Shown here: positions 1 through 64,000 of the stretch, one piece after another
Numbering within the stretch: position 1 is the first letter of the stretch
How the letters are laid out: the number at the start of each line of letters is the position of its first letter
Origin: Candidatus Paracaedimonas acanthamoebae
GTDB taxonomy: Bacteria; Pseudomonadota; Alphaproteobacteria; Caedimonadales; Caedimonadaceae
Direction of reading: 5' to 3'
Length of the DNA: 64,000 nucleotides
NCBI GenBank assembly: GCA_017307065.1
Contig: JAFKGL010000010.1
Span: forward strand, 73,500 to 137,499
The notes under the pieces: generated by a model
The model's input: the letters and a program-made list of their open reading frames with translations, nothing else
Database searches by the model: none
What the model was told of the DNA's origin: nothing
Made by a program: the position numbers and the translations under genes

Positions 1-446
1 AAGAAATTCCTGGGATTATGACAGGAAAAGCAAAACCAGATTATCGTCGTGCAGTTGATCTTTTAACCAAAACGGCGATTAAAGAAATGATCGTTCCTTC
101 TCTCCTTCCTGTATTGGCGCCTGCTTTACTATGGTCTGTGGTTCGTTTAACAGCCGATGCTGAATCTGCCTTCACAGCTGTAGGGGCGATGTTGCTAGGG
201 ACGATTGTAACGGGTCTCTTTGTCGCTATTTCTATGACTTCCGGTGGTGGAGCATGGGATAATGCTAAAAAGTACATTGAAGATGGCAATTGTGGTGGAA
301 AAGGGTCTGAAGCTCATAAAGCTTCTGTAACAGGTGATACAGTGGGTGATCCTTATAAGGATACAGCTGGGCCTGCAATCAACCCAATGATCAAGATTAC
401 AAACATTGTAGCCTTGCTCTTGTTGGCGATCTTAGCTCACCACTAA
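1..446 (+). CDS. hppA: Membrane-bound proton-translocating pyrophosphatase, C-terminal end (partial)
   Basis: The frame is open from the left edge (first whole codon at position 3), so only the last 147 residues are seen. HppA hydrolyses pyrophosphate and pumps protons across the inner membrane. The fragment has the conserved GKAKPDY segment near its start, two hydrophobic helices, the family motif [13 protein letters not shown], a [20 protein letters not shown] stretch and a last hydrophobic helix ending in AHH. These are highly conserved in the family, so the identification is safe. The internal ATG at position 18 is not the start. The K+-dependence determinant lies outside the window. A strong terminator follows. 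Confidence 0.95.
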
Positions 447-474
447 GAACGACCTGATCTTTTTCAGCTCTTGA

Positions 475-508
475 AATCCCTAGGTTTGTGCCTAGGGATT
501 TTTTTTTA
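475..508 (+). terminator. Rho-independent terminator after hppA
   Basis: The arms AAATCCCTAGG (475-485) and CCTAGGGATTT (492-502) pair perfectly around a six-base loop. A run of T's continues directly from the 3' arm. The hairpin lies 28 bases after the hppA stop codon. Confidence 0.9.
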
Positions 509-608
509 TTTCTCTATTTTATTGATCAATCCTTATTTATAATCTTAAAAGAATGTGCTACGGTTTTTTTAACTTTTAGACATAAAATTGTTGGGATGGA
601 GTTTATTT

Positions 609-1748
609 ATGAAGAGTTTTAGATGGGTTATCATTGGTTTATTTCTTGTGGTCTTGAACAGGCAGTCGGTCAGGGCCAGTGCTCTTGATGAAGGAGAAAC
701 ATTCAAATCCGCTAAAATTGGGCTTCAGTATCTTCAAATCCCTCTTTCTACGCTTCAAATGTTAATAGTAGACAATCCATATTTATCTGGCAATAAAACA
801 GCGGGAGCACAATATCTAGGATTGTCTCAGGTAAGAGAATTGGGAGATTGCCATTATGTGTTTTCAGTCCATGTTGACCCCGATGATTTCTCGTCTAGGA
901 ACTACGAAGTCTACTATAAGATGCTAATGAGCCAAAAATACAAAGAGCGAAAAGTTTCACCGATCATTATGCGAGTGTTGGTTGATCTCAAAACTGGCGA
1001 AGATTATTATCAAGGTACTTATAAAATTTCTCATGGAAGCTTCCCGCCTCTTAGATTTCATCTTCAGGCAATTGAGCGAGCAAAGGCGAAAAACTTCAAA
1101 GATGGTGGGTTGTTTTGGACCAAAAAGGGGGCGTCATTTGATGATTTTAGTGAAAATTCTAGAAGAGATTCGTGCCAGATATCCGAGCTTTCTAAAGGAG
1201 AATATGGCGTTACTAAGGATGGCGAGCTTACAAGAAAACTAAAGGAAAGAAGTGATTCTTTAGAAGATATATTAGGTGAAAAAATTGTGACTCCATCGAA
1301 GAAAAGAAGCCCTTTCAAAAAGAAAGAGAAGGCAGAGCCCAGCTCTCAAGGCATTGCGATACAGCCTTCTTTAGAGAAAAAAGAAGAAGAGACAGAAGGA
1401 TCTCTGGCATCTTCATCAAGCCCTTCAAGTCAATTGTTAGGGAAAAACAAGAGACCAGAATCGCCTTCATCTCGGTCAACGCGGAAAGGAAATTTCACCT
1501 TATTACAGGAAGATATAGATGCGCTCTTAAAAGAGAATGAGCAATCTCAAGTCCCTTCTTCACCTAAAGCAGAAGAGCCTAAGGAAAGTTCTTCAACTTT
1601 TTCAAGCTCTTTCGCTTCCTCTCAAAGCTCATCAAATCAATCATATTCAGAACCTTTAAAAAAAGAAGGCGCAGCGTCTCCGCGAAGTGGACACATAAGA
1701 AAAAAGGCATCCGTTGATCCACTGAATGCAAAGGCAATAAAAAAATAA
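609..1748 (+). CDS. Secreted serine-rich protein of unknown function
   Basis: Unrecognised 379-residue protein. I start it at the ATG at 609, which has GATGGAG 7 bases upstream and opens a classic signal peptide (MKSFRWVIIGLFLVV, cleavage likely near VRASA). An in-frame TTG at 588 would put extra residues before the signal. Residues of about 25-180 look folded, with several Tyr, Phe and two Cys. From about residue 200 on, the chain is a low-complexity, probably disordered tail of Ser, Lys, Glu and Pro with runs such as SSSSPSS. This build (signal, small domain, long polar tail) is common among secreted proteins of intracellular bacteria, but nothing here proves an effector role. It is probably a single-gene unit, with hairpins behind it. 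Confidence 0.75.
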   Translation: MKSFRWVIIGLFLVVLNRQSVRASALDEGETFKSAKIGLQYLQIPLSTLQMLIVDNPYLSGNKTAGAQYLGLSQVRELGDCHYVFSVHVDPDDFSSRNYEVYYKMLMSQKYKERKVSPIIMRVLVDLKTGEDYYQGTYKISHGSFPPLRFHLQAIERAKAKNFKDGGLFWTKKGASFDDFSENSRRDSCQISELSKGEYGVTKDGELTRKLKERSDSLEDILGEKIVTPSKKRSPFKKKEKAEPSSQGIAIQPSLEKKEEETEGSLASSSSPSSQLLGKNKRPESPSSRSTRKGNFTLLQEDIDALLKENEQSQVPSSPKAEEPKESSSTFSSSFASSQSSSNQSYSEPLKKEGAASPRSGHIRKKASVDPLNAKAIKK

Positions 1749-1755
1749 TCATCAA

Positions 1756-1817
1756 GTAAGGCATTTTGTTCAATGCCCTACCTCTGATTTGAGGAGGCAT
1801 TCCGTGAAGCCTCTTTT
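1756..1817 (+). terminator. Tandem hairpins after the serine-rich gene, probable terminator
   Basis: A first hairpin pairs GTAAGGCATT with AATGCCCTAC (1756-1781, one mismatch). A second pairs GAGGC (1794-1798) with GCCTC (1809-1813) and is followed by TTTT. The second T-run is short, so termination may be partial. Confidence 0.5.
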
Positions 1818-1960
1818 AACAAATCGGGAGGAAGTTTTCCCTGTTGATTAGTGGTTTTAAGAGCCGGAGGAAAGCAAAAAAAAATACCTAATAACTCATT
1901 GAAAATAAAAAGATAAAACTCTTGGTTTTAAAAGGGAGTATTTACAAAAATCTTGCTTTT

Positions 1961-1987
1961 TTGTGCTGTTTTTGATATGATTATAAT
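1961..1987 (+). promoter_or_regulatory. Possible promoter of the hsp20 gene
   Basis: A perfect -10 box TATAAT lies at 1982-1987, with a poor -35 candidate TTGTGC at 1961-1966 (15-base spacer). It would start the transcript close to the first hairpin of the RNA thermometer. I could not see a convincing heat-shock sigma-32 promoter, but one further upstream is possible. Confidence 0.35.
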
Positions 1988-1990
1988 AGG

Positions 1991-2068
1991 TCGGATGCCT
2001 ACGTGGGTCCGATTGGGAATGTCCGGCTTTTGCGGATGGATTAACCTTATTGCTCGATGGAGAATAAG
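1991..2068 (+). promoter_or_regulatory. ROSE-like RNA thermometer in the hsp20 5' leader
   Basis: Three consecutive hairpins fill the leader. The first pairs TCGGA (1991-1995) with TCCGA (2008-2012). The second pairs TCCG (2022-2025) with CGGA (2033-2036). The third pairs CTTATT (2046-2051) and CTC (2053-2055) with GAG (2060-2062) and AATAAG (2063-2068), leaving G2052 bulged. The third hairpin buries the ribosome binding site GGAG (2059-2062), 7 bases before the ATG at 2070. A TTGCT motif (2050-2054) opposite the Shine-Dalgarno, with an unpaired or G-G-paired guanine, is the hallmark of ROSE elements, which melt on heat shock and release translation of small heat-shock genes in alphaproteobacteria. 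Confidence 0.85.
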
Positions 2069-2069
2069 A

Positions 2070-2528
2070 ATGCGCAATTATGATTTAACACCTTTGTTTC
2101 GTTCAAGTATTGGTTTTGATCGCTTAATGCGGGTGATGGATTCAGCCACCCGTGGCGAAGAAGGAGGGGCGTCCTATCCTCCTTATAATATTGAAAAAGT
2201 GGATGATCAAACCTACCGCCTAACAATGGCTGTGGCTGGGTTTAGTGACGAGAATTTAAGTATCACCGTTCAAGATAACGTGCTGGTGATCATGGGTAAA
2301 GCACGGGCAGACGATGAGAATGTCCAATATCTTTACCGTGGCATTGCAGGGCGTGCCTTTGAAAGACATTTTCAGCTTGCTGACTTCATTAAAGTCGGAG
2401 AAGCCAATCTTGAAAATGGCCTTCTCAGAATTACGCTTCAACGTGAAATCCCTGAGGCGATGAAACCCCGAACGATTGAAATTCGGCCAGCGGCTCATGC
2501 GTCTAAAGGAAAGTTGATTGAATCGTAA
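2070..2528 (+). CDS. Small heat-shock protein, Hsp20/alpha-crystallin (IbpA class)
   Basis: ATP-independent cytosolic chaperone that holds unfolding proteins for later refolding by DnaK and ClpB. The protein is 152 residues. YPPYNIE near residue 35 is typical of the IbpA-like class A group, and an alpha-crystallin domain follows to about residue 135, ending in the region LENGLLRITLQREIPE, close to the usual GxLxIxxxRxxP signature. The frame is open further upstream to 1953, but those codons coincide with the structured leader, and the ATG at 2070 has GGAG 7 bases before it. Translation should be heat-controlled by the ROSE-like leader. It is a stand-alone gene with no chaperone neighbour. Confidence 0.93.
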   Translation: MRNYDLTPLFRSSIGFDRLMRVMDSATRGEEGGASYPPYNIEKVDDQTYRLTMAVAGFSDENLSITVQDNVLVIMGKARADDENVQYLYRGIAGRAFERHFQLADFIKVGEANLENGLLRITLQREIPEAMKPRTIEIRPAAHASKGKLIES

Positions 2529-2874
2529 TCATTACCATTTTCAATAAATATTCTTTGGCTGGTTTCAGTTCATCGTAAGTGGCACTAAAACTGGCCAAAG
2601 GTAAATTGTGAGGCGGTAAACAGCATCATACTATGCTTAAGTTTATGGCTGAGATCTTTCTTAATTGCCTAATTTTATCTGCCGTCGATGAAATTTTTTC
2701 CTGAAAATGAGGAAAGCAAAAAAGATACATTGTATTCATTTATTTATTTTAAATTTGTGTCTGTGCATCCTATGTAATTGAGTATCTTATGGGGGCATAA
2801 AATAGGCTCTAAGCCGGCGTAAAAGTAAAAAGGGCAAATAACAAATTATAGAACTAAGCTAACTTTTAATGAAA
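2529..2874. other. Intergenic stretch without a gene
   Basis: AT-rich spacer between hsp20 and the secreted protease. It holds an imperfect inverted repeat (2553-2600), a short palindrome ATACATTGTAT (2725-2735) and a hairpin CTTTTAATG/CATTAAAG (2863-2886). I found no ORF with a ribosome binding site and no recognisable RNA gene. Confidence 0.6.
2553..2600 (+). repeat. Imperfect inverted repeat after hsp20
   Basis: The arm CTTTGGCTGGTTT mirrors AAACTGGCCAAAG with two mismatched positions, around a loop of about 22 bases. No T-run follows, so it is a weak terminator at best. It may protect the 3' end of the hsp20 mRNA. Confidence 0.45.
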
Positions 2875-2903
2875 TTGCCATTAAAGCCAAATTATGTTCT
2901 AAT
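2875..2903 (+). promoter_or_regulatory. Possible promoter of the secreted protease gene
   Basis: TTGCCA (2875-2880) and TCTAAT (2898-2903) are separated by 17 bases and lie about 30 bases before the protease start codon. Both boxes are weak matches, and the assignment is tentative. Confidence 0.3.
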
Positions 2904-2933
2904 AATAGCCAATTCAAGTAAAGGGAATGATTT

Positions 2934-3902
2934 ATGTATAAGATTTTTCTATGTTGTTTAACCCTTTTAAGTTCTGCTTTTTGGCAACAGGCTTCTTCCT
3001 CTACTTTACCCGAAGAGCAGGCAGAATCTTCATCTTCTCCTAAGCCAGGGCTGGTTCCTCAGACGATCACAGATCAACTGATGTATTGCACAGTTCGAAT
3101 TGAAACAGATCAAGGTGTGGGAACCGGTTTTCGTTTTGATTTTCCCCTTGGAGATCCATCAGAGAAGAAAACTGTGCCTTGCCTTGTCACGAATAAACAT
3201 GTCGTTAAGGGCGCAACGGAAGCCAAATTTCATTTTCATGGGACAATTGTTACTTCTGATAAAATTATACCTTCAAGTGATAAATTCATTTTAGAACTCA
3301 AAGACATTGAGAATAGGGTGATTCTTCATCCCAAAGAAGAGATAGATCTTTGTGTTATTCCTTTTGTTCCTATAATAAAGGAGCTAGAAGAGTATAAAAA
3401 AACTCCCTTTATGATTTCTTTAAATAAAACTTTAATACCGACAGAAGAAGACTTAAAAAAGTTATCAGCAGTTGAAGATGTTTTAATGGTTGGATACCCA
3501 ACAGGGCTTTACGATTCAGTTAATAACTTTCCTATTTTTAGAAAAGGAATCACGTCAACACATCCGGCAATTGATTTTAATGGTAAACCAGAATTTATGA
3601 TTGATGCCGCATGTTTTCCAGGGTCTTCAGGCTCTCCTGTATTTATATATAATGCAGGGATATATAGTGTAGGTCATAATAATATAGTTGCAGGTGGGAG
3701 ACTTTTATTTTTAGGTATCTTGCATTCAGGTCCTCAGATGACTGTAGAAGGAAAAATTGTGACGAAGGATATTCCCACCCAATTAACCCCTTTTTCTCAA
3801 TCGAACGTCATGTTAAATCTTGGGTATGTTATTAAAGCAAGTCAGTTGGATGCTTTTCGGATTCATTTTGAGAAAACTTTAAAAACTGATGTTGAGCAGT
3901 AG
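2934..3902 (+). CDS. Secreted trypsin-like serine protease (S1 fold)
   Basis: 322 residues with an N-terminal signal peptide (MYKIFLCCLTLLSSAFW, cleavage near residue 22). The chymotrypsin-fold catalytic triad can be placed: His89 in TNKHVV, Asp138 in EEIDLCVIP and Ser232 in FPGSSGSPVF. The last motif corresponds to the GDSGG oxyanion loop. There is no PDZ domain, so it is not a DegP-type protease; it resembles the short trypsin_2 or glutamyl-endopeptidase-like proteins. It probably acts in the periplasm or outside the cell. The start has AGGGA 7 bases upstream. The next gene, also secreted, begins 35 bases after its stop, so the two may be cotranscribed. The substrate is unknown. Confidence 0.82.
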   Translation: MYKIFLCCLTLLSSAFWQQASSSTLPEEQAESSSSPKPGLVPQTITDQLMYCTVRIETDQGVGTGFRFDFPLGDPSEKKTVPCLVTNKHVVKGATEAKFHFHGTIVTSDKIIPSSDKFILELKDIENRVILHPKEEIDLCVIPFVPIIKELEEYKKTPFMISLNKTLIPTEEDLKKLSAVEDVLMVGYPTGLYDSVNNFPIFRKGITSTHPAIDFNGKPEFMIDAACFPGSSGSPVFIYNAGIYSVGHNNIVAGGRLLFLGILHSGPQMTVEGKIVTKDIPTQLTPFSQSNVMLNLGYVIKASQLDAFRIHFEKTLKTDVEQ

Positions 3903-3937
3903 GTTTGATAGATCTTAAATTTTAAAAGGAGAATAGA

Positions 3938-4741
3938 ATGAAGTTGAAGATTTTATTTATTGGCTTATTTACTTTAACTGGTACTAGTAATGCTTCTACT
4001 CAGACAATCTCTCTTTTAAATGAGAAAATAGTTACCCAAGTACAACCACTTGTCATGAGAGTATCAAGTCCAATTCATCCGAGTTCGAGTATGGATGTTT
4101 TTGCTCACATGGGGATTGATCTTTATTCACTACCCCGGGTTGATAGTCCCTCCACTAAAGATGTTGGGGGAATAGAAGAAAAAACTTCAACTGATTCTGT
4201 TCATCAGGAGGCACAATCCCCCAAATATCTGGAAGTAATTAAAGAAGGGAAAGAAGTTTCTGTTTTAAGATTTAAGTATGAAAAGAAGAGAGGGTACTTG
4301 GCTTATAAAGATGGTACTCCTTTGAAAGCTTTTGTTAGCCAATTAAATCAATTCCATACTGAAAATCCGGACCAAGATATTGCGATTGATCTGTCTCAGC
4401 GCTTTATTTCTATTAATACCGTAGGTGCAATATACAAAGAACTTACAGATAAAATTAAAGGAAAGATCAAATGTTTTAATCTTTCTGGAACTAGCATAGG
4501 TTGCGATATTACGGATGTTTTAGAAGAATTGATTAAGAAAGATTCTTTTAAATATTTAGTGATCATTGGCACAACGGCTGCGGAAGATGCAGAAACCTTT
4601 TCTCCTTTAGATCCTGTTTTAAAAAGTAAAATTATTTATATTCCTCAAAAATATCTTCAGGAAGAAGAAGTCGTAAAACATCATTCAGGACACATAAAGA
4701 CACATGAAGATTATTTCAAAGAAGATATTTTCGGAAAATAA
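3938..4741 (+). CDS. Secreted protein of unknown function
   Basis: Unrecognised 267-residue protein with a signal peptide (MKLKILFIGLFTLTGTSNAS). AAAAGGAG lies 7 bases before the ATG. Residues of about 85-230 form a mixed alpha/beta region with phrases like IAIDLSQRFISI and FNLSGTSIGCDI. These faintly recall leucine-rich or STAS-like beta strands, but too weakly for a family call. Two Cys occur in KCFNLSGTSIGCD. It follows the secreted protease closely and converges on the unknown secreted gene at 4758-6002, with 16 bases between stop codons. Confidence 0.7.
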   Translation: MKLKILFIGLFTLTGTSNASTQTISLLNEKIVTQVQPLVMRVSSPIHPSSSMDVFAHMGIDLYSLPRVDSPSTKDVGGIEEKTSTDSVHQEAQSPKYLEVIKEGKEVSVLRFKYEKKRGYLAYKDGTPLKAFVSQLNQFHTENPDQDIAIDLSQRFISINTVGAIYKELTDKIKGKIKCFNLSGTSIGCDITDVLEELIKKDSFKYLVIIGTTAAEDAETFSPLDPVLKSKIIYIPQKYLQEEEVVKHHSGHIKTHEDYFKEDIFGK

Positions 4742-4757
4742 ACTCTTTCTCCTTAGT

Positions 4758-6002
4758 TTAGTCCAGCTGAAACTGAATAGGAAACCTTGTAATTCCTCTC
4801 AGGTGCTGTGTATTCTCGCTGGGTTGAAAGACACTTACGATTTCCCAATTCACAAAATCAGGTTTTGAAATTCCTATTATTCCTTCTAGATGAGGGACTG
4901 ATAATTTTATGGCTGGTACCATTGTAGAAGGTGGGAATCCCATTTCATTATTGCCAAGATTTATTTTTGACGTTAATCCAGCTAAGATAATTTCTTTATT
5001 TCGTTCATAAGGCTTACTAAATGAAATGAGAGGGACATAAGAATTAGTGGCGCATTTTTGGACAACTTGCTCACATGGGATAAGACAAGTTTGTCGCTCT
5101 GTGTAAAGAGAGATAATAGGGTATACAACGTCATATCCAGGTTTAGAAGAAATTATGGCTTCTTTCAAGGATTCAATATTTTGTTGAACCCACCAACAAA
5201 AAAGAGGCTCGGAATGATTATGATCAGCGTCTTGGATAAGCATATTAGGGCCTCTATCTATAAGGTCTTCAGGGGTTGTATCTGACACAAAAAGGTGCTT
5301 ATAACTTTCAAAATCAACTTGGTCGAGAGCTCTGAAATACTTTGTTTTAGTTTCATCAAAATCTGTTGATACATCTCTATTTACTATGGATTTTCTTTCA
5401 TCCTTTTTTTTACAGGAATGCGGGAAAAATCGAGGAAAGTATTTGCGATCAAAGGCAGCTTCTTTTTTCAACCATTTACCAAACTCTTCCTCCATTTCTT
5501 CCAAAAAAGTAGCATGATAAGGTTCTAAACTATATTCAATTTTTCCATCTTCTAGTTCATCTCCTATTCTTTCATATGGCCATGATAAGATTTGATAAGT
5601 ATCTAATTCCCTTCCTGACCATTGATAGGTCGAGGTATTCGAAAAAATTAATCTTTTTCCAGTTTTTCCTCTGAAAGGAGTGAAAGGAGTGATTATATAT
5701 TCGTCTGAGTCCGTTTTTCTCATCATCCATTGAATACCACCGGCACAAAAATTGATATTTCCTCGAAAGTTGAAATTTCGATCATGTCCTGGATTAAAAT
5801 AAGTTTTGTAATGATTTCCTGAAAAATTTGTATAACAGTCGTTAACAAGTCTTTGTAGAATTTGATGATTTCTCAGGATCTCATCTCCAGTTAACTCTGT
5901 AGAATAAACTTCAGCGTGTGGAGTAAAGACAGCAGAGATGATCAGGATAAGCTGTAAAAAATTCTTATATTGAGACCAGATTTTTAGTTTGTTTAAAAAC
6001 AT
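4758..6002 (-). CDS. Secreted protein of unknown function
   Basis: Unrecognised 414-residue protein. Its N-terminus has a positively charged start followed by a hydrophobic helix (LQLILIISAVFTPHAEVYS), which suggests a cleaved signal peptide. The body is rich in Trp, Tyr and Phe and carries about eight Cys (for example FCAGGIQWM, SCKKKDERK, FCWWVQQN, QTCLIPCEQVVQKC). That is consistent with a disulfide-bonded exported protein. AGAGG precedes the start. It is transcribed divergently from ccmC and is not linked to cytochrome maturation by any visible feature. Confidence 0.7.
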   Translation of the reverse strand: MFLNKLKIWSQYKNFLQLILIISAVFTPHAEVYSTELTGDEILRNHQILQRLVNDCYTNFSGNHYKTYFNPGHDRNFNFRGNINFCAGGIQWMMRKTDSDEYIITPFTPFRGKTGKRLIFSNTSTYQWSGRELDTYQILSWPYERIGDELEDGKIEYSLEPYHATFLEEMEEEFGKWLKKEAAFDRKYFPRFFPHSCKKKDERKSIVNRDVSTDFDETKTKYFRALDQVDFESYKHLFVSDTTPEDLIDRGPNMLIQDADHNHSEPLFCWWVQQNIESLKEAIISSKPGYDVVYPIISLYTERQTCLIPCEQVVQKCATNSYVPLISFSKPYERNKEIILAGLTSKINLGNNEMGFPPSTMVPAIKLSVPHLEGIIGISKPDFVNWEIVSVFQPSENTQHLRGITRFPIQFQLD

Positions 6003-6175
6003 AGAGACCTCTGTATTAGGGACAAGGAATGTCGTTATTTTCTAAGACACAACCATAATACACGAAATAAGAATTTTTTCAAAAATTAATCAAAAGATGT
6101 CTAAAGAAATCCCATCTTTTTATTTCTCATTAGCTTGAAAATCTTCTACACTCAGACCACTAAATAGGAGATCTT

Positions 6176-6907
6176 ATGCGCATTATTGCGAGTCCGAAAC
6201 AATTTTTAACTTTTAAGAAAAGGGTTCTCCCTTTTTGTATTGTAAGCCATATTCTCTTTTTAAGTTTGGGGTTATGGTTTGCATTTTTTGGGTCTCCACC
6301 TGATTACCAAATGGGGGATGCTGTACGTATGATGTACATTCATGTGCCAGCATCCTGGTTTGCCATGGGAGTGTATGCATTCATGGCCTTAAATGCGATG
6401 ATAGGGTGGATTACAAAACATCCTTTAGCAGATATCGTTGTGAAGGCAGCAGCTCCGATTGGAGCCCTTTTTACTTTTATCAGTCTAACGACAGGGGCTT
6501 TATGGGGAAAGCCCATGTGGGGTACATGGTGGGTGTGGGATGCGCGTTTAACCTCTGTCCTCATTCTTTTTTTGCTTTATTTAGGCTACTTGGCTTTGGT
6601 TGATAGTTTTGAAAATCAGGCTCAAGGGCTTAAAGCTGGAAGTATACTCGTCATCGTTGGAGCATTTAATTTGCCGATTATAAAATGGTCTGTAAATTGG
6701 TGGAACACGCTTCATCAGCCTGCAAGCCTAACGAAGCTTTCTTCTCCCTCTATTCATTCTGAGATGCTCATTCCTCTTTTTTTGATGGCTGGTGCTTACG
6801 CAAGTTATTTTATCGTAATGCTTTTGCTAAAAATTGAAACAGAGTATTTGAAACGGCGAGAACAAAACCTTTATGCCTTTAAAGTACAGGCTCTAAAATC
6901 GAATTGA
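6176..6907 (+). CDS. ccmC: Haem exporter/handling membrane protein CcmC
   Basis: CcmC loads haem onto CcmE for System I cytochrome c maturation at the periplasmic face of the inner membrane. The 243-residue product has six hydrophobic helices and the family's tryptophan-rich motif WGTWWVWDARLTS (residues near 112-124). The conserved His pair sits in loops: MYIHVPASW upstream and NTLHQPASL downstream. Length matches the family. It heads ccmC-ccmD-ccmE-ccmF. The ccmA and ccmB transporter genes usually beside it are not in this window. Confidence 0.95.
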   Translation: MRIIASPKQFLTFKKRVLPFCIVSHILFLSLGLWFAFFGSPPDYQMGDAVRMMYIHVPASWFAMGVYAFMALNAMIGWITKHPLADIVVKAAAPIGALFTFISLTTGALWGKPMWGTWWVWDARLTSVLILFLLYLGYLALVDSFENQAQGLKAGSILVIVGAFNLPIIKWSVNWWNTLHQPASLTKLSSPSIHSEMLIPLFLMAGAYASYFIVMLLLKIETEYLKRREQNLYAFKVQALKSN

Positions 6908-6921
6908 GAAAGAAAAAAAAG

Positions 6922-7074
6922 ATGGATACTTCTTATCTTTATTATATCGCAAGTGCGTATGCTATAACTCTTATCAGTTGTCTTGTTTTTTTTGTTTTCA
7001 CTTATCTGAAAGTTCAAGCTGCTCATAAAAGGATAAAACGACTTGAACAGACCTTAAAGCATCATGATATCTAA
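6922..7074 (+). CDS. ccmD: Haem exporter small subunit CcmD
   Basis: A 50-codon gene between ccmC and ccmE, easily missed. It starts MDTSYLYYIASAYAITL, has one transmembrane helix (about residues 10-28), then a basic amphipathic tail (AAHKRIKRLEQTLKHH). This is the usual CcmD build: a short Tyr-rich start, a single helix and a charged cytoplasmic tail. CcmD releases holo-CcmE from CcmABC. It starts 14 bases after the ccmC stop, with a purine-rich tract (GAGAAAG) 11 bases upstream of its ATG. It overlaps the first 11 bases of ccmE in another frame, suggesting translational coupling. Confidence 0.88.
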   Translation: MDTSYLYYIASAYAITLISCLVFFVFTYLKVQAAHKRIKRLEQTLKHHDI

Positions 7075-7504
7075 AAAGAAACAACGTCTTTATTATATTA
7101 TGTTTGCTCTTATAAGTCTCGGTGGAGGACTATCTGCTGTGCTTTATAATTTACGTACGCATCTTATTTTTTTTTACACGCCAGAAGACTTAAATAAAGG
7201 AAATTCCCTTCCTTCTGAAAAAATTCGCCTTGGAGGGGTCGTGAAAGAGAAAAGTTTAAAATATGCTCCTATCGGTATTGCAGGCGAATTTATTTTAACG
7301 GATTTTAAGAAAGAGATTTTAGTGACTTTTAGCTCTGCCCTTCCGGATCTCTTTCGTGAAGGTCAAGGTGTTGTTGCGGAAGGTAAATTTAAGGAAAATG
7401 GCGTGTTTGATGCTAACCGTATTCTGGCAAAGCATGATGAAAACTATCGACCTCCTAAACCAGGTAACAAGCAAGATAAAATAGTGCAAACACTCAAGGA
7501 CTAA
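7064..7504 (+). CDS. ccmE: Periplasmic haem chaperone CcmE
   Basis: CcmE binds haem covalently and hands it to the CcmF lyase. The product is 146 residues: a short cytoplasmic start, a membrane anchor at about 8-29, then an OB-fold domain. The haem-binding histidine is in the motif LAKHDENY, at His124 with Tyr128 four residues on, exactly the HxxxY signature. The tail after it is short and basic, as usual. The start overlaps the end of ccmD, and ccmF follows after 12 bases, so it is part of one operon. Confidence 0.95.
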   Translation: MISKKKQRLYYIMFALISLGGGLSAVLYNLRTHLIFFYTPEDLNKGNSLPSEKIRLGGVVKEKSLKYAPIGIAGEFILTDFKKEILVTFSSALPDLFREGQGVVAEGKFKENGVFDANRILAKHDENYRPPKPGNKQDKIVQTLKD

Positions 7505-7516
7505 AGGTGATCTAAC

Positions 7517-9424
7517 ATGAATGAATTTGGAGAGAGTGCTCTTTATGCAGCAGTGATAATCATGCTTATTAACAGTGTGGTTCCCCTTTTTTTAGTTAAG
7601 AAGCAAACTCATTTTGCTCTTCAACTCGGCAGATTAGGGGCGTTCAGTAGTTTTATATTACTAACTCTTTCATTCCTTACTTTAATCTATGCTTTTCTTA
7701 TGTCAGATTTTAGTTTGCAAATTGTCGCGTCTCACTCTCATTCAAAGACTCCTCTTTTATATAAAATCACGGGTGTGTGGGGGAATCATGAAGGCTCAAT
7801 GATTTTATGGGTTTGGGCTCTAACTTTTTACACATTTTTGATGCAGGTACGCTCGAGTTCTGAAGGAACATCTTTCATTAAAACTCGCTTAAAACTTTTA
7901 AGTATTCAATCTGGGTTAGGGATAGGATTTCTGGCGTATGTACTTATTCTCGCAAATCCTTTTATGCGAGCCATGAACATTGCTTATGAAGGACAAGATT
8001 TAAATGCCGTGTTACAAGATCCTGCCCTTGCTATTCATCCGCCCCTTTTATATTTAGGTTATGTCGGTTTTTCAGTGCCTTATAGTTATGCAATCGTTGG
8101 ATTAATTGAAAATAAAATTACACCTTCTTGGGCTCGTTCTTTAAGAAGATGGGTTTTAATGAGCTGGATTTTTTTGACCCTCGGCATTGCCACAGGAAGT
8201 TTCTGGGCTTATTACGAGCTAGGGTGGGGAGGATATTGGTTTTGGGATCCCGTTGAAAATGCAGCTTTAATGCCATGGCTTTTAGGGACAGCACTTATTC
8301 ATTCTCTTCTTGCCCTTGAGAAGAAAGGTTCATTTAAGTTTTGGGGGCCTTTATTGGGGATTATAACTTTTATCCTCTGTCTTATCGGGACTTATCTTGT
8401 ACGCTCCGGCGCTATTAACTCTGTCCACAGTTTTGCAACAGATCCCACTCGAGGAGCTTTCATTTTTGGTTTTACGGTTCTTATTTCTTGTATAGGTATT
8501 GGTTTTTTTATTTATAGAGCTCCAAAACTTACCTCTTCTCACTCATTTCACTTATTTTCACGAGAAGGCGGCATTACGGTAAATAACTTTTTATTAACAC
8601 TTATGTCTGGCCTTATTTTATTAGGGACAATTTCACCTTTATTAGGAGAATTTTGGCTTACGAGAAAACTTGTTGTGGGATCGGATTATTTTCAAATGAT
8701 GGTAATTCCGCTGACATTTTTGATGATGATTTTTATGATTGGGGGACCTATCTTTGTATGGGCCCATACCACACGAAAGCAACTCTCAAGATGGGTCAAT
8801 TTTTTAATCTTGGGAAGTATTCTTATCTTTGGCGTACTCGGATTTGGATCTTGTCAGCTTTCATTTGGAGTGGTGGGTTTAGTTTTAACGAGTTTAATTT
8901 TGCTTTCTTCCTTTATGGAATGGAGGAGACGGAACCTAAAGTTGAATAGCTATGCCATGCTTTTTGCCCACAGTGGGATGGCAATTTCTATTATGGGCAT
9001 GTGTATTCTAAATCTGTGGTCTTCTAAAACAACAATTCTTCTTAAGGAGGGAGAGAAGACAAATTATCAAGGTTATACGTTTTATTTAAAAGAGATAAAA
9101 ACTTATAAGATGCCAACTTACGAAGCTCGTCAAGCTTATTTAGAAATCAATAATGGACAAGAAAAACCTCAATTAATGGTACCTGAAAAGCGTTTTTATC
9201 AATCTTCACAAGTCTTAACAACAGAAGTTGCTCTTAAGCACCATTGGTTAACGGATCTTTATATTGTTCTGGGAGGAGTATTACCTAAAAAAAGATGGGT
9301 ATTCGAGATAGCTGTTTATCCTGGTATTCAACTTTTGTGGATAGGGGCTTTATTGATGGCCTTAGGTGGATTTATAAGCCTGGTGTTGGCCTTCTTGAGG
9401 CAGAAGAAAGTTATGAAGATTTAG
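7517..9424 (+). CDS. ccmF: Cytochrome c haem lyase subunit CcmF
   Basis: Large polytopic inner-membrane protein (635 residues, many helices) that attaches haem to apocytochrome c. The diagnostic tryptophan-rich motif GWGGYWFWDPVENAALMPWL is present, as are GVWGNHEGSMILWVW and HPPLLYLGYVGF, which carry the conserved histidines. It is the last gene of this ccm cluster; no ccmG or ccmH follows, although both are needed for System I, so they should lie elsewhere. Its last 14 bases overlap the 3' end of atpF on the other strand. Confidence 0.96.
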   Translation: MNEFGESALYAAVIIMLINSVVPLFLVKKQTHFALQLGRLGAFSSFILLTLSFLTLIYAFLMSDFSLQIVASHSHSKTPLLYKITGVWGNHEGSMILWVWALTFYTFLMQVRSSSEGTSFIKTRLKLLSIQSGLGIGFLAYVLILANPFMRAMNIAYEGQDLNAVLQDPALAIHPPLLYLGYVGFSVPYSYAIVGLIENKITPSWARSLRRWVLMSWIFLTLGIATGSFWAYYELGWGGYWFWDPVENAALMPWLLGTALIHSLLALEKKGSFKFWGPLLGIITFILCLIGTYLVRSGAINSVHSFATDPTRGAFIFGFTVLISCIGIGFFIYRAPKLTSSHSFHLFSREGGITVNNFLLTLMSGLILLGTISPLLGEFWLTRKLVVGSDYFQMMVIPLTFLMMIFMIGGPIFVWAHTTRKQLSRWVNFLILGSILIFGVLGFGSCQLSFGVVGLVLTSLILLSSFMEWRRRNLKLNSYAMLFAHSGMAISIMGMCILNLWSSKTTILLKEGEKTNYQGYTFYLKEIKTYKMPTYEARQAYLEINNGQEKPQLMVPEKRFYQSSQVLTTEVALKHHWLTDLYIVLGGVLPKKRWVFEIAVYPGIQLLWIGALLMALGGFISLVLAFLRQKKVMKI

Positions 9425-9905
9425 ATTTCAAGGGACTGTTTTTTACATGATCAAGGGTTTCAGTAAAAAGATGCTCTTGCTCAGAAGATTGGATTGTTTT
9501 GGCAAGATTCTGATGAGCTGCATCAAGAGCAGCTTTGAGAGCTTTATTCTCGATTTCTGCTAAAACTTGAGCCTTCATGTGAGAAAGTCGTTCTGAAAGT
9601 AATTGTTCTTCAATTCGTATATAGGTTTCAAGTTCTTCTTGCGATGTTTTCTGTAAAGTTTCAGCTTGGATTTTAGCATGAGAAATAATTTCTTGGGCGC
9701 GATGAGTTGCTTCCATTTGTAAACGTTTTGCGTCATTAATAAAATCCTGGGCTTCTTTATGAAGACGTTTTGCTTCTTCTAGATCATTTCTAACTTTAAA
9801 AGAATGTTGATCGAGGTAGTTCACAAGCGCACGCCAAGCAGGGCGTCCAATGAATAAGATTAAAATACAGAAAGCAATCAAAACCCATAAAGAGGCATTA
9901 AGCAT
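9411..9905 (-). CDS. atpF: F1Fo ATP synthase subunit b
   Basis: Peripheral-stalk subunit of ATP synthase, 164 residues. One N-terminal membrane helix (about residues 5-21, LWVLIAFCILILFIG) is followed by a long charged coiled-coil helix, the usual b-subunit build. It is the last gene of the Fo group on this strand and overlaps the start of b' by 8 bases. The 3' end overlaps that of ccmF by 14 bases. The F1 genes are not here, as is usual for alphaproteobacteria, where Fo and F1 operons are separate. Confidence 0.93.
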   Translation of the reverse strand: MLNASLWVLIAFCILILFIGRPAWRALVNYLDQHSFKVRNDLEEAKRLHKEAQDFINDAKRLQMEATHRAQEIISHAKIQAETLQKTSQEELETYIRIEEQLLSERLSHMKAQVLAEIENKALKAALDAAHQNLAKTIQSSEQEHLFTETLDHVKNSPLKSKSS

Positions 9906-10377
9906 CAGATTTTTTCTCCTTAATAATAAGTTGAGAAGAATCAGATGAATTTAAAGCCTTTTTAATAATTTCGTGAGTCAGCTGACGAACTATTTCAGGC
10001 ATCTCTTTGGAAATTTGTTCTTTCTTTTGATGTAAATGAGCTTCTGTTACTTTAATTTTTTCTCTCATTGTGCTTGAGAGACGAATGCGCTCTTGTTCAA
10101 AACTAAGCTTTATCTTGTGGTCAGTTTGAATCATAATTTCTTTAGCCTGATGACGAGCTTTCTCAAGAGTTTTTTCTTGAGCTTGTCTCAGGATTTCAGC
10201 TTCAGCTCGTAAGCTACCAGCTAATTTTTTTTGCCCCTCTATTTGTTCCCATCTTTGATGCAAAAGGGCTGTCAGGCGTGGAAGTGAAATACGCCATGAA
10301 AAAAGAAAAATAATTGCAAAACAAATTACTAACCAAAAAAGTTGGGAAAGATAAGTGGTTATTTCAAGTTGCGGCAT
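9898..10377 (-). CDS. atpF': F1Fo ATP synthase subunit b'
   Basis: Second, diverged b-type stalk subunit (159 residues), present in photosynthetic bacteria and alphaproteobacteria, which build a b/b' heterodimer. It opens with MPQLEITTYLSQLFWLVICF, where the PQLxxxxxxSQLFWL pattern is characteristic of b', and has one membrane helix then a long coiled coil. It lies 21 bases after atpE and overlaps atpF. Confidence 0.93.
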   Translation of the reverse strand: MPQLEITTYLSQLFWLVICFAIIFLFSWRISLPRLTALLHQRWEQIEGQKKLAGSLRAEAEILRQAQEKTLEKARHQAKEIMIQTDHKIKLSFEQERIRLSSTMREKIKVTEAHLHQKKEQISKEMPEIVRQLTHEIIKKALNSSDSSQLIIKEKKSDA

Positions 10378-10398
10378 TACCGACTCCGCCGCTTTATC

Positions 10399-10623
10399 TT
10401 AACTAAATAAGATGATGAGTGCGACTGTAAAGGCTAAAATACCAACAGCCTCTGTCAACGCAGCACCAATATAAGCCGGAATCATCACATCGTTTTTAAC
10501 AGATGGATTGCGAGCAATAGCTTTTAAAAGATTCGAAAATATATTCCCAACGCCAATGCCGACGCCCAAAAGAGCAATAACAGCCAAGCCTGCTCCAATT
10601 AATTTAGCTGCACCAACCTCCAT
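10399..10623 (-). CDS. atpE: F1Fo ATP synthase subunit c (proteolipid)
   Basis: 74-residue hairpin of two membrane helices that forms the rotor ring. The loop KAIARNPSVKND carries the conserved RNP-type motif that contacts F1. The proton-carrying carboxylate is Glu58 in AALTEAVGIL. No sodium-binding signature is obvious (no Gln/Thr pattern typical of Na+ rings), which fits a proton-driven enzyme. AAAGGAGAT lies 5 bases before the start. Confidence 0.97.
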   Translation of the reverse strand: MEVGAAKLIGAGLAVIALLGVGIGVGNIFSNLLKAIARNPSVKNDVMIPAYIGAALTEAVGILAFTVALIILFS

Positions 10624-10669
10624 TCATTATCTCCTTTATGTATTTTGAATGTCTGAGTTTACCATAAAC

Positions 10670-11398
10670 TTAATGTAAGTGAAGGGTATCATGTAAATAA
10701 ATACATGTTAAAATAGTAAAAACGTATGCTTGAAGTAATGCAACAAAAACTTCAAAAGCAGTAAAAAAAATCAAAAAGGGCAAAGGAGCAAACAAACCAT
10801 ATACGCCCATTGCGACTGTAAAACCACCAAAGAGTTTCAAAACCATGTGGCCGGCCATCATATTCGCAAATAGACGTATGGCAAGCGTAATAGGTCTGAA
10901 TAAATAAGCAATAATTTCAACAGGAATTAAAATGGGTGCAATAGCTAAAGGTACTCCTTTGGGAAAAAAGAGTCTAAAAAATTTAACCCCATGTTTTGCC
11001 AACCCAACACTTGTAATAAGGACAAATACAATAAAGGCGAGTGCTCCTGTGACAATAATATGACTTGTAAATGTAAAAGAATAAGGAATCATTCCCCAGA
11101 GATTGCCAAATAAGATGAAAAGAAACAGAGAAAAAATAAAAGGGAAAAATTTTTTCCCATCTTCTCCTAGATTATCTTTGACCATTGTTTGAATGAAATC
11201 ATAGCTAATTTCATAAAAAGATTGGATACGAGAAGGAATGATTTTACGGTCTTTAACTCCTACCCATTGGAATAAAATAATTAAGGCTGTTGTCAAGACC
11301 ATAAATAAAGAAGAATTTGTGAAAGAAATATCATAGCCCCCAATATGGAGGGGGACAATAGATTTAATCAAAAATTGTTCTAAAGGATTCGTTGCCAT
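10670..11398 (-). CDS. atpB: F1Fo ATP synthase subunit a
   Basis: 242-residue stator channel protein with five or six membrane helices. The essential arginine lies in RPITLAIRLFANMMAGHMV, and the last helix holds the expected polar motif (FEVFVALLQAYVFTIL). It heads atpB-atpE-atpF'-atpF. No atpI gene precedes it; gatB lies 51 bases upstream in the same direction, so the two groups may share transcripts. Confidence 0.96.
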   Translation of the reverse strand: MATNPLEQFLIKSIVPLHIGGYDISFTNSSLFMVLTTALIILFQWVGVKDRKIIPSRIQSFYEISYDFIQTMVKDNLGEDGKKFFPFIFSLFLFILFGNLWGMIPYSFTFTSHIIVTGALAFIVFVLITSVGLAKHGVKFFRLFFPKGVPLAIAPILIPVEIIAYLFRPITLAIRLFANMMAGHMVLKLFGGFTVAMGVYGLFAPLPFLIFFTAFEVFVALLQAYVFTILTCIYLHDTLHLH

Positions 11399-11449
11399 TA
11401 ACTTTATTGTAAACCCTTTTTCTTAAAAAGCGAGAGATTAACTGTCGTT

Positions 11450-12931
11450 TTAAGGTTTTAATTTCTCAAGCAAAATTTTGTTAATAATAGCTGGATTACC
11501 TTTTCCTTGCATCAACTTCATAACTTGCCCAACAAAGAAACCAAGAAGCTTATCTTTTCCTGATTGATATTCAGTCACTTTATCTTGATTTTCACTAAGG
11601 ACCTTATCAATAACGGTTGCAATAGCTCCTTCATCACTTACTTGAACAAGACCTTTTGTATGAATAATTTTATCTGGATGTTCGCCCGTTTCCCACATCT
11701 CTGCAAAAATATCTTTTGCGAGACGTCCTGAAATTGTTTCTTCATGAATAAAATTAACAAGTTCGGCCAAAGATTGAGCTGAGATTTTACTGTCTTCAAT
11801 CAAGAGGGAATCTCTATTAAGAGCTGCAAATAACTCTCCAATAATCCAATTTGCAAGTAGCTTTATGCTTTTTTCAGTTGTTTCTTTGAGAAATTTAAGG
11901 GCTGTCTCGAAATAGAAAACAGTCTCGAGTTCAGAGCTTAAAACACCCGCGTCATAAGATGGAAGTTGATAGTCTTTTATAAAACGAGCTTTTTTAGCAT
12001 CTGGTAATTCGGGAAGCATTCCCCGAATATGTTCAATCTCTTCATCATTTAAAATAAGAGGTGGAAGATCGGGATCTGGGAAATAACGATAGTCGTGAGC
12101 GTTTTCTTTATTACGCATAGATCTAGTGATGCCTTTTGAGGCATCAAAAAGACGTGTTTCTTGGTCTATCTGTCCACCGTTTTCAAGGATTTCCATTTGA
12201 CGTTGGATTTCATAAGAAATTGCTTGCCCCATGAATCTTACAGAGTTGACATTTTTTATTTCTGCGCGTGTCCCATAGGTATCCCCTGGTCTTCTTAAAG
12301 AAACATTGACGTCGGCACGAAGGCTGCCTTGTTCCATATTTCCATCACAAGTTCCCAAATAACGTAAGAGACCTCGTAATTTTTTAATATAAGCTTGGGC
12401 TTCTTCGATCGAACGAATATCAGGCTCAGAAACAATTTCCATTAAGGCGATACCTGAGCGATTGAGATCAATATAAGTTTTGGTGGGATGTTGATCATGA
12501 ATGCTTTTACCGGCATCTTGTTCAAGATGAAGGCGTGTAATATTAATTCGCTTCACTGTGCCATCTTCAAGCTCAATTTCAAGAAAGCCTTTCCCAACAA
12601 TTGGATAATGATACTGGGAAATTTGGTATCCTTGAGGAAGGTCAGCATAAAAATAATTTTTACGATCAAAAATAGAGGTTTTATTAATTTGGGCATTCAG
12701 ACCAAGACCTGTTTTAATGGCTTGTTCTACGCAAAAATTATTAATAACAGGTAACATCCCTGGAAACCCGGCATCAATGAAGGAAACTTGAGTATTTGGA
12801 TCTCCGCCAAAAGCTGTTGAAGCCCCAGAAAAAAGCTTTGCTTTTGAGGCAATTTGTGCGTGGACTTCAAGTCCTATCACGACTTCCCAAAGACCTGTTT
12901 TGCCTTGGATATAATTATTTTTTTCACTCAT
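11450..12931 (-). CDS. gatB: Asp-tRNA(Asn)/Glu-tRNA(Gln) amidotransferase subunit B
   Basis: GatB binds mischarged tRNA and activates its carboxyl group so that ammonia from GatA can make Gln-tRNA or Asn-tRNA. The 493-residue length is typical. The N-terminal catalytic cradle has [10 protein letters not shown] and the [20 protein letters not shown] segment, the middle has [11 protein letters not shown], and the C-terminal YqeY-like tail ends in the [16 protein letters not shown] motif. The start overlaps the gatA stop by 4 bases. Only ileS is present among tRNA synthetases here, so whether glnS or asnS exist cannot be judged. Confidence 0.97.
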
Positions 12932-14412
12932 GTGCGTGTCCGTAATTTTAGGGCTTTTTCTTTAAATTGTGCAGCTTGTTCTAGAGCATAGCCGACGTTT
13001 AAAATTCGACCTTCTTCAAAAGCAGGCCCTAAGATTTGTAATCCTAAAGGAAGGCCTTCTTTGGTAAAAGATGTTGGAATAGAAAGGCCTGGAATTCCCG
13101 CCAAATTAGCTGGGACAGTTAAAACGTCATTCATATACATCGTCACGGGATCTTTAGGTTCTTCTCCAATAGCAAAGGCAGCAGTCGGTGTTGTGGGGGT
13201 TAAAATGACGTCTATCTTCTTAAAAGCTTCTTCAAAATCTTGATGAATAAGGCGTCTGATTTTTTGAGCTTTGAGATAATAAGCATCATAATAGCCAGCT
13301 GAGAGAACATACGTGCCAATCATAATGCGACGTTTGACTTCTTTTCCAAATCCTTCTGCACGCGTAAGTTCATATAATTCATCAAGAGTTTGGCCAGAGT
13401 TTCTTAAGCCAAAGCGTATGCCATCATAGCGGGCTAAGTTAGAGGAAGCTTCAGCAGGTGCAAGAATATAATAGGTTGGGAGGGCGTATTTAGTGTGGGG
13501 AAGTGAGATCTCATGGATTTCGGCTCCAGCACTTTTAAGCCACTCTATTCCTTGCATCCATAATGCATCAATTTCAGGATTAAGGCCGTCAACTCGATAC
13601 TCTTTTGGAATGCCAATTTTGAGCTTATTAACATTTCCTGTGAGGAATTTTTCATAATCAGGAACTGGAATATTGGTAGAAGTCGCATCTTTAGGGTCAT
13701 AACTTGCCATAACTTTAAGCATTAAAGCGGCATCATGAACGTCTTTTGTAAGAGGCCCTGCTTGATCGAGAGAAGATGCGAAAGCGACAACTCCATAGCG
13801 GGAACATCGACCATAGGTTGGTTTTAGACCGACAATCCCAGCAAAAGCTGCAGGTTGCCGAATTGATCCTCCTGTATCAGTGCCTGTTGTCGCAAGAGCA
13901 GAGCCAGCTGCAACAGCGGCTGCGGATCCACCAGAAGAACCTCCAGGAACAAATTGGCGATCATCTTCTCTAATTTTCCAGGGGCTTATAGCAGGGCCAT
14001 AAGCACTTGTGAGATTAGCTGAGCCCATCGCAAACTCATCAAGATTTAATTTGCCTAATAATACGGCCCCAGCATCCCATAAATTCTGAGTTACAGTTGA
14101 TTCATATTGAGGTTTATAATCATCAAGTATTTTTGAACCTGCTGTTGTGCGTATGTCTTTAGTACAAAAAAGGTCTTTAATTCCGATAGGAAGTCCTTCG
14201 AGAGTACCAAGCTCTTCGCCTTTTGCAACTTTTGCATCAGATGCTTGAGCCATTTTGAGTGCAATATCAGGCGTTTCAGTAATATAAGCATTCAAAGCCC
14301 TTGTCTCGTCCATTTTCTCTAAGTGAGATTGGGTTAATTCTTGGGCTGAGAATTGCTTGTTAATAAGGCCATCTCTTGCTTCACATAAGGTAAGGTCGGT
14401 TAATTTTGTCAT
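12928..14412 (-). CDS. gatA: Asp-tRNA(Asn)/Glu-tRNA(Gln) amidotransferase subunit A
   Basis: Amidase-signature enzyme that frees ammonia from glutamine for the GatB active site. The catalytic Ser-cisSer-Lys triad is visible: Lys in [12 protein letters not shown], the first Ser in [15 protein letters not shown], and the second in [17 protein letters not shown]. At 494 residues it is of usual length. It lies 3 bases after gatC and overlaps gatB by 4 bases, so gatC-A-B is translationally coupled. Confidence 0.97.
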
Positions 14413-14415
14413 GGG

Positions 14416-14703
14416 TTACTCTACAACTTTAGGCACAATAAACATGCCAAATTCTGCTTCTGGCGCATTGGCAAGGATAGCGTTAGGATAGTTTCCATCG
14501 GTGATTTGATCTTCACGTCGAGGCATATTTTTAAGTGAAATATTATAAAGAGGTTGAATATTGTCTGTATTGACCTCTGACAATTGTTCAATCCAGCCTA
14601 AAATGCGATTAAGGTCTCCTTTGAGAGAGTCAACATCTGCTTCCGGAATTTTGATTCTCGCAAGTTTAGAAATCCTATGAACTATTTTTATATCAATCGT
14701 CAT
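14416..14703 (-). CDS. gatC: Asp-tRNA(Asn)/Glu-tRNA(Gln) amidotransferase subunit C
   Basis: 95-residue stabilising subunit that wraps around GatA. The family pattern is clear: an N-terminal helix with VHRISKLARIKIPE, then ILGWIEQLSEVNTDNIQPLYN, then the LRxD-type segment MPRREDQITDG, and the C-terminal GMFIVPKVVE. First gene of gatCAB, 56 bases downstream of ubiE on the same strand. Confidence 0.95.
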   Translation of the reverse strand: MTIDIKIVHRISKLARIKIPEADVDSLKGDLNRILGWIEQLSEVNTDNIQPLYNISLKNMPRREDQITDGNYPNAILANAPEAEFGMFIVPKVVE

Positions 14704-14759
14704 ATTGCCTCTTTAAAAGTCGATGCTTGTTAATTGAACTGCTGTTTCATATCATTTTT

Positions 14760-15521
14760 TTAAGCTTCTTTGAAGCCCTTTATCCCTTCATGAATAGCGA
14801 CAATTCCTTGCGTAAGATTTTGATATGAAACTGAAGAAAACCCAGCATCTCTTATCATTGTGACGAGTTGTTCTTGCGACGGAAAACGAGCAATACTCTC
14901 AACCAGGTATTGGTAAGCAGCCTTATCTTTTGCGATAAGAGCACCAATCTTTGGGATAACACTGAAAGAGTAAAGAGAATATGCTTTCTCAAATAAGGAA
15001 TGATTGACTTTAGAAAATTCAAGACAGTAAAAGCGACCTCCTGGTTTTAAAACGCGGAAAGCTTCCTTCAGAGCAGCTTCTTTATTGGTAACATTGCGTA
15101 AGCCAAAGGCGATCGTATAAACATCAAAATAAGCGTTTGGAAAAGGGAGGTTCTCCGCTGTTGCGCAACTCCATTGCAAACCTTTAATCACTCCTTGATC
15201 AATGGCGCGGGCTCGACCTTGTTCCAACATAGCAGGATTAATATCGGAAATGATAATATCTGTTTCAGGTGCTGTTTTATGAAGGAGTCTCAGAGCTATG
15301 TCTCCAGTTCCACCTGCAACATCTAAAAACTTTTCTTCTTTTTTAGGGGAAATTCTTTGAATAAGTTGATCTTTCCACCATCTATGGATACCAAAGCTCA
15401 TAACATCATTCATCAAGTCATAATTACTTGCGACACGACGAAAAATATCGGTAACAAGGCCTGTCTTCTTTGATGAATCTACATCTTGAAAACCAAAATC
15501 AGTAGTGTTACGGTTTGTCAT
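14760..15521 (-). CDS. ubiE: Ubiquinone/menaquinone biosynthesis C-methyltransferase UbiE
   Basis: SAM-dependent methyltransferase acting on the quinone ring. The Rossmann SAM-binding motif is FLDVAGGTGDIALRLL, and the UbiE signatures YDLMNDVMSFGIHRWWK and GLRNVTNKEAALKEAFRVLKPGGRF are present. At 253 residues it matches the family. It starts divergently from mutM, 72 bases away, and leads the minus-strand run into gatCAB and the Fo genes. Only the ubiquinone branch is likely in this class. Confidence 0.96.
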   Translation of the reverse strand: MTNRNTTDFGFQDVDSSKKTGLVTDIFRRVASNYDLMNDVMSFGIHRWWKDQLIQRISPKKEEKFLDVAGGTGDIALRLLHKTAPETDIIISDINPAMLEQGRARAIDQGVIKGLQWSCATAENLPFPNAYFDVYTIAFGLRNVTNKEAALKEAFRVLKPGGRFYCLEFSKVNHSLFEKAYSLYSFSVIPKIGALIAKDKAAYQYLVESIARFPSQEQLVTMIRDAGFSSVSYQNLTQGIVAIHEGIKGFKEA

Positions 15522-15593
15522 CTATGTGTTTTCTTATCTTTTTTGAGATAGAGTAAACCATAAAGGAAACTTAATTTAATTTCTAGTACTCTT

Positions 15594-16427
15594 ATGCCTG
15601 AATTGCCGGAAGTTGAATCTGTCAAAGTAAACCTTGAGAAGTGTATACTTGATCAGACAATCGAAAAAGTCGAAGTCCATCACCGTGGATTGCGTTGGCC
15701 TATTTCTTCTAATTTTGAAGAAATGCTTAAGGGACAAAAAGTTAAAAAACTTGTCCGTCGAGCTAAGTATCTTCTTTTATATTTTGAAAAAGCTGATTTT
15801 ATCTTGTTATGGCATTTAGGAATGTCAGGAAGAGTGCAAATTATTGCCCCTGAAGAATTAAATCCTCGTCAAGCGCATGATCATGTGGAGATCACCTTTT
15901 TCTCTGGTTTAACATTGCGATTTCGAGACCCGCGTCGTTTTGGAGCAATGCTGCTTGTTCCCTTAGAAGAATTATCAAGTTTTTCTCTACTAAGTTCTTT
16001 AGGGATAGAACCTCTGGATAAGGATTTCTCTGCTACATTTCTTTTGAGACTTTTTAAAAATAGGTCACTCTCTCTTAAAGCGGCACTTTTAAATCAAAAA
16101 ATCATTGCGGGACTGGGTAATATTTATGCTTGTGAAGCTCTTCATCGGGCAAAATTATCACCTCTTCGATTAGCAGAAACAATTACTCATCAAGAAGCTG
16201 AATTTTTAGTTAAGACAATTCAAGATATTTTAAAGAAAGCAATTGCTGCGGGAGGATCAACATTAAAAGATCATCGCCAACCAGACGGCAAAAAAGGAGC
16301 TTTTCAAGACACTTTTATGGTATATAATCGTGAAGGGGAAAAGTGTTTGCAATGTGATGACATGGAAATTAAGCGAATTCTTCAATCTAATCGTTCAACA
16401 TTTTACTGTGGAAAATGTCAAAAATGA
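15594..16427 (+). CDS. mutM: Formamidopyrimidine-DNA glycosylase (Fpg)
   Basis: Bifunctional glycosylase/AP lyase that removes 8-oxoguanine. The mature N-terminus PELPEVE supplies the catalytic Pro and Glu. A lysine in the beta-hairpin (GLRWPIS neighbourhood) and the H2TH region with LNQKIIAGLGNIYACEAL follow. The C-terminal zinc finger has Cys251, Cys254, Cys272 and Cys275. Length 277 is normal. Its stop overlaps the start of the small lipoprotein gene (ATGA), so the two are coupled. Confidence 0.97.
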   Translation: MPELPEVESVKVNLEKCILDQTIEKVEVHHRGLRWPISSNFEEMLKGQKVKKLVRRAKYLLLYFEKADFILLWHLGMSGRVQIIAPEELNPRQAHDHVEITFFSGLTLRFRDPRRFGAMLLVPLEELSSFSLLSSLGIEPLDKDFSATFLLRLFKNRSLSLKAALLNQKIIAGLGNIYACEALHRAKLSPLRLAETITHQEAEFLVKTIQDILKKAIAAGGSTLKDHRQPDGKKGAFQDTFMVYNREGEKCLQCDDMEIKRILQSNRSTFYCGKCQK

Positions 16428-16804
16428 GATTAATTTTATGTCTAATTTGTTTCACCTTTATTATATCTTTTTCATGTGCAACAAATAGGCTAAAGCTAGG
16501 AAAAGAGACTCCTATGGCCATTCTTGCATTGAAAAATATCCCACTTATGCATGGACTTAAGCTTACAGGGGAGATTGAAGATGTGGGGCAAGGAGGTGAC
16601 ATTTTTAGACTTGAAGCGGAAGCTTCGGGGAATGTTTTTGTGGAAGATATTGAAGAGTTTTATCAAGATAGGTTGCAAACATATGGATGGGAACGAACAG
16701 GGCGGTTTACGTATGTTTTAAATGATAAATATTTAGAAATTATTCCTCAAAATAAAGGAGGAATGTTAACGGTGATTTTTCAGCTTAAGTCTAAAGTACT
16801 TTGA
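16424..16804 (+). CDS. Small lipoprotein-like protein of unknown function
   Basis: 126 residues. The ATG at 16424 overlaps the mutM stop (ATGA); an ATG three codons earlier (16415) is also possible. The N-terminus RLILCLICFTFIISFSCAT is a hydrophobic signal ending in a Cys, which could be a lipidation site, though ISFSC is not an ideal lipobox. The body, about 95 residues, has alternating strands (GLKLTGEIEDVGQGGDIFRLEAEASG) and WERTGRFTYVLNDKYLEI. This resembles the small alphaproteobacterial lipoproteins with a DUF4911/BamE-like alpha-beta fold, but I cannot assign a family. Confidence 0.7.
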   Translation: MRLILCLICFTFIISFSCATNRLKLGKETPMAILALKNIPLMHGLKLTGEIEDVGQGGDIFRLEAEASGNVFVEDIEEFYQDRLQTYGWERTGRFTYVLNDKYLEIIPQNKGGMLTVIFQLKSKVL

Positions 16805-16849
16805 AAAAATAACCTTCTTTTTTCTATAGGAAAGGGAAATCGTAAGAAA

Positions 16850-17311
16850 TTATAGGTTATTCTCTTCTAAAATAGTATTTTCAAGCCATTTTTTATGCCT
16901 TTTTTCATCTTCAAAACTTCTTCTAATGATATCTTTAGCTTCAGGCCACATGTCTTCTCGCAAAAAAACGCGCTCATATGCGGTGTTTGTATCAAGTTCA
17001 TTGCTAAGCATGGCTCGTAAAATGGAATTGTCGCCAATTAAATTTGCGAGTATAACTTTTCCTTTTGTGAGCCATTGTTTTCCTACGCTTGGGCCAGAAG
17101 GAGGAGCAATATTTCTTTTTTTTAAAACATTTGCAAGTTCTTGGATGTGCCACTCATGATCGGCTTTGAAGATGTTTAATTTCTCTTTGAGCTCCTGATT
17201 GTGAAGACGATTTACAGCAGCTTCATAAGCTTCTACCGCATCATAATCTAATTCGATAAGATCTTTGAGAGCATCCTCAAAATTTGCTTGTATTCCAACT
17301 AAAGTTACCAT
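16850..17311 (-). CDS. Ferritin-like four-helix protein, DUF2383/PA2169 type
   Basis: 153 residues, all-helical. I start it at the ATG ending at 17311, which has AAAGGGG upstream; an open frame to 17353 adds a Lys-rich stretch without a better start. Helix motifs LIELDYDAVEAYEAAV, FKADHEWHIQELANVL, LSNELDTNTAYERVFLRE and RRSFEDEKRHKKWLE show the paired E...ExxH pattern of ferritin-like bundles, so it may bind a di-metal centre. Such proteins are often stress-induced. The next gene upstream on this strand is a hydrophilic LEA-like stress protein, which fits a shared stress role by inference. Confidence 0.75.
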   Translation of the reverse strand: MVTLVGIQANFEDALKDLIELDYDAVEAYEAAVNRLHNQELKEKLNIFKADHEWHIQELANVLKKRNIAPPSGPSVGKQWLTKGKVILANLIGDNSILRAMLSNELDTNTAYERVFLREDMWPEAKDIIRRSFEDEKRHKKWLENTILEENNL

Positions 17312-17428
17312 TTTTTGCCCCTTTATTTTTTTTCTTTCAAAATGAAAGGGCAAACATCAAAATATTGGTTGTTGAGTTTACCCTTTAAAAAAGAATGTAT
17401 ATTTGGCTTGATATGGATGGGTGCGCCT

Positions 17429-17755
17429 TTACGTTTTTCCTAGTTTTGATTTATCTCTTCGAGCATTTCCACCTTCACGTCCCATGCGCGCGTAACCTTC
17501 TGGGCCGAGTTGTTTTTTACGAGCTTCACCGCCCATGTGACCTAACTCAACATAGCCTTCATGACCAAGTTGACGTTTTCTTTCTTCGCCACCTTTTTGC
17601 CCGCGTTCAGACATCCCATCATGCCCAGCTTTTTCGGCACTTGCTAACCCTCCTTGGCGAGCAATTTTTTGAACTTTTTCATGAGGCATTGATGCAAAGC
17701 CGCGTTTAGAAGTTTTGGGGCTTTGAGGTTGTTTATTGCGATTGTTTTGTGCCAT
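17429..17755 (-). CDS. Hydrophilic stress protein with group-1 LEA (KGG) 20-residue repeats
   Basis: 108 residues, extremely hydrophilic and Gly/Lys/Arg-rich. Three tandem repeats of about 20 residues fill residues 43-103. They begin GHDGMSERGQKGGEERKRQL, GHEGYVELGHMGGEARKKQL and GPEGYARMGREGGNARRD. This is the GGExRKxQLGxEGYxEMGxxGG motif of plant Em proteins (group-1 LEA, PF00477) and of bacterial GsiB and YciG-like proteins, which protect cells in drying, osmotic or general stress. An N-terminal KGG-type segment (RGFASMPHEKVQKIARQGG) precedes them. AAAGGAGAG lies 6 bases before the ATG. The protein is expected to be disordered in solution. Confidence 0.85.
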   Translation of the reverse strand: MAQNNRNKQPQSPKTSKRGFASMPHEKVQKIARQGGLASAEKAGHDGMSERGQKGGEERKRQLGHEGYVELGHMGGEARKKQLGPEGYARMGREGGNARRDKSKLGKT

Positions 17756-18232
17756 TTTTCTCTCCTTTGTATTTTTAGGGGCAGAGAAAGGAAATCAGCA
17801 ACAATTTTCGTGGAAGTAAAGGTCTCTTTTCTGGGACCTTAGAAATATAGTGTTCCTGAAGAGCCTTTCTTATGAGGAATAGAGTTGCAAAAACAAACTT
17901 CATGTTCCTTTTATTGCATGTGCAAGTCATAAGATTGGAAGGTCTTTGGAAAATCCCACCACTTAATACTGCAGAATTTTCTATCAACCCATTATGAGTG
18001 TTGCACATTAATGCACCCTATGGCGCATTACTGAAATTTTATAATTATCAAATTTGTGAGGCTAGTTGAAATAAAGTCTGTTTTGCGCCTGTTGTTGGAT
18101 TTATATGTTTTGTAAATAGTCGAAACCCTCATTTTTATTAGCGCTACACTGAATAAGAGGAGATGTGAGTTTTTTTCCATTTAATGATAAGTGTTTCTTA
18201 TTAGGGAGCATATACGACGATAAAATCGGTAT
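17756..18232. other. Intergenic stretch without a supported gene
   Basis: 477 bases between the LEA-like gene and the DMT permease. A 77-codon open frame on the minus strand (17775-18008) has no signal, domain or convincing ribosome site, and I do not accept it. A short inverted repeat AAGGTC/GACCTT (17819-17840) lacks a T-run. The region should contain the promoter of the LEA-like gene, but I cannot fix it. Confidence 0.55.
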
Positions 18233-19243
18233 TTAAGATTTTCTATGGTTTCTTTTTACCAGAAGAGAGCGCTCTATTTTTGAAATAGAATTATTTGTAT
18301 TTTTATGGATTGTTTGAGCCTTTTTTAAAGGAGATGTTTTAGAAGGTTCTTTTTTTGACTCTTTAATTAAAGGAAATTTTGTGAATAAGGATTGAAGCCT
18401 TGTGATGAAAACTCCTAATAAAATAATACCTCCTGAAGTTATTTGAGAAAATGTAAGCTCTTCACCGAATAGTAAAGCAGATAGTAAACAAGTGAAGACA
18501 GGAAGGAGTAGCATAAAAGGGGTTTGTTTAAGGGATGAAACACGTTGTGCAAGACTTAGCCAAAGGTATCCTGCCCAAACTGTTGAAACCAATCCCACAT
18601 ATATAGAACATAAAATGCCAATTGAAGAAAGATGAGCGAAATTATAGATAGCTTCTTGGGGGCCTTCGAGAATAAATGGAATGACCATCAATGAAGGAAT
18701 CGAAATGACTGAGAGCCATACATTGTCAGCCATTTTAGCGCCCATTTTAAATTTTTTGAGAAGGGTGAATCCAATACCCCAGCAGATGGCTGACACTAAG
18801 ATAGATACAATCCCCAGAAAAGGCATATCTGAGGTGTCGCTATACCTTGCTTGGGTTAAGAGATAGGTTCCTAAAAAAGCAACCGCCATCCCCGCAAGTT
18901 CAATAAGTGAGACTTTTTCCTGAAGAATCAAGAAGCAGAAGAGAACCCCAAAGAGAATATTTGTTTGCATTAAGAAGGAGGATAATCCTGGACCCACTCC
19001 AGCTTTAAGGCCAAAACCAATGAATAACCAATTAAGAGCATTCCAAAACAGGCCCGCTAAAAAATATCTAGAAATTGGATTGGTCGGCTTAGAATATAAG
19101 AAGAGTAAAGGAACGACAGAAACGAGGCGTAGAAAGCTTAAAATGTAAATTGAAATATGATCCAAGGCAATTTTTTGCACAATTAAACTTGTGGCCCATA
19201 AAAAGGGGACAAAAACCCCTATAAATGTGTCTTTAAGACTCAT
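18233..19243 (-). CDS. EamA-family drug/metabolite transporter (DMT permease)
   Basis: 336 residues with ten hydrophobic helices and the twofold EamA repeat. The first half opens DTFIGVFVPFLWATSLIVQK and ends AVAFLGTYLLT, and the second half opens ILVSAICWGIGFTLLKK and ends GGIILLGVFITRL. A basic hydrophilic tail of about 50 residues follows (PLIKESKKEPSKTSPLKK), longer than usual. Substrate unknown: the family exports amino acids, nucleotides or other metabolites. Single gene, divergent from the small RNA unit. Confidence 0.88.
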   Translation of the reverse strand: MSLKDTFIGVFVPFLWATSLIVQKIALDHISIYILSFLRLVSVVPLLFLYSKPTNPISRYFLAGLFWNALNWLFIGFGLKAGVGPGLSSFLMQTNILFGVLFCFLILQEKVSLIELAGMAVAFLGTYLLTQARYSDTSDMPFLGIVSILVSAICWGIGFTLLKKFKMGAKMADNVWLSVISIPSLMVIPFILEGPQEAIYNFAHLSSIGILCSIYVGLVSTVWAGYLWLSLAQRVSSLKQTPFMLLLPVFTCLLSALLFGEELTFSQITSGGIILLGVFITRLQSLFTKFPLIKESKKEPSKTSPLKKAQTIHKNTNNSISKIERSLLVKRNHRKS

Positions 19244-19467
19244 TTACTCATACATTCCTTGAAAGTTTTGTACACTACATTATTAAACATATGAGAACAT
19301 TTAGGGTACATACAACTTATTTTTTAACAATTATATAATAGCTTAATTTAATATACACAAATTTAAGTGAAGTTAACAATAATATTGAATAATTTAATTG
19401 ACGGAATGGGTATAATGATTTTTAAGTTATTGAAAATACTGAAATTGCAAAAATTTAATTAAAATTA
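19244..19467. other. AT-rich intergenic stretch before the small RNA unit
   Basis: Very AT-rich sequence between the divergent DMT permease and the small transcription unit. No ORF is supported. It should carry the permease promoter. Together with 19685-19858, which shows only an AAAGTTAA/TTAACTTT inverted repeat (19749-19787), it flanks the structured RNA described separately. Confidence 0.5.
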
Positions 19468-19495
19468 TTGCAATATTAAAAACTTATGATATTAT
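19468..19495 (+). promoter_or_regulatory. Sigma-70-type promoter of the small RNA unit
   Basis: -35 TTGCAA (19468-19473) and -10 TATTAT (19490-19495) are separated by 16 bases. A start near 19502 would give a transcript of about 183 bases to the terminator at 19684. Confidence 0.6.
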
Positions 19496-19564
19496 CGCTC
19501 TGTGTGCCGCATATTGTTGGCGCATGCATCAAATCTTTGTCGATTTAATGTTTAGGAGGAAGAC

Positions 19565-19633
19565 ATGTTAAAGAAAATTGATCAATCGAAGTTATTAATT
19601 TCTAAAAATTATCTTATTACAACAAATGTGTAA
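19565..19633 (+). CDS. 22-residue micro-ORF inside the small RNA unit
   Basis: ATG to TAA, 22 codons, beginning MLKKIDQSKLLISK and ending in TTNV. It has the strongest ribosome site in the neighbourhood, TAGGAGGAAGAC directly before the ATG. The peptide is basic and mildly amphipathic with no transmembrane segment and no amino-acid run typical of a biosynthetic leader (no Trp, His or Phe). Function unknown: it could be a regulatory uORF, a small peptide, or a ribosome-dependent switch for the surrounding helix. Confidence 0.5.
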   Translation: MLKKIDQSKLLISKNYLITTNV

Positions 19634-19657
19634 TAAAATAAATTTACATCGATAAAG

Positions 19658-19684
19658 GCCTGCTGCGTTAAAGCGGGCTTTTTT
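19658..19684 (+). terminator. Terminator of the small RNA unit
   Basis: GCCTGCT (19658-19664) pairs with AGCGGGC (19672-19678), with one T-G wobble, and is followed by six T's. Compact and GC-rich in an AT-rich surrounding. Confidence 0.85.
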
Positions 19685-19888
19685 GTAAATTTCTTTTTGT
19701 CTTTTTGCTTGCAAACCTTTTGTTGTTCATTAAAATTTATAGAGCTCTAAAGTTAATTTTTCGTTAAAAAATATTAAATTTAACTTTTTAACTTAGTTTT
19801 TTTAAGAATTAATCGCTATCTTGCTTGAAATAATGTATGTATAAGGCGTTTCCCTTTAGTGCACGGTTATTTATTAAAGGAATTGACG

Positions 19889-20353
19889 ATGAAGTTACAT
19901 CTCTTTCTGGTTATATTTTCCTTATTCATTAGTCCGATTTTAGCGAATGAAGCTTCTTCATCGTCAGTTATTCGTATTGAAAACGCTTGGGTACGGGCTG
20001 CCGAGATTGGTAATAGCGCTGCTTATATGAAAATTATCAATAAGGGGCTTACCTCTGATCGTCTCGTGAAAGTACGAACAGATGCATGTAATATCGTGGA
20101 GTTACATACTCATGTGCGAGAAGGTAATATTTTTAGAATGAGACCGATTGAGGCAATTAATATCCCTGCAAAACAAACAGTTGATCTGAAGGAGGGGGGA
20201 CTCCATATCATGTTGATAAATATTCATCGGCCTCTGAAAGAAAAAGAGAAAATTAAGTTGACTTTAACATTTGCAAAAGCTGGTCAGGTCTCAATGATTG
20301 CCGAAGTACGTAAAAACAATCATGAATGCGAATGTAAAAGCGGTATTTTTTGA
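19889..20353 (+). CDS. Periplasmic copper chaperone PCu(A)C family
   Basis: PCu(A)C proteins carry Cu(I) in the periplasm, usually for assembly of the CuA or CuB centre of cytochrome oxidase. The 154-residue product has a signal peptide (MKLHLFLVIFSLFISPILAN) and the full family motif: His73, Met84 (ten residues between), His106 (21 between) and Met108, matching HX10MX21HXM exactly. I start it at the ATG at 19889, behind AAAGG; an upstream GTG at 19859 would add residues before the signal peptide. It lies 18 bases before dnaG. Confidence 0.9.
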   Translation: MKLHLFLVIFSLFISPILANEASSSSVIRIENAWVRAAEIGNSAAYMKIINKGLTSDRLVKVRTDACNIVELHTHVREGNIFRMRPIEAINIPAKQTVDLKEGGLHIMLINIHRPLKEKEKIKLTLTFAKAGQVSMIAEVRKNNHECECKSGIF

Positions 20354-20371
20354 ATGGAACCCCCCTTTTAG

Positions 20372-22144
20372 ATGGCAAATTTAGTAGAATTTATTGATTA
20401 TCTTAAGACGCGTTTAGTGCTGAGTGAGATTATTGGCACACATGTAAAAATTATGCGGCGAGGGCGATTAAAAATAGGCTTATGTCCATTTCATTCTGAA
20501 AAAACGCCCTCTTTTCATATTAGAGATGAGCAAGGAACGTATCATTGCTTTGGATGTGGCGCTCATGGAGATGCACTCACTTTTCTCCAGCAAGTCGAAG
20601 GCGTGAGCTTTATGGAAGCCTTAGAGAAATTGGCATCTATAACGGGATTAACAGTTCCAATCTTTAAAGAGAAGCCCGTTAACGAAGAATCTTTCCAAGG
20701 GCAATTATTTCAAGTTTTAGAAGCAGCAACAGTTTTTTTTGAAAAACAACTTAGGACATCAAAAGGTTTTAAAGCGGCCCAATACCTTGAAATGAGAGGC
20801 CTAAAACCTGAGACGATTTCTCAGTTTCGGCTTGGATATGCAAGTATGGGCAATACCTTAAAAGAAGCTTTAATGAAGGAAGGTTTCTCCGAAGATATTA
20901 TACATCGAGCAGGTCTTATTATTCAGCGAGAAGAAGATAAGAGGACATATGATCGTTTTCGCGATCGAGTGATGTTTCCTATTTTTGATCGAAAAGGACG
21001 TGTGATTGCTTTTGGGGGGAGGATTTTAGAGGCAGGTGAACCTAAGTATTTAAATTCTCCGGAAACAAGTATCTTTCATAAAAGTCAGATCTTATATGCG
21101 TATAATTTTGTGCAGCGCGATCTTAAAAAAGATCAATTTTTGTTAGTTGCTGAAGGTTATCTTGATGTTATTTCCCTTCATCAAGCTGGTTTTAAGGGAG
21201 CTGTTGCTCCTCTAGGGACGGCTTTAACTGAGGAGCAAATCCTTTTACTCTGGCGATTTCGTTCAGAGCCGATCCTCTGCTTTGATGGGGATAATGCGGG
21301 ACAAAAAGCTGCTATACGCGCAGCAGAACGGGCGATTCCTTTATTAAAGCCTGGCCTTTCATTGCGTTTTTCGCTTCTACCTCAAGGAGAAGATCCCGAT
21401 AGTTTGATACGTTCCGGCGATGTTAAAAGCTTTGAACGTGTTTTAGAGCGCACCTTACCTCTTTCAGAGTTATTATGGCAATTTGAAGTACAACAAAAAC
21501 CCCTAAAAACCCCTGAACAGAAAGCGGTATTTGAAAAGGCGGTGATGGCTTACGCCAATAGTCTTCAAGACCCAACCTTGCGTGAGCAATATCGTCAAGA
21601 ATATAGATCTCGATTAAAAGAATTGTTTTATGTGAATTCTGGTAAAAGTAAGGGAGCTAGTTCATCTTTTAAGAAAGCTTCTTTGTCCGCTTCAACTGGA
21701 GCCCAATCATTTTTAAATTCAAGTGTTTTGTCACAAAAAATATTAATTGCCGTACTTTTGAATCACCCAAGTCTTATTTTGGAATATGCAGAAGATTTTG
21801 TTGAACTTGAACTTTCTAATCCTGGATGGGGGAAACTTCGAGAAGCAATGCTTACAAAAATAAATGATTTGACAGGACTTGACGCTGGTATTTTGCATCA
21901 CCATTTGTATAATGAGGGGTTCCGAGAGATTGTACAAGAGGTTTTATCTTCTCAAGTAAAGTCATTAGCCCCCTTTGTAAAAGAAGAGAGTGACATTGAT
22001 GAGGCAAGGGAAGGGTGGAAAGAAATATGGTCTCGTATTCAAGGTCAGAAAAAACTAACTCAGGCACTTCTTGAAGCGAAACGTAGGTTTGGTGAAGATA
22101 TGAGTTATGACGCATGGATTGAAGTGCAAAACTTGCATCAATAA
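20372..22144 (+). CDS. dnaG: DNA primase DnaG
   Basis: Makes RNA primers for DNA replication. The 590-residue protein starts with a CHC2 zinc-binding domain (Cys38, His41, Cys59, Cys62 around the FHxEKTPSFxI core). The TOPRIM catalytic core follows, with GRVIAFGGRIL, VAEGYLDVISLHQAG (the metal-binding Glu) and PILCFDGDNAGQKAA. The C-terminal region (from about 440) is the helicase-binding part. It is followed after 58 bases by rpoD, the classic macromolecular-synthesis pair. Confidence 0.97.
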   Translation: MANLVEFIDYLKTRLVLSEIIGTHVKIMRRGRLKIGLCPFHSEKTPSFHIRDEQGTYHCFGCGAHGDALTFLQQVEGVSFMEALEKLASITGLTVPIFKEKPVNEESFQGQLFQVLEAATVFFEKQLRTSKGFKAAQYLEMRGLKPETISQFRLGYASMGNTLKEALMKEGFSEDIIHRAGLIIQREEDKRTYDRFRDRVMFPIFDRKGRVIAFGGRILEAGEPKYLNSPETSIFHKSQILYAYNFVQRDLKKDQFLLVAEGYLDVISLHQAGFKGAVAPLGTALTEEQILLLWRFRSEPILCFDGDNAGQKAAIRAAERAIPLLKPGLSLRFSLLPQGEDPDSLIRSGDVKSFERVLERTLPLSELLWQFEVQQKPLKTPEQKAVFEKAVMAYANSLQDPTLREQYRQEYRSRLKELFYVNSGKSKGASSSFKKASLSASTGAQSFLNSSVLSQKILIAVLLNHPSLILEYAEDFVELELSNPGWGKLREAMLTKINDLTGLDAGILHHHLYNEGFREIVQEVLSSQVKSLAPFVKEESDIDEAREGWKEIWSRIQGQKKLTQALLEAKRRFGEDMSYDAWIEVQNLHQ

Positions 22145-22202
22145 ACCTAAAAATAAGAAGTTAAATTAGATTTTATGATTAAATTAGGAAAGGATAAAAA
22201 TT

Positions 22203-24143
22203 GTGAGAACAACCGCCGAACTTCGTGATGAAACCCAAGAAGAGGCTGCTGTTGAGCTTAAAAAAGTAGATTTGAAGGCTACCCTTAAGAAGCTCATCGC
22301 CAAAGGAAAAGAAAAAGGCTACATCACATATGATCAGTTGAATAATGCGTTGCCTCAAGATGAGTTTTCTTCGGAACAAATTGAAGATGCTATGGCTGCA
22401 ATTGCTGAGCTTGGCATTAATGTCATTGAAGCTGATGAAGTTGATGAGGAAGAAGCTGAAAATCCTGAGAGTGAGACAGAAGAAGAGTCTGATGAGGAAG
22501 GGACTACTGAACTCGCCGAAGGCGGAAGAACAGATGACCCCGTTCGCATGTATTTACGCGAAATGGGAAGAGTTGAGCTTTTATCTAGAGAAGGCGAGAT
22601 AGAAATTGCTAAACGGATAGAAGACGGTCGTTTGATGATGATCGATGCTATTTGTGAAAGTCCTCTTACAATTCGAGCAATCATCTCTTGGCGAGATGCC
22701 TTAGTTGAAAATCAAATTTCATTACGCGAAATTATTGATATTGAAGATACAAGTGAAAATGAGAATCCTGAAGGAGAAGAATTAGAAGAAGAACTCGTTG
22801 ATGAGGAAGAAGGCAACGAAGACGGTGAGAATGAAAAGAATGAAGATACTGAAGAGAGCCCTGAAAACGAGAGTGAACAAAATCTTTTTTCAGCTCAAGA
22901 AGAAGCTCTTAAACCTCAAATCTTAGAAAAATTTGATAAAATTGCCGAAATCTATGAGTCTTTATATGCCTTACAAATTGAGCGTTTAAAACTTGCAAAA
23001 GAGAAAAAAAGTCAAAGTTCGAAGAATGAAAAGTTTTTTAAAGACTTAAAAAAGACGCTTGTTGAGCTCGTGAGTGAAATTCGATTCAATCCTCTTCGAA
23101 TTGATCAGCTTGTTGATCAACTTTACACATTAAATCGAAAGTTAATGGGGCTTGAAGGAAAGATTTTGCGTTATGCCACAGAATCAGGAATCCAAAGAGA
23201 GAAATTTCTCGGTGTTTATTTTGGTCATGAACTTGATCCTGATTGGTTGCCTTCGATAAAAGAATTTGGGAAATCAGGCGATAAATTCATTACAAAATAT
23301 GGTCAGGAAGTGCAGCATATTCGTGACAGTGTCGCTGAAATTTCTGTTGAGTCCGGTCTTAATATTGCTGAATTTCGTCGAATTGTAGCCGATGTGCAAA
23401 AGGGAGATCGTCAAGCTCGACGCGCGAAGAAAGAGATGATTGAGGCGAACTTGCGTCTTGTTATTTCGATTGCAAAAAAATATACCAACCGGGGACTTCA
23501 ATTCTTGGATTTAATTCAGGAAGGAAATATTGGCCTCATGAAAGCCGTTGATAAATTTGAATATCGACGCGGGTATAAATTCTCAACTTATGCGACATGG
23601 TGGATTCGTCAGGCCATCACACGTTCAATTGCGGATCAGGCTCGAACAATTCGTATCCCTGTTCATATGATTGAGACCATTAATAAACTTGTACGGACAT
23701 CGCGTCAGATGTTGCATGAAATTGGTCGAGAACCAACACCAGAAGAGCTCGCAGAAAAACTGTTGATGCCAGTTGATAAGGTGCGCAAAGTTATGAAGAT
23801 CGCAAAAGAACCTATCAGCCTTGAAACTCCAATTGGAGATGAGGAAGACGGAAGCTTAGGTGATTTCATTGAAGATAAGAACGCGATTCTTCCTATGGAT
23901 GCGGCTGTAAATGCAAACTTGAGAGAGACAACGACCCGTGTTTTATCGACGTTAACCCCGCGTGAAGAACGTGTTTTAAGAATGCGTTTTGGGATAGGGA
24001 TGAACACAGATCATACGCTTGAGGAAGTCGGACAACAGTTTTCGGTGACGCGTGAACGTATTCGACAAATCGAAGCAAAAGCGCTTCGGAAGTTAAAGCA
24101 TCCAAGTCGCTCAAGAAAACTAAGAAGTTTCTTAGATTCTTAA
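22203..24143 (+). CDS. rpoD: Primary sigma factor RpoD (sigma-70)
   Basis: Housekeeping sigma factor, 646 residues. Region 1.1 is at the N-terminus ([14 protein letters not shown]), region 1.2 is at [17 protein letters not shown], and the non-conserved region runs to about residue 360. Region 2 includes [55 protein letters not shown] in part, region 3 is [12 protein letters not shown], and region 4 is [30 protein letters not shown] with its helix-turn-helix. The start is a GTG preceded by AAAGGA. Two very acidic low-complexity stretches (about 78-100 and 181-227) are unusually long. A terminator follows. Confidence 0.97.
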
Positions 24144-24165
24144 AAGCAGATCTTAAGTTATGAAG

Positions 24166-24205
24166 AATGGAAAGACTTTTATTTTAGGGGTCTTTCCATT
24201 TTTTA
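24166..24205 (+). terminator. Terminator after rpoD
   Basis: AATGGAAAGAC (24166-24176) pairs with GTCTTTCCATT (24190-24200) around a T-rich loop, followed by a T-run. Confidence 0.88.
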
Positions 24206-24278
24206 TGGGAAAGTTTTAGAAATTAAAAATTTTCTTAATAAAGACAAGAAGTAGAGAGTTAATTCAAGAGAAGACATT

Positions 24279-24314
24279 AAAAAAGCCACTGACTAAAGAG
24301 GCAGTGGCTTTTTA
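24279..24314 (-). terminator. Terminator of the alanine-rich peptide gene (also active on + strand in principle)
   Basis: AAAAAGCCACTG and CAGTGGCTTTTT pair perfectly around a 10-base loop. A-run and T-run flank both sides, so it can work in either direction. It lies 16 bases beyond the stop of the minus-strand peptide gene. Confidence 0.88.
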
Positions 24315-24329
24315 AGGAAAGCTAAAAGC

Positions 24330-24485
24330 TTACTTTGCAGCTTCTTCAGCAGCTGGTGCAGCAACTTCAGCTTCAGCAACTGGTGCAGCAACTTCAGCTT
24401 CAGCAGCTGGTGCAGCAACTTCAGCTTCAGCAGCGATAGCAGCTGTTGAGAAAGCCAAGAGAGCAGCTAAAAGAATCTTGTTCAT
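24330..24485 (-). CDS. Small secreted alanine-rich repeat peptide
   Basis: 51 codons. The ATG ends at 24485 and has GGAGTG 7 bases upstream. Residues 1-19 are a textbook signal peptide (MNKILLAALLAFSTAAIAA), so only about 32 residues are exported. They consist almost wholly of three copies of an eight-residue unit, AEAEVAAP with A/V variants, then AEEAAK. The mature peptide is acidic and contains only Ala, Glu, Val, Pro and a final Lys. A strong terminator follows, so it is a single-gene unit of about 200 bases. I know no family for it; similar low-complexity Ala/Glu peptides exist in other alphaproteobacteria, without an assigned role. Confidence 0.75.
   Translation of the reverse strand: MNKILLAALLAFSTAAIAAEAEVAAPAAEAEVAAPVAEAEVAAPAAEEAAK
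24333..24420 (-). repeat. 24-base tandem repeat within the alanine-rich gene
   Basis: About three near-identical 24-base units (reading AACTTCAGCTTCAGCA and a variable Gly-Thr like segment on the plus strand) encode the AEAEVAAP units. The near identity at DNA level suggests recent copy-number change by slippage. Confidence 0.65.
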
Positions 24486-24667
24486 GTTTTTCACTCCGTT
24501 AAATGTAACATAACACTTTGTCATGCAGCATGCATATTCTCCGAAAAATAATTGAAAATCAAGGACAATTTGTGGGAATTGGGGGGGTGTGATATTTGTG
24601 CAACTGCTGTGTGCTAACTTTTTGTATTTTATTGCTATTATTGTAGCAATATGGTGAATTTTAAAAA

Positions 24668-25918
24668 ATGAAAACCTTAAAAACAACGATATTAAAGCTC
24701 GATGATCGTGGCTACGGTATTGCGCAAAGTGAAAATAGAGAAACTCTAATCGTTCCTTATAGTTTGCCTGGCGAAAAGGTAGAGATTGAAAAAGTACAGG
24801 ATCGTTGGTGCGTTAAAAAAATCGAAGAAGTTAGTTCTGAGAGAATAGCTCCTCCTTGCCCTTACTATGAAACTTGTGGAGGCTGTGTTTTGCAGCATAT
24901 GTCCTCTTCTGCCTACGCTGATTATAAAATGAAACGTCTCTCTCAAGCCATGGAACGTCATGGCGTTCTAAGAAGTTCTATGGACCCTCTCGTAATTTTA
25001 GAGCCTCATTTACGAAGACGAGCTATTTTTCATGCATTGAAAACAGCCTCTGAGACCTTGATCGGGTACTATCAGGTGGGCTCTCATCATTTGGTAGATA
25101 TTGCTAATTGTCTTCTATTGCGGCCTGAAATTAATGATCTTGTCGTGCCTCTGAAACGACTTTTAGGAAATATTCTCAAGCCGAAAGAAAAAGCAGATAT
25201 TTTCTTAACTTTCACGAAAACAGGGATAGATTTTTTATTGAAAGTAAAAGGAAATGAACCTCTTGATCTATTGAGCATAGAAGCTTTAAAAACTTTTGCA
25301 TATGAACATAGTTTGGCTCGAATTTCTTTTGAAAATGACCAAGAAGGGTGGCCTATTATAGCCCTTAAGACTCCTCAAATTCAGTTTGGTTTCTCTATGG
25401 TTGAAGTCTCTGCAGATGGTTTTTTGCAAACAAGTACGGAAGCCGATCAGCTTTTGACATCCCTTGTGTTAGAAGGTCTTCCTGATGAGTCAGGAAAAGT
25501 GGCAGATCTTTTTTGTGGTCGAGGAACATTTACATTACCTTTGTCAGAGACACGAAAAGTAGATGCGTATGAAATGGATGGGAAAGCCTTAAAGGCTCTT
25601 ACTCAAGCGGTTAAAACCCAACAACTTCCCATCCAAACATATGCGCGAAATTTATTTTCAGATCCTTTGACGCCAGAACATCTTGATTCTTATCAAAGTG
25701 TTGTTTTGAATCCACCGCGTCAAGGAGCTGCTGCTCAAGCCAAAATGCTTGCTTTGAGCAAGGTTTCTCATGTCGTGATGATATCTTGTAATCCAGATAC
25801 TTTTGCGCGGGATGTCTCTTTTTTGCAAAAAGGAGGGTTTCGTTTGGAAAAACTAACCCCTGTTGACCAATTTCTATGGTCACCCCATGTTGAAATAGTT
25901 GCTCATTTAAGACGATGA
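24668..25918 (+). CDS. rlmD: RNA (uracil-C5)-methyltransferase, RlmD/TrmA family
   Basis: Methylates a uridine in rRNA, most likely U1939 of 23S rRNA. The 416-residue enzyme has a TRAM-like N-terminal domain, an iron-sulfur cysteine cluster (Cys64, Cys70, Cys73 in CPYYETCGGC), the SAM motif VADLFCGRGTFTLPL, VVLNPPRQGA and the catalytic nucleophile in MISCNPDTFARD. The Fe-S cysteines favour RlmD or RlmC over TrmA; the exact target base cannot be told from sequence alone. It is divergent from the alanine-rich peptide gene. Confidence 0.88.
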   Translation: MKTLKTTILKLDDRGYGIAQSENRETLIVPYSLPGEKVEIEKVQDRWCVKKIEEVSSERIAPPCPYYETCGGCVLQHMSSSAYADYKMKRLSQAMERHGVLRSSMDPLVILEPHLRRRAIFHALKTASETLIGYYQVGSHHLVDIANCLLLRPEINDLVVPLKRLLGNILKPKEKADIFLTFTKTGIDFLLKVKGNEPLDLLSIEALKTFAYEHSLARISFENDQEGWPIIALKTPQIQFGFSMVEVSADGFLQTSTEADQLLTSLVLEGLPDESGKVADLFCGRGTFTLPLSETRKVDAYEMDGKALKALTQAVKTQQLPIQTYARNLFSDPLTPEHLDSYQSVVLNPPRQGAAAQAKMLALSKVSHVVMISCNPDTFARDVSFLQKGGFRLEKLTPVDQFLWSPHVEIVAHLRR

Positions 25919-25985
25919 GAAAGCGCTTGCATCCTTTTTCGAGGGGCGTTATTTTTGTTCCAGTTTCATTCCTAAGGAGATAAAG

Positions 25986-26273
25986 ATGACCACATTTGGC
26001 GGCGTTTCAGGCGCTCATTTAAAACAATTCATAGAAAGAGTTGAGCGTTTAGAAGAAGACAAAGCAAATCTTGCAAATGATATTCGCGAAGTTTTTGCTG
26101 AGGCAAAATCAAATGGCTTCGATACAAAGATCATGCGTCAAGTATTGAAAATTCGAAAAATGGACCATGACGAGCGTTCTGAGCAAGAAGAAATTTTGAC
26201 CCTTTATTTGCATGCTTTGGGAATGGTTCCCCATGATGACATCGTTGAAGAACCAAAAAGTGACAGTATTTAG
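25986..26273 (+). CDS. gapR: GapR nucleoid-associated protein (DUF2312)
   Basis: 95 residues, coiled coil plus helices. The family core VSGAHLKQFIERVERLEEDKANLANDIREVF, split over the first half, and the second half with MRQVLKIRKMD match DUF2312/GapR. GapR binds overtwisted AT-rich DNA ahead of forks and RNA polymerase and helps replication and cell-cycle progression in Caulobacter. CTAAGGAG precedes the start at 25986. It is a single gene with its own terminator, typical for this highly expressed protein. Confidence 0.92.
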   Translation: MTTFGGVSGAHLKQFIERVERLEEDKANLANDIREVFAEAKSNGFDTKIMRQVLKIRKMDHDERSEQEEILTLYLHALGMVPHDDIVEEPKSDSI

Positions 26274-26287
26274 AGAGCATTTTTAAG

Positions 26288-26317
26288 GGGGATAAGGGAT
26301 CCTTTATCCTCTTTTTT
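26288..26317 (+). terminator. Terminator after gapR
   Basis: GGGATAAGG pairs with CTTTATCC around GGATC-type loop bases (26288-26310), followed by CTTTTTT. Confidence 0.8.
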
Positions 26318-26447
26318 CATTTGTACTTAAGTAATTTTTTAAGTTTAAAAATCTCATTAGCTAGCTTTTTTCCTTGCAATTTTTGTTGAAAATTGTTACT
26401 ACATAAGTATAGCAATGAAAAAGAGCGAACTTGCCAAATGAGATTAA

Positions 26448-26714
26448 TTAAGCTGCCGTTTTTACGTAGTTTCTCAATTTTTCAAAAATCATTGTTTTAA
26501 GCTCGACAGGGGGCGTTTGATCCAGAGATAGCCATGAAAAAATGGCATTATCATCTTGTTCTAGAATGAGATTTAGCTCAGTGAGCTCTTTTTCATCTAA
26601 AGATGAGCCATGCTCTTCAACAAATCCTCCTAAGAGAAAGTCAGCTTCCTTGCCGCCGCGATGTTTAGCGCGATAGAGAGCTTTTTTGAATAATAAATGA
26701 ATGGAAGGAGTCAA
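26448..26714 (-). CDS. sdhE: FAD assembly factor SdhE (Sdh5/YgfY family)
   Basis: SdhE promotes covalent flavinylation of SdhA in succinate dehydrogenase. The fragment ALYRAKHRGGKEADFLLGGF carries the RGxxE-type motif, and LNLILEQDDNAIFSWL matches the conserved C-terminal half. No ATG exists in the N-terminal frame. I start at the TTG ending at 26714, preceded by AAGGGA, giving 88 residues, the usual family length; a TTG at 26774 would add 20 residues. Flanking genes are unrelated: there is no sdh operon nearby. It converges on gapR. Confidence 0.8.
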   Translation of the reverse strand: MTPSIHLLFKKALYRAKHRGGKEADFLLGGFVEEHGSSLDEKELTELNLILEQDDNAIFSWLSLDQTPPVELKTMIFEKLRNYVKTAA

Positions 26715-26994
26715 AAAATGTCCCTTATTTAAAGTATGAAATTGAATATTAATATTTTTTTTGAGGAAAGGCAAAAGAATGAGGCAGACTAGGAGTCTTT
26801 TGTTTTCAAAGGCTAAAGTTACTTGGCGAGATTTTTAATTTCTCCTCTCATAATATCTGTTAAAAGATAAGTTATGAAAAGGAGATATAAATAAAGAGAG
26901 CAAATAACATAGGGTCATTTTAGAGTATTCCTTTGTATTTAAGGCTGAATTTATAAGCGATTGCCAGCAAAAAATGTTGAGAGGGAAAACAATA

Positions 26995-27656
26995 ATGGAA
27001 GATAAAAACAAAGTTACTTGTTTAGAAATTGTGGATATTGATGACCTTGAAAAGGGGATGGTATTAACGACGCCTATGTCTGAAGTTACATTTCCGCTGA
27101 CTCAAGCAGATCTTGAATTTATTGATGCTCTTAAAGGAAAGTCATTGAATTGGGCGCGGCAGGACTTGCGGCCCCCCAAGTTGGAGTTTCTAAGCCTGTT
27201 ACAGTTTATCAGGTCCCCGAGAATGCTTTAAAATGGCGAGAAGATGTGGTTCATCTTGTTCCTTTAACAGTTCTTATAAACCCCTCCTATGAGCCTGTCG
27301 AGAAATCAGGAAAGACGCTCGATTGGGAAGGATGCTTCTCTGGTAAGAAGTATTATGGGAAAATTTGGAGATATAAAGAAATTAACTATAAAGGCAAAGA
27401 TATAAATGGGGATGAGATTGAAGGGACAGCGAGAGGTTTTTTAGCTCGTCTCCTTCAGCATGAGATAGATCATTGCCATAACAAGATGTGTGTTCATTCA
27501 TATGATTCCAACTTTCCTCAGGGAACTCAAGTTGATTTAACGCTTTTGCGTATGGAAGAAATGACAAAGAAAAAACAAGCCTTAGGGTTAAGTGCAGATG
27601 ATTTTTTTCCTCTGATGCCTCTAGCGGAAAACAATAGTAAACCTCACGAAACGTGA
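26995..27656 (+). pseudogene. Peptide deformylase-like gene with a one-base frameshift
   Basis: Deformylases remove the formyl group from new proteins. The 5' part reads in one frame (start 26995 after GAGGG; EIVDIDDLEKGMVLTT to about FIDALK, 27135). The remainder reads in another from near 27150, with all three catalytic motifs: GLAAPQVGV, EGCFSG and QHEIDHCHN. Restoring one A in the AAAGG run near 27135 joins them seamlessly (DALK-RKVIELGAAGLAAPQ), so a single base loss is the likely cause. The second part lacks a good start (only a TTG at 27150). It is a divergent second-type deformylase. It may be a true pseudogene or a sequencing error in a homopolymer. Confidence 0.8.
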
Positions 27657-27715
27657 ATGATTTCTGAACATTGATATATTAAGAGGCATATAATTAAAAA
27701 AGAGAATGACAGGAA

Positions 27716-28378
27716 ATGACAACAATTTTTGAAGAAATGCGACAGACCATGATTCAGCGGCAGATGGTGCCACAATATGTCACACATCCTAAAATTCTGC
27801 AGAGTTTTAAGATCCTTCAAAGGGAAATTTTTGTTCCTCAAGAGCAACGAAGCGTATGCTATGGAGACACCTATATTGCGGTGGCTGAGAACCGACTTAT
27901 GTTGGCGCCTGTGATGCTTGCGACACTTATCCAAGCAGCGCACATTTTTCCTCACGAAAAGGTACTTGCCCTCGCATGTTCTACGGGGTATGCAGCGATC
28001 GTTTTGAGTTATCTTGCCGAAAAAGTCATCGCTATTGAATCTAGCTCAATTTATGTTAATCAAATGAATGAAGCTTTTGAAAATAATGAAATTTTCAATG
28101 CTCAAAGTTATTTGCGACCCTTAAGAGAAGGATGTCTCGAACAGGCTCCTTATGATGTTATTTTCATTGAAGGGAGTGTTGAAGAAATTCCGGGTGAGAT
28201 TTTCGCGCAACTTGCGGAAGGAGGGCGAATTGTGACAATTCTATCTAAAGGAAAACAAGAGCCTTGTCAGGGCGTCGTTATTGAAAAAAGAGAAGGTTCA
28301 TTGTTTACAAATGTCCTTTTTGAAACAAAAATACCTATTTTAAAAGAATTTCATCTTACAAAAGGATTTGAATTTTAA
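27716..28378 (+). CDS. pcm: Protein-L-isoaspartate O-methyltransferase family protein
   Basis: Repairs isomerised aspartyl residues by methylation, if active. The 220-residue protein has the family N-terminus (MRQTMIQRQMVP, cf. the MVxxQIxxR pattern), a SAM-fold core VLALACSTGYAAIVLSYLA and IAIESSSIYVNQM, then APYDVIFIEGSVEEIP. The glycine-rich loop is ACSTGY rather than the usual GTGSGY, so activity is not assured. It overlaps the rhodanese start by 1 base. The order pcm, tolC, popZ is conserved in alphaproteobacteria, which supports the call. Confidence 0.87.
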   Translation: MTTIFEEMRQTMIQRQMVPQYVTHPKILQSFKILQREIFVPQEQRSVCYGDTYIAVAENRLMLAPVMLATLIQAAHIFPHEKVLALACSTGYAAIVLSYLAEKVIAIESSSIYVNQMNEAFENNEIFNAQSYLRPLREGCLEQAPYDVIFIEGSVEEIPGEIFAQLAEGGRIVTILSKGKQEPCQGVVIEKREGSLFTNVLFETKIPILKEFHLTKGFEF

Positions 28379-28701
28379 TGGAATCGCTTGAAATTACAGT
28401 CCAAGAATTACATCAATTTCTCGGAACTCGAGAAGATTACTGTATTATCGATGTGCGAAATACAGATGAAATTGAGAAAGCTGCTTTTCCTGGAGCTCTT
28501 CATATTCCTTTATCAGTGCTTCCTCGAAGTGTTGTAAATATACCACAAGACAAACTTGTTATTACACTTTGTCATCATGGAGCTCGAAGTTTGAAAGCTT
28601 GCTATTTACTAAAAGAGCAGGGATTTGATAAGGTCGTAAGTCTCAGAGGAGGAATTGACCTCTGGTCTCAGCTCATAGACCCTTCAATTCCTCGTTATTA
28701 A
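28378..28701 (+). CDS. Single-domain rhodanese-like sulfurtransferase
   Basis: 107 residues, one rhodanese domain: IIDVRNTDEIEKAAFPGALHIPL, and the active loop CHHGARS with the catalytic Cys65. The six-residue loop fits small rhodaneses that move sulfane sulfur. No fusion and no signal peptide, so it is cytosolic. It sits between pcm and tolC, with start and stop codons overlapping pcm by 1 base. Confidence 0.92.
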   Translation: MESLEITVQELHQFLGTREDYCIIDVRNTDEIEKAAFPGALHIPLSVLPRSVVNIPQDKLVITLCHHGARSLKACYLLKEQGFDKVVSLRGGIDLWSQLIDPSIPRY

Positions 28702-28720
28702 TGAAAGTGATGGTTGGAGA

Positions 28721-30238
28721 ATGAAAAATACATTTTTTGCTTTAAGTCTTGGTTGTAGCCTTATGATGATTGATTTTGTCGAAGCTAAAACATCTTCTAC
28801 AGAAGCGCCAGTGGTTAAACCAAAATCAATCCCTTCTAAAATGGGGACGGCAAAACTTTCTAAAGTAAAAACGTATCCGAAGCTTAAAGCCGATAGCATG
28901 ACGACCGAACATCCATTTATGCAGGCTTTAATACAAGCTTATACCTCAAATCCAGAGCTTAAGGCGAAGGTTAAAGAGCAAAATGCCCTCGCTGAAGAAT
29001 TACCAAAAGCTTATGCTGGATGGCGTCCAAGTATTAATGGGACAGCAATGGCAGCTTATAACAAGGGAACCAATCAAATAGAGAAGATCACGTCTTCATC
29101 TCATCCTAAGACAGCCGGCCTTGAAGTGCGACAAAATGTATTTGAAGGAGGAAAAACCTTAGCCAATACAACCTATGCCGAAAATCTGATTTTAGCAGGT
29201 AATGCTTCTTTTACAGCAATAGAGCAGAGTATTTTATTAAAAGCGATTCAGGCCTACTTAGATCTTTGGGCTCGTCGTCAAGAGCTTGAAATTAACAGAA
29301 CAAGCGTTCGTTTTTTTGAATTTAGTTTAGAGCAAGCTAAAGCAAGAGCTGATGTTGGTGAGATTGGTCTTACAGAAATAGCAGAAGCAGAATTTAGCTA
29401 TTCAGGGGCCTTAGCTGACTTCATTTCGGCGGAAGCAGAAGTTCAAAACGCGACAGCTACTTACATAAAAGTGATTGGCCATCAACCGCCTAAAGAATTA
29501 GTTTTACCTTCTGACATTGCTGAAAGAGTAACGCTTCCATCATCTTTAGAAGAGTTGAAAAAACTTTCGACGGATGGAAACCCAACTCTTCAACAAGCTG
29601 TTTTTGATGCAAAGTCTGCTGAAGCTGGGATTGATATTGCGACGGCCGATTTAATGCCAAAAGTTGATGTGGTTGGAGACGCTGGTCGTCAATTAAATTC
29701 TCGCAGAAGAACACGGACTCATGAAATCGCAGCAAGAGTTGAAGTAAAAATTCCTATTTATCAAGGCGGATCAGAGTGGGCTTCTATACGGGCTTCCCAT
29801 CAAACGGCTGCCCAAAAAGCGATTGGTGTGAGAACTGTCCGCAGACAAGTGATAGAAAATGCAATCCAAGTGTGGGAAACGAGGTACGCTTCGAAGGGAA
29901 GAATCAAAAGGCTTGAAACTCAAATTAAAGCGGGTGAGACACGTATTGAAGGAACACGTCAAGAATCTTTAGTCGGTGAAAGAACGTTTTTAGATGTACT
30001 ATACGCGCAGAAAGATGTCGTCAATGCGCGCATTGGTTTTGTACGAGCAACGAGTGATTTCTTATCTTCTGGGTATCAGATTTTAGGAGCGATGGGGAAT
30101 TTGTCTGCAGCTTTGCTTAAACTTCCTGTCCAAAAACATAATGTTAATGGATATGCAGAAGAGGTAAGTGGCCACTATATTGGATGGGGTGATGTTCCAA
30201 GCCGAGAGGAAATTAGAGATGCCGCAGGCACAGATTGA
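28721..30238 (+). CDS. tolC: TolC-family outer membrane efflux/secretion channel
   Basis: 505 residues with a signal peptide (start MKNTFFALSLGCSLMMIDFVEA). Two TolC-type repeats follow: LEVRQNVFEGGKTLANTTYAEN with its long helices in the first, and EVKIPIYQGGSEWASIRASHQT in the second, each with the YQGG/FEGG-like turn. These trimers form outer membrane channels used by type I secretion and RND or ABC exporters. No inner-membrane partner lies beside it. Its 3' end overlaps the popZ start by 20 bases. Confidence 0.93.
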   Translation: MKNTFFALSLGCSLMMIDFVEAKTSSTEAPVVKPKSIPSKMGTAKLSKVKTYPKLKADSMTTEHPFMQALIQAYTSNPELKAKVKEQNALAEELPKAYAGWRPSINGTAMAAYNKGTNQIEKITSSSHPKTAGLEVRQNVFEGGKTLANTTYAENLILAGNASFTAIEQSILLKAIQAYLDLWARRQELEINRTSVRFFEFSLEQAKARADVGEIGLTEIAEAEFSYSGALADFISAEAEVQNATATYIKVIGHQPPKELVLPSDIAERVTLPSSLEELKKLSTDGNPTLQQAVFDAKSAEAGIDIATADLMPKVDVVGDAGRQLNSRRRTRTHEIAARVEVKIPIYQGGSEWASIRASHQTAAQKAIGVRTVRRQVIENAIQVWETRYASKGRIKRLETQIKAGETRIEGTRQESLVGERTFLDVLYAQKDVVNARIGFVRATSDFLSSGYQILGAMGNLSAALLKLPVQKHNVNGYAEEVSGHYIGWGDVPSREEIRDAAGTD

Positions 30239-30767
30239 TAAGGATATGGAAGAAATCCTTTCTTCAATTCGTCAAATTATTGCAGATGATGTCGAAGAAA
30301 ATACAAAAAATAAGAGCCCTAAATTTTCTTTTGAACCAGCTTTAGAAAATAAAACGGTTAAGAAGGAATCGAAAGAAAATACAGATGAAGATATTCTTGA
30401 ATTAACGAATATGCTTCCAGAAGATGTCTATAAAGGCCCTTTAGAGAAAGAACTTGAGCAGGCTCAAACTGTCGAACAGCAGTTGTCAGACGCAATGGAG
30501 CAAGCTTTTCCAGCAGATTCCCATGCTATCGAAAAATCGGAATCTCTTATTTCTTCAGAAATTGCCCAAGAAGTTTCACAAGCGGTAGAAAATCTTTCTC
30601 ACTTCATCAGGCAAACTGGTGTACAAAAAGAAATTCTCAATTCCACGATGGAAGATATGGTTCGGGAATCTTTACAACCCCTCTTACGAACATGGATAGA
30701 CCAGAATCTTTCAAAGCTCGTTAAAGAAATTGTGGCGGAACAGCTCGAGAAAATTCTCAAAAAATAA
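30219..30767 (+). CDS. popZ: Polar organising protein PopZ (DUF2497)
   Basis: PopZ forms a polymeric matrix at the cell pole that anchors chromosome-partition proteins in alphaproteobacteria. The 182-residue product has the N-terminal motif MEEILSSIRQIIADD, a Pro-poor acidic middle that should be disordered, and the C-terminal VRESLQPLLRTWIDQNLSKL helix that oligomerises. I start it at the ATG at 30219, inside the end of tolC. In many alphaproteobacteria valS follows; it does not here. Confidence 0.9.
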   Translation: MPQAQIDKDMEEILSSIRQIIADDVEENTKNKSPKFSFEPALENKTVKKESKENTDEDILELTNMLPEDVYKGPLEKELEQAQTVEQQLSDAMEQAFPADSHAIEKSESLISSEIAQEVSQAVENLSHFIRQTGVQKEILNSTMEDMVRESLQPLLRTWIDQNLSKLVKEIVAEQLEKILKK

Positions 30768-30869
30768 GAGATAGAAGGTAACGGAATTTCTCTTCTGAGT
30801 TTTTTTAAGAATTTGAATTTCCTTTTAGAAATTAAAGACTTAAAAGTCTATATTTTTGTTAAAAAGTTA

Positions 30870-32342
30870 TTAAGCAAATCGATAGTTATTTCTTCCTGCA
30901 CGTTTGGCTTCGTACATAGCTTTATCAGCTGCAAGCAGTAAAGAGGTCGGTGTTAATCCCTGAGGGTGGTCATAGAAAATCCCCATGCTGGCCGCAATTT
31001 CCATTGTTTTTCCGTTGTGATGAATCGGGGTACACATGCTTTTTTGAATACGGTGGATTAAATTTTCTAAAGCTGAGCGGTTTTTTATTGTTTTCACAAG
31101 AATGCTAAATTCGTCACCTCCTAGGCGCGCAATAAGCTCGGATTTTCGAAGGCACTTTTGAAGTCGTTCACTCATGACTGTTAACAAATGGTCGCCATAG
31201 ACATGGCCAAATGTATCATTAATGTTTTTAAATCCATCGAGATCGATATAGATAACAGCGACTTTTGAAGGTTTTTTTTGAGTTTTAACACAAATAGTTT
31301 CAAGGGCTTTTTTGAAAAGAACTCGATTGGCAAGTCCTGTGAGAATATCATGAGTGGCGAGGTATTGTATTTCATTTTCATATTGAAGTTGTTCGGTCAC
31401 ATTTTTGCAAATGGCAATTGTCCCACCTTCAGGTAATTTTTTTTCTGTAATTTCAATGTAAAGTCCATTCGAAAGCTTATCGATATAAGGATTCTCTGGC
31501 ATCCTATGAATTTTGAGTCTCTTAGAAAGCCAAGTAAGATACTTATGGTCCAACTCGGTGTGTTGATTTAAAGATCGGCGTCCCTTAGTAAGATAGAGGC
31601 CTCGTTTATAATTAATTTCCAATAATTTTTGGTAATTAAGCCCTTGTTTAATTTCATCTTCTTGAAGGTTATAAATATTTCGAAAACTTTGATTGCATAA
31701 CGTTAATTGGTCTTGAGCGTCAAAAATAGCAAATCCATCATCAACACATTCAACGGCTTCTTTTAAGAGAGAAAGCCTCGACCGGATTTTAAGGAGATTT
31801 TCAATCTGCGCGCTTTGGTAGATTTTATTTTCAAGCCATAGATGAATTCTTAAGCGTAGAAGAGAAGGATCTAAAGTCGGTTGAAAAAAATCTTCAGCGC
31901 CAAGCTTAAGGCTTTGAGAGATTTTCTCTTGAATTGTAGAAGAAATTAAGAGGGGAATATGAGAAAAAACGCCTTGGGATTTTACTTTTTTTACAAGTTC
32001 AAGAAGGTGAAAAGAATCTTGAAAGTTATTGATAATTATATCAATCTTCTGACTAGATAAAATATTAAGAGCTTCTTTTAAGGTGGTAGCTGTTAATGAT
32101 TTGTGACCCATTTGGGTAAGTCCAGTCACAATTAAATCACGCTCTCTTCTTGTTTCTCCAACTATAAGTATAGTGCCTTTAAGAGATGGAAAAGAATTAT
32201 GAGGAAGGTGTTTAGCTTGAAAAGAGGTAGCAATATCTTTGTTACTAGGAGAAGTATTTAAAGGGGGGTGATTTTTATCTAGCAAAAGACGATCTAAAAT
32301 ATTAAAAACAGAAAAATTCTTTGGTAACATAAGATCTGACAT
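30870..32342 (-). CDS. Diguanylate cyclase with degenerate receiver, PAS and GGDEF domains
   Basis: Makes cyclic di-GMP, if active. The 490-residue protein has, in order, a receiver-like fold (about 57-170), a PAS domain (about 200-320) and a GGDEF domain (about 330-490) with intact RLGGDEFSIL (GGDEF at 408-412) and ATHDILTGLANR. The receiver lacks the acid pocket (VGETRRER) and has Asn106 where the phosphoacceptor Asp should be (DIIINN). The inhibitory I-site reads RKSE in place of RxxD. The catalytic half looks active, but its input is unlikely to be phosphorylation. Single gene, divergent from the CPBP gene. Confidence 0.9.
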   Translation of the reverse strand: MSDLMLPKNFSVFNILDRLLLDKNHPPLNTSPSNKDIATSFQAKHLPHNSFPSLKGTILIVGETRRERDLIVTGLTQMGHKSLTATTLKEALNILSSQKIDIIINNFQDSFHLLELVKKVKSQGVFSHIPLLISSTIQEKISQSLKLGAEDFFQPTLDPSLLRLRIHLWLENKIYQSAQIENLLKIRSRLSLLKEAVECVDDGFAIFDAQDQLTLCNQSFRNIYNLQEDEIKQGLNYQKLLEINYKRGLYLTKGRRSLNQHTELDHKYLTWLSKRLKIHRMPENPYIDKLSNGLYIEITEKKLPEGGTIAICKNVTEQLQYENEIQYLATHDILTGLANRVLFKKALETICVKTQKKPSKVAVIYIDLDGFKNINDTFGHVYGDHLLTVMSERLQKCLRKSELIARLGGDEFSILVKTIKNRSALENLIHRIQKSMCTPIHHNGKTMEIAASMGIFYDHPQGLTPTSLLLAADKAMYEAKRAGRNNYRFA

Positions 32343-32552
32343 TTATTACATTGCCTTTAGCATTTTTATTATCATGTGATTTTTATAAATTTATTTTAGG
32401 ATAAAAAATTCTAATAAATAGTTAATTCAATTTTTGTTTTATTTAATAAAAAATATTTTTTCTGAATACTAAAGATTATTATGTTGATATTGCTCTTATA
32501 CATCTTGTATGGCAGCATAAAAAAATTAATTTTTCATGTAGGGGAAGTTAGA

Positions 32553-33434
32553 ATGGAATTTATATTATCCACTTTTCTGCTGAGAGATGCTCAGCTTTGG
32601 TTCTTTTTTACGATCACTATGACGATTGCTTCATGTTGGGTTGCGCCGCGTTGGGTATCTTATCTAGGTTATGTCTTAAGTTGTAGCTTAGCTTATAGAT
32701 ATCATTATGCGGAAGTCCTTGGTTTTAGTTATTTATTATTGATTTTTTTGGGTCTTTTAGCTTATCAGAAAGTCTCTTTTATTTCAAAAAAGATGCTGGG
32801 CATCTTGTTGACGATGCTTATCTTTTCTATCTATCTGCACGCTCTGCCAGGATTTCATAATTTTAAAATTATCGATCAAGTTAAATTAAGTCCAGATTCT
32901 AATTTTTATTCTGCCTATGTGAGTGTTGATAAAATTATGGTGGGTTCTCTCTTATTACTCTTCTATTGTGCGCTTAATAAATCCATTACAGAGTGGAAAA
33001 AATCTTTACGTAGCCTGCCTTTTCCTCTCCTATATGTTTGTGCTCTTCTCTTGGGAACTGCTTTTGCAATGCATTCCATCAAAATTGATCTCAAAATCCC
33101 CTCTATTTTGATTTGGTGGCTCCCGACAAATCTATTGTTAGTTTGCGCGATGGAAGAAATTTTTTACCGAGGTTTTATTCAAAAGGAACTTACAAAATTT
33201 TTTGCTTCTTATAAGAACAAGAATTGGATTGCTTTAAGTATTGCGGCCTTCATTTTTGGGATTTCTCATTATAGAGGTGGGGTCCCCTATATTATACTCT
33301 CGACACTGGCAGGTATAGGGTATGGGTATGTCTTCATGCGGAGTCAACGATTAGAGTCTTCGATACTTTTGCATTTTTCGGTAAACCTTATTCATATTCT
33401 AGGCTTTAGTTATCCTTCATTACTACGAGGATAA
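32553..33434 (+). CDS. CPBP-family intramembrane glutamic endopeptidase
   Basis: 293 residues with about eight hydrophobic helices. The CPBP/Abi signature is present: motif 1 AMEEIFYRGFIQ (EExxxR), motif 2 FGISHYRGG, and a final HFSVNLIHI with the conserved HxxxN. Relatives act as CAAX-type proteases or in bacteriocin immunity; its substrate is not known. I start it at the ATG at 32553, which has TAGGGG upstream; the frame is open from 32481 with a weaker start. It converges on fabH, 14 bases away. Confidence 0.9.
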   Translation: MEFILSTFLLRDAQLWFFFTITMTIASCWVAPRWVSYLGYVLSCSLAYRYHYAEVLGFSYLLLIFLGLLAYQKVSFISKKMLGILLTMLIFSIYLHALPGFHNFKIIDQVKLSPDSNFYSAYVSVDKIMVGSLLLLFYCALNKSITEWKKSLRSLPFPLLYVCALLLGTAFAMHSIKIDLKIPSILIWWLPTNLLLVCAMEEIFYRGFIQKELTKFFASYKNKNWIALSIAAFIFGISHYRGGVPYIILSTLAGIGYGYVFMRSQRLESSILLHFSVNLIHILGFSYPSLLRG

Positions 33435-33448
33435 ACTTAAAATGGGGA

Positions 33449-34432
33449 TTAATATCTAACTAAAGCTGATCCCCAAATAAGACCTCCCCCAATTCCTTCA
33501 TGAAGAATGAGATCCCCTGGTTTGACGCGTCCCTCTTGAGTTGCCGTCCAAAGGGCTAAAGGAATAGAAGCGGCAGATGTATTTGCATGTCGATCGACGG
33601 TTACAATCACTTTTTCAAGAGGTAAATTGAGGCGTTGAGCAACAGATTCAATAATCCGAGCATTTGCTTGATGAGGTATAAACCAATCAATTTCATTAAC
33701 GGTAATGTTATATTCGGTTAAGATTTTAATAGCGGAATCTGTTAATTTTGTGACGGCATGTTTATAAACTTCTTGACCGGACATCCTAATTTTACCTGTT
33801 TTCCCTGAAGAAGAAGCCCCCCCATCAGTATAAAGAATATCACTAAATTGACCGTCTGTTTGAAGATGGACACCAAGGACGCCTCGTTCCCCTGCTTTTT
33901 CGGGAGGCATACTTTCAAGAACGATTGCACCCGCTCCATCCCCAAATAAGACATTGGTGCGTCGATCTTCCATATCAATGAGTCTGCTGAACGTTTCTCC
34001 TCCAATCACAAGAGCAGTTTTAGCTTGTCTTAAGCGTAAAAAATTATCGGCAACTTGCAGAGCAAGCAGAAAGCCTGCACAGACCCCTGCGACATCAAAA
34101 GCTAAGGCATTTGTATTTTTTAGAAGCTTTTGCGTTAAAGCTGCTGTGGAAGGAAAAGTTAAATCAGGAGAAGCCGTTGCGACAATAATGAGATCAATCT
34201 CATTAATATCTTTTCCGGCATTTTTAAGGGCACATTCAGCGGCTTTAGCACAAAGATGAGAAGTAAATTCATTTTCTGCAGCAAAGTGACGTTGATGAAT
34301 CCCCGTGCGTTCAACAATCCATTCATGGGATGTATCAACGACTTCAGATAGATCATAATTTGTGACAACACGCTGAGGAAGGTAGCCTCCAACCCCAGTG
34401 ATGACTGATCGCCACTGTGTAGGATGAATCAT
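33449..34432 (-). CDS. fabH: 3-oxoacyl-ACP synthase III FabH
   Basis: Starts fatty-acid synthesis by condensing acetyl-CoA with malonyl-ACP. The 327-residue enzyme has the Cys-His-Asn triad: Cys118 in AFDVAGVCAGFL, His254 in FIPHQANARI and Asn284 in RHANTSAAS. It overlaps plsX by 4 bases, following the classic rpmF-plsX-fabH order. Confidence 0.97.
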   Translation of the reverse strand: MIHPTQWRSVITGVGGYLPQRVVTNYDLSEVVDTSHEWIVERTGIHQRHFAAENEFTSHLCAKAAECALKNAGKDINEIDLIIVATASPDLTFPSTAALTQKLLKNTNALAFDVAGVCAGFLLALQVADNFLRLRQAKTALVIGGETFSRLIDMEDRRTNVLFGDGAGAIVLESMPPEKAGERGVLGVHLQTDGQFSDILYTDGGASSSGKTGKIRMSGQEVYKHAVTKLTDSAIKILTEYNITVNEIDWFIPHQANARIIESVAQRLNLPLEKVIVTVDRHANTSAASIPLALWTATQEGRVKPGDLILHEGIGGGLIWGSALVRY

Positions 34433-35496
34433 TTTAAATCAGCTCCTTCAGAATCCAAGAGGGAGGTTGTCTCATCCTCTTTTAATTTTTGAGAAAATTC
34501 AAGAATCATAGCGCTAATATTTTGATTAATATTTTTTCGAATCATGTCTGCCGTAACGGTGACAGCATTATAGAAACCAGAAGCATCTGTTCCTCCATGA
34601 CTTTTAACCGCAATTCCTTTAAGACCTAAAAAAGGAGCGCCATTATATTTACTCGGATCAAGCTTATTTTTTACATATTGCAAGGCTGATTTTGAGAGTA
34701 AGGCTCCAATTTTGGAGAGGAGAGATTGCTTCAATCCTTGACGTAAAAAATGAGACATCAATCGAGCAGTGCCTTCCATAGTTTTGAGAGAAATATTTCC
34801 CATAAAACCATCTGCAACGATAACATCAACAGTGCCTTTTGAGATGTCATCGCCTTCAATGAAGCCATAATAATTCTCAAGGCACTTTGTGGATCGTAAC
34901 ATTTGTTGAGCAACTTGCAACACAGCGTTCCCTTTGAGCTCTTCTGAGCCAATATTAAGGAGGCCTACGGAAGGATTTTGCAAATTCAAAACAATTTTTG
35001 CAAAAGCTGTTCCCATTAAAGAGAATTCAATAATGTTTTGGGGATTAACATCTACATTTGCTCCCAAATCCAGCATGACTTTTGGGCCAGAAATTGAAGG
35101 AACTAGGCCCGTTATAGCGGGACGATCAATTCCCTCAAGAGTTCCTAAAATAATTTTAGCGAGTGCCATATAGGCGCCAGTATTGCCAGCTGAAATCACG
35201 CCATCAGCGCGTCCTTCACGAACGGCCATAATTGCTTGTCGCATACTTGAGTTTTTAAAGCCTCTGACTGCTGCGCTGGGTTTCGTATCTGCTGTGATAA
35301 CTTCAGTCGTTGGAATAAAAGTCGAAATAGATTGCAACTGAGGTTGGCTTTTTAAGAGAGGCAGAACCCCTGCTTCACTTCCATAGATTTGGAAAGTAAC
35401 ATCTGTAAAATCTTGGACAATTCGCGTAAGCCCCTCAATGACAACATGAGGAGCTTGATCACCGCCCATTGCATCAATGGCAATACGAATGCTCAA
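34429..35496 (-). CDS. plsX: Phosphate acyltransferase PlsX
   Basis: Converts acyl-ACP to acyl phosphate, the donor for phosphatidic acid synthesis. 355 residues with the N-terminal IRIAIDAMGGDQAPHVVIEG, the GNTGAYMALAKIILG region and ADGFMGNISLKTMEGTARL. Peripheral membrane enzyme. It overlaps fabH and lies 51 bases after rpmF. Confidence 0.97.
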   Translation of the reverse strand: MSIRIAIDAMGGDQAPHVVIEGLTRIVQDFTDVTFQIYGSEAGVLPLLKSQPQLQSISTFIPTTEVITADTKPSAAVRGFKNSSMRQAIMAVREGRADGVISAGNTGAYMALAKIILGTLEGIDRPAITGLVPSISGPKVMLDLGANVDVNPQNIIEFSLMGTAFAKIVLNLQNPSVGLLNIGSEELKGNAVLQVAQQMLRSTKCLENYYGFIEGDDISKGTVDVIVADGFMGNISLKTMEGTARLMSHFLRQGLKQSLLSKIGALLSKSALQYVKNKLDPSKYNGAPFLGLKGIAVKSHGGTDASGFYNAVTVTADMIRKNINQNISAMILEFSQKLKEDETTSLLDSEGADLK

Positions 35497-35547
35497 GCTA
35501 AGCCCCTTTCATCGATCATTAAGAAAATCTAAGCGTAGAAAGACGGC

Positions 35548-35727
35548 TTAGACTTTAATGTCAAGGATCATCCGACCACGGTAGTGGCCACATTTAGAAC
35601 ACATATGATGGGATAGTTTTCGTTCACCACAATTTGTACATTCACCAGAACGAATTTGAGGAAGCGCGTGGTGAGAGCGACGCATATCGCGTCGAGATTT
35701 AGAAACTTTTCTCTTGGGAACAGCCAT
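35548..35727 (-). CDS. rpmF: Ribosomal protein bL32
   Basis: 59 codons. The product begins [20 protein letters not shown] and carries the zinc-ribbon Cys pairs Cys30/Cys33 (CTNC) and Cys43/Cys46 (CSKC), so this is the zinc-binding form. The start ends at 35727 and is preceded by a purine-rich site. Leads rpmF-plsX-fabH. It is short but fully conserved. Confidence 0.97.
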
Positions 35728-35867
35728 TTTTCAACCTATAGTTAACATTTCTGATCCAGAACCTACCTCAATTTTCTTAAAACAGCAAGCGAAATGAAAA
35801 AGAAAAGAGTTTGTAACATTATAGATAAAGAAAATGTTATTTTTCTGTAAATTTCCAAGAAATAGCG

Positions 35868-36079
35868 ATGAACAACGTTAATTGATTGTTTTATTCAAGG
35901 AAATAAACCTGAAAGCCAGTGGCGTATTGGGATTGAGCACGAAAAATTGTTTTTTTGAGCAGATGAAGCTTATCGGCCTGCAGAAGGGATGGATCATATT
36001 TCCCATAGAAGAAGATATTCCTTGGGTTCCTAATGACGCTCAAAATTTAGAGGAATTGATTCATGAGTATACTTTTTAA
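35868..36079 (+). pseudogene. Remnant of a glutamate-cysteine ligase (gshA) gene
   Basis: A 27-codon open stretch (35872-35955) reads LIDCFIQGNKPESQWRIGIE, then HEKLFF and a TGA. It closely matches the N-terminus of alphaproteobacterial class-3 GshA (pattern LxxxxxxGxKPxxxxRIGxEHEKFxF), which makes gamma-glutamylcysteine for glutathione. An ATG at 35868 in a neighbouring frame suggests a frameshift at the very start. The following open frame (to 36079, ending QNLEELIHEYTF) could be unrelated or a decayed, internally deleted later part. The rest of the roughly 450-residue enzyme is absent. Confidence 0.6.
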
Positions 36080-36082
36080 TTC

Positions 36083-36841
36083 TTAGACTTGGAACTGCTC
36101 TTGAATAACGCGTTCTTCAAACCCGTGATTTTCATCAAACAGAAGTGTAAATTTTTTTGAGGAATCTTCAGAGATCTCAACTGATTGTACATCGCGGATT
36201 TCTGTTGAATCTGCTGCTGCACTGACAGGACGCTTTTGAGGTTCTAAAACTTCGAATCGCACTTTCGTTGCATGGGGAAGTAAGGCGCCGCGCCACCGCC
36301 GAGGTCTGAAAGGGCTAATAGGTGTAAGAGCTAAAAGTTTAGCACTTAAGGGAATAATTGGACCATGAGCTGAAAGATTATAAGCTGTGCTGCCGGCAGG
36401 AGTAGCGACCAAAACACCATCACAGATCATTTCATTCAGTCGTTCAATGTCATCAATAAAAATGCGTAATTTAGCTGCTTGATAAGTCTGCCTTAAAAGA
36501 GAGACTTCATTAATAGCACGCGCTTCATAATTAATATTTTGAGTTGTGATAATACGCGTATGAAGGGGATGAAGCTGAATAGCTTTTGCTTTGTCGAGTC
36601 GGGTTTGGAGGTTTTCGAGATTGAAATTATTCATTAAAAATCCAACGCTTCCAAAATTCATACCAAAAACAGATACACTTCGATTAATTGTAGATTGAAG
36701 AACATGGAGCATAAAGCCATCTCCTCCAAGTGCAACAATAATATCAGCTTGTTCTACAGAGACAGAAGCATAGCGTTCTTTCAGTGTTATCAGTGCTTTT
36801 TGAGCTTCCGAGTGAGAACTAGAAACAAAAGCAATTTTCAT
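36083..36841 (-). CDS. nadK: NAD kinase
   Basis: Phosphorylates NAD to NADP. 252 residues with the catalytic GGDG motif (ALGGDGFMLHVL), the NE-type segment ARAINEVSLLR and the conserved DGVLVATPAGSTAYNLSAHG loop. Length normal for the short bacterial form. It starts 2 bases after the stop of znuA, so they are probably cotranscribed. Confidence 0.97.
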   Translation of the reverse strand: MKIAFVSSSHSEAQKALITLKERYASVSVEQADIIVALGGDGFMLHVLQSTINRSVSVFGMNFGSVGFLMNNFNLENLQTRLDKAKAIQLHPLHTRIITTQNINYEARAINEVSLLRQTYQAAKLRIFIDDIERLNEMICDGVLVATPAGSTAYNLSAHGPIIPLSAKLLALTPISPFRPRRWRGALLPHATKVRFEVLEPQKRPVSAAADSTEIRDVQSVEISEDSSKKFTLLFDENHGFEERVIQEQFQV

Positions 36842-36843
36842 GT

Positions 36844-37746
36844 TTATTCAGCCTCTTTAAGGCAAGTGATAAAAGTATCTGCAAGTTGATGCATCATCTT
36901 AAAATAAAGCATTTCATCTAGAGGGAAACTTGTTCCGAAAGGATCTAATTTTCCTGTGTTAATCTTTGTTGCATCAGCTAATGTTTTAATAAGAGGAGGA
37001 TAAAATTGTGTTTCTCCAAAAATGCACCTCACATTTTTAAGTTTTATCTGTGCTTCTAGAATTTTAAGTCTTTGTAGGCTAATTGGTATTTCTGGATCTA
37101 GAGTTAAAGCTCCTAGGCCTGCAAGATTATAAGCTTTTTCAAAATATTGATAACCATCATGATATACTAAAAAAGGGAGATTTTTTACAGGGATTAATTG
37201 TTGAGTTAAGGTTTGATGGAGTTGAGCGAGTTTTGAGATCAAAAAAACCGCATTTTGTTTATAAGTTGAAGAATTTTTGGGGTCAAGGCGGGATAATTCC
37301 TCTGCAATAACTTTGGTAATTTTTTGCGCATTGACAGGTGTCAACCATAGATGAGGATCTATGGCATTATCTTCAATTCCATGAGAATGAGAGCATGTTG
37401 AACATTCCATCGAACGGATAGGTAATTGAATAAGATCCGGAAGTTCATTTATTTGAATCGTTTGGGTGGAACTTTGTTTTAAAGATTTTTCTAAGAAGAA
37501 TTCATAATTCGGGCCGATCCATATAAGAAGATCAGTGTTCTCGATTTTTCGTCGATCAGAGGGTCTTAATGCATAGTGATGAGGAGAGATAAGCCCATCT
37601 AAGAGAAGAGTGGGGGTGCCAATTCCCTTCATAATACCCGCCACCAGTGAATAAAGAGGGGGGAGTGTCACAAGAACACGAGGCGCTGTAACACCTTTAT
37701 ATGAAACAAAAAAGGATAATATTAATACTTTTAATAAAAGACGCAT
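36844..37746 (-). CDS. znuA: Zinc ABC transporter substrate-binding protein ZnuA
   Basis: 300 residues with a signal peptide (MRLLLKVLILSFFVSYKGVTA). Fold and motifs of the cluster-9 metal-binding proteins: LISPHHYALRPSDRR (first His), then a short His-rich patch STCSHSHGIEDNAIDPHLWL with the DPHxWL signature, VYHDGYQYFEKAYNL and the distal FGETQFYP. The permease and ATPase genes (znuB/C) are not adjacent; nadK follows instead. Confidence 0.9.
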   Translation of the reverse strand: MRLLLKVLILSFFVSYKGVTAPRVLVTLPPLYSLVAGIMKGIGTPTLLLDGLISPHHYALRPSDRRKIENTDLLIWIGPNYEFFLEKSLKQSSTQTIQINELPDLIQLPIRSMECSTCSHSHGIEDNAIDPHLWLTPVNAQKITKVIAEELSRLDPKNSSTYKQNAVFLISKLAQLHQTLTQQLIPVKNLPFLVYHDGYQYFEKAYNLAGLGALTLDPEIPISLQRLKILEAQIKLKNVRCIFGETQFYPPLIKTLADATKINTGKLDPFGTSFPLDEMLYFKMMHQLADTFITCLKEAE

Positions 37747-37898
37747 GTTGCTATATCCATCTATTTTTTCATCTTAAGATATAGTCGATTCTCATCAGAA
37801 AGTCGATTGGGAGAAAAGTTTGGAAAGTAAAATTTTTTCTATCAGATCTTTCATGAAAATAACCTTTAGCAATTTAGACTTATCATTCTTCGTATAAT

Positions 37899-38273
37899 CT
37901 AATGAGCTAAGAACTTTTGCTTATATTGATCAGGAAAGAGGCTAACTAAGGCCAATTCACATACGCCTAGATCTAAGGCTAATTGGCTGGTAATATTAGG
38001 AGAAAGAGCTTCGAAAAGGGCAGAAAGAGCTTCTTTGTTTGTTGGAGTTGCTTTCTGTATAATTTTTTCCAACTCTTTAAGCTGTTTAGAACGTTCACAT
38101 GAAGTTTCAGCAGCACCACAAAAACTTCGGATACGGCCATCGGGAAAATCTACTAAGAGCTGAGCCATATTGTCACTCAGATTTTGACACGTAAGTTGTG
38201 CTTTGTAGCTATATCCCTTTTCTTGAATAAAAAAACTAGCTGACAGGATAACGATCGATATAAGTTTTTGCAT
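37899..38273 (-). CDS. Small secreted protein of unknown function
   Basis: 124 residues with a signal peptide (MQKLISIVILSASFFIQEKGYS). After that it is small, soluble and mostly helical, with Cys at LTCQNL, SFCGAAETSC and GVCELA, four in all, which could pair in the periplasm. No family recognised. Single gene, divergent from the GT9 gene. Confidence 0.65.
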   Translation of the reverse strand: MQKLISIVILSASFFIQEKGYSYKAQLTCQNLSDNMAQLLVDFPDGRIRSFCGAAETSCERSKQLKELEKIIQKATPTNKEALSALFEALSPNITSQLALDLGVCELALVSLFPDQYKQKFLAH

Positions 38274-38385
38274 AAATTTCCCCTTACTTTTCTTTTTTAA
38301 CGTTAAATAGAAAGGCTGTCAATCTTGCTTAAAGATGATTATCTTTTGCCTGTACAGAAAAATCTCAAAGCATTATAAAACAAGT

Positions 38386-39333
38386 ATGAAAATATTGTTT
38401 ATTACCTCAAATCGATTAGGCGATGCAATCTTATCAACAGGTATTTTAGATGCCTTAGGGAAATCTAGTGCTCAAATTGAGCTTACTATTGCTTGCGGTG
38501 CAATTCCTGCTCCCCTTTTTAAAGAATGGCCGGGATTACAAAAGGTTATTATTTTTAAAAAGAAGCCATTTTTGGGGCATTGGTTTTCACTTTGGAAAAA
38601 AGTCGTGCCTCATTCATGGGATATTGTTGTCGATGCTAGAGGGTCAGTTATTGCTTATTGTGTAAGAGCAAAACAACGATTTATATGGCGTTCTGTTGCA
38701 ACTTTAGGGCATCGTGTTGAACATTTAGCGGCTATGGTGAACATAAAACCTGTTCCTTATCCTAGAATTTATTTTGATAAAAAACGACTTCAACGAGTTA
38801 AGACTTATTTTCATGATGATCGGCCTGTAATTGCTCTGGCTCCAACAGCAAATTGGATAGGAAAAGAGTGGCCTCATGAATATTTTATGCAATTAATAAA
38901 CAAGATAACAGCCGTGGATGGAATTTTACCTAAAGCGCGCATTGCTGTTTTCTCTGCACCACAAGAGCGGGCAAGAATTAGTGATTTTCTTGCTCAAATC
39001 CCCGCTGAAAAATTAATTGATTGTGCGGGGAATTTGGAACTTTTGGATATAGGTGCCTTTTTTTCACAATGTCAACTTTTTATAGGGAATGATTCGGGAT
39101 TAATGCACTTAGCAGCAGCTACGGGAATCCCCACATTTGGACTTTTTGGGCCCAGCCTTGATCAACATTATGCTCCTTATGGATACAAAACAGGATATGT
39201 TCGTACACCAGAATCCTATGAGATTCTTAAAAGACGCCAACAAGAGGGGGATCAAGGAAGCTTGATGACCACCCTAACAGTAGAAAAGGTTGTTGAGGAC
39301 CTAGGAAAATTCTGGGAAAAAGTAGCGAAATGA
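38386..39333 (+). CDS. GT9 glycosyltransferase (heptosyltransferase-like)
   Basis: 315 residues. Two Rossmann halves: MKILFITSNRLGDAILSTG at the start and, in the second half, IALAPTANWIGKEWPHEYFM, FIGNDSGLMHLAAATGIPTFGLFGPS with the family signature of WaaC/WaaF-type enzymes. They add heptose or a related sugar to the lipopolysaccharide core. The usual start is the ATG at 38386; no strong ribosome site is visible. No LPS cluster is near. Confidence 0.9.
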   Translation: MKILFITSNRLGDAILSTGILDALGKSSAQIELTIACGAIPAPLFKEWPGLQKVIIFKKKPFLGHWFSLWKKVVPHSWDIVVDARGSVIAYCVRAKQRFIWRSVATLGHRVEHLAAMVNIKPVPYPRIYFDKKRLQRVKTYFHDDRPVIALAPTANWIGKEWPHEYFMQLINKITAVDGILPKARIAVFSAPQERARISDFLAQIPAEKLIDCAGNLELLDIGAFFSQCQLFIGNDSGLMHLAAATGIPTFGLFGPSLDQHYAPYGYKTGYVRTPESYEILKRRQQEGDQGSLMTTLTVEKVVEDLGKFWEKVAK

Positions 39334-39398
39334 TGCGCATTTTATAAAAATAAGCTTCCTTTTAAAAAGATTGAATACAGTGTCTTTTTGGAAGGGAT

Positions 39399-39442
39399 AC
39401 GCTACTTTGAAACGCTTAATTAATTATTTAAATAGTAGCGTT
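39399..39442 (+). repeat. Competing inverted repeats upstream of the membrane protein gene
   Basis: ACGCTACT (39399-39406) pairs perfectly with AGTAGCGT (39434-39441). The inner AACGCT (39411-39416) pairs with AGCGTT (39437-39442). The two stems share the same 3' arm, so they exclude each other. No T-run follows. Confidence 0.5.
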
Positions 39443-39500
39443 AATAATGTAGATTGGACTATGGAGAACAAAGAGATTATTGTCGAAAAGGCTAAGATAC

Positions 39501-40211
39501 ATGGGTGAGCTTTTGCATGGCTTGCGAATAATATGTTTAAATTTTTTTGAGCGAACTTCTCATGCCTTTTTTGAGACAACGATAGGGCAAAAAGTTCTTA
39601 TTTTATTAGCACCTTTTTTCTTGCTACCTGGAGAACGCTTGGAAGGGCGGCAAGGTTTCTTAAAGTTATTTAATTTTCTTCATATGCAAGCTTGGGCCCC
39701 TATTCTAGGGGGTGTATTTTTCTCAAGCGCTTTAACAGTGTTATTGCGGACATTTCAGCACGCCCATGTGCCTTTTATCGGGATTGTTGACGTTGAAGCT
39801 TTTAGTGTTTTGTTTTGGCTAACAATTTTTAGTTCATTATTAGGTTATATTTTTTCTTTGACTAAGTTTATTACGCCCTATGTTCTCAATTTTTTCATTA
39901 AAGATGAAGAATTTATCATGGAACCAATGCTCTTTTGGACAACGAGGTATGGTGGTTTTTTAATGTTCTTTGGAGTTTTTGCCTGGTTTATGGGCGGGTT
40001 AATTGCTTTGAAGCTTTCTTTCTTCCCAATGATGATCTTGATGGGTGTTATTGTGATATTTGGGTATGCTATTCGTAAAGAACTATTAAAGCAGCAACAA
40101 AAATTTATCGAAACTATTTCACCGTCTCGGCGCCCTCTTTTTCTTCTCATTGAGAGCATTATTTTAATTACATTTTCTTTAGTATTAGCATTAATTTTTT
40201 ATTATATTTAA
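39501..40211 (+). CDS. Integral membrane protein of unknown function
   Basis: 236 residues from the ATG at 39501 (AAAAGG 8 bases upstream); the frame is open from a TTG at 39480. Five or six hydrophobic helices, including FFSSALTVLLRTF, VLFWLTIFSSLLGYIFSL, GGFLMFFGVFAWFMGGLIAL and a final IILITFSLVLALIFYYI. A cytoplasmic patch of positive residues follows the fourth helix (RKELLKQQQKF). I see no transport or enzyme motif and no known family. Terminator hairpin just beyond the stop. Confidence 0.75.
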   Translation: MGELLHGLRIICLNFFERTSHAFFETTIGQKVLILLAPFFLLPGERLEGRQGFLKLFNFLHMQAWAPILGGVFFSSALTVLLRTFQHAHVPFIGIVDVEAFSVLFWLTIFSSLLGYIFSLTKFITPYVLNFFIKDEEFIMEPMLFWTTRYGGFLMFFGVFAWFMGGLIALKLSFFPMMILMGVIVIFGYAIRKELLKQQQKFIETISPSRRPLFLLIESIILITFSLVLALIFYYI

Positions 40212-40237
40212 AAAGGCCACTTTGAGAGTGGCCTTTA
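40211..40237 (-). terminator. Terminator between the membrane protein and the lysine-rich gene
   Basis: AAAAGGCCAC (40211-40220) pairs with GTGGCCTTT (40228-40236) around a 7-base loop. On the minus strand the hairpin is followed by a T-run, so it best serves the lysine-rich gene; it may act both ways. Confidence 0.8.
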
Positions 40238-40255
40238 GCTTGAAATCTTAATAAA

Positions 40256-40660
40256 TTATTCGTTCTCTTCGGAAGAGTTTGAAGTATTCTCAGGGCGTAT
40301 ATCTATTTTTTCTTCTTGAGGTGTAGATTTTATTTGAGTTTCTTCTTCTTTTGTAATGGAAATATTTTTTTCTTGTTCTGATGTCTTCTTATTATATCGT
40401 CTGGTTTTCTTCGGCATTCTTTTTTTGTCAGTTTTATTTTTTTTCTTACGTGCTTTCTTTGCTGATTTTTTCTTTTCTTTGATATTCTTAACGGTATTTT
40501 CAGTTAGATTTTCTTCTACAGATTGGGTGTTTTGATTTGAGGAAACATTCTCAAGATCTACATTTTTCTCTAAAGTTTGAGGAGTCTCTTCTGCGAAAGT
40601 CGTTGAGCAAAACGATAAGGTGCTGAGGCCTATTACAAAACCAATAAATGCATTTTTCAT
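40256..40660 (-). CDS. Secreted lysine/glutamate-rich protein of unknown function
   Basis: 134 residues with a signal peptide (MKNAFIGFVIGLSTLSFCSTTFAE). The rest is highly charged and low complexity: acidic parts at either end and a strongly basic middle with KEKKKSAKKARKKKNKTDKK-like runs (about residues 64-90), giving a histone-tail or nucleic-acid-binding look. It cannot be globular. AAAGGA precedes the start. Role unknown; exported basic disordered proteins are seen in intracellular bacteria. Confidence 0.7.
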   Translation of the reverse strand: MKNAFIGFVIGLSTLSFCSTTFAEETPQTLEKNVDLENVSSNQNTQSVEENLTENTVKNIKEKKKSAKKARKKKNKTDKKRMPKKTRRYNKKTSEQEKNISITKEEETQIKSTPQEEKIDIRPENTSNSSEENE

Positions 40661-40874
40661 TTTTTATATCCTTTTTAGAATTTAAATAGATGTGTAGGTG
40701 ACTTTCTATTTATCATAGGCATCATAAAGAGGACTTTAAGGGGCGACAACTGATATTTAAGGAAGGCCTTAGAAAGATATTATTAAGCATGCAAGAGATT
40801 GTTCCATAAAAGAAAAACTTTTCTTCTCTCCGAGAAATTTTTGTACTATGACTTTGAGGGATAGGGGATAATAA

Positions 40875-42242
40875 GGAGTTAAGAATTTCTTTAAAGAAAC
40901 AAAGCAATTATTAATACAATCCTATTATGATCGTAGCATTTTAATCATTGCTCTTTTAGGGTTTTCTTGTGGCCTGCCTTTACTTTTAACAGCGTCAACG
41001 CTGGGGTATTGGATGGCACAAGAAAAAATTAGCCTCACGAAAATTGGACTTATGAGTATAGCCGTTTTGCCTTATACGGTTAAATTCTTATGGGCTCCTT
41101 TGGTCGATCGATTACGCCTGCCTTGGTTAACGCAGTGGCTTGGGCGACGGAGAGCGTGGCTTTTTCTAAGTCAGAGTTTTTTAATTATTTTTTTGTTTTG
41201 TTTGAGTCGCCTTGATCCAGCTCAGAATCTAGAACAAATAGTTGTTTTTGTATTTTTAATAGCGTTTTCTTCTGCCACTCAAGATATTGTTATGCTTGCT
41301 TATCAGGTTGAGCGTCTGCAACGATCTCAATATGGGACGGGAGAAGCTGTGGGCGTTTTTGGATATAGGTTGGGGATTCTATTAGCTGGCGCAGGCGCCT
41401 TTTATTTAGCTTCATTTCTTAGCTGGAATACAGTTTATCTTGTGATGACTGGGTTCCAGTGCATTGGTTTGGTGACTACGCTGTGTGCGCGTGAACCCCA
41501 TCCTATTCACAATCCTGAAAGCCAATTGCGGGAACGAAAGGCGCATGAATATCTCTTGACGCATCCTCGATTAAAAGGGTGGCAAGGAAGTATTTTGAGT
41601 TGGTTTTATGGGGCCCTTATAGCCCCTTTTCATGATTTTATTAAGCAATCATCTTGGCTTGCGAGTTTATTCGTCATGTTTTTTTATAAATGTGGGGACA
41701 ATTTGATTGGGTCTATGGGAAATATTTATTTTAATGAACTTGGATTTACTAATATTGAAATCGCAAATGGTTCAAAAATTTTTGGATTATGGGCAACTAT
41801 TTTGGGAGGTTTTGTCGGAGGGCTTATTGTAAAGCGCTATGGAATGTTGAGGAGTTTATTTTGGTGTGGGGCTTTGCATGGAATAACCGCTCTAGGATTT
41901 ATTCTTTTGGGTCTGGTAGGACATAATAGCATTATTTTTTACCTGATTGTAGCTTTGGATAATATAACAGGAGGGATGAGGGTTACTGCCTTGTTTGCTT
42001 ATCAAATGACATTATGTTCACCTTCTTATGCTGCCACTCAATTGGCTTTATTAACCTCAATGACTCACCTTGGAAGAATTATGTTTTCTTCGCCGTCTGG
42101 ATGGATTGTGGAACATTTAGGGTGGAACACTTTGTTTTGGCTTGCAACCTTTGGTATTGTGCCTACTTTAATGGTCATTTATTATCTTTCTCGTATTAAA
42201 AAAGAAAATCTATGGTTTCTAAATAAGGGAAGGTCTACTTAG
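40875..42242 (+). CDS. AmpG-like MFS permease lacking a recognisable start codon
   Basis: A 12-helix major facilitator of the AmpG group, which imports muropeptides in E. coli. The frame is open from 40875 to 42242. Residues before the first ATG (41013) are clearly homologous to the AmpG N-terminus: RSILIIALLGFSCGLPLLL and TASTLGYWM form helix 1. Starting at 41013 would delete it. But there is no ATG, GTG or TTG in the frame upstream. A good Shine-Dalgarno (AAGGAG, 40873-40878) stands 5 bases before an AAT codon, as if an ATG had been lost. Motif GRRRAWLF after helix 2 is typical of AmpG. Alternatively an unusual start (ATT/ATC/CTG) is used, or the gene is decaying. Confidence 0.8.
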   Translation, partial: GVKNFFKETKQLLIQSYYDRSILIIALLGFSCGLPLLLTASTLGYWMAQEKISLTKIGLMSIAVLPYTVKFLWAPLVDRLRLPWLTQWLGRRRAWLFLSQSFLIIFLFCLSRLDPAQNLEQIVVFVFLIAFSSATQDIVMLAYQVERLQRSQYGTGEAVGVFGYRLGILLAGAGAFYLASFLSWNTVYLVMTGFQCIGLVTTLCAREPHPIHNPESQLRERKAHEYLLTHPRLKGWQGSILSWFYGALIAPFHDFIKQSSWLASLFVMFFYKCGDNLIGSMGNIYFNELGFTNIEIANGSKIFGLWATILGGFVGGLIVKRYGMLRSLFWCGALHGITALGFILLGLVGHNSIIFYLIVALDNITGGMRVTALFAYQMTLCSPSYAATQLALLTSMTHLGRIMFSSPSGWIVEHLGWNTLFWLATFGIVPTLMVIYYLSRIKKENLWFLNKGRST

Positions 42243-42243
42243 G

Positions 42244-42444
42244 ATGCGGGATGAAGCGGAAGAAAAAGCGATAAAAGTTGCAACAGAAAATCTTTTTAAA
42301 GAAATTACAGTTCTTTCGTCTGAAGCTTATGTTTATTGCATCGGAGATGCGCGTTCTAAGCATCCACGTATTTTCTTAGACCTCACAAAAACAGGCATCG
42401 CTATTTGCCCTTATTGTAGTTCGAAGTATACTATAAAAAAGTAA
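42244..42444 (+). CDS. Small zinc-finger protein (zf-CHCC, NDUFS6-like)
   Basis: 66 residues with C..., H and CxxC ligands: the motif YCIGDARSKHPRIFLDL ends in ICPYCSSKYT. This CHCC finger is shared with the C-terminus of mitochondrial complex I subunit NDUFS6 and with small alphaproteobacterial proteins. Its likely role is as an assembly or accessory factor of complex I, by family. It starts 1 base after the permease stop (TAGGATG), so the two are coupled. Confidence 0.9.
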   Translation: MRDEAEEKAIKVATENLFKEITVLSSEAYVYCIGDARSKHPRIFLDLTKTGIAICPYCSSKYTIKK

Positions 42445-42644
42445 GATCTTTTCCAGGCAAAAAAGCATCAAAATTTTGGAATGATGTAAACTTCATTTAT
42501 GGCTTATTTTTAATTGGTTTTTTAATTCAAAAATGATAAAATAAATCCTATTTTAACGTTAATTAAAATTTTTAAGTATTAAGTTTAATTTTGTTAAAAT
42601 TAGATATAAAATTTTATATATTAAATTTAGAAATACTTTTTGTT

Positions 42645-43640
42645 ATGAATGAAGATCTTTTAGCAGCAATCGATTTGGGTAGTAATACTTGTCGATTAAT
42701 TATTGGTAAAAAAGATATTCAACATTTAGATATCATTGAAGTTTTTTCGCGAAATATTCGGCTCGGCGAAGGACTTGCTAAAACAGGTAAGTTAAACAAA
42801 CTCGCAATGAAAAGAGCTTTTGATGTTTTGGAAACATGCGCAAAACGTTTGCGTCATCATGCCCCTTTTAAATTAAAAGCTGTTGCAACTGAAGCGTGTC
42901 GAAGGGCTCAAAATGGACCTGACTTTGTGAAGCAAGTTTCAGAGAAAACAGGTATTCATCTTGAAGTTGTCTCTCAACAGGAAGAAGCTTTGTTAGCTCT
43001 TAAGGGATGCGCAAGTATTTTAGATCCTTTAATTCCCTATGCTATTTTGTTTGATATTGGAGGGGCAAGTACAGAAATTCTATGGATTGAAATTAATAAG
43101 GATCGGCCTTTAAAGCTTATAGATTATATATCATTACCTTTTGGAGTTGTAACACTTGCTGAAGAATTTCCATATGAAAGTGCAAAATCATATTCTTTGA
43201 TTGAACAGCGTACTCATGGTCTTCTAAAAAAATTTAGTGAGAAGAATAATATTTCTCATTACATAGAACAACAGCAGGTTCAACTTGTAGGGAGTTCTGG
43301 CACGGCGACAACAACAGCGGCTTTACATTTAGGATTAAAACGTTATCAAAGAGAGCGTGTTGATGGTCTAATTATGAGTTTAGATGAAATTTTTGCGACG
43401 ATAAAATATGTTCAAATGATGGCTTCAGAGGAGAGAATGATTCATCAGTGTATAGGAGCAGATCGGGGAGATTTAATTCTCGGAGGAATGGCAATTTTAG
43501 ATGCCATATGCAAATTATGGCCTGTGGAGAAAATACGTGTCACCGATCGAGGTGTGCGAGAAGGGATTTTAACGGAGCTTGCTTTTGGTCCTACTCATAT
43601 CCCCTTACCTGCAGTTAACTCTTTATTTCGGGTTGCATAG
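42645..43640 (+). CDS. Exopolyphosphatase/pppGpp phosphatase family protein
   Basis: 331 residues, sugar-kinase/HSP70-like ASKHA fold. The phosphate loop AAIDLGSNTCRLIIG, VATEACRRAQNG, LFDIGGASTEILW and VGSSGTATT are the family's conserved motifs. Only the catalytic two domains are present; the extra C-terminal HD-like domain of E. coli Ppx/GppA is missing, as usual for the short alphaproteobacterial form. Whether it acts on polyphosphate or pppGpp cannot be told. It is followed 3 bases on by rlmE. Confidence 0.9.
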   Translation: MNEDLLAAIDLGSNTCRLIIGKKDIQHLDIIEVFSRNIRLGEGLAKTGKLNKLAMKRAFDVLETCAKRLRHHAPFKLKAVATEACRRAQNGPDFVKQVSEKTGIHLEVVSQQEEALLALKGCASILDPLIPYAILFDIGGASTEILWIEINKDRPLKLIDYISLPFGVVTLAEEFPYESAKSYSLIEQRTHGLLKKFSEKNNISHYIEQQQVQLVGSSGTATTTAALHLGLKRYQRERVDGLIMSLDEIFATIKYVQMMASEERMIHQCIGADRGDLILGGMAILDAICKLWPVEKIRVTDRGVREGILTELAFGPTHIPLPAVNSLFRVA

Positions 43641-43643
43641 AAG

Positions 43644-44324
43644 ATGACATCAGTTAAACCTACATTAAGAGCTAAATCAGTCTTGCTAAAAACAGCTCGA
43701 GGACGGAAACCGTCTTCTCAGCGATGGCTTCATCGTCAATTGAACGATCCGTATGTGCAAGAAGCCCAGGCCAAAGGATTTAGATCACGGGCCGCTTTTA
43801 AGTTAATTCAGCTCGATGAAAAATTTCACTTTTTGAAGTCTGGAATCACTTTAATTGATTTAGGGGCTGCGCCCGGTGGATGGGCGCAGGTTGCCGTTCA
43901 AAAGATTAATCCTCACCAAACAGGGGGAAAAGTGATCGGGATTGATCTTTTAGAAATTGAACCTTTAACTGATGCTTTATTAATTCAAGGTGATTTTTTA
44001 GAAGTGGAGCAACGCCAAAAAATAAAAACGCTTGTTAAGAATGGGGCCCAAGTTGTCATGAGTGATATGGCGGCTTCTACGATTGGGCATGCGGGAACGG
44101 ATCATCTAAGAACGATTGCTCTAGCAGAAATGGCTTTTCAATTTGCAAAAGAAATTTTAACCCCTGGTGGAACATTTATTTCAAAGGTTTTCCAAGGAGG
44201 AACTGATCCGGAGCTTTTGAAAGAGATGAAGCAGCATTTTAAGACCATTAAGCATATGAAACCTCAAGCGAGTCGAAAAGAATCTCCTGAGATGTACGTT
44301 GTTGCTTTAGGATTTTATCGATGA
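43644..44324 (+). CDS. rlmE: 23S rRNA 2'-O-methyltransferase RlmE (FtsJ)
   Basis: Methylates the ribose of U2552 in 23S rRNA. 226 residues: YVQEAQAKGFRSRAAFKLIQLDEKF, the SAM motif LIDLGAAPGGWAQVA, and the catalytic K-D-K pattern seen in VMSDMAASTIGH and ISKVFQGG. It starts 3 bases after ppx/gppA and overlaps rsmB by 4 bases. Confidence 0.97.
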   Translation: MTSVKPTLRAKSVLLKTARGRKPSSQRWLHRQLNDPYVQEAQAKGFRSRAAFKLIQLDEKFHFLKSGITLIDLGAAPGGWAQVAVQKINPHQTGGKVIGIDLLEIEPLTDALLIQGDFLEVEQRQKIKTLVKNGAQVVMSDMAASTIGHAGTDHLRTIALAEMAFQFAKEILTPGGTFISKVFQGGTDPELLKEMKQHFKTIKHMKPQASRKESPEMYVVALGFYR

Positions 44325-45592
44325 CACCTGGGGCCCAAGTAGCGGCAGCTCTTGATCTTTTGGAGCATGCAATTACTGTTGGTGAGAAACCTTTTGATGT
44401 CATAATTACTCACTATTTTAAACAACGACGCTATGCTGGTTCTCAAGATAGGCGGACTATTTTAGAGCTTGTGTATGGTGTTTTAAGAAATTTTTATAAA
44501 CTTTTTTATGTAGCTCAAGAAAAGTTTTCTCATGAAGTTTCTGCGCGCTTATATTTACTGGCATATCTTAAGTTAATTTTAGATAAAAAAGAGGTAGATC
44601 TTGATAGTTTGTTTTCCGGTATCGGTTATGCTCCTTCTAAAATAACGCCGCCAGAGCAAAATTTTTTTAAGAATCTGCAAGCAGAAATTGTGAAGTGGCC
44701 AGAGTGGGCACATGCAAATATTCCAGAGTTTTTATGGCCAGAAGTTCAAAATATTTTTGGAGTAAAGGCACTATCTGAAGCCGAAAGCTTGAATCAAGAG
44801 GCAACTGTCGATCTTCGTGTTAATCCGCTAAAAACAAACCGAGATTTTATCAAAAAATCCCTAGAAAGCGAGAACATTGAAAGCATTGAAACACTCTATT
44901 CTCCTCTTGGGCTTCGATTGAAAAAACGCGTTAATTTGACGAATCATCCCTTATACCAGCAAGGCCTATTTGAATTCCAAGATGAAGCTTCACAATTGGT
45001 TAGCATATTATGTGACGTTCAAGGAAATGAGACAGTTTTAGATTATTGTGCAGGAGCTGGAGGCAAGACGCTTGCGTTAGCAGGGCTGATGGATAATAAA
45101 GGGCACATCGATGCATACGATGTATCATCTACTCGATTGAGAAAAGCTGAACTTCGGGCACAGCGCACAGGATGTCAGAATGTTCATTTTCTAACAAACG
45201 TCTCAGATAGAACCTATGATCGTGTTTTGATCGATGCTCCTTGTTCGGGGACGGGGACATGGCGCAGGCATCCTGAGTGGAGAGTTACAATAACACCTGA
45301 AAACCTTAAAAAATTTATATCTCTTCAAAAGGAAATTATTTTTAAGGCAGTTCAAAATGTTAAAACGGGCGGCAGACTTATTTATGTCACCTGTTCTTTA
45401 CTTGCTTGCGAAAATGAAGAAATTATGGAAAATTTTCTTGAGAATCATTCTGAATTTAAGGCAGTTCCTATTTCAGGAGTATGGGAAAAATTATTGAAAG
45501 TGCCATGTCCAACAGCCTCTTCATTTTTACGATTCACGCCTCATCAACATAAAACAGACGGATTTTTTATAGCGATTTTTGAAAAGAAATAA
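44321..45592 (+). CDS. rsmB: 16S rRNA m5C methyltransferase RsmB/Sun family
   Basis: 423 residues. An N-terminal NusB-like domain (to about residue 140, with DRRTILELVYGVLRNFYKL) precedes the methyltransferase: DEASQLVSILCD, SAM site VLDYCAGAGGKTLALA, DAPCSGTGTWRRHPEW and the catalytic VTCSLLACENEE. RsmB methylates C967 of 16S rRNA; other Sun-type enzymes look similar, so the exact site is inferred. It overlaps rlmE and converges on mutL. Confidence 0.9.
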   Translation: MTPGAQVAAALDLLEHAITVGEKPFDVIITHYFKQRRYAGSQDRRTILELVYGVLRNFYKLFYVAQEKFSHEVSARLYLLAYLKLILDKKEVDLDSLFSGIGYAPSKITPPEQNFFKNLQAEIVKWPEWAHANIPEFLWPEVQNIFGVKALSEAESLNQEATVDLRVNPLKTNRDFIKKSLESENIESIETLYSPLGLRLKKRVNLTNHPLYQQGLFEFQDEASQLVSILCDVQGNETVLDYCAGAGGKTLALAGLMDNKGHIDAYDVSSTRLRKAELRAQRTGCQNVHFLTNVSDRTYDRVLIDAPCSGTGTWRRHPEWRVTITPENLKKFISLQKEIIFKAVQNVKTGGRLIYVTCSLLACENEEIMENFLENHSEFKAVPISGVWEKLLKVPCPTASSFLRFTPHQHKTDGFFIAIFEKK

Positions 45593-45658
45593 AAAATTAA
45601 TTAATAACTTCGGAAGAAAAATGATTAATTTTAGCCCCTATTTTTCCTCTCTCAAGAT

Positions 45659-47473
45659 TTATCTTCGCCCAAATAATTTTTCAATATCATATTTTTTAAG
45701 TTCCACATAAGTGGGACGTCCATGGTTACATTGTCCTGAATGAGGGGTGTCTTCCATCTTTCGAAGTAAAGCATTCATCTCCGGTAGGGACATCTTTCGG
45801 CCGGCGCGAATACTGCCATGACAAGCCATTGTTGAAAGAATTTCTTCAAGATGCTCCTTGAGGCTAAGCGGTTGACCTAATTCAATTATCTCATCTGCTA
45901 AATCTTGAATCAAGCTTGCAACGTTAAAATTTCCTAAAGCGGCAGGTGTTTCTCGTACAAGAATTGCTTCTCCCCCAAAAGCCTCAATACCAAGTCCGAA
46001 TAGTTTTAATTCTTCGTTATGAGCTAAAAGAGCTTGCTGAGAAGATTCTTGGAGAGAAATCACTTCAGGGATCAATAAATATTGACTTTGAGCTTGTGCA
46101 TTCAAAAACTGATTTTTAAGGTTTTCATAGACAAGTCTTTCATGAGCTGCATGCTGATCCACCAGAATAAAACCATCTTCTGTTTCTGCGACAATATAGG
46201 TTTCGTGAAGTTGGGTGCGTGCTTCTCCTAAAGGATGATGTTCTTTGAGGTCGTGAGTCTTAATTTCTTCAGAAACAAGAGGTTCTTCAAGACGAATAGC
46301 CTGTATTGCAGTGTGATCTGAAGGCATAAAATTAGAAGGACGTGGGGCAGAATAGATAGGCTTAGAGGAAGCTCGATTTGGCATCATAAAGCTTGGTTGA
46401 GATGTTTTTAGTTGAGGAATGATAGAAGGTTGCATCGCCTTTAGGGCGAAAGAACTTATCGTCGTCGCTGCTCTATGACCTGCTTCTGTTAAAGCTTGCT
46501 TTAAAGCGCCAATGATTAGGCTGCGAATAACCTCATTTTCACGGAAACGGACTTCAGTTTTGGCTGGATGGACGTTGATGTCGACTTCTCCAGGAGGAAC
46601 TTCTAAAAATAAGGCAACTAAAGGATGGCGATCGCGTGCAAGAAAATCTTGGTAAGATACCCGAACCGCTGTATTCAGAAGCTTATCTTTAACCGCACGT
46701 CCGTTCACATAAAGATATTGTAAATTCGCATTGCTTCGGTTCATTGTTGGCAAACTTGCGAATCCAAGAATCTTATAATCTCCGCGTTCGGCATTAATTG
46801 AACACGTATTATCAATGAATTCTTTCCCCATCAGCATACTCAGACGATGAAGACGGCGCTCATTAATTTCTCCTAAGGTTACAGGAAGATCTAGATAAGT
46901 TTTTTTATCATCTTTAAGTGTAAAGCAGATTTCCGGATATGCCATGGCAAGTCGACTTACTGTATCGACAATCGCCGCCATTTCGGAAGTGGCTGATTTC
47001 ATAAATTTTAATCGAGCAGGTGTTGCATAAAATAAGTCTCTCACTTCAATGCGTGTGCCTATATTTTGAGCAGCAGGAGTGGGGCCTATTTTTTGCCCTC
47101 CCTCAACTTTTAAAGACCACGAAGTCTCATTTCCTTGAGCGCGACTTGAGATTTCGAGGCGACTTACGGACCCAATAGAAGGAAGAGCTTCGCCTCTGAA
47201 CCCAAGGGATTGGATATTAAATAAATTCTCATCTGGAATTTTAGAGGTTGCGTGACGTTCAACAGCCAGTATGAGATCTTGCTGTGTCATTCCAAGGCCA
47301 TTATCTTCCACCAGAATAAGATTTTTCCCTCCTTCGCGAATAACGATGTCAATTGCGGTGGCTTTGGCATCGATCGCATTCTCAATTAACTCTTTCACAA
47401 CAGAAGAAGGGCGTTCTACAACTTCTCCAGCTGCAATTTGGTTAATTAAATTAGGAGGAAGAAGGCGAATCAT
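45659..47473 (-). CDS. mutL: DNA mismatch repair protein MutL
   Basis: 604 residues. GHKL ATPase N-terminus (LPPNLINQIAAGEVVERPSS, ENAIDAKAT, DNGLGMTQ, LGFRGEALPS), a hinge, then the dimerisation C-domain with ACHGSIRAGRKMSLPEM and GQCNHGRPTYVEL. Lacks the DQHAxxERxxYE endonuclease motif in canonical form: it has DQHAAHERLVYENL, which matches the DQHA-type motif closely, so an endonuclease is possible. It overlaps pgi by 4 bases. Confidence 0.96.
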   Translation of the reverse strand: MIRLLPPNLINQIAAGEVVERPSSVVKELIENAIDAKATAIDIVIREGGKNLILVEDNGLGMTQQDLILAVERHATSKIPDENLFNIQSLGFRGEALPSIGSVSRLEISSRAQGNETSWSLKVEGGQKIGPTPAAQNIGTRIEVRDLFYATPARLKFMKSATSEMAAIVDTVSRLAMAYPEICFTLKDDKKTYLDLPVTLGEINERRLHRLSMLMGKEFIDNTCSINAERGDYKILGFASLPTMNRSNANLQYLYVNGRAVKDKLLNTAVRVSYQDFLARDRHPLVALFLEVPPGEVDINVHPAKTEVRFRENEVIRSLIIGALKQALTEAGHRAATTISSFALKAMQPSIIPQLKTSQPSFMMPNRASSKPIYSAPRPSNFMPSDHTAIQAIRLEEPLVSEEIKTHDLKEHHPLGEARTQLHETYIVAETEDGFILVDQHAAHERLVYENLKNQFLNAQAQSQYLLIPEVISLQESSQQALLAHNEELKLFGLGIEAFGGEAILVRETPAALGNFNVASLIQDLADEIIELGQPLSLKEHLEEILSTMACHGSIRAGRKMSLPEMNALLRKMEDTPHSGQCNHGRPTYVELKKYDIEKLFGRR

Positions 47474-48744
47474 GAAGCTTCTCGATTTAAATATTCGCGA
47501 GTTAGAATTTTTCCTTCTTCAACCGCAGGTTGGTCAAAAGCGTCAATTCCAAGCAATTTAGCCATGATCATCGTTTCAAGCATATAATGGATGAAGAGAG
47601 CGCCTAAAACGTGCTCATTTAACTGGGGAAATGTAAGGGTACGCGTAGGACATTCTTGTCGAATAAGGGTTGCAACAGTGGCATTTTGTTCTGCGCGCAT
47701 CAAATCCGCCAAAGTATGCTGATGAAGATAAGAAAGTTCAGGATCGTCAGTTTGAACTTGAGGGGCAGGAGTCAAAGCTTCCAGCATGACCAACGTAAAA
47801 AATTTATCCTTAGGGCCTCCTAGATAAAGCTGTAACTGACTATGTTGGTCGACAGTTCCTAAAGCATTAATAGGCGTAATACCCTTTTTTTCTTTTCCTA
47901 AGCTTTCAGCCCACAGTTGTCTAAACCATAAAGCAAATGCTGAAAGACGGTCAATATAAGGCATAAGGACAGTTTGGGTACAACCAAACTGTTGGTAATA
48001 GGCATAGGTTAACGCAGCCCCTTGAACAGTATTGTGCGTAATTCCGTCCATTTCTTGAGAGAGGTATTGTTGGGCTCCTTTAAGAATGGCATGAACATCA
48101 ATGCCGGCGATGAAAGCTGGCAACATTCCTACAATTGAAAAAACAGAGAAACGTCCTCCAATTTGTGTTGGATGATCAAGGACTTGATAATGATATTGTT
48201 CGGCAAGGCGTCGCAACGGTGAGTTCTTTGGTTCGGTAATCACAATGACTTGGTCTTGTGACAATTTATCTTTGAAAACACTTATAAGAGAAAGGAACTG
48301 ACAAAGTGTTTCTGCTGTTGTGCCAGATTTTGAGATAACCAAAAAACCAGTCGTTTGAAGATCAATATTTTCTATAAGTTTTTGAAAAGTATGAGGATCA
48401 ATGTTGTCCATGAAATGGAAATAAGGTGAATCTTTGGGCGTACTTACACGGCTTTGATAAAGTTCAATACACGTTTGAGCCCCGAGAGAAGACCCACCTG
48501 TTCCAAAAAGGATCACATTTTTAAAACGTTTTTGCCAATGGTGAGCAATTTTTTGATAATGCTCTAAAGATTCTTGTTCATAAATAACTGAAAGAGCAGG
48601 TAATTTTTTATCATAATAGGCTGTTTTCACCTCATTAAAGCTTTGGAGTGCTTTTTCTTGAAAAGAAATAAAAGATTCTTCCTTGAGCTTATGATTCAAG
48701 AAGCATCCATTAATTGAAAAATTTAAAAGTGATTTATTGGGCAT
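47470..48744 (-). CDS. pgi: Glucose-6-phosphate isomerase (short form)
   Basis: 424 residues from the ATG ending at 48744, preceded by GGAG. SIS-fold isomerase with FGTGGSSLGAQTCIEL, FVISKSGTTAETL and the catalytic Glu and His regions (IGGRFSVFSIVGMLPA; VEEGKILTREYL). It is shorter than the E. coli enzyme (about 550). It lies in the middle of a minus-strand run between the M16 pair and mutL; its start overlaps the M16 gene by 11 bases. Confidence 0.92.
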   Translation of the reverse strand: MPNKSLLNFSINGCFLNHKLKEESFISFQEKALQSFNEVKTAYYDKKLPALSVIYEQESLEHYQKIAHHWQKRFKNVILFGTGGSSLGAQTCIELYQSRVSTPKDSPYFHFMDNIDPHTFQKLIENIDLQTTGFLVISKSGTTAETLCQFLSLISVFKDKLSQDQVIVITEPKNSPLRRLAEQYHYQVLDHPTQIGGRFSVFSIVGMLPAFIAGIDVHAILKGAQQYLSQEMDGITHNTVQGAALTYAYYQQFGCTQTVLMPYIDRLSAFALWFRQLWAESLGKEKKGITPINALGTVDQHSQLQLYLGGPKDKFFTLVMLEALTPAPQVQTDDPELSYLHQHTLADLMRAEQNATVATLIRQECPTRTLTFPQLNEHVLGALFIHYMLETMIMAKLLGIDAFDQPAVEEGKILTREYLNREAS

Positions 48745-50050
48745 GTGTTTCTCCTTCTTCAGGGTTGCCAACAATGACAATTTGAAGTTTTTCGGGGGTA
48801 AAAAAATCTTTTGCGAAGTGGTTAACTTGCTCAAGCGTGATGGCATTCAGTAATTGTTCACGGTTTTCCATATAAGTCCTCGGGGCGTCGATAACTTGAT
48901 AAAGAAGCAAAAGTTCAGAAATCTGAGGAGAAGACATAAAATTAAGGGTATAAGCCCCTAAAATATGACTTTTAGCGTCTATAAATTCTTCTTTTGTTAG
49001 GCCATGATCTCGGAGACGTTTCCATTCTTCCTTAATTAAGGAGAGGCTTTTCATAATGCGTGTATTTTGACTTCCAACACTTCCCATTAACAAACTGATG
49101 CAGGGTTCTTGTTGAATGTTTGTTCCCACATGATAGGCATATCCTCGCTTCTCTCTAACTTCATTCATGAGTCTTGAAACTGAGCCCCGACCTAAAGCCT
49201 CATTTAGAATTGAGAGTTTTAGATAATTGGGATCTTTAAAATCAAGAGCTTCTTGTGCGAAAAGCCCAATGCTTTGAGGTTGGGCTAATTTTATCGTGGT
49301 TATTTTTTCTTGCTGTGGAAATTGAGCAGGCGGAATTTCAGGCAAGTTTGCTTCTTCAGGAAGAAAACTAAAAATGTTGTCGAGAATCTTTTTTAATTCT
49401 TGAGCCGTAATATTTCCACATACGCCTATTTTTAAGGTAGAGCGGCTCATATTTTTCATAAATTTTTTGAGATCTTCTGAGGTTATTTTTTTTATTGTTT
49501 TGAAGGAACCTTCGGTAAAACGTGCATAAGGATGAGAAGCCCCAAAAATTTGCTTTCTTAATTGGGTGAGGGCGATGGTTGAAGGTTGTTTTTCAATGTT
49601 AGCTAAAGCGGTTATGTGAGCATTCACAATTTTAGTGAATTCGTGAGATGAAAATAAGGGTTCGGTAAGTGTAATTTTCAAAAGTTGAAAAGCTTCTGAG
49701 GCATTTGCTTTTGTTGTTTTTAAAGAACCCGCAAAATGAGAGAGAGTCGCATTAAAAGAGATAAAGCTGGCGATTTCTTGTAATTTTTGTGCAAACGCAT
49801 GAGAATTAAATTTTCCAGCGCCTTCAGTCAACATTTGGGCAGTAAGGGATGCAAGTCCCACTTTATCGTCAGGATCATGAGCTGCACCGACTTCAAAACT
49901 GAAATTCATAGCAATAACAGGTGTTGTTGTATCTTCAACAAGCCATGCTTTAATTCCATGAGTTGAGATAACTTCTTGGATCTTCAGTTGGGCATGTGCC
50001 GAAGAAAAACTACTTAAAAGAATCATTATTACAGAAAAAAACAGTCTCAT
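48734..50050 (-). CDS. M16 peptidase-like subunit without catalytic motif
   Basis: 438 residues with a signal peptide (MRLFFSVIMILLSSFSSAHA). Two M16-type half domains follow. The zinc motif HxxEH is replaced by GLASLTAQML (residues 65-74), so it is catalytically dead, while the second-domain regions (RGSVSRLMNEVREKRGYAYHVG) are typical. It is the partner of the active M16 peptidase immediately upstream (18 bases), forming the usual alphaproteobacterial active/inactive pair. Confidence 0.92.
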   Translation of the reverse strand: MRLFFSVIMILLSSFSSAHAQLKIQEVISTHGIKAWLVEDTTTPVIAMNFSFEVGAAHDPDDKVGLASLTAQMLTEGAGKFNSHAFAQKLQEIASFISFNATLSHFAGSLKTTKANASEAFQLLKITLTEPLFSSHEFTKIVNAHITALANIEKQPSTIALTQLRKQIFGASHPYARFTEGSFKTIKKITSEDLKKFMKNMSRSTLKIGVCGNITAQELKKILDNIFSFLPEEANLPEIPPAQFPQQEKITTIKLAQPQSIGLFAQEALDFKDPNYLKLSILNEALGRGSVSRLMNEVREKRGYAYHVGTNIQQEPCISLLMGSVGSQNTRIMKSLSLIKEEWKRLRDHGLTKEEFIDAKSHILGAYTLNFMSSPQISELLLLYQVIDAPRTYMENREQLLNAITLEQVNHFAKDFFTPEKLQIVIVGNPEEGETHAQ

Positions 50051-50067
50051 AACTTTTCCTCGTGGTA

Positions 50068-51417
50068 TTATTTTTGGGGACGCAAAATAGCTGTAAAATT
50101 AGATTTAGAATTAAAAATAAGTTTAAAAGTTGCGTTGACTTGTTCTTGGGTCACGGCTTTTATGCGATGGGGCCATGATTCGAATTCTGCAATTGTTTCC
50201 CCGACCACAAGAGCTCTCCCGATTTCATTGCTTCCACTCAATACATGGTCACGTGTATAATCAAGTTGGGCTAAAAGTCTTGTTTTAGATTTCTCGACCT
50301 CTGAGGCATTCAGCCCTTGTTGTATGATTTTTTCTAATTCTTTATTGAGGGCTCTTTCAACTTCTTCAACGGTATGTCCTGGGGCCGGTTGAGCAAACAT
50401 AAGGAGATACCCTGGGCCTCGGGTGTAACCTGGATAAGAAATTTGAACGAAGGTTGCAATTCGTTGATTTTCGACAAGCTCTCGATAAATAGGACCTGTG
50501 ACGGGTTTATCTAATAATTCAGTTAAAATTTGAAGCGCATAAAAATCTTCTCGTGAACCTTCTTTAAAATTAGGGGCCCTAAAGATTTTTAAGAGATAAG
50601 GTTCTTGAATAAGAGAAGATGTCATTTCAAGCCTTTGAAGTGCAGGGGCCATTTTAGGCTCTTGAATCGTCAAAGGGTGCGGTTTTGCTTTGACAGGGAT
50701 CACTTCATAATATTTTTTGGCAAGAACTTTGACTTCCTCAACAGTGACATCGCCGGCAATTAAGAGAATGGCATTATTGGGGGTATACCAAGTGTTATAA
50801 AAGTTTTGCGCATCTTGCGTCGTAAATGTTTTTATCTCATGTTCCCATCCAATCGTGGGTAATCTCATGGGATGATGTTTTAGAAAATTAGCAAGAACAG
50901 TTTCAAAAAAGAGCCCTGTTGAACTATTGTCAACCCGCATGTGTCGCTCTTCAAGGATGACATCCAATTCAGGTTTTGCATATTTATCTTCAATTTCGAG
51001 ATGGGCCATTCGGCCAGCTTCAAGACTCATAATGAGTTCGAGTTCGCTTTTAGGGATCACTTGGTAATAGACAGTATAATCTGGAGAAGTTGCTGCATTT
51101 TGCTCGCCCCCCACCCGATTAATCTCAGGGAGTATTCGCCCCGCTGGTGAAGCTAAACTTCCTTTAAACATAAGATGTTCAAGATAGTGAGCTAAGCCTG
51201 ATTTCCCATGAGGATCATCAATGCTTCCAACTTTATACCAGACCATTTGAGTCACAACGGGAGCGCGATGATTTTCAATCACAACAACTTGAAGGCCATT
51301 TTTTAAAGTAAATGTATGAGGATTATAAACAACGGCTTCCACGTTCCCATAAACAAAAACAATGAGGAGCATATAAAAACGTAACCAAATTTGTTTCAAC
51401 ATCAAAACTATCCTCAT
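50068..51417 (-). CDS. Zinc M16 peptidase, active subunit
   Basis: 449 residues with an N-terminal hydrophobic export segment (LRFYMLLIVFVYGNVEA). The inverted zinc motif HYLEH is at residues 77-81, with a downstream Glu in LDVILEERHMR as third ligand. Periplasmic peptidase, probably degrading peptides or processing exported proteins. Its start overlaps the DUF3035 stop by 1 base and it is followed by its dead partner. Confidence 0.95.
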   Translation of the reverse strand: MRIVLMLKQIWLRFYMLLIVFVYGNVEAVVYNPHTFTLKNGLQVVVIENHRAPVVTQMVWYKVGSIDDPHGKSGLAHYLEHLMFKGSLASPAGRILPEINRVGGEQNAATSPDYTVYYQVIPKSELELIMSLEAGRMAHLEIEDKYAKPELDVILEERHMRVDNSSTGLFFETVLANFLKHHPMRLPTIGWEHEIKTFTTQDAQNFYNTWYTPNNAILLIAGDVTVEEVKVLAKKYYEVIPVKAKPHPLTIQEPKMAPALQRLEMTSSLIQEPYLLKIFRAPNFKEGSREDFYALQILTELLDKPVTGPIYRELVENQRIATFVQISYPGYTRGPGYLLMFAQPAPGHTVEEVERALNKELEKIIQQGLNASEVEKSKTRLLAQLDYTRDHVLSGSNEIGRALVVGETIAEFESWPHRIKAVTQEQVNATFKLIFNSKSNFTAILRPQK

Positions 51418-51908
51418 TAATTTAGGGGGCCAGGAGCGTCTTTGTTATGGAGCTTTTTATATTCTTCCTGAGGATCAATAACGTCTCCGCTAGGTTTTCC
51501 TTCCCAGAAGATAATTTTTTTAATTGTCTGTTCTCCTGGTTTTGAAACCTTTGCTTCTTGGTTGACTGTTTGACGTATATTGGGATGACTTTCTTCTATT
51601 TTGGCTGAGTTTAACAAAGCTTGTTCTGCGGGCGAAACAGAAGATATTTCGGTTGTAAGAGATTGCTTGATAAGAAGCTCTTTAGCTTGAAGATGAGTAT
51701 TTTGAGGATGCTTTGCTGAGGCTCCCGTTTGAGGCGGCGTTAATCCAATTCCAGGAGGCATGCTGAGAGGAGGATGATCTAGAACTGTAAATTCATCAGG
51801 TTGCATTCTCTCAAGACCTAAACTTTTTTTAGTTTGACTACAGCCTGAAATAACAAGAAGACTTGTGCTTAAGAGGGCTAAAAAAAGAAAATCATATTTC
51901 TTGTTCAT
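51417..51908 (-). CDS. DUF3035 outer-membrane lipoprotein (BamF-type)
   Basis: 163 residues. Lipoprotein signal with LLVISGC (Cys23). Then the DUF3035 motif LGLERMQPDEFTVLDHPPLSMPPG, typical of alphaproteobacterial lipoproteins associated with the outer-membrane assembly machinery, and a long linker. It overlaps lspA by 4 bases. The pairing of lspA with a lipoprotein and the M16 genes is conserved in the class. Confidence 0.88.
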   Translation of the reverse strand: MNKKYDFLFLALLSTSLLVISGCSQTKKSLGLERMQPDEFTVLDHPPLSMPPGIGLTPPQTGASAKHPQNTHLQAKELLIKQSLTTEISSVSPAEQALLNSAKIEESHPNIRQTVNQEAKVSKPGEQTIKKIIFWEGKPSGDVIDPQEEYKKLHNKDAPGPLN

Positions 51909-52396
51909 GACGTCGTTTCCCGTGAATTTTTAAAATTATCAATTAGAACAAAACAAACACCTAGTGTAATCGCAGTATCTGCAATATTGAAAGTCGGAAA
52001 TGCATAGTTTCCCCAATGAAAGTGCAAAAAGTCCACAACCGCTGAAAAACGAAGCCGATCAAAGACGTTTCCTATGGCACCTGCAATAATGAGACCAAAA
52101 CCAACACGCAGTAGATAGTTTGGTGCTTGCCAAAGCCATTTTAGCAATAAACAAGAAATAGCCACAGCAAAAGTACTAAGAATATAAACATTCCAGCGGC
52201 TTGGCGCATTGAACATCCCAAAACTTACGCCATGATTCCAAACTAAAACTAAATCAAAAAAAGACGTAATTGTGATAGGCGCACGAGGCCGAAAAAAATA
52301 TTCTAAGATCAATGCTTTCGACCATTGGTCTATGCCAATAATGAAGACTATTCCCAAAAGAGCAAAAAGTTTAGGTCGCTTGATAGGAAACATCAT
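51905..52396 (-). CDS. lspA: Lipoprotein signal peptidase (SPase II)
   Basis: 163 residues, four membrane helices. Cleaves the signal peptide of prolipoproteins. The catalytic Asp pair is visible in NVFDRLRFSAVVDFLHF and in TFNIADTAITLG. I start it at the ATG ending at 52396, within the ileS 3' end; a second ATG follows at once. It overlaps ileS by 4 bases and DUF3035 by 4 bases. Confidence 0.95.
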   Translation of the reverse strand: MMFPIKRPKLFALLGIVFIIGIDQWSKALILEYFFRPRAPITITSFFDLVLVWNHGVSFGMFNAPSRWNVYILSTFAVAISCLLLKWLWQAPNYLLRVGFGLIIAGAIGNVFDRLRFSAVVDFLHFHWGNYAFPTFNIADTAITLGVCFVLIDNFKNSRETTS

Positions 52397-55185
52397 GTGA
52401 CCTCGTCGATCACGTGAACGCAACGATCACATAAGGTTGAATGGATAGGATGATTGCCAACTTCTTTTAAAACGCGCCAACATCTTTCACATTTATGGCC
52501 AGAAGCAACCGAAACCTGGACGCCCAAATGATCAAAATCTGAACTTATGAAAGCTGTAGAGGGGAGTGCTTCTATAGAAATATCGAGACTTGAAGTAATT
52601 GCAAGTTCAGCATAATCGACCTTCGGGAGCATTTTTTGCTGAGGATCAAAAACCGTCACATGCGCCTGCAAACTTGATTTAATAAGGCCTTGAGAACGGG
52701 CAACTTCAAGAGCACCTGTTATGACACGTCTTTGCGCGCGCAGCACATCAAAGTCTTGAGCCAGAGCCTCATTTTTCCAGGCTTCCGGCGTTTCAGGTAA
52801 AAAGTTTAAGTGGATGCTTTCACGGTCTTCGCCAAACCGAGCCAACCAAGCCTCTTCGACGGTGAAACATAATACAGGCGCAAGCCAATGTAAGAGATGA
52901 TTTAGAAGTAAATCAAAAACTGTGCGGGTGGCGCGGCGTTTTATATCTTGGGCACTATCACAATAAACAACGTCTTTACGCACATCAAAATAAAAAGCAG
53001 AAAGATCGGCAGAACAAAAATGATGAAGAGCACTATAGAAAGCCTGGAAATTATAAGCTTGAGTACATTCTTTAAAAAGCGTATCGAGCTGATGAAGACG
53101 ATGCAGAACCCACCGTTCTAAAGAGGGCATATCCTCAAGAGAAGGGTGCTCTTCTGAAGTAAATCCATGTAAGGCGCCCAGTAAGTAGCGAAGAGTATTC
53201 CGAAAACGGCGATAGATATCTTCTTGATGTTTTAGGATTTCTGGGCCAATGCGCAAGTCATCGGAGTAATCACAGCTGACGACCCAAAGCCTTAAAATCT
53301 CAATTCCTAAAGTCTCGGCAATTTTGTCAGGAGCGACAACGTTTCCTTGAGATTTAGACATTTTTCGACCTTGTTCGTCGACCGTGAAGCCATGAGTTAC
53401 AACGGCTTTATAAGGAGCTTGGTTCTTAGTGCCACATCCAAGCAAGAGAGATGACATGAACCAGCCTCGATGCTGGTCTGACCCTTCAAGATAAAGAGAG
53501 GCTGGAAATTCAAGTTCAGGACGTTTTTCAAGGACAAATTTTTGAGTTGACCCTGAATCAAACCAAACATCTAAAATATCATTGATGGGTTCGTAGTCTG
53601 CAGGATCATGATCATGACCTAAAAAGCGTTCTGGATTTTTGTACCAAGCTTCGGCGCCTTCTTTCCTAACGGCCTCAATGATTCGTTGGTTAACGGAGGC
53701 ATCAATAAGAGGTTGTTTTGTTTCTTTATGAACAAAGATGGTTAGCGGAACTCCCCAAGCTCTTTGGCGAGAAATACACCAATCGGGGCGATTCTCAACC
53801 ATTCCTTTGATGCGGTTTTTACTTTGAGAAGGATACCAGTGAACACCTTCAATCGCATCAAGGGCTTGATGACGCAAACAATTTGCTTCCAAACTGATAA
53901 ACCACTGGGGAGTGGTTCTATAAATAAGAGGAGCTTTAGAACGCCAGGAATGAGGATAGCTATGGACAATTTTCTCTTTGGCGGCAAGCGCGTTACTATC
54001 TGAGAGAAGAGCAATAATTTTATCATCCACTTTAAAGACATGATCGCCAGCAAAAAGCGGGACCCAAGAAGCGTACGTTCCATCATCTAAGACAGTTTCA
54101 GGGACTTCAAGTTGATAGCGTCTTCCAAGGTCATAGTCTTCAATTCCATGACTGGGGGCCGTATGAACAAGGCCTGTTCCCGTATCGACGGCAACATGAT
54201 CTCCGGGCAAGAATGGAACATCATGATCATATCCTTGGCCGACAAAAGGATGGCTTGCTTTCATCCCTTCAAGACGAGTTCCTTTGAAAGAGGTTAGAAT
54301 TTCTGCCTCTGCAATGCCAAGTTTTTTCAAGACTTGATCGATAAGGTCTTTGGCAATTAGGAGTTTTTCTCCTGGGATCGCGACTGAATCAGGCTCAACT
54401 TTTTGCACTAGAAGAAGGGCATACTCAACATCTGGATGATAAGCAATAGCCCGGTTTCCGGGGAGCGACCAAGGCGTCGTGGTCCAAATGACAGCAGAAG
54501 TTTCTTGAAGTTCAGCGTCTGTAGAAGCTTGGATTTTAAATCGCACATAGATTGAGGAAGATGTTTTATCTTCATATTCAACTTCAGCTTCCGCTAGGGC
54601 TGTTTTTTCAATGACAGACCATAAAACAGGTTTGACGCCCCGATAGACGTTTCCTTTTTCTAAAAAAGTGAGGAATGTGGTGACAATTTCGGCTTCAGCA
54701 TCGGGATCCATGGTGATGTAAGGATTTTCCCAATCGCCTAAGAGGCCGAGACGTTTGAACTCTTCTCGTTGAATTGCGATCCAGCTTTCGGCAAACGTGC
54801 GACATTCAGCTCTGAATTGTTGAATGTCGATTTCTTCTTTGGTTTTGCCTTCTTTTCGGTATTTTTCCTCAATTTTCCACTCAATGGGGAGGCCATGACA
54901 ATCCCATCCTGGAACAAGAGGCGCATCATGTCCCAGAAGATGCTGAGCCCGAATCACAATATCTTTAAAGATGCTTGTGAAGCCATGTCCGACATGAATA
55001 TGACCATTCGCATACGGAGGGCCTGAGTGCAAAATAAACTTTGGGAAACCTTGAGTTTTGGCACGAATTTTTTTATAGAGCTTTGTCTGCTCCCAGAGTT
55101 TTAATATTTCTGGCTCACGTTCACGTAAGTTTGCTTTCATTGCAAAGGGGGTGGTTGGCAGAAAAACGCTATCTTTATAATTCAT
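52393..55185 (-). CDS. ileS: Isoleucyl-tRNA synthetase
   Basis: 930 residues, class I synthetase. HIGH-type motif ANGHIHVGHGFTS (residues about 59-71), KMSKS motif in DEQGRKMSKSQGN, an editing domain between them, an anticodon-binding region (DVLRAQRRVI) and a C-terminal zinc ribbon CERCWRVLKEVGNHP ... LCDRC. The zinc tail marks the bacterial type sensitive to mupirocin in principle. First gene of the run to mutL. Confidence 0.98.
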   Translation of the reverse strand: MNYKDSVFLPTTPFAMKANLREREPEILKLWEQTKLYKKIRAKTQGFPKFILHSGPPYANGHIHVGHGFTSIFKDIVIRAQHLLGHDAPLVPGWDCHGLPIEWKIEEKYRKEGKTKEEIDIQQFRAECRTFAESWIAIQREEFKRLGLLGDWENPYITMDPDAEAEIVTTFLTFLEKGNVYRGVKPVLWSVIEKTALAEAEVEYEDKTSSSIYVRFKIQASTDAELQETSAVIWTTTPWSLPGNRAIAYHPDVEYALLLVQKVEPDSVAIPGEKLLIAKDLIDQVLKKLGIAEAEILTSFKGTRLEGMKASHPFVGQGYDHDVPFLPGDHVAVDTGTGLVHTAPSHGIEDYDLGRRYQLEVPETVLDDGTYASWVPLFAGDHVFKVDDKIIALLSDSNALAAKEKIVHSYPHSWRSKAPLIYRTTPQWFISLEANCLRHQALDAIEGVHWYPSQSKNRIKGMVENRPDWCISRQRAWGVPLTIFVHKETKQPLIDASVNQRIIEAVRKEGAEAWYKNPERFLGHDHDPADYEPINDILDVWFDSGSTQKFVLEKRPELEFPASLYLEGSDQHRGWFMSSLLLGCGTKNQAPYKAVVTHGFTVDEQGRKMSKSQGNVVAPDKIAETLGIEILRLWVVSCDYSDDLRIGPEILKHQEDIYRRFRNTLRYLLGALHGFTSEEHPSLEDMPSLERWVLHRLHQLDTLFKECTQAYNFQAFYSALHHFCSADLSAFYFDVRKDVVYCDSAQDIKRRATRTVFDLLLNHLLHWLAPVLCFTVEEAWLARFGEDRESIHLNFLPETPEAWKNEALAQDFDVLRAQRRVITGALEVARSQGLIKSSLQAHVTVFDPQQKMLPKVDYAELAITSSLDISIEALPSTAFISSDFDHLGVQVSVASGHKCERCWRVLKEVGNHPIHSTLCDRCVHVIDEVT

Positions 55186-55563
55186 TACAATCGGGCCTTG
55201 CTTAAAGTTTATTATATTCCCTGGTAGTTATCTTACTTGTGTTACACGAACTTTTCTTTTTCTTCTATAGAATTTTCGCTTTCGCAACAACGCAGGTTTA
55301 AGAAATTTAAAAGAATCTTTTCTTAAAATTATAGAATTCTTTCTCACCTCTTCTTCTTATCATAATTGATTTTAGATCAAAAATCAATATAAAAGTGTAC
55401 ATTTTTTAAAAAATATTGATTTTATTTTAGAAAAAAGCAATTTTCTTTTCAATTTTTTAGAGAGAATGAGAGTTAAAATTGGTAAAAACCTTGAATAATG
55501 ATGCTAAATATGTTCATTTGATGTCTTGAATTAAAGTCGGAAAAACTGAACGAAGAGTTTTAA
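55186..55563. other. AT-rich divergent intergenic region between ileS and greA
   Basis: 378 bases, no ORF. It should contain promoters of ileS (leftward) and greA (rightward), but I cannot place them safely. It holds an imperfect palindrome TTGATTTT...AAAAATCAA (55366-55387) and a second TTGATTTT copy (55416-55423). The palindrome could be an operator; no regulator is suggested. Confidence 0.5.
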
Positions 55564-56037
55564 ATGGAAAAAGTACCTATGACATCTCAAGGGTTTGTGC
55601 GTCTTCAAGAAGAGCTTAGCCATCTCAAGACAATTGAACGCCGGGCGGTAATCCGTGCTATTGCTGATGCGCGAGCCTTGGGAGATTTGTCAGAAAACGC
55701 GGAATATCATGCGGCTCGTGAAAAACAAAGCTTTATAGAGGGGCGTATTGCGGAACTTGAAGCTAAAATTATGCACGCCCACATTATTGAAGTTTCAAAA
55801 CTTACAGGCGATACTATTAAGTTTGGGGCGCATGTGTTTCTTGAAGATGAAGATACAGAAGAAGAAATTTGCTATCAAATCGTTGGGGTTGACGAAGCCG
55901 ACATTAAGGAACGTCTTCTGTCAATCTCTGCGCCTTTAGCACGGGCTTTGATTGGCAAAAAGGTAGATGATTCTGTTGAAGTCAAAACCCCGGGTGGACT
56001 TAAAGGTTATCATATTCTTAAAATTGAATATCGGTAA
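55564..56037 (+). CDS. greA: Transcription elongation factor GreA
   Basis: 157 residues. Helical coiled-coil N-domain ([38 protein letters not shown] with the two acidic tip residues) and a C-terminal FKBP-like domain ending in [16 protein letters not shown]. Frees stalled RNA polymerase by cleaving the back-tracked transcript. An ATG at 55579 is also possible. It is followed after 12 bases by the ELM1-like gene. Confidence 0.97.
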
Positions 56038-56049
56038 TGAGTTGCTGAC

Positions 56050-57006
56050 GTGAAATCTTGTTGGGTTGTTGCGGATAGTGGGAAAATTGGCACAGAAAAT
56101 CAATGCATTGGATTGGCTGAAGCTTTAGGATTTTCTCCCATAATTAAGCGAATCAAACCGCGAGGTCTATGGCGTTTTTTACCGGCTTCTTGCTGGTTCA
56201 ATCCTTTAGAGGGACTTTCATCTGCTCATGATCGTTTGGCGCCCCCTTGGCCAGATGTAATTATTGCTGGAGGTCGAGCAAGTGTCGCCCCCACAGCAAA
56301 AATTCGTCAGTTAACCCACGGTAGAACAAAAGTCATCCAGCTACAAAATCCTTTGGTTAATCCTGCTCGTTTCGATGCTGTCATTGCGCCTCAGCATGAT
56401 AATCTCACAGGAGAGAACGTTATTGTCACGGAAGGCACTTTGCACCGCGTCACCCGTGAGCGTCTTGCTCAGGAAGCCCTTAAATTTAAACCTTTGGTAA
56501 CCTCTTTATCGAAACCTCTTCTAGTGGTTCTTATTGGAGGTTCAAATCGTTGTTATAAAGTGAAGCCTGAGCATATGCGAAAAATGGGGGAACGATTGAA
56601 ATCTCTCTGCCAACGCGAAAATTTGGGGTTAGCTATAACGATTTCGCGCCGGACAGAGCCCGAAAATAGAGAAGCCTTAATCAAGAGCCTCAAAGATGTC
56701 TCGGCGGCTATTTGGACAGGAGAAGGTGAGAATCCTTATTTTGGATTCTTAGGGCTTGCAGATTACATTCTTGTGACCTGTGATTCGGTTGCGATGACTT
56801 CAGAGGCGTGTTTTACAGGGAAGCCTGTTTATTCTTACTTTTTTGAAGGGGGGTCCTCTAAATTCAGACGTTTTCATGCGTATTTTCAAAAGAAAGGGTA
56901 CACGAAGCCTTTTGAAGATAATATTTCAACTTGGTCTTATGTTCCGTTAAACGATTTGCAAGTTGTTGAAACGAAGCTTAAAAAGCTCTTGAAAATCAAT
57001 TTATAA
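56050..57006 (+). CDS. ELM1/DUF1022-family protein
   Basis: 318 residues, GTG start. Conserved blocks CWVVADSGKIGTENQCIGLA, PDVIIAGGRASVAPTAKIR, IQLQNPLVNPARFDAVIAPQHDNL and DYILVTCDSVAMTSEAC match the family named after plant mitochondrial fission ELM1. It has a glycosyltransferase-like Rossmann fold with LVVLIGGSNRCYK. Function in bacteria is unknown; a role in cell-envelope or organelle-like division is suggested only by homology. It lies in greA-rplM context. Confidence 0.88.
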   Translation: MKSCWVVADSGKIGTENQCIGLAEALGFSPIIKRIKPRGLWRFLPASCWFNPLEGLSSAHDRLAPPWPDVIIAGGRASVAPTAKIRQLTHGRTKVIQLQNPLVNPARFDAVIAPQHDNLTGENVIVTEGTLHRVTRERLAQEALKFKPLVTSLSKPLLVVLIGGSNRCYKVKPEHMRKMGERLKSLCQRENLGLAITISRRTEPENREALIKSLKDVSAAIWTGEGENPYFGFLGLADYILVTCDSVAMTSEACFTGKPVYSYFFEGGSSKFRRFHAYFQKKGYTKPFEDNISTWSYVPLNDLQVVETKLKKLLKINL

Positions 57007-57135
57007 ACAAAGAACCTCATTTTCCTTGTTTTTATGATTGACGAGAAAAGGCGAAGTGATGTACAGAAATGCCAGAGTCGTGTGAATAACGCTCATTTGA
57101 AGTTTCTATATTAACAGTTAAGATTGTGTGTAAAA

Positions 57136-57597
57136 ATGAAAACTCTTTCATTAAAACCTGCTGAAGTCACCAAGAAGTGGAGACTTGTCGATGCAGAAGG
57201 TGTGGTTCTAGGTCGTCTTGCGTCTGTTTTGGCAAAGCGTCTTCGTGGAAAACATCGTCCAGATTATACGCCTCATGTTGATTGTGGTGATAATATCGTT
57301 GTTATCAATGCAGATAAAGTGCGCCTCACAGGCAAGAAATTAAAAGATGATGTCTTTTATTGGCACACAGGCCATCCAGGTGGAATCAAAGAACGTACCG
57401 CGGGTGAGACACTTGCAGGTCGATTCCCAGAGCGCCTTTTAGAGAAAGCTGTTGAGCGTATGATTCCAAGAACACCTCTTGGACGTAAGCAAATGAATAA
57501 TCTTAAGGTTTATGCTGGTCCTAACCATCCTCATGAAGCACAAAAGCTTGAGACTTTGGATGTTGCAGGGATGAATCCAAAGAATAAAAGGAGTTAA
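57136..57597 (+). CDS. rplM: Ribosomal protein uL13
   Basis: 153 residues from the ATG at 57136. Conserved [35 protein letters not shown] and [18 protein letters not shown] are typical. Operon rplM-rpsI with a 6-base gap to rpsI. The frame is open to 57124 (TTG), which adds only a poor start. Confidence 0.97.
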
Positions 57598-57603
57598 GTT
57601 TCA

Positions 57604-58110
57604 ATGGCACAAGAGCGAATTGAACTTGAAAATTTAAAGTCAGCTGTTTCTGATAAAGGGATGACAGCAAAGAAAGTTTCTACGACTTCCAGTGAGAAGA
57701 CAGATGGTCCTCGCGTGGATGCCTTAGGACGTGCTTATGCTACCGGTAAACGTAAAAATGCGATTGCACGTGTTTGGATTAAGCCAGGTTCAGGAAAAAT
57801 TACTGTTAATGGACGTGAAAGCCAAGTTTACTTTGCCCGTCCCGTTTTACAAATGATGATAGACCAACCTTTTAAGGTTTCTGGTCGTCAAGCACAGTTC
57901 GACGTCATTTGTACAGTGACAGGCGGCGGTCTTTCAGGTCAAGCAGGTGCGGTTCGTCATGGAATTAGCAAGGCGTTGACTTATTTTGATCCAGCGCTTC
58001 GTCCGCCTCTAAAGGTTGAAGGTCTTCTTACACGCGATAGCCGTATTGTTGAACGTAAGAAATATGGTCGTGCAAAAGCGCGTCGTAGCTTCCAGTTCTC
58101 AAAGCGTTAA
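57604..58110 (+). CDS. rpsI: Ribosomal protein uS9
   Basis: 168 residues: a short acidic N-terminal extension of about 40 residues, then the uS9 core with [41 protein letters not shown] and the C-terminal [17 protein letters not shown], which reaches the ribosomal P site. It is followed by a strong terminator. Confidence 0.97.
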
Positions 58111-58140
58111 CGTTTTCAGAGATCAAGTTTATATGCAAGG

Positions 58141-58165
58141 CGCCATCCGAAAGGGTGGCGTTTTT
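58141..58165 (+). terminator. Terminator after rpsI
   Basis: CGCCATCC (58141-58148) pairs with GGGTGGCG (58153-58160), one T-G wobble, with a GAAA tetraloop, then five T's. Confidence 0.92.
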
Positions 58166-58393
58166 GTTTTATGTTTATTGTTTTGAGAAGTAAGAGTGTC
58201 CAGCCTTGTAGAAGGTAGATGTTGGAGAGATTTGTCGTGATGCTTACCAGGCTCTATTAACAAAGTTTCCTAAGAAAAACCTGTAGCAGAAAGAGATAAT
58301 ATCTCTCTTTAAAGAAAAACTTATGATATAAAAAATTTAATAAGCAAAATTCAGATGAAGATTTTGATTCATCTCTCACTGATTCTTTATCTT

Positions 58394-60718
58394 CTAATTT
58401 TCGCCATTTAACATAGAGCTTTCTTCATCGGAACTCTGATTTACTAATAAAGAAACAGCTTCGTCACTATCTTGAATATCAGGGGGAAAGCAATCTTTCA
58501 TCCATTGTTTAAAGCGTTGCCATTTCGAGGAAGACATTGTTTGATGCGGCAATGTAAGAAATGCGAGATCATCTTCTACCTCTTCTACCTGCACATTTCT
58601 ATTGTGATCTGGGAATGTTTTTTGTTCAAGTACTGTCAGCCCTTCTGGGGTGAGATCATTAATTTGTTTCGACATAACTTCAAGTATGCCAATAAGCTTT
58701 TCTTGGTAAGAAGAAAGGCTTTTAGACCATATTGTCGCTTGTTTCAGTCGTCGTGAGACAGCGTTGTAGCCTCGTTCTTGAACTGCCATATAAGAAGGAA
58801 TTTCAAATAAATAAAGAGCTATAAGCCCAATATATTTTATGGCAGGTATGTTATCGTTAGTTCTTGTAAAAATATTTTCGTAAGGTTCTTTTCTGGTATT
58901 ACGGTAGGATGAAAATTCAGAAAAGGTAAAAACTACTGCAGTTAATGCTAAGAAGGATTTATATAAAAGAATATTTGCCGTAAATTTGAGCACATGTTTT
59001 AAAGAGCGAGGGTGACAAACAGAATCTGTTCTAGTTCCATTAGTTTTTTTTATAAAGAATTGTGAAGTAAAAGAAGTCTCAAAACTTTTCAAAGTTTTAT
59101 AAATATCTCCTTTTTCAGCAAAAGCAATCCATCCCGCGGCAAGGCTTCCTATAACAGTGGCCAATATTATTCTCTGATCTGGTGCCATGAATGCTAAGTA
59201 TTTTTCTCCAATCTTGAATATTGTTTCCAAATCTTGTGTCAGAACAGTTGAGAGTCCCCAAGCCCCTAAAAATGAGATACCATATGATAAGTAACGGGAG
59301 ATTTTTGATCCAAGATCTGTGTGAGATGAAATCGGGTATTCTCTAATAAAGTCATATAATTTTTCATAGGCAATAGGGGATACTCCAGATTCAACAAAAT
59401 CTTTTTCTTGGAAGCTTGGGCCTTCTCTTTTTGAGGTATCAATCTGTGAGTTTAAGCTGGTCGCGGATCCTTGACCACTCTCTTCAGGTGATCCTATGAT
59501 AGGAATTAAATCTGTGCCATCTATTGTTGAGGAAGAGGTCGCTTCATCTTTTCCTTGCGTTGATATACCCTTTTGTTGTGTATCTAAATCTTGATCACTT
59601 TCCTCAGATAATTCCATAGTAGCCCTTAAATCTGTATCATTCCTTGTTGACGGAGGAATAGTGCCAAGTTCTTCAGGTTCTTCATTGAGGATTGAGATAG
59701 TTTCATCTTCTGGGAGAAGATTTTTGATTAAGTTGCGTAATGTATTTCGATCTCTTGGGTCTTCCAGGTCCAAATTTTCTACGTATTGACGAAATCCTTC
59801 GATCTTTTCCTTTAAAGCGTTTTGTCGTTGAGTTACTTTTCTGTTCAATTTCTGAGCTACCCATTCTAGCATTTCTTTTATTGCACCATGACCTGTCATA
59901 CATTTATCTGGGAAAGTCATGATAATAAGAAAAGGAAACATAGTTTTGAAAAAAATGGGGAAACGAGGCATCTCAGTTTGATAAAGATTAACAACAGTGA
60001 TCAGCGAATAAGTCAAGGCCGCGCCAATATTTATTCCTCCAGGAATAAGATAGCCTAAAAATTGAGGCATAGGCCATTTTCGAAAAACTTGTTTTTTAGC
60101 TTTTGTCAGCTTTTCTTGGTCATTTTCTGGAGCTGGACCTTTCTCGGAGTCAACGGGTTTTTGTTTTTGGCAGCGGGATTTTAGTTTAGAAACAAGAAGT
60201 GTTCCATTGTCTATGAGTCCTTTCCCAAATTTAAAAAATGTATAAATAGTCGGAACTAATCCCGCAAAAATTATCCCATGCGTCGCTGCGGTTGCTTCAT
60301 AAAAGGGCTTTTCTGTTCCAACACCGACGTGCCCAATTCCTATAGCTGGGAATAAAGTTTTCGCACTGAGAGCTTCGAATGAATTCAAAGCCATAAGGCC
60401 AAGAAGTATTGAAAATCCAAACAATATGACGTGTAGAATTGTAGAACAGTTAAGTGAAAAATCACTAAGCGTATGTTTCCTTTTCCATGTTTTTGTTATT
60501 TCTTCTTCTATGATGGCTTGCTTTGCAGGAATTTGAATAGTCTGCTCTTCTTCGATCATTGTGCCTTGTGGTGTGGAAACGCTAGGCGATGCTTCATCGA
60601 TTGTTATATCTTCTGTGATATCAGAGGCATATGCCGTATTCGTAAAGGAAGTTAAAAGATTATTGAGAAAAATACTGTAAATAAGGCAATAACAAACCAC
60701 CTTTTTGAACTTAGACAT
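58394..60718 (-). CDS. Large membrane protein of unknown function with duplicated acidic linker
   Basis: 774 residues from the ATG ending at 60718, which has GGGGAG upstream. Signal peptide at the start (VVCYCLIYSIFLNNLLTS), then about four membrane helices (residues near 94-112, 147-163, 222-245, 255-271). A long charged central part (about 275-460) follows, then a second group of about five helices. The central part has a tandem 40-residue repeat: STRNDTDLxxxMELSEES and STIDGTDLIPIIGSPEES, with the TDL and EES elements exactly 40 residues apart. No family recognised. Followed on the same strand by nothing; a small secreted protein lies upstream. Confidence 0.75.
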   Translation of the reverse strand: MSKFKKVVCYCLIYSIFLNNLLTSFTNTAYASDITEDITIDEASPSVSTPQGTMIEEEQTIQIPAKQAIIEEEITKTWKRKHTLSDFSLNCSTILHVILFGFSILLGLMALNSFEALSAKTLFPAIGIGHVGVGTEKPFYEATAATHGIIFAGLVPTIYTFFKFGKGLIDNGTLLVSKLKSRCQKQKPVDSEKGPAPENDQEKLTKAKKQVFRKWPMPQFLGYLIPGGINIGAALTYSLITVVNLYQTEMPRFPIFFKTMFPFLIIMTFPDKCMTGHGAIKEMLEWVAQKLNRKVTQRQNALKEKIEGFRQYVENLDLEDPRDRNTLRNLIKNLLPEDETISILNEEPEELGTIPPSTRNDTDLRATMELSEESDQDLDTQQKGISTQGKDEATSSSTIDGTDLIPIIGSPEESGQGSATSLNSQIDTSKREGPSFQEKDFVESGVSPIAYEKLYDFIREYPISSHTDLGSKISRYLSYGISFLGAWGLSTVLTQDLETIFKIGEKYLAFMAPDQRIILATVIGSLAAGWIAFAEKGDIYKTLKSFETSFTSQFFIKKTNGTRTDSVCHPRSLKHVLKFTANILLYKSFLALTAVVFTFSEFSSYRNTRKEPYENIFTRTNDNIPAIKYIGLIALYLFEIPSYMAVQERGYNAVSRRLKQATIWSKSLSSYQEKLIGILEVMSKQINDLTPEGLTVLEQKTFPDHNRNVQVEEVEDDLAFLTLPHQTMSSSKWQRFKQWMKDCFPPDIQDSDEAVSLLVNQSSDEESSMLNGEN

Positions 60719-60792
60719 CAAACACTCCCCAGGTAAGATTTATTTTATCAGTAAGGTTGTGGAGTGATGTTAAATCACCCCAAGTTGTTATC

Positions 60793-61344
60793 TCAATTAG
60801 GAGCCCAAGGATTGCTATAATCTGGCTCATCCGCATCATCAACAAGGAGAGAAATGGTTTCTTTCTTTGCTGTGTGAGCTCCCTCTATAAATTCTTCAGC
60901 AGAGATAGGCTGATTGTTTTTAAGAAAGGCTTTACTTCCGTGTGGTGTCAACGGTGTCGCTGTAAGAGCTAGGATATTGTCCACAGATTCTGCCTTAGGA
61001 ATTTCAAAGATCATTTGATAGGAATTTTCTTTTTGATCTGAGAAAACGAGCGTTGCATTCGGTGCATTCGTATAAAAAGACTGTCCTTTTTCCCATAAAG
61101 TAGAAAATTGCGCTGATGTTAGTTCTTTTGTTTCCCCTTTATTCTTTGGCTTAAAAAGAATAGAAGGATCGAGGATTTCACACACATATTGTTGAGATTG
61201 AGCTAGGGCCTTTACGTTAATACCTTGAGCTGTAATGATAAAGTCGCCTATTTGTTTTCCTTCTTGAACATTCGCGTTAGCAAGGTAAAAACTACCCATT
61301 GTGACAAAAAAAATAGATAAGTGATAAGCAATTTTTCTGAACAT
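60793..61344 (-). CDS. Small secreted protein of unknown function
   Basis: 183 residues with a signal peptide (MFRKIAYHLSIFFVTMGSFYLANA). The body contains a predicted beta-rich soluble domain (QIGDFIITAQGINVKAL, YTNAPNATLVFSDQKENSYQMIFEIP) and an acidic tail ending DADEPDYSNPWAPN. GGGGAGAG precedes the ATG, the same ribosome site as the large gene 75 bases downstream, so the two are probably an operon. Confidence 0.7.
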   Translation of the reverse strand: MFRKIAYHLSIFFVTMGSFYLANANVQEGKQIGDFIITAQGINVKALAQSQQYVCEILDPSILFKPKNKGETKELTSAQFSTLWEKGQSFYTNAPNATLVFSDQKENSYQMIFEIPKAESVDNILALTATPLTPHGSKAFLKNNQPISAEEFIEGAHTAKKETISLLVDDADEPDYSNPWAPN

Positions 61345-61473
61345 TTTAGAACTCTCCCCTGATTTCTATATGACTGTTATAAATTCCCAATTATTTTTCT
61401 TGGTTAATAATTCTTAATTTATTTTTTGTCATAATCAAGGCAAAAAACAGCGAAAGAGAAAAAAGAGGAAAAA

Positions 61474-61995
61474 ATGAGATCCTTAGTGTGGCACTTTATG
61501 TTGCTTTGGTTAAGTGGGAATGCCGGTTATGTCGCGGCAAGTCTCTATCCTTCGTCTCTGCAAAACATGAATGAAAAACTAACGTGTGATGCGAATAGTC
61601 ATTACTTTGCCATCGATATTCCCCATTTTACGATTTATCCTTCGGAAAAAGAGAAGGCTAAAATTGTGCACATCCTGCTTCATGTGAATCATGTGAATTT
61701 TCCGGCTTTTTATGATCGTCCTATTCGAAAAATTTTTCAGACCACGATCGAAGACGTTTTAGGGTATCTTTATTGCTCGAATAAACGTGATTTAACCTTG
61801 ACTTTAATGCTATCCTCTCCTTTAGAGCATAAATCTCTTCCGCTTGCCTTTCGCGTGCAAGAGAGTACCTATCACGCGGATCTGCGAAAAATAGAGTTTA
61901 TTGCAGAATTGATTGAGTCGCCTGCTCTTGAATTTTTAGAACAGGCTTCACTTCCTTTCCAGGGGGCATCGAGTTCTTTATTGATTGATGGTTAA
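61474..61995 (+). CDS. Small secreted protein of unknown function
   Basis: 173 residues with a signal peptide (MRSLVWHFMLLWLSGNAGYVAAS). AAAGAGGAA precedes the ATG. After that comes a soluble domain with DIPHFTIYPSEKEKAKIVHI, HVNHVNFPAFYDRP and YLYCSNKRDLTLTLML. Two Cys only. No family recognised. It is divergent from the secreted gene at 60793-61344 and lies 63 bases before marC. Confidence 0.68.
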   Translation: MRSLVWHFMLLWLSGNAGYVAASLYPSSLQNMNEKLTCDANSHYFAIDIPHFTIYPSEKEKAKIVHILLHVNHVNFPAFYDRPIRKIFQTTIEDVLGYLYCSNKRDLTLTLMLSSPLEHKSLPLAFRVQESTYHADLRKIEFIAELIESPALEFLEQASLPFQGASSSLLIDG

Positions 61996-62058
61996 TCATG
62001 CTTGTAGGGAGGCATTCTTCCTTGATATGGTGGGAAAAATTTTAAAAGAGGTGGTCTT

Positions 62059-62751
62059 GTGGTCAATTTTTTAGCTGGGGCGTTTATAACATTATTTGTC
62101 ATCATTGATCCCTTCGGAGTTATTCCCGTTTTTATTGCACTTACGCGAGGAGATTCAAAAGCACAGCGCGCGAAAATTGCGAGTAAGGCGACAATTATCT
62201 CCTTAATTCTATTGCTCCTTTTTGCGTTTGTGGGAGATTATCTTCTTGATTCTTTAGGAATTTCTATCCCTTCTTTCCGTATTGCTGGCGGAATTTTGCT
62301 TCTCCTTGCGGCGATTGATATGGTGGTAGCTCGTCATTCGGGGATTAGTTCAACAACCCAAGATGAACAACGAGAAGCCTTGCAGCGTGATGATATTTCT
62401 GTGTTTCCATTAGCGATTCCATTAATTGCAGGACCTGGGGCCCTTGTGTCAGCTGTCATCCTGATGCGAGAAGTTGAGGGTGATGTCATGATGCAGCTTG
62501 GACTTATCGCTGTTTTAGTGCTGGTTGTTTTAATTATGTATGTTTGTTTATTGTTAGCAGAACCCCTGAGCAAATTATTAGGCGTGACGGGTAGTAACGT
62601 TTTGGGGCGCGTTTTTGGGATTATTTTGGCAGCTCTAGCGGTTCAATTTATTATTGATGGGTTGGGGCAAAGTATCGAGCATGTTTTAAAACCTGTGGGC
62701 TCTCCTCAATCACTTCAATCCCCTGAGAAATGGCCCCTTTTTGGGAAATAA
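62059..62751 (+). CDS. MarC-family membrane protein
   Basis: 230 residues, GTG start preceded by AAGAGG. Six membrane helices with the family motifs FVIIDPFGVIPVFIALT, RIAGGILLLLAAIDM, and AIPLIAGPGALVSAVILM. Members are called UPF0056 or MarC; despite the name, they are not proven multidrug transporters. The gene ends 2 bases before the converging dapE stop. Confidence 0.9.
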   Translation: MVNFLAGAFITLFVIIDPFGVIPVFIALTRGDSKAQRAKIASKATIISLILLLLFAFVGDYLLDSLGISIPSFRIAGGILLLLAAIDMVVARHSGISSTTQDEQREALQRDDISVFPLAIPLIAGPGALVSAVILMREVEGDVMMQLGLIAVLVLVVLIMYVCLLLAEPLSKLLGVTGSNVLGRVFGIILAALAVQFIIDGLGQSIEHVLKPVGSPQSLQSPEKWPLFGK

Positions 62752-62753
62752 AA

Positions 62754-63884
62754 TTAAAGATCGAAATATCCCCTTAAAATCTTTTCATACATTTGCGTTA
62801 AAGATTCAAGATCGGTAAGAGGGACGCATTCGTCAATTTTATGAGCTGTTTGATTCCGTAAGCCGAGTTCAAGAACAGGACAATATTTATAAATAAAGCG
62901 CGCATCAGAGGTGCCACCTGAGGTGTTGGCCTTAACTTTTATCGGTGTAATAGCCTCGATAGCGCGAATAACCATGGGAAGAAAATCGTCGGAGGAACTT
63001 ACAAAGGCTTCTGCATTCCCTTGGAAATCTAAAGAATGCACTCCTGCATGGTGACGACAGATTTCTTGAATATGGTCTTTAAGAGATGCACTTGTATGAA
63101 GCGTATTAAAGCGGATGTTAAAGCGAGCCGTTGCTTCTTGAGGGATCATATTGGTTGCCTCATTATCAACATCAATAGAAGTAATCTCAACATTAGAAGG
63201 TTGAAAATGCGGACAGCCTTGATCTAACGGCTTGTCTAGAACATTTGATAATGTTTCGATAAGCCGCGGGAGGGGGTTATCTGCTAAATCAGGGTAAGCC
63301 ACGTGCCCTTGTGTCCCTTGGATTTTTAGGGATGTATTGAGGCTTCCGCGACTTCCATATTTGATGATATCGCCAACCTGGAGGTCTGAAGTAGGCTCTC
63401 CAACAAGGCACACATCCAATTTTTCACTTTTTCCGTCTAACCATTCAAGCATTTTAAGGGTCCCGTTGATGGCTGGGCCCTCTTCATCGCTGGTGAGCAG
63501 AAAACTAATCGAACCCTTTAAAGTTGATTTTTCAAGAAAACGGGCAATCGCACTGATAAAAGCACCAATGCCTCCTTTCATATCAACAGTGCCCCGCCCA
63601 TACAGAATGCCGTTTATAATTTTCCCATCAAAAGGAGGATAAGTCCAGGACGCGAGAGACCCGGTGGGAACGACATCAATATGTCCTGCAAAACAAAAAT
63701 TTGGGGCTTGGTCACCAAGTCTCGCATAAAGATTGTCCACATCATCGAATTGTTGACGATAACACGTAAAACCCAGAATTTTTAAAGCTGTTTCAATAAT
63801 TTCTAAAGCCCCGGCATTTAAGGGAGTGATACTCGGGCATTGAATAAGTCGTTGGGTAAGGATAATAGGATCGTGGAGGTTCAT
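62754..63884 (-). CDS. dapE: Succinyl-diaminopimelate desuccinylase DapE
   Basis: 376 residues, M20 zinc peptidase fold. Metal ligands appear in CFAGHIDVVPTG (His and Asp), GRGTVDMKGGIGAF (bridging Asp), LTSDEEGPAINGT (catalytic Glu) and the C-terminal NQTAHKIDEC. Makes LL-diaminopimelate for lysine and peptidoglycan. The start overlaps the dapD stop by 1 base, giving an operon order dapD-dapE. Confidence 0.96.
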   Translation of the reverse strand: MNLHDPIILTQRLIQCPSITPLNAGALEIIETALKILGFTCYRQQFDDVDNLYARLGDQAPNFCFAGHIDVVPTGSLASWTYPPFDGKIINGILYGRGTVDMKGGIGAFISAIARFLEKSTLKGSISFLLTSDEEGPAINGTLKMLEWLDGKSEKLDVCLVGEPTSDLQVGDIIKYGSRGSLNTSLKIQGTQGHVAYPDLADNPLPRLIETLSNVLDKPLDQGCPHFQPSNVEITSIDVDNEATNMIPQEATARFNIRFNTLHTSASLKDHIQEICRHHAGVHSLDFQGNAEAFVSSSDDFLPMVIRAIEAITPIKVKANTSGGTSDARFIYKYCPVLELGLRNQTAHKIDECVPLTDLESLTQMYEKILRGYFDL

Positions 63885-64000
63885 TATACGGCCCTCAAAA
63901 GGTCATTAATGGCTGTCTTACTGCGCGTTTTCTCATCAACAGTTTTAACAATCACGGCACAACTTAAATGAGGTTGTAGGCCATTGGATGAAGGAACGCG
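63884..64000 (-). CDS. dapD: Tetrahydrodipicolinate N-succinyltransferase DapD, C-terminal end (partial)
   Basis: The last 38 codons are visible ([19 protein letters not shown], then [19 protein letters not shown]). The pattern CAVIVKxVDxKTRxKTxINxLLR is the C-terminus of DapD, which acts just before DapE in diaminopimelate synthesis. It overlaps dapE by 1 base. Confidence 0.9.

Follow-up and report, generated by a model that had tools for sequence, protein, structure and literature searches.

The transcription unit at positions 19468-19684 of the window (the whole stretch of 64,000 nucleotides analyzed here) likely encodes the precursor of a minimal RiPP as a gene on its own, unlinked to the enzyme gene; hydroxylation probably takes place in trans, and a neighboring transporter of the EamA type possibly exports the product. 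The unit is very probably not an RNA switch, as the original prediction had it, but a tiny gene lying unusually far from its presumed enzyme in the genome: it is carried by contig C10 of the window's genome (G000), and is not clustered with the HExxH enzyme, which is encoded on contig C12.

The unit is real, and consists of an extended -10 promoter, a 5' hairpin, a perfect Shine-Dalgarno sequence, a 22-codon ORF and a terminator, all on the plus strand. The promoter (TTGCAA, a 16-nt spacer and a TG-extended TATTAT, 19468-19495) is conserved in two congeners, Caedibacter sp. 38-128 and 37-49 (G001 and G002), with 79% identity; its support comes from this conservation, because promoter-like matches are no more common in the window than in shuffles. 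It is followed by a 5'-terminal hairpin (19502-19525, pairing 19502-19509 with 19518-19525) that probably protects the end of the mRNA. In the RNA-structure comparison, which comprises three sequences (the window and the two congeners), three of its eight pairs are changed on both sides while 100% of the cells are paired. A second small hairpin, 5' of the ribosome-binding site (19528-19544), has 95% of its cells paired and no double changes, and the congeners' versions are stronger than that of the window. The Shine-Dalgarno sequence (AGGAGG, 19554-19559) lies 5 nt from the ATG and is invariant in the congeners; the ORF spans 19565-19633, and a GC-rich intrinsic terminator (GCCTGC/GCGGGC followed by T6, 19658-19684) closes the unit, with 100% of the cells paired in the three sequences. 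The -35/-10 pair, the 5' hairpin, the strong Shine-Dalgarno, the 22-codon ORF and the GC-rich terminator had all been recognized in the original prediction, and the comparison with the congeners bears them out.

Both congeners keep the unit at the same place, between the gene for an EamA transporter and the PCu(A)C-dnaG genes. Identity reaches 80-90% in the stretch ahead of the ATG, 75-88% in the ORF and 70-83% in the terminator, and drops to 21-45% directly past the unit. This conservation supports an independent transcription unit of about 180 bases with a translated 22-codon ORF. Since the ORF and the terminator stand upstream of a gene, one could think of a leader-peptide attenuator controlling the PCu(A)C-dnaG genes, yet this is barely credible: the terminator ends the unit approximately 200 bases ahead of the next start, the peptide contains no residue run, and homologous peptides elsewhere precede an unrelated gene.

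The peptides of the window and the two congeners (MLKKIDQSKLLISKNYLITTNV, MLKKIDQSKILTVKNYLITTNA and MLKKIDQSKVLTVKNYLITTNA) are encoded by exactly 22 codons in all three genomes. Codon differences between them are mostly synonymous (synonymous to non-synonymous 11:4 for G000-G001, 7:4 for G000-G002 and 6:1 for G001-G002), with a dN of about 0.10 versus a dS of 1.6 between G000 and G002, which points to selection on the peptide, in a small sample of 22 codons. This bears directly on the proposal that ribosomes passing over the ORF disrupt a long-range helix (19535-19544 with 19648-19657) beside the terminator and thereby switch the RNA. The helix does belong to the window's minimum-energy fold, and the unit's RNA folds better than shuffles in the window (z -3.03, 1/200) as well as in the congeners (z -3.17 and -3.08). 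However, it is found in neither congener's fold, eight of its ten pairs fail to form in one or both congeners, 67% of its cells are paired across the three sequences, and its covariation among them is no better than that of a slid control. The related genomes thus preserve the ORF with its 22 codons but not the helix enclosing it. With selection acting on the amino acids, and homologues elsewhere linked through peptide sequence and gene neighborhood, a ribosome-driven switch is highly improbable. The accompanying statement that the RNA fits no known family agrees with an Rfam search of the whole window, which gave no match at the gathering threshold. In a comparison with type I toxins, which combine a hydrophobic membrane peptide with an antisense RNA, the peptide appears polar by inspection and the sole promoter-like site on the minus strand falls outside the unit.

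Homologues of the peptide lie next to an enzyme gene. A peptide search gave a weak match in G001 (contig C60, E 1.05), with its own Shine-Dalgarno and flanked by a LysR gene and by a gene matching TIGR04267, a model describing aKG-HExxH-type peptide beta-hydroxylases; such a match may arise by chance, and was kept for its position and later backed by two cases from outside the window's order (G117 and the MAG L066). Homologous peptides of 21-38 aa are found between LysR and TIGR04267 genes in five other genomes, i.e., in three other members of the order (G005, MKKNSLSNIFSNKNNLSTTVV; G007, MKKIDLTKLFSNKNALTTTGV; G009, MIKIDLKKVFSSKNKLLNTYV), in G117 (MKKINTKKILVIKNTHKTTVI) and in L066 (..TKPKLDASKILSCSNPLSTVII..). 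When the LysR-HExxH gaps were shuffled 2000 times, 4 shuffles were as similar to the Caedibacter peptide as the one observed in G005, and none in G007, G009, G117 or L066. In G005, G007 and G009 at most 30 bases separate the peptide gene from each of its flanking genes, LysR and HExxH, and the three share a strand, in an operon-like arrangement. Lys4 and Asn15 are invariant across the nine aligned family members, and NCBIfam holds no model matching any of the eight peptides scanned. All members of the order in which the peptide was found have HExxH; the enzyme is absent from G003, G004, G006 and G008, where a single-sequence search found no peptide, a weak test since the same search missed those of G005, G007 and G009. 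Searching the whole class with a peptide profile returned many weak matches; the best one beyond the known members (G268, E 2.5e-4) was set aside, being out of frame inside a 548-aa ORF. The earlier observation that no biosynthetic gene follows the unit holds locally, but in other genomes the gene immediately downstream of the homologous peptide codes for a RiPP hydroxylase.

The N-terminus of the peptide connects it to larger precursors. At HExxH loci in other Pseudomonadota, longer short ORFs directly upstream of HExxH share the N-terminal motif K[LI][DEN]xx[KR][LIM][LFY] (MTIKIEQQKLLGF.., MTIKLDETKLLGF.., MKKNVVKLDVSKLYGF.., MAQSKLDTGKLFGF.., MAIELNADRMLGL..). ORFs of L111 (..KINLDLGKMLGY..) and L114 (MKLDMSKLIVS.., behind which come a terminator-like hairpin, HExxH and an EamA-type gene) also fit this leader family. 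A profile of 12 columns was built from seven HExxH-adjacent leaders, none from the window's order and two of which (G117 and L066) had been noticed beforehand for their likeness to the window's peptide. It scores the window ORF at 18.2 bits, the first rank among the 1,283 short ORFs of the window and among its 67,107 six-frame 12-mers, where the next reaches 13.4 bits. As a regular expression, the motif occurs in 8 of 123 short ORFs upstream of HExxH versus 4 of ∼2,604 others (p 6e-9), a count that is supporting only, as the expression was picked after some of these ORFs had been seen. Two HExxH-linked ORFs contain repeated segments (L062, 4193-4486, PAGILDTT..QTGK; L069, 2503-2739, SLKEGKP.GP) and are probably multi-core precursors.

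This wider family also weighs on the idea that the peptide acts unmodified, e.g., as a signal for the linked LysR or as a small protein partner of the HExxH enzyme. The peptide has just 21-22 aa, and in the 19-38-aa group all HExxH-linked peptide genes have a LysR gene next to them. Yet the leader motif recurs beside HExxH genes in larger precursors, several of them with repeated core-like segments, and the stretch read around these showed no LysR, so that we regard an unmodified peptide as unlikely.

The window's genome encodes a TIGR04267 protein at G000:C12:23852-24811 (62.4 bits versus a cut-off of 40), and the HExxH genes found beside the homologous peptides pass this cut-off too. Their family alignment matches ChlH (PDB 8s5f, E 4.6e-10), with the HExxH and R.D.RP..G..HA.FV regions aligned. 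In G000 and the congeners alike, the gene is accompanied by EamA and LysR genes and, downstream, by a conserved 68-aa ORF. This ORF of 67-68 aa (MFNHHKVTLTANEIAQALTRMNS..GSPI), conserved in three genomes (L058, L059 and L060) and with no match in NCBIfam or Pfam, is a possible second precursor; it could even be the real substrate of the enzyme in place of the 22-residue peptide. A 733-aa protein in L124 (G001:C44:44000-54000, 4797-6998) combines an HExxH domain above the TIGR04267 cut-off with a radical SAM-like CNLNCDYCYMY motif and is possibly ChlBH-like.

The HExxH operons of G000 and G002 contain no recognizable copy of the peptide (a 26-aa ORF in the G000 gap on C12 is unrelated, 845 of 2000 shuffles being as good), and the copy in the G001 operon looks truncated (MLKKIESPRVLADKNILLS), such that in this genus the functional precursor gene appears to be the stand-alone one. 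The same operons might be taken to mean that the window's gene is a relic, separated from its operon, whose peptide no longer receives the modification; the purifying selection on the stand-alone copy and the conservation of its promoter, hairpin and terminator make this very unlikely. The EamA/DMT-family gene divergent from the unit (18233-19243, minus strand) has its closest paralogue in the HExxH operon (57-59%), the next-best reaching only 27%, and the two are recent paralogues. EamA-type genes adjoin HExxH in L066 and L114 as well, that of L066 being only distantly similar to the window's.

We therefore favor a stand-alone precursor with a putative leader of approximately residues 1-11, containing KKIDQSKLL, the motif common to precursors directly upstream of aKG-HExxH genes in other Pseudomonadota, and a putative core of approximately residues 12-22 (..KNYLITTNV). 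By analogy with published aKG-HExxH enzymes, binding of the leader by the C12 enzyme would lead to hydroxylation of the core, with the invariant Asn15 as candidate site; the leader would then be removed, and the product may leave the cell through the EamA transporter encoded beside the unit, an export suggested only by the paralogy and by the EamA-type genes near HExxH in L066 and L114. The mRNA is probably strongly expressed, and the 5'-terminal hairpin, strong ribosome-binding site and monocistronic layout would fit a substrate that must outnumber its enzyme.

More tentatively, these genes might represent a class of RiPPs not described before, ultra-short (21-22 aa), hydroxylated and exported, in an order whose members have small genomes and are probably host-associated. 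In the window's genus, the precursor gene would then have left a LysR-HExxH operon for a strongly expressed unit of its own, next to a duplicated exporter. If so, the product could target the host or competitors, as a possible modified peptide of host-associated bacteria. A 22-residue substrate and one hydroxylase would form a complete, testable pair for a little-studied RiPP enzyme family, and the shared leader motif offers a handle to find more precursors. Orphan precursors can thus hide in stretches read as non-coding RNA.

Regarding the affiliation of these bacteria, GapR is an alphaproteobacterial protein, and its presence in the window (25986-26273, Pfam PF10073, a DNA-binding protein) suggests Alphaproteobacteria, though NCBI files the Caedibacter congeners under Gammaproteobacteria. 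The window also encodes a protein with a repeated AEAEVAAPA motif behind a likely signal peptide (24330-24686).

The papers found on Caedibacter and RiPPs have, judged by titles and the opening of abstracts, nothing on this peptide, and a search for orphan RiPP precursors modified in trans found no papers. Known RiPP systems with aKG-HExxH enzymes (TIGR04267/IPR026337) include ChlBH, BpmH and PflC/PosC, and these enzymes hydroxylate Asp, His, Gln and, in the case of PosC, Asn in RiPP precursors (PMC12636437). As in these systems, the short precursors of the relatives share a leader motif and adjoin an aKG-HExxH hydroxylase, and the Caedibacter-type enzymes match the TIGR04267 family and ChlH (8s5f). 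Unlike them, the window-type precursor has only 21-22 aa, has LysR and EamA as linked genes and shows no radical SAM, MNIO or other maturase beside it, and in this genus its gene forms a separate, unlinked unit with a promoter and terminator of its own. Precursors encoded at a distance from their enzyme may occur in RiPP families such as the prochlorosins. We propose that here, likewise, the precursor gene is served in trans by a remote enzyme, but with a single ultra-short precursor and a hydroxylase in place of a lanthionine synthetase.
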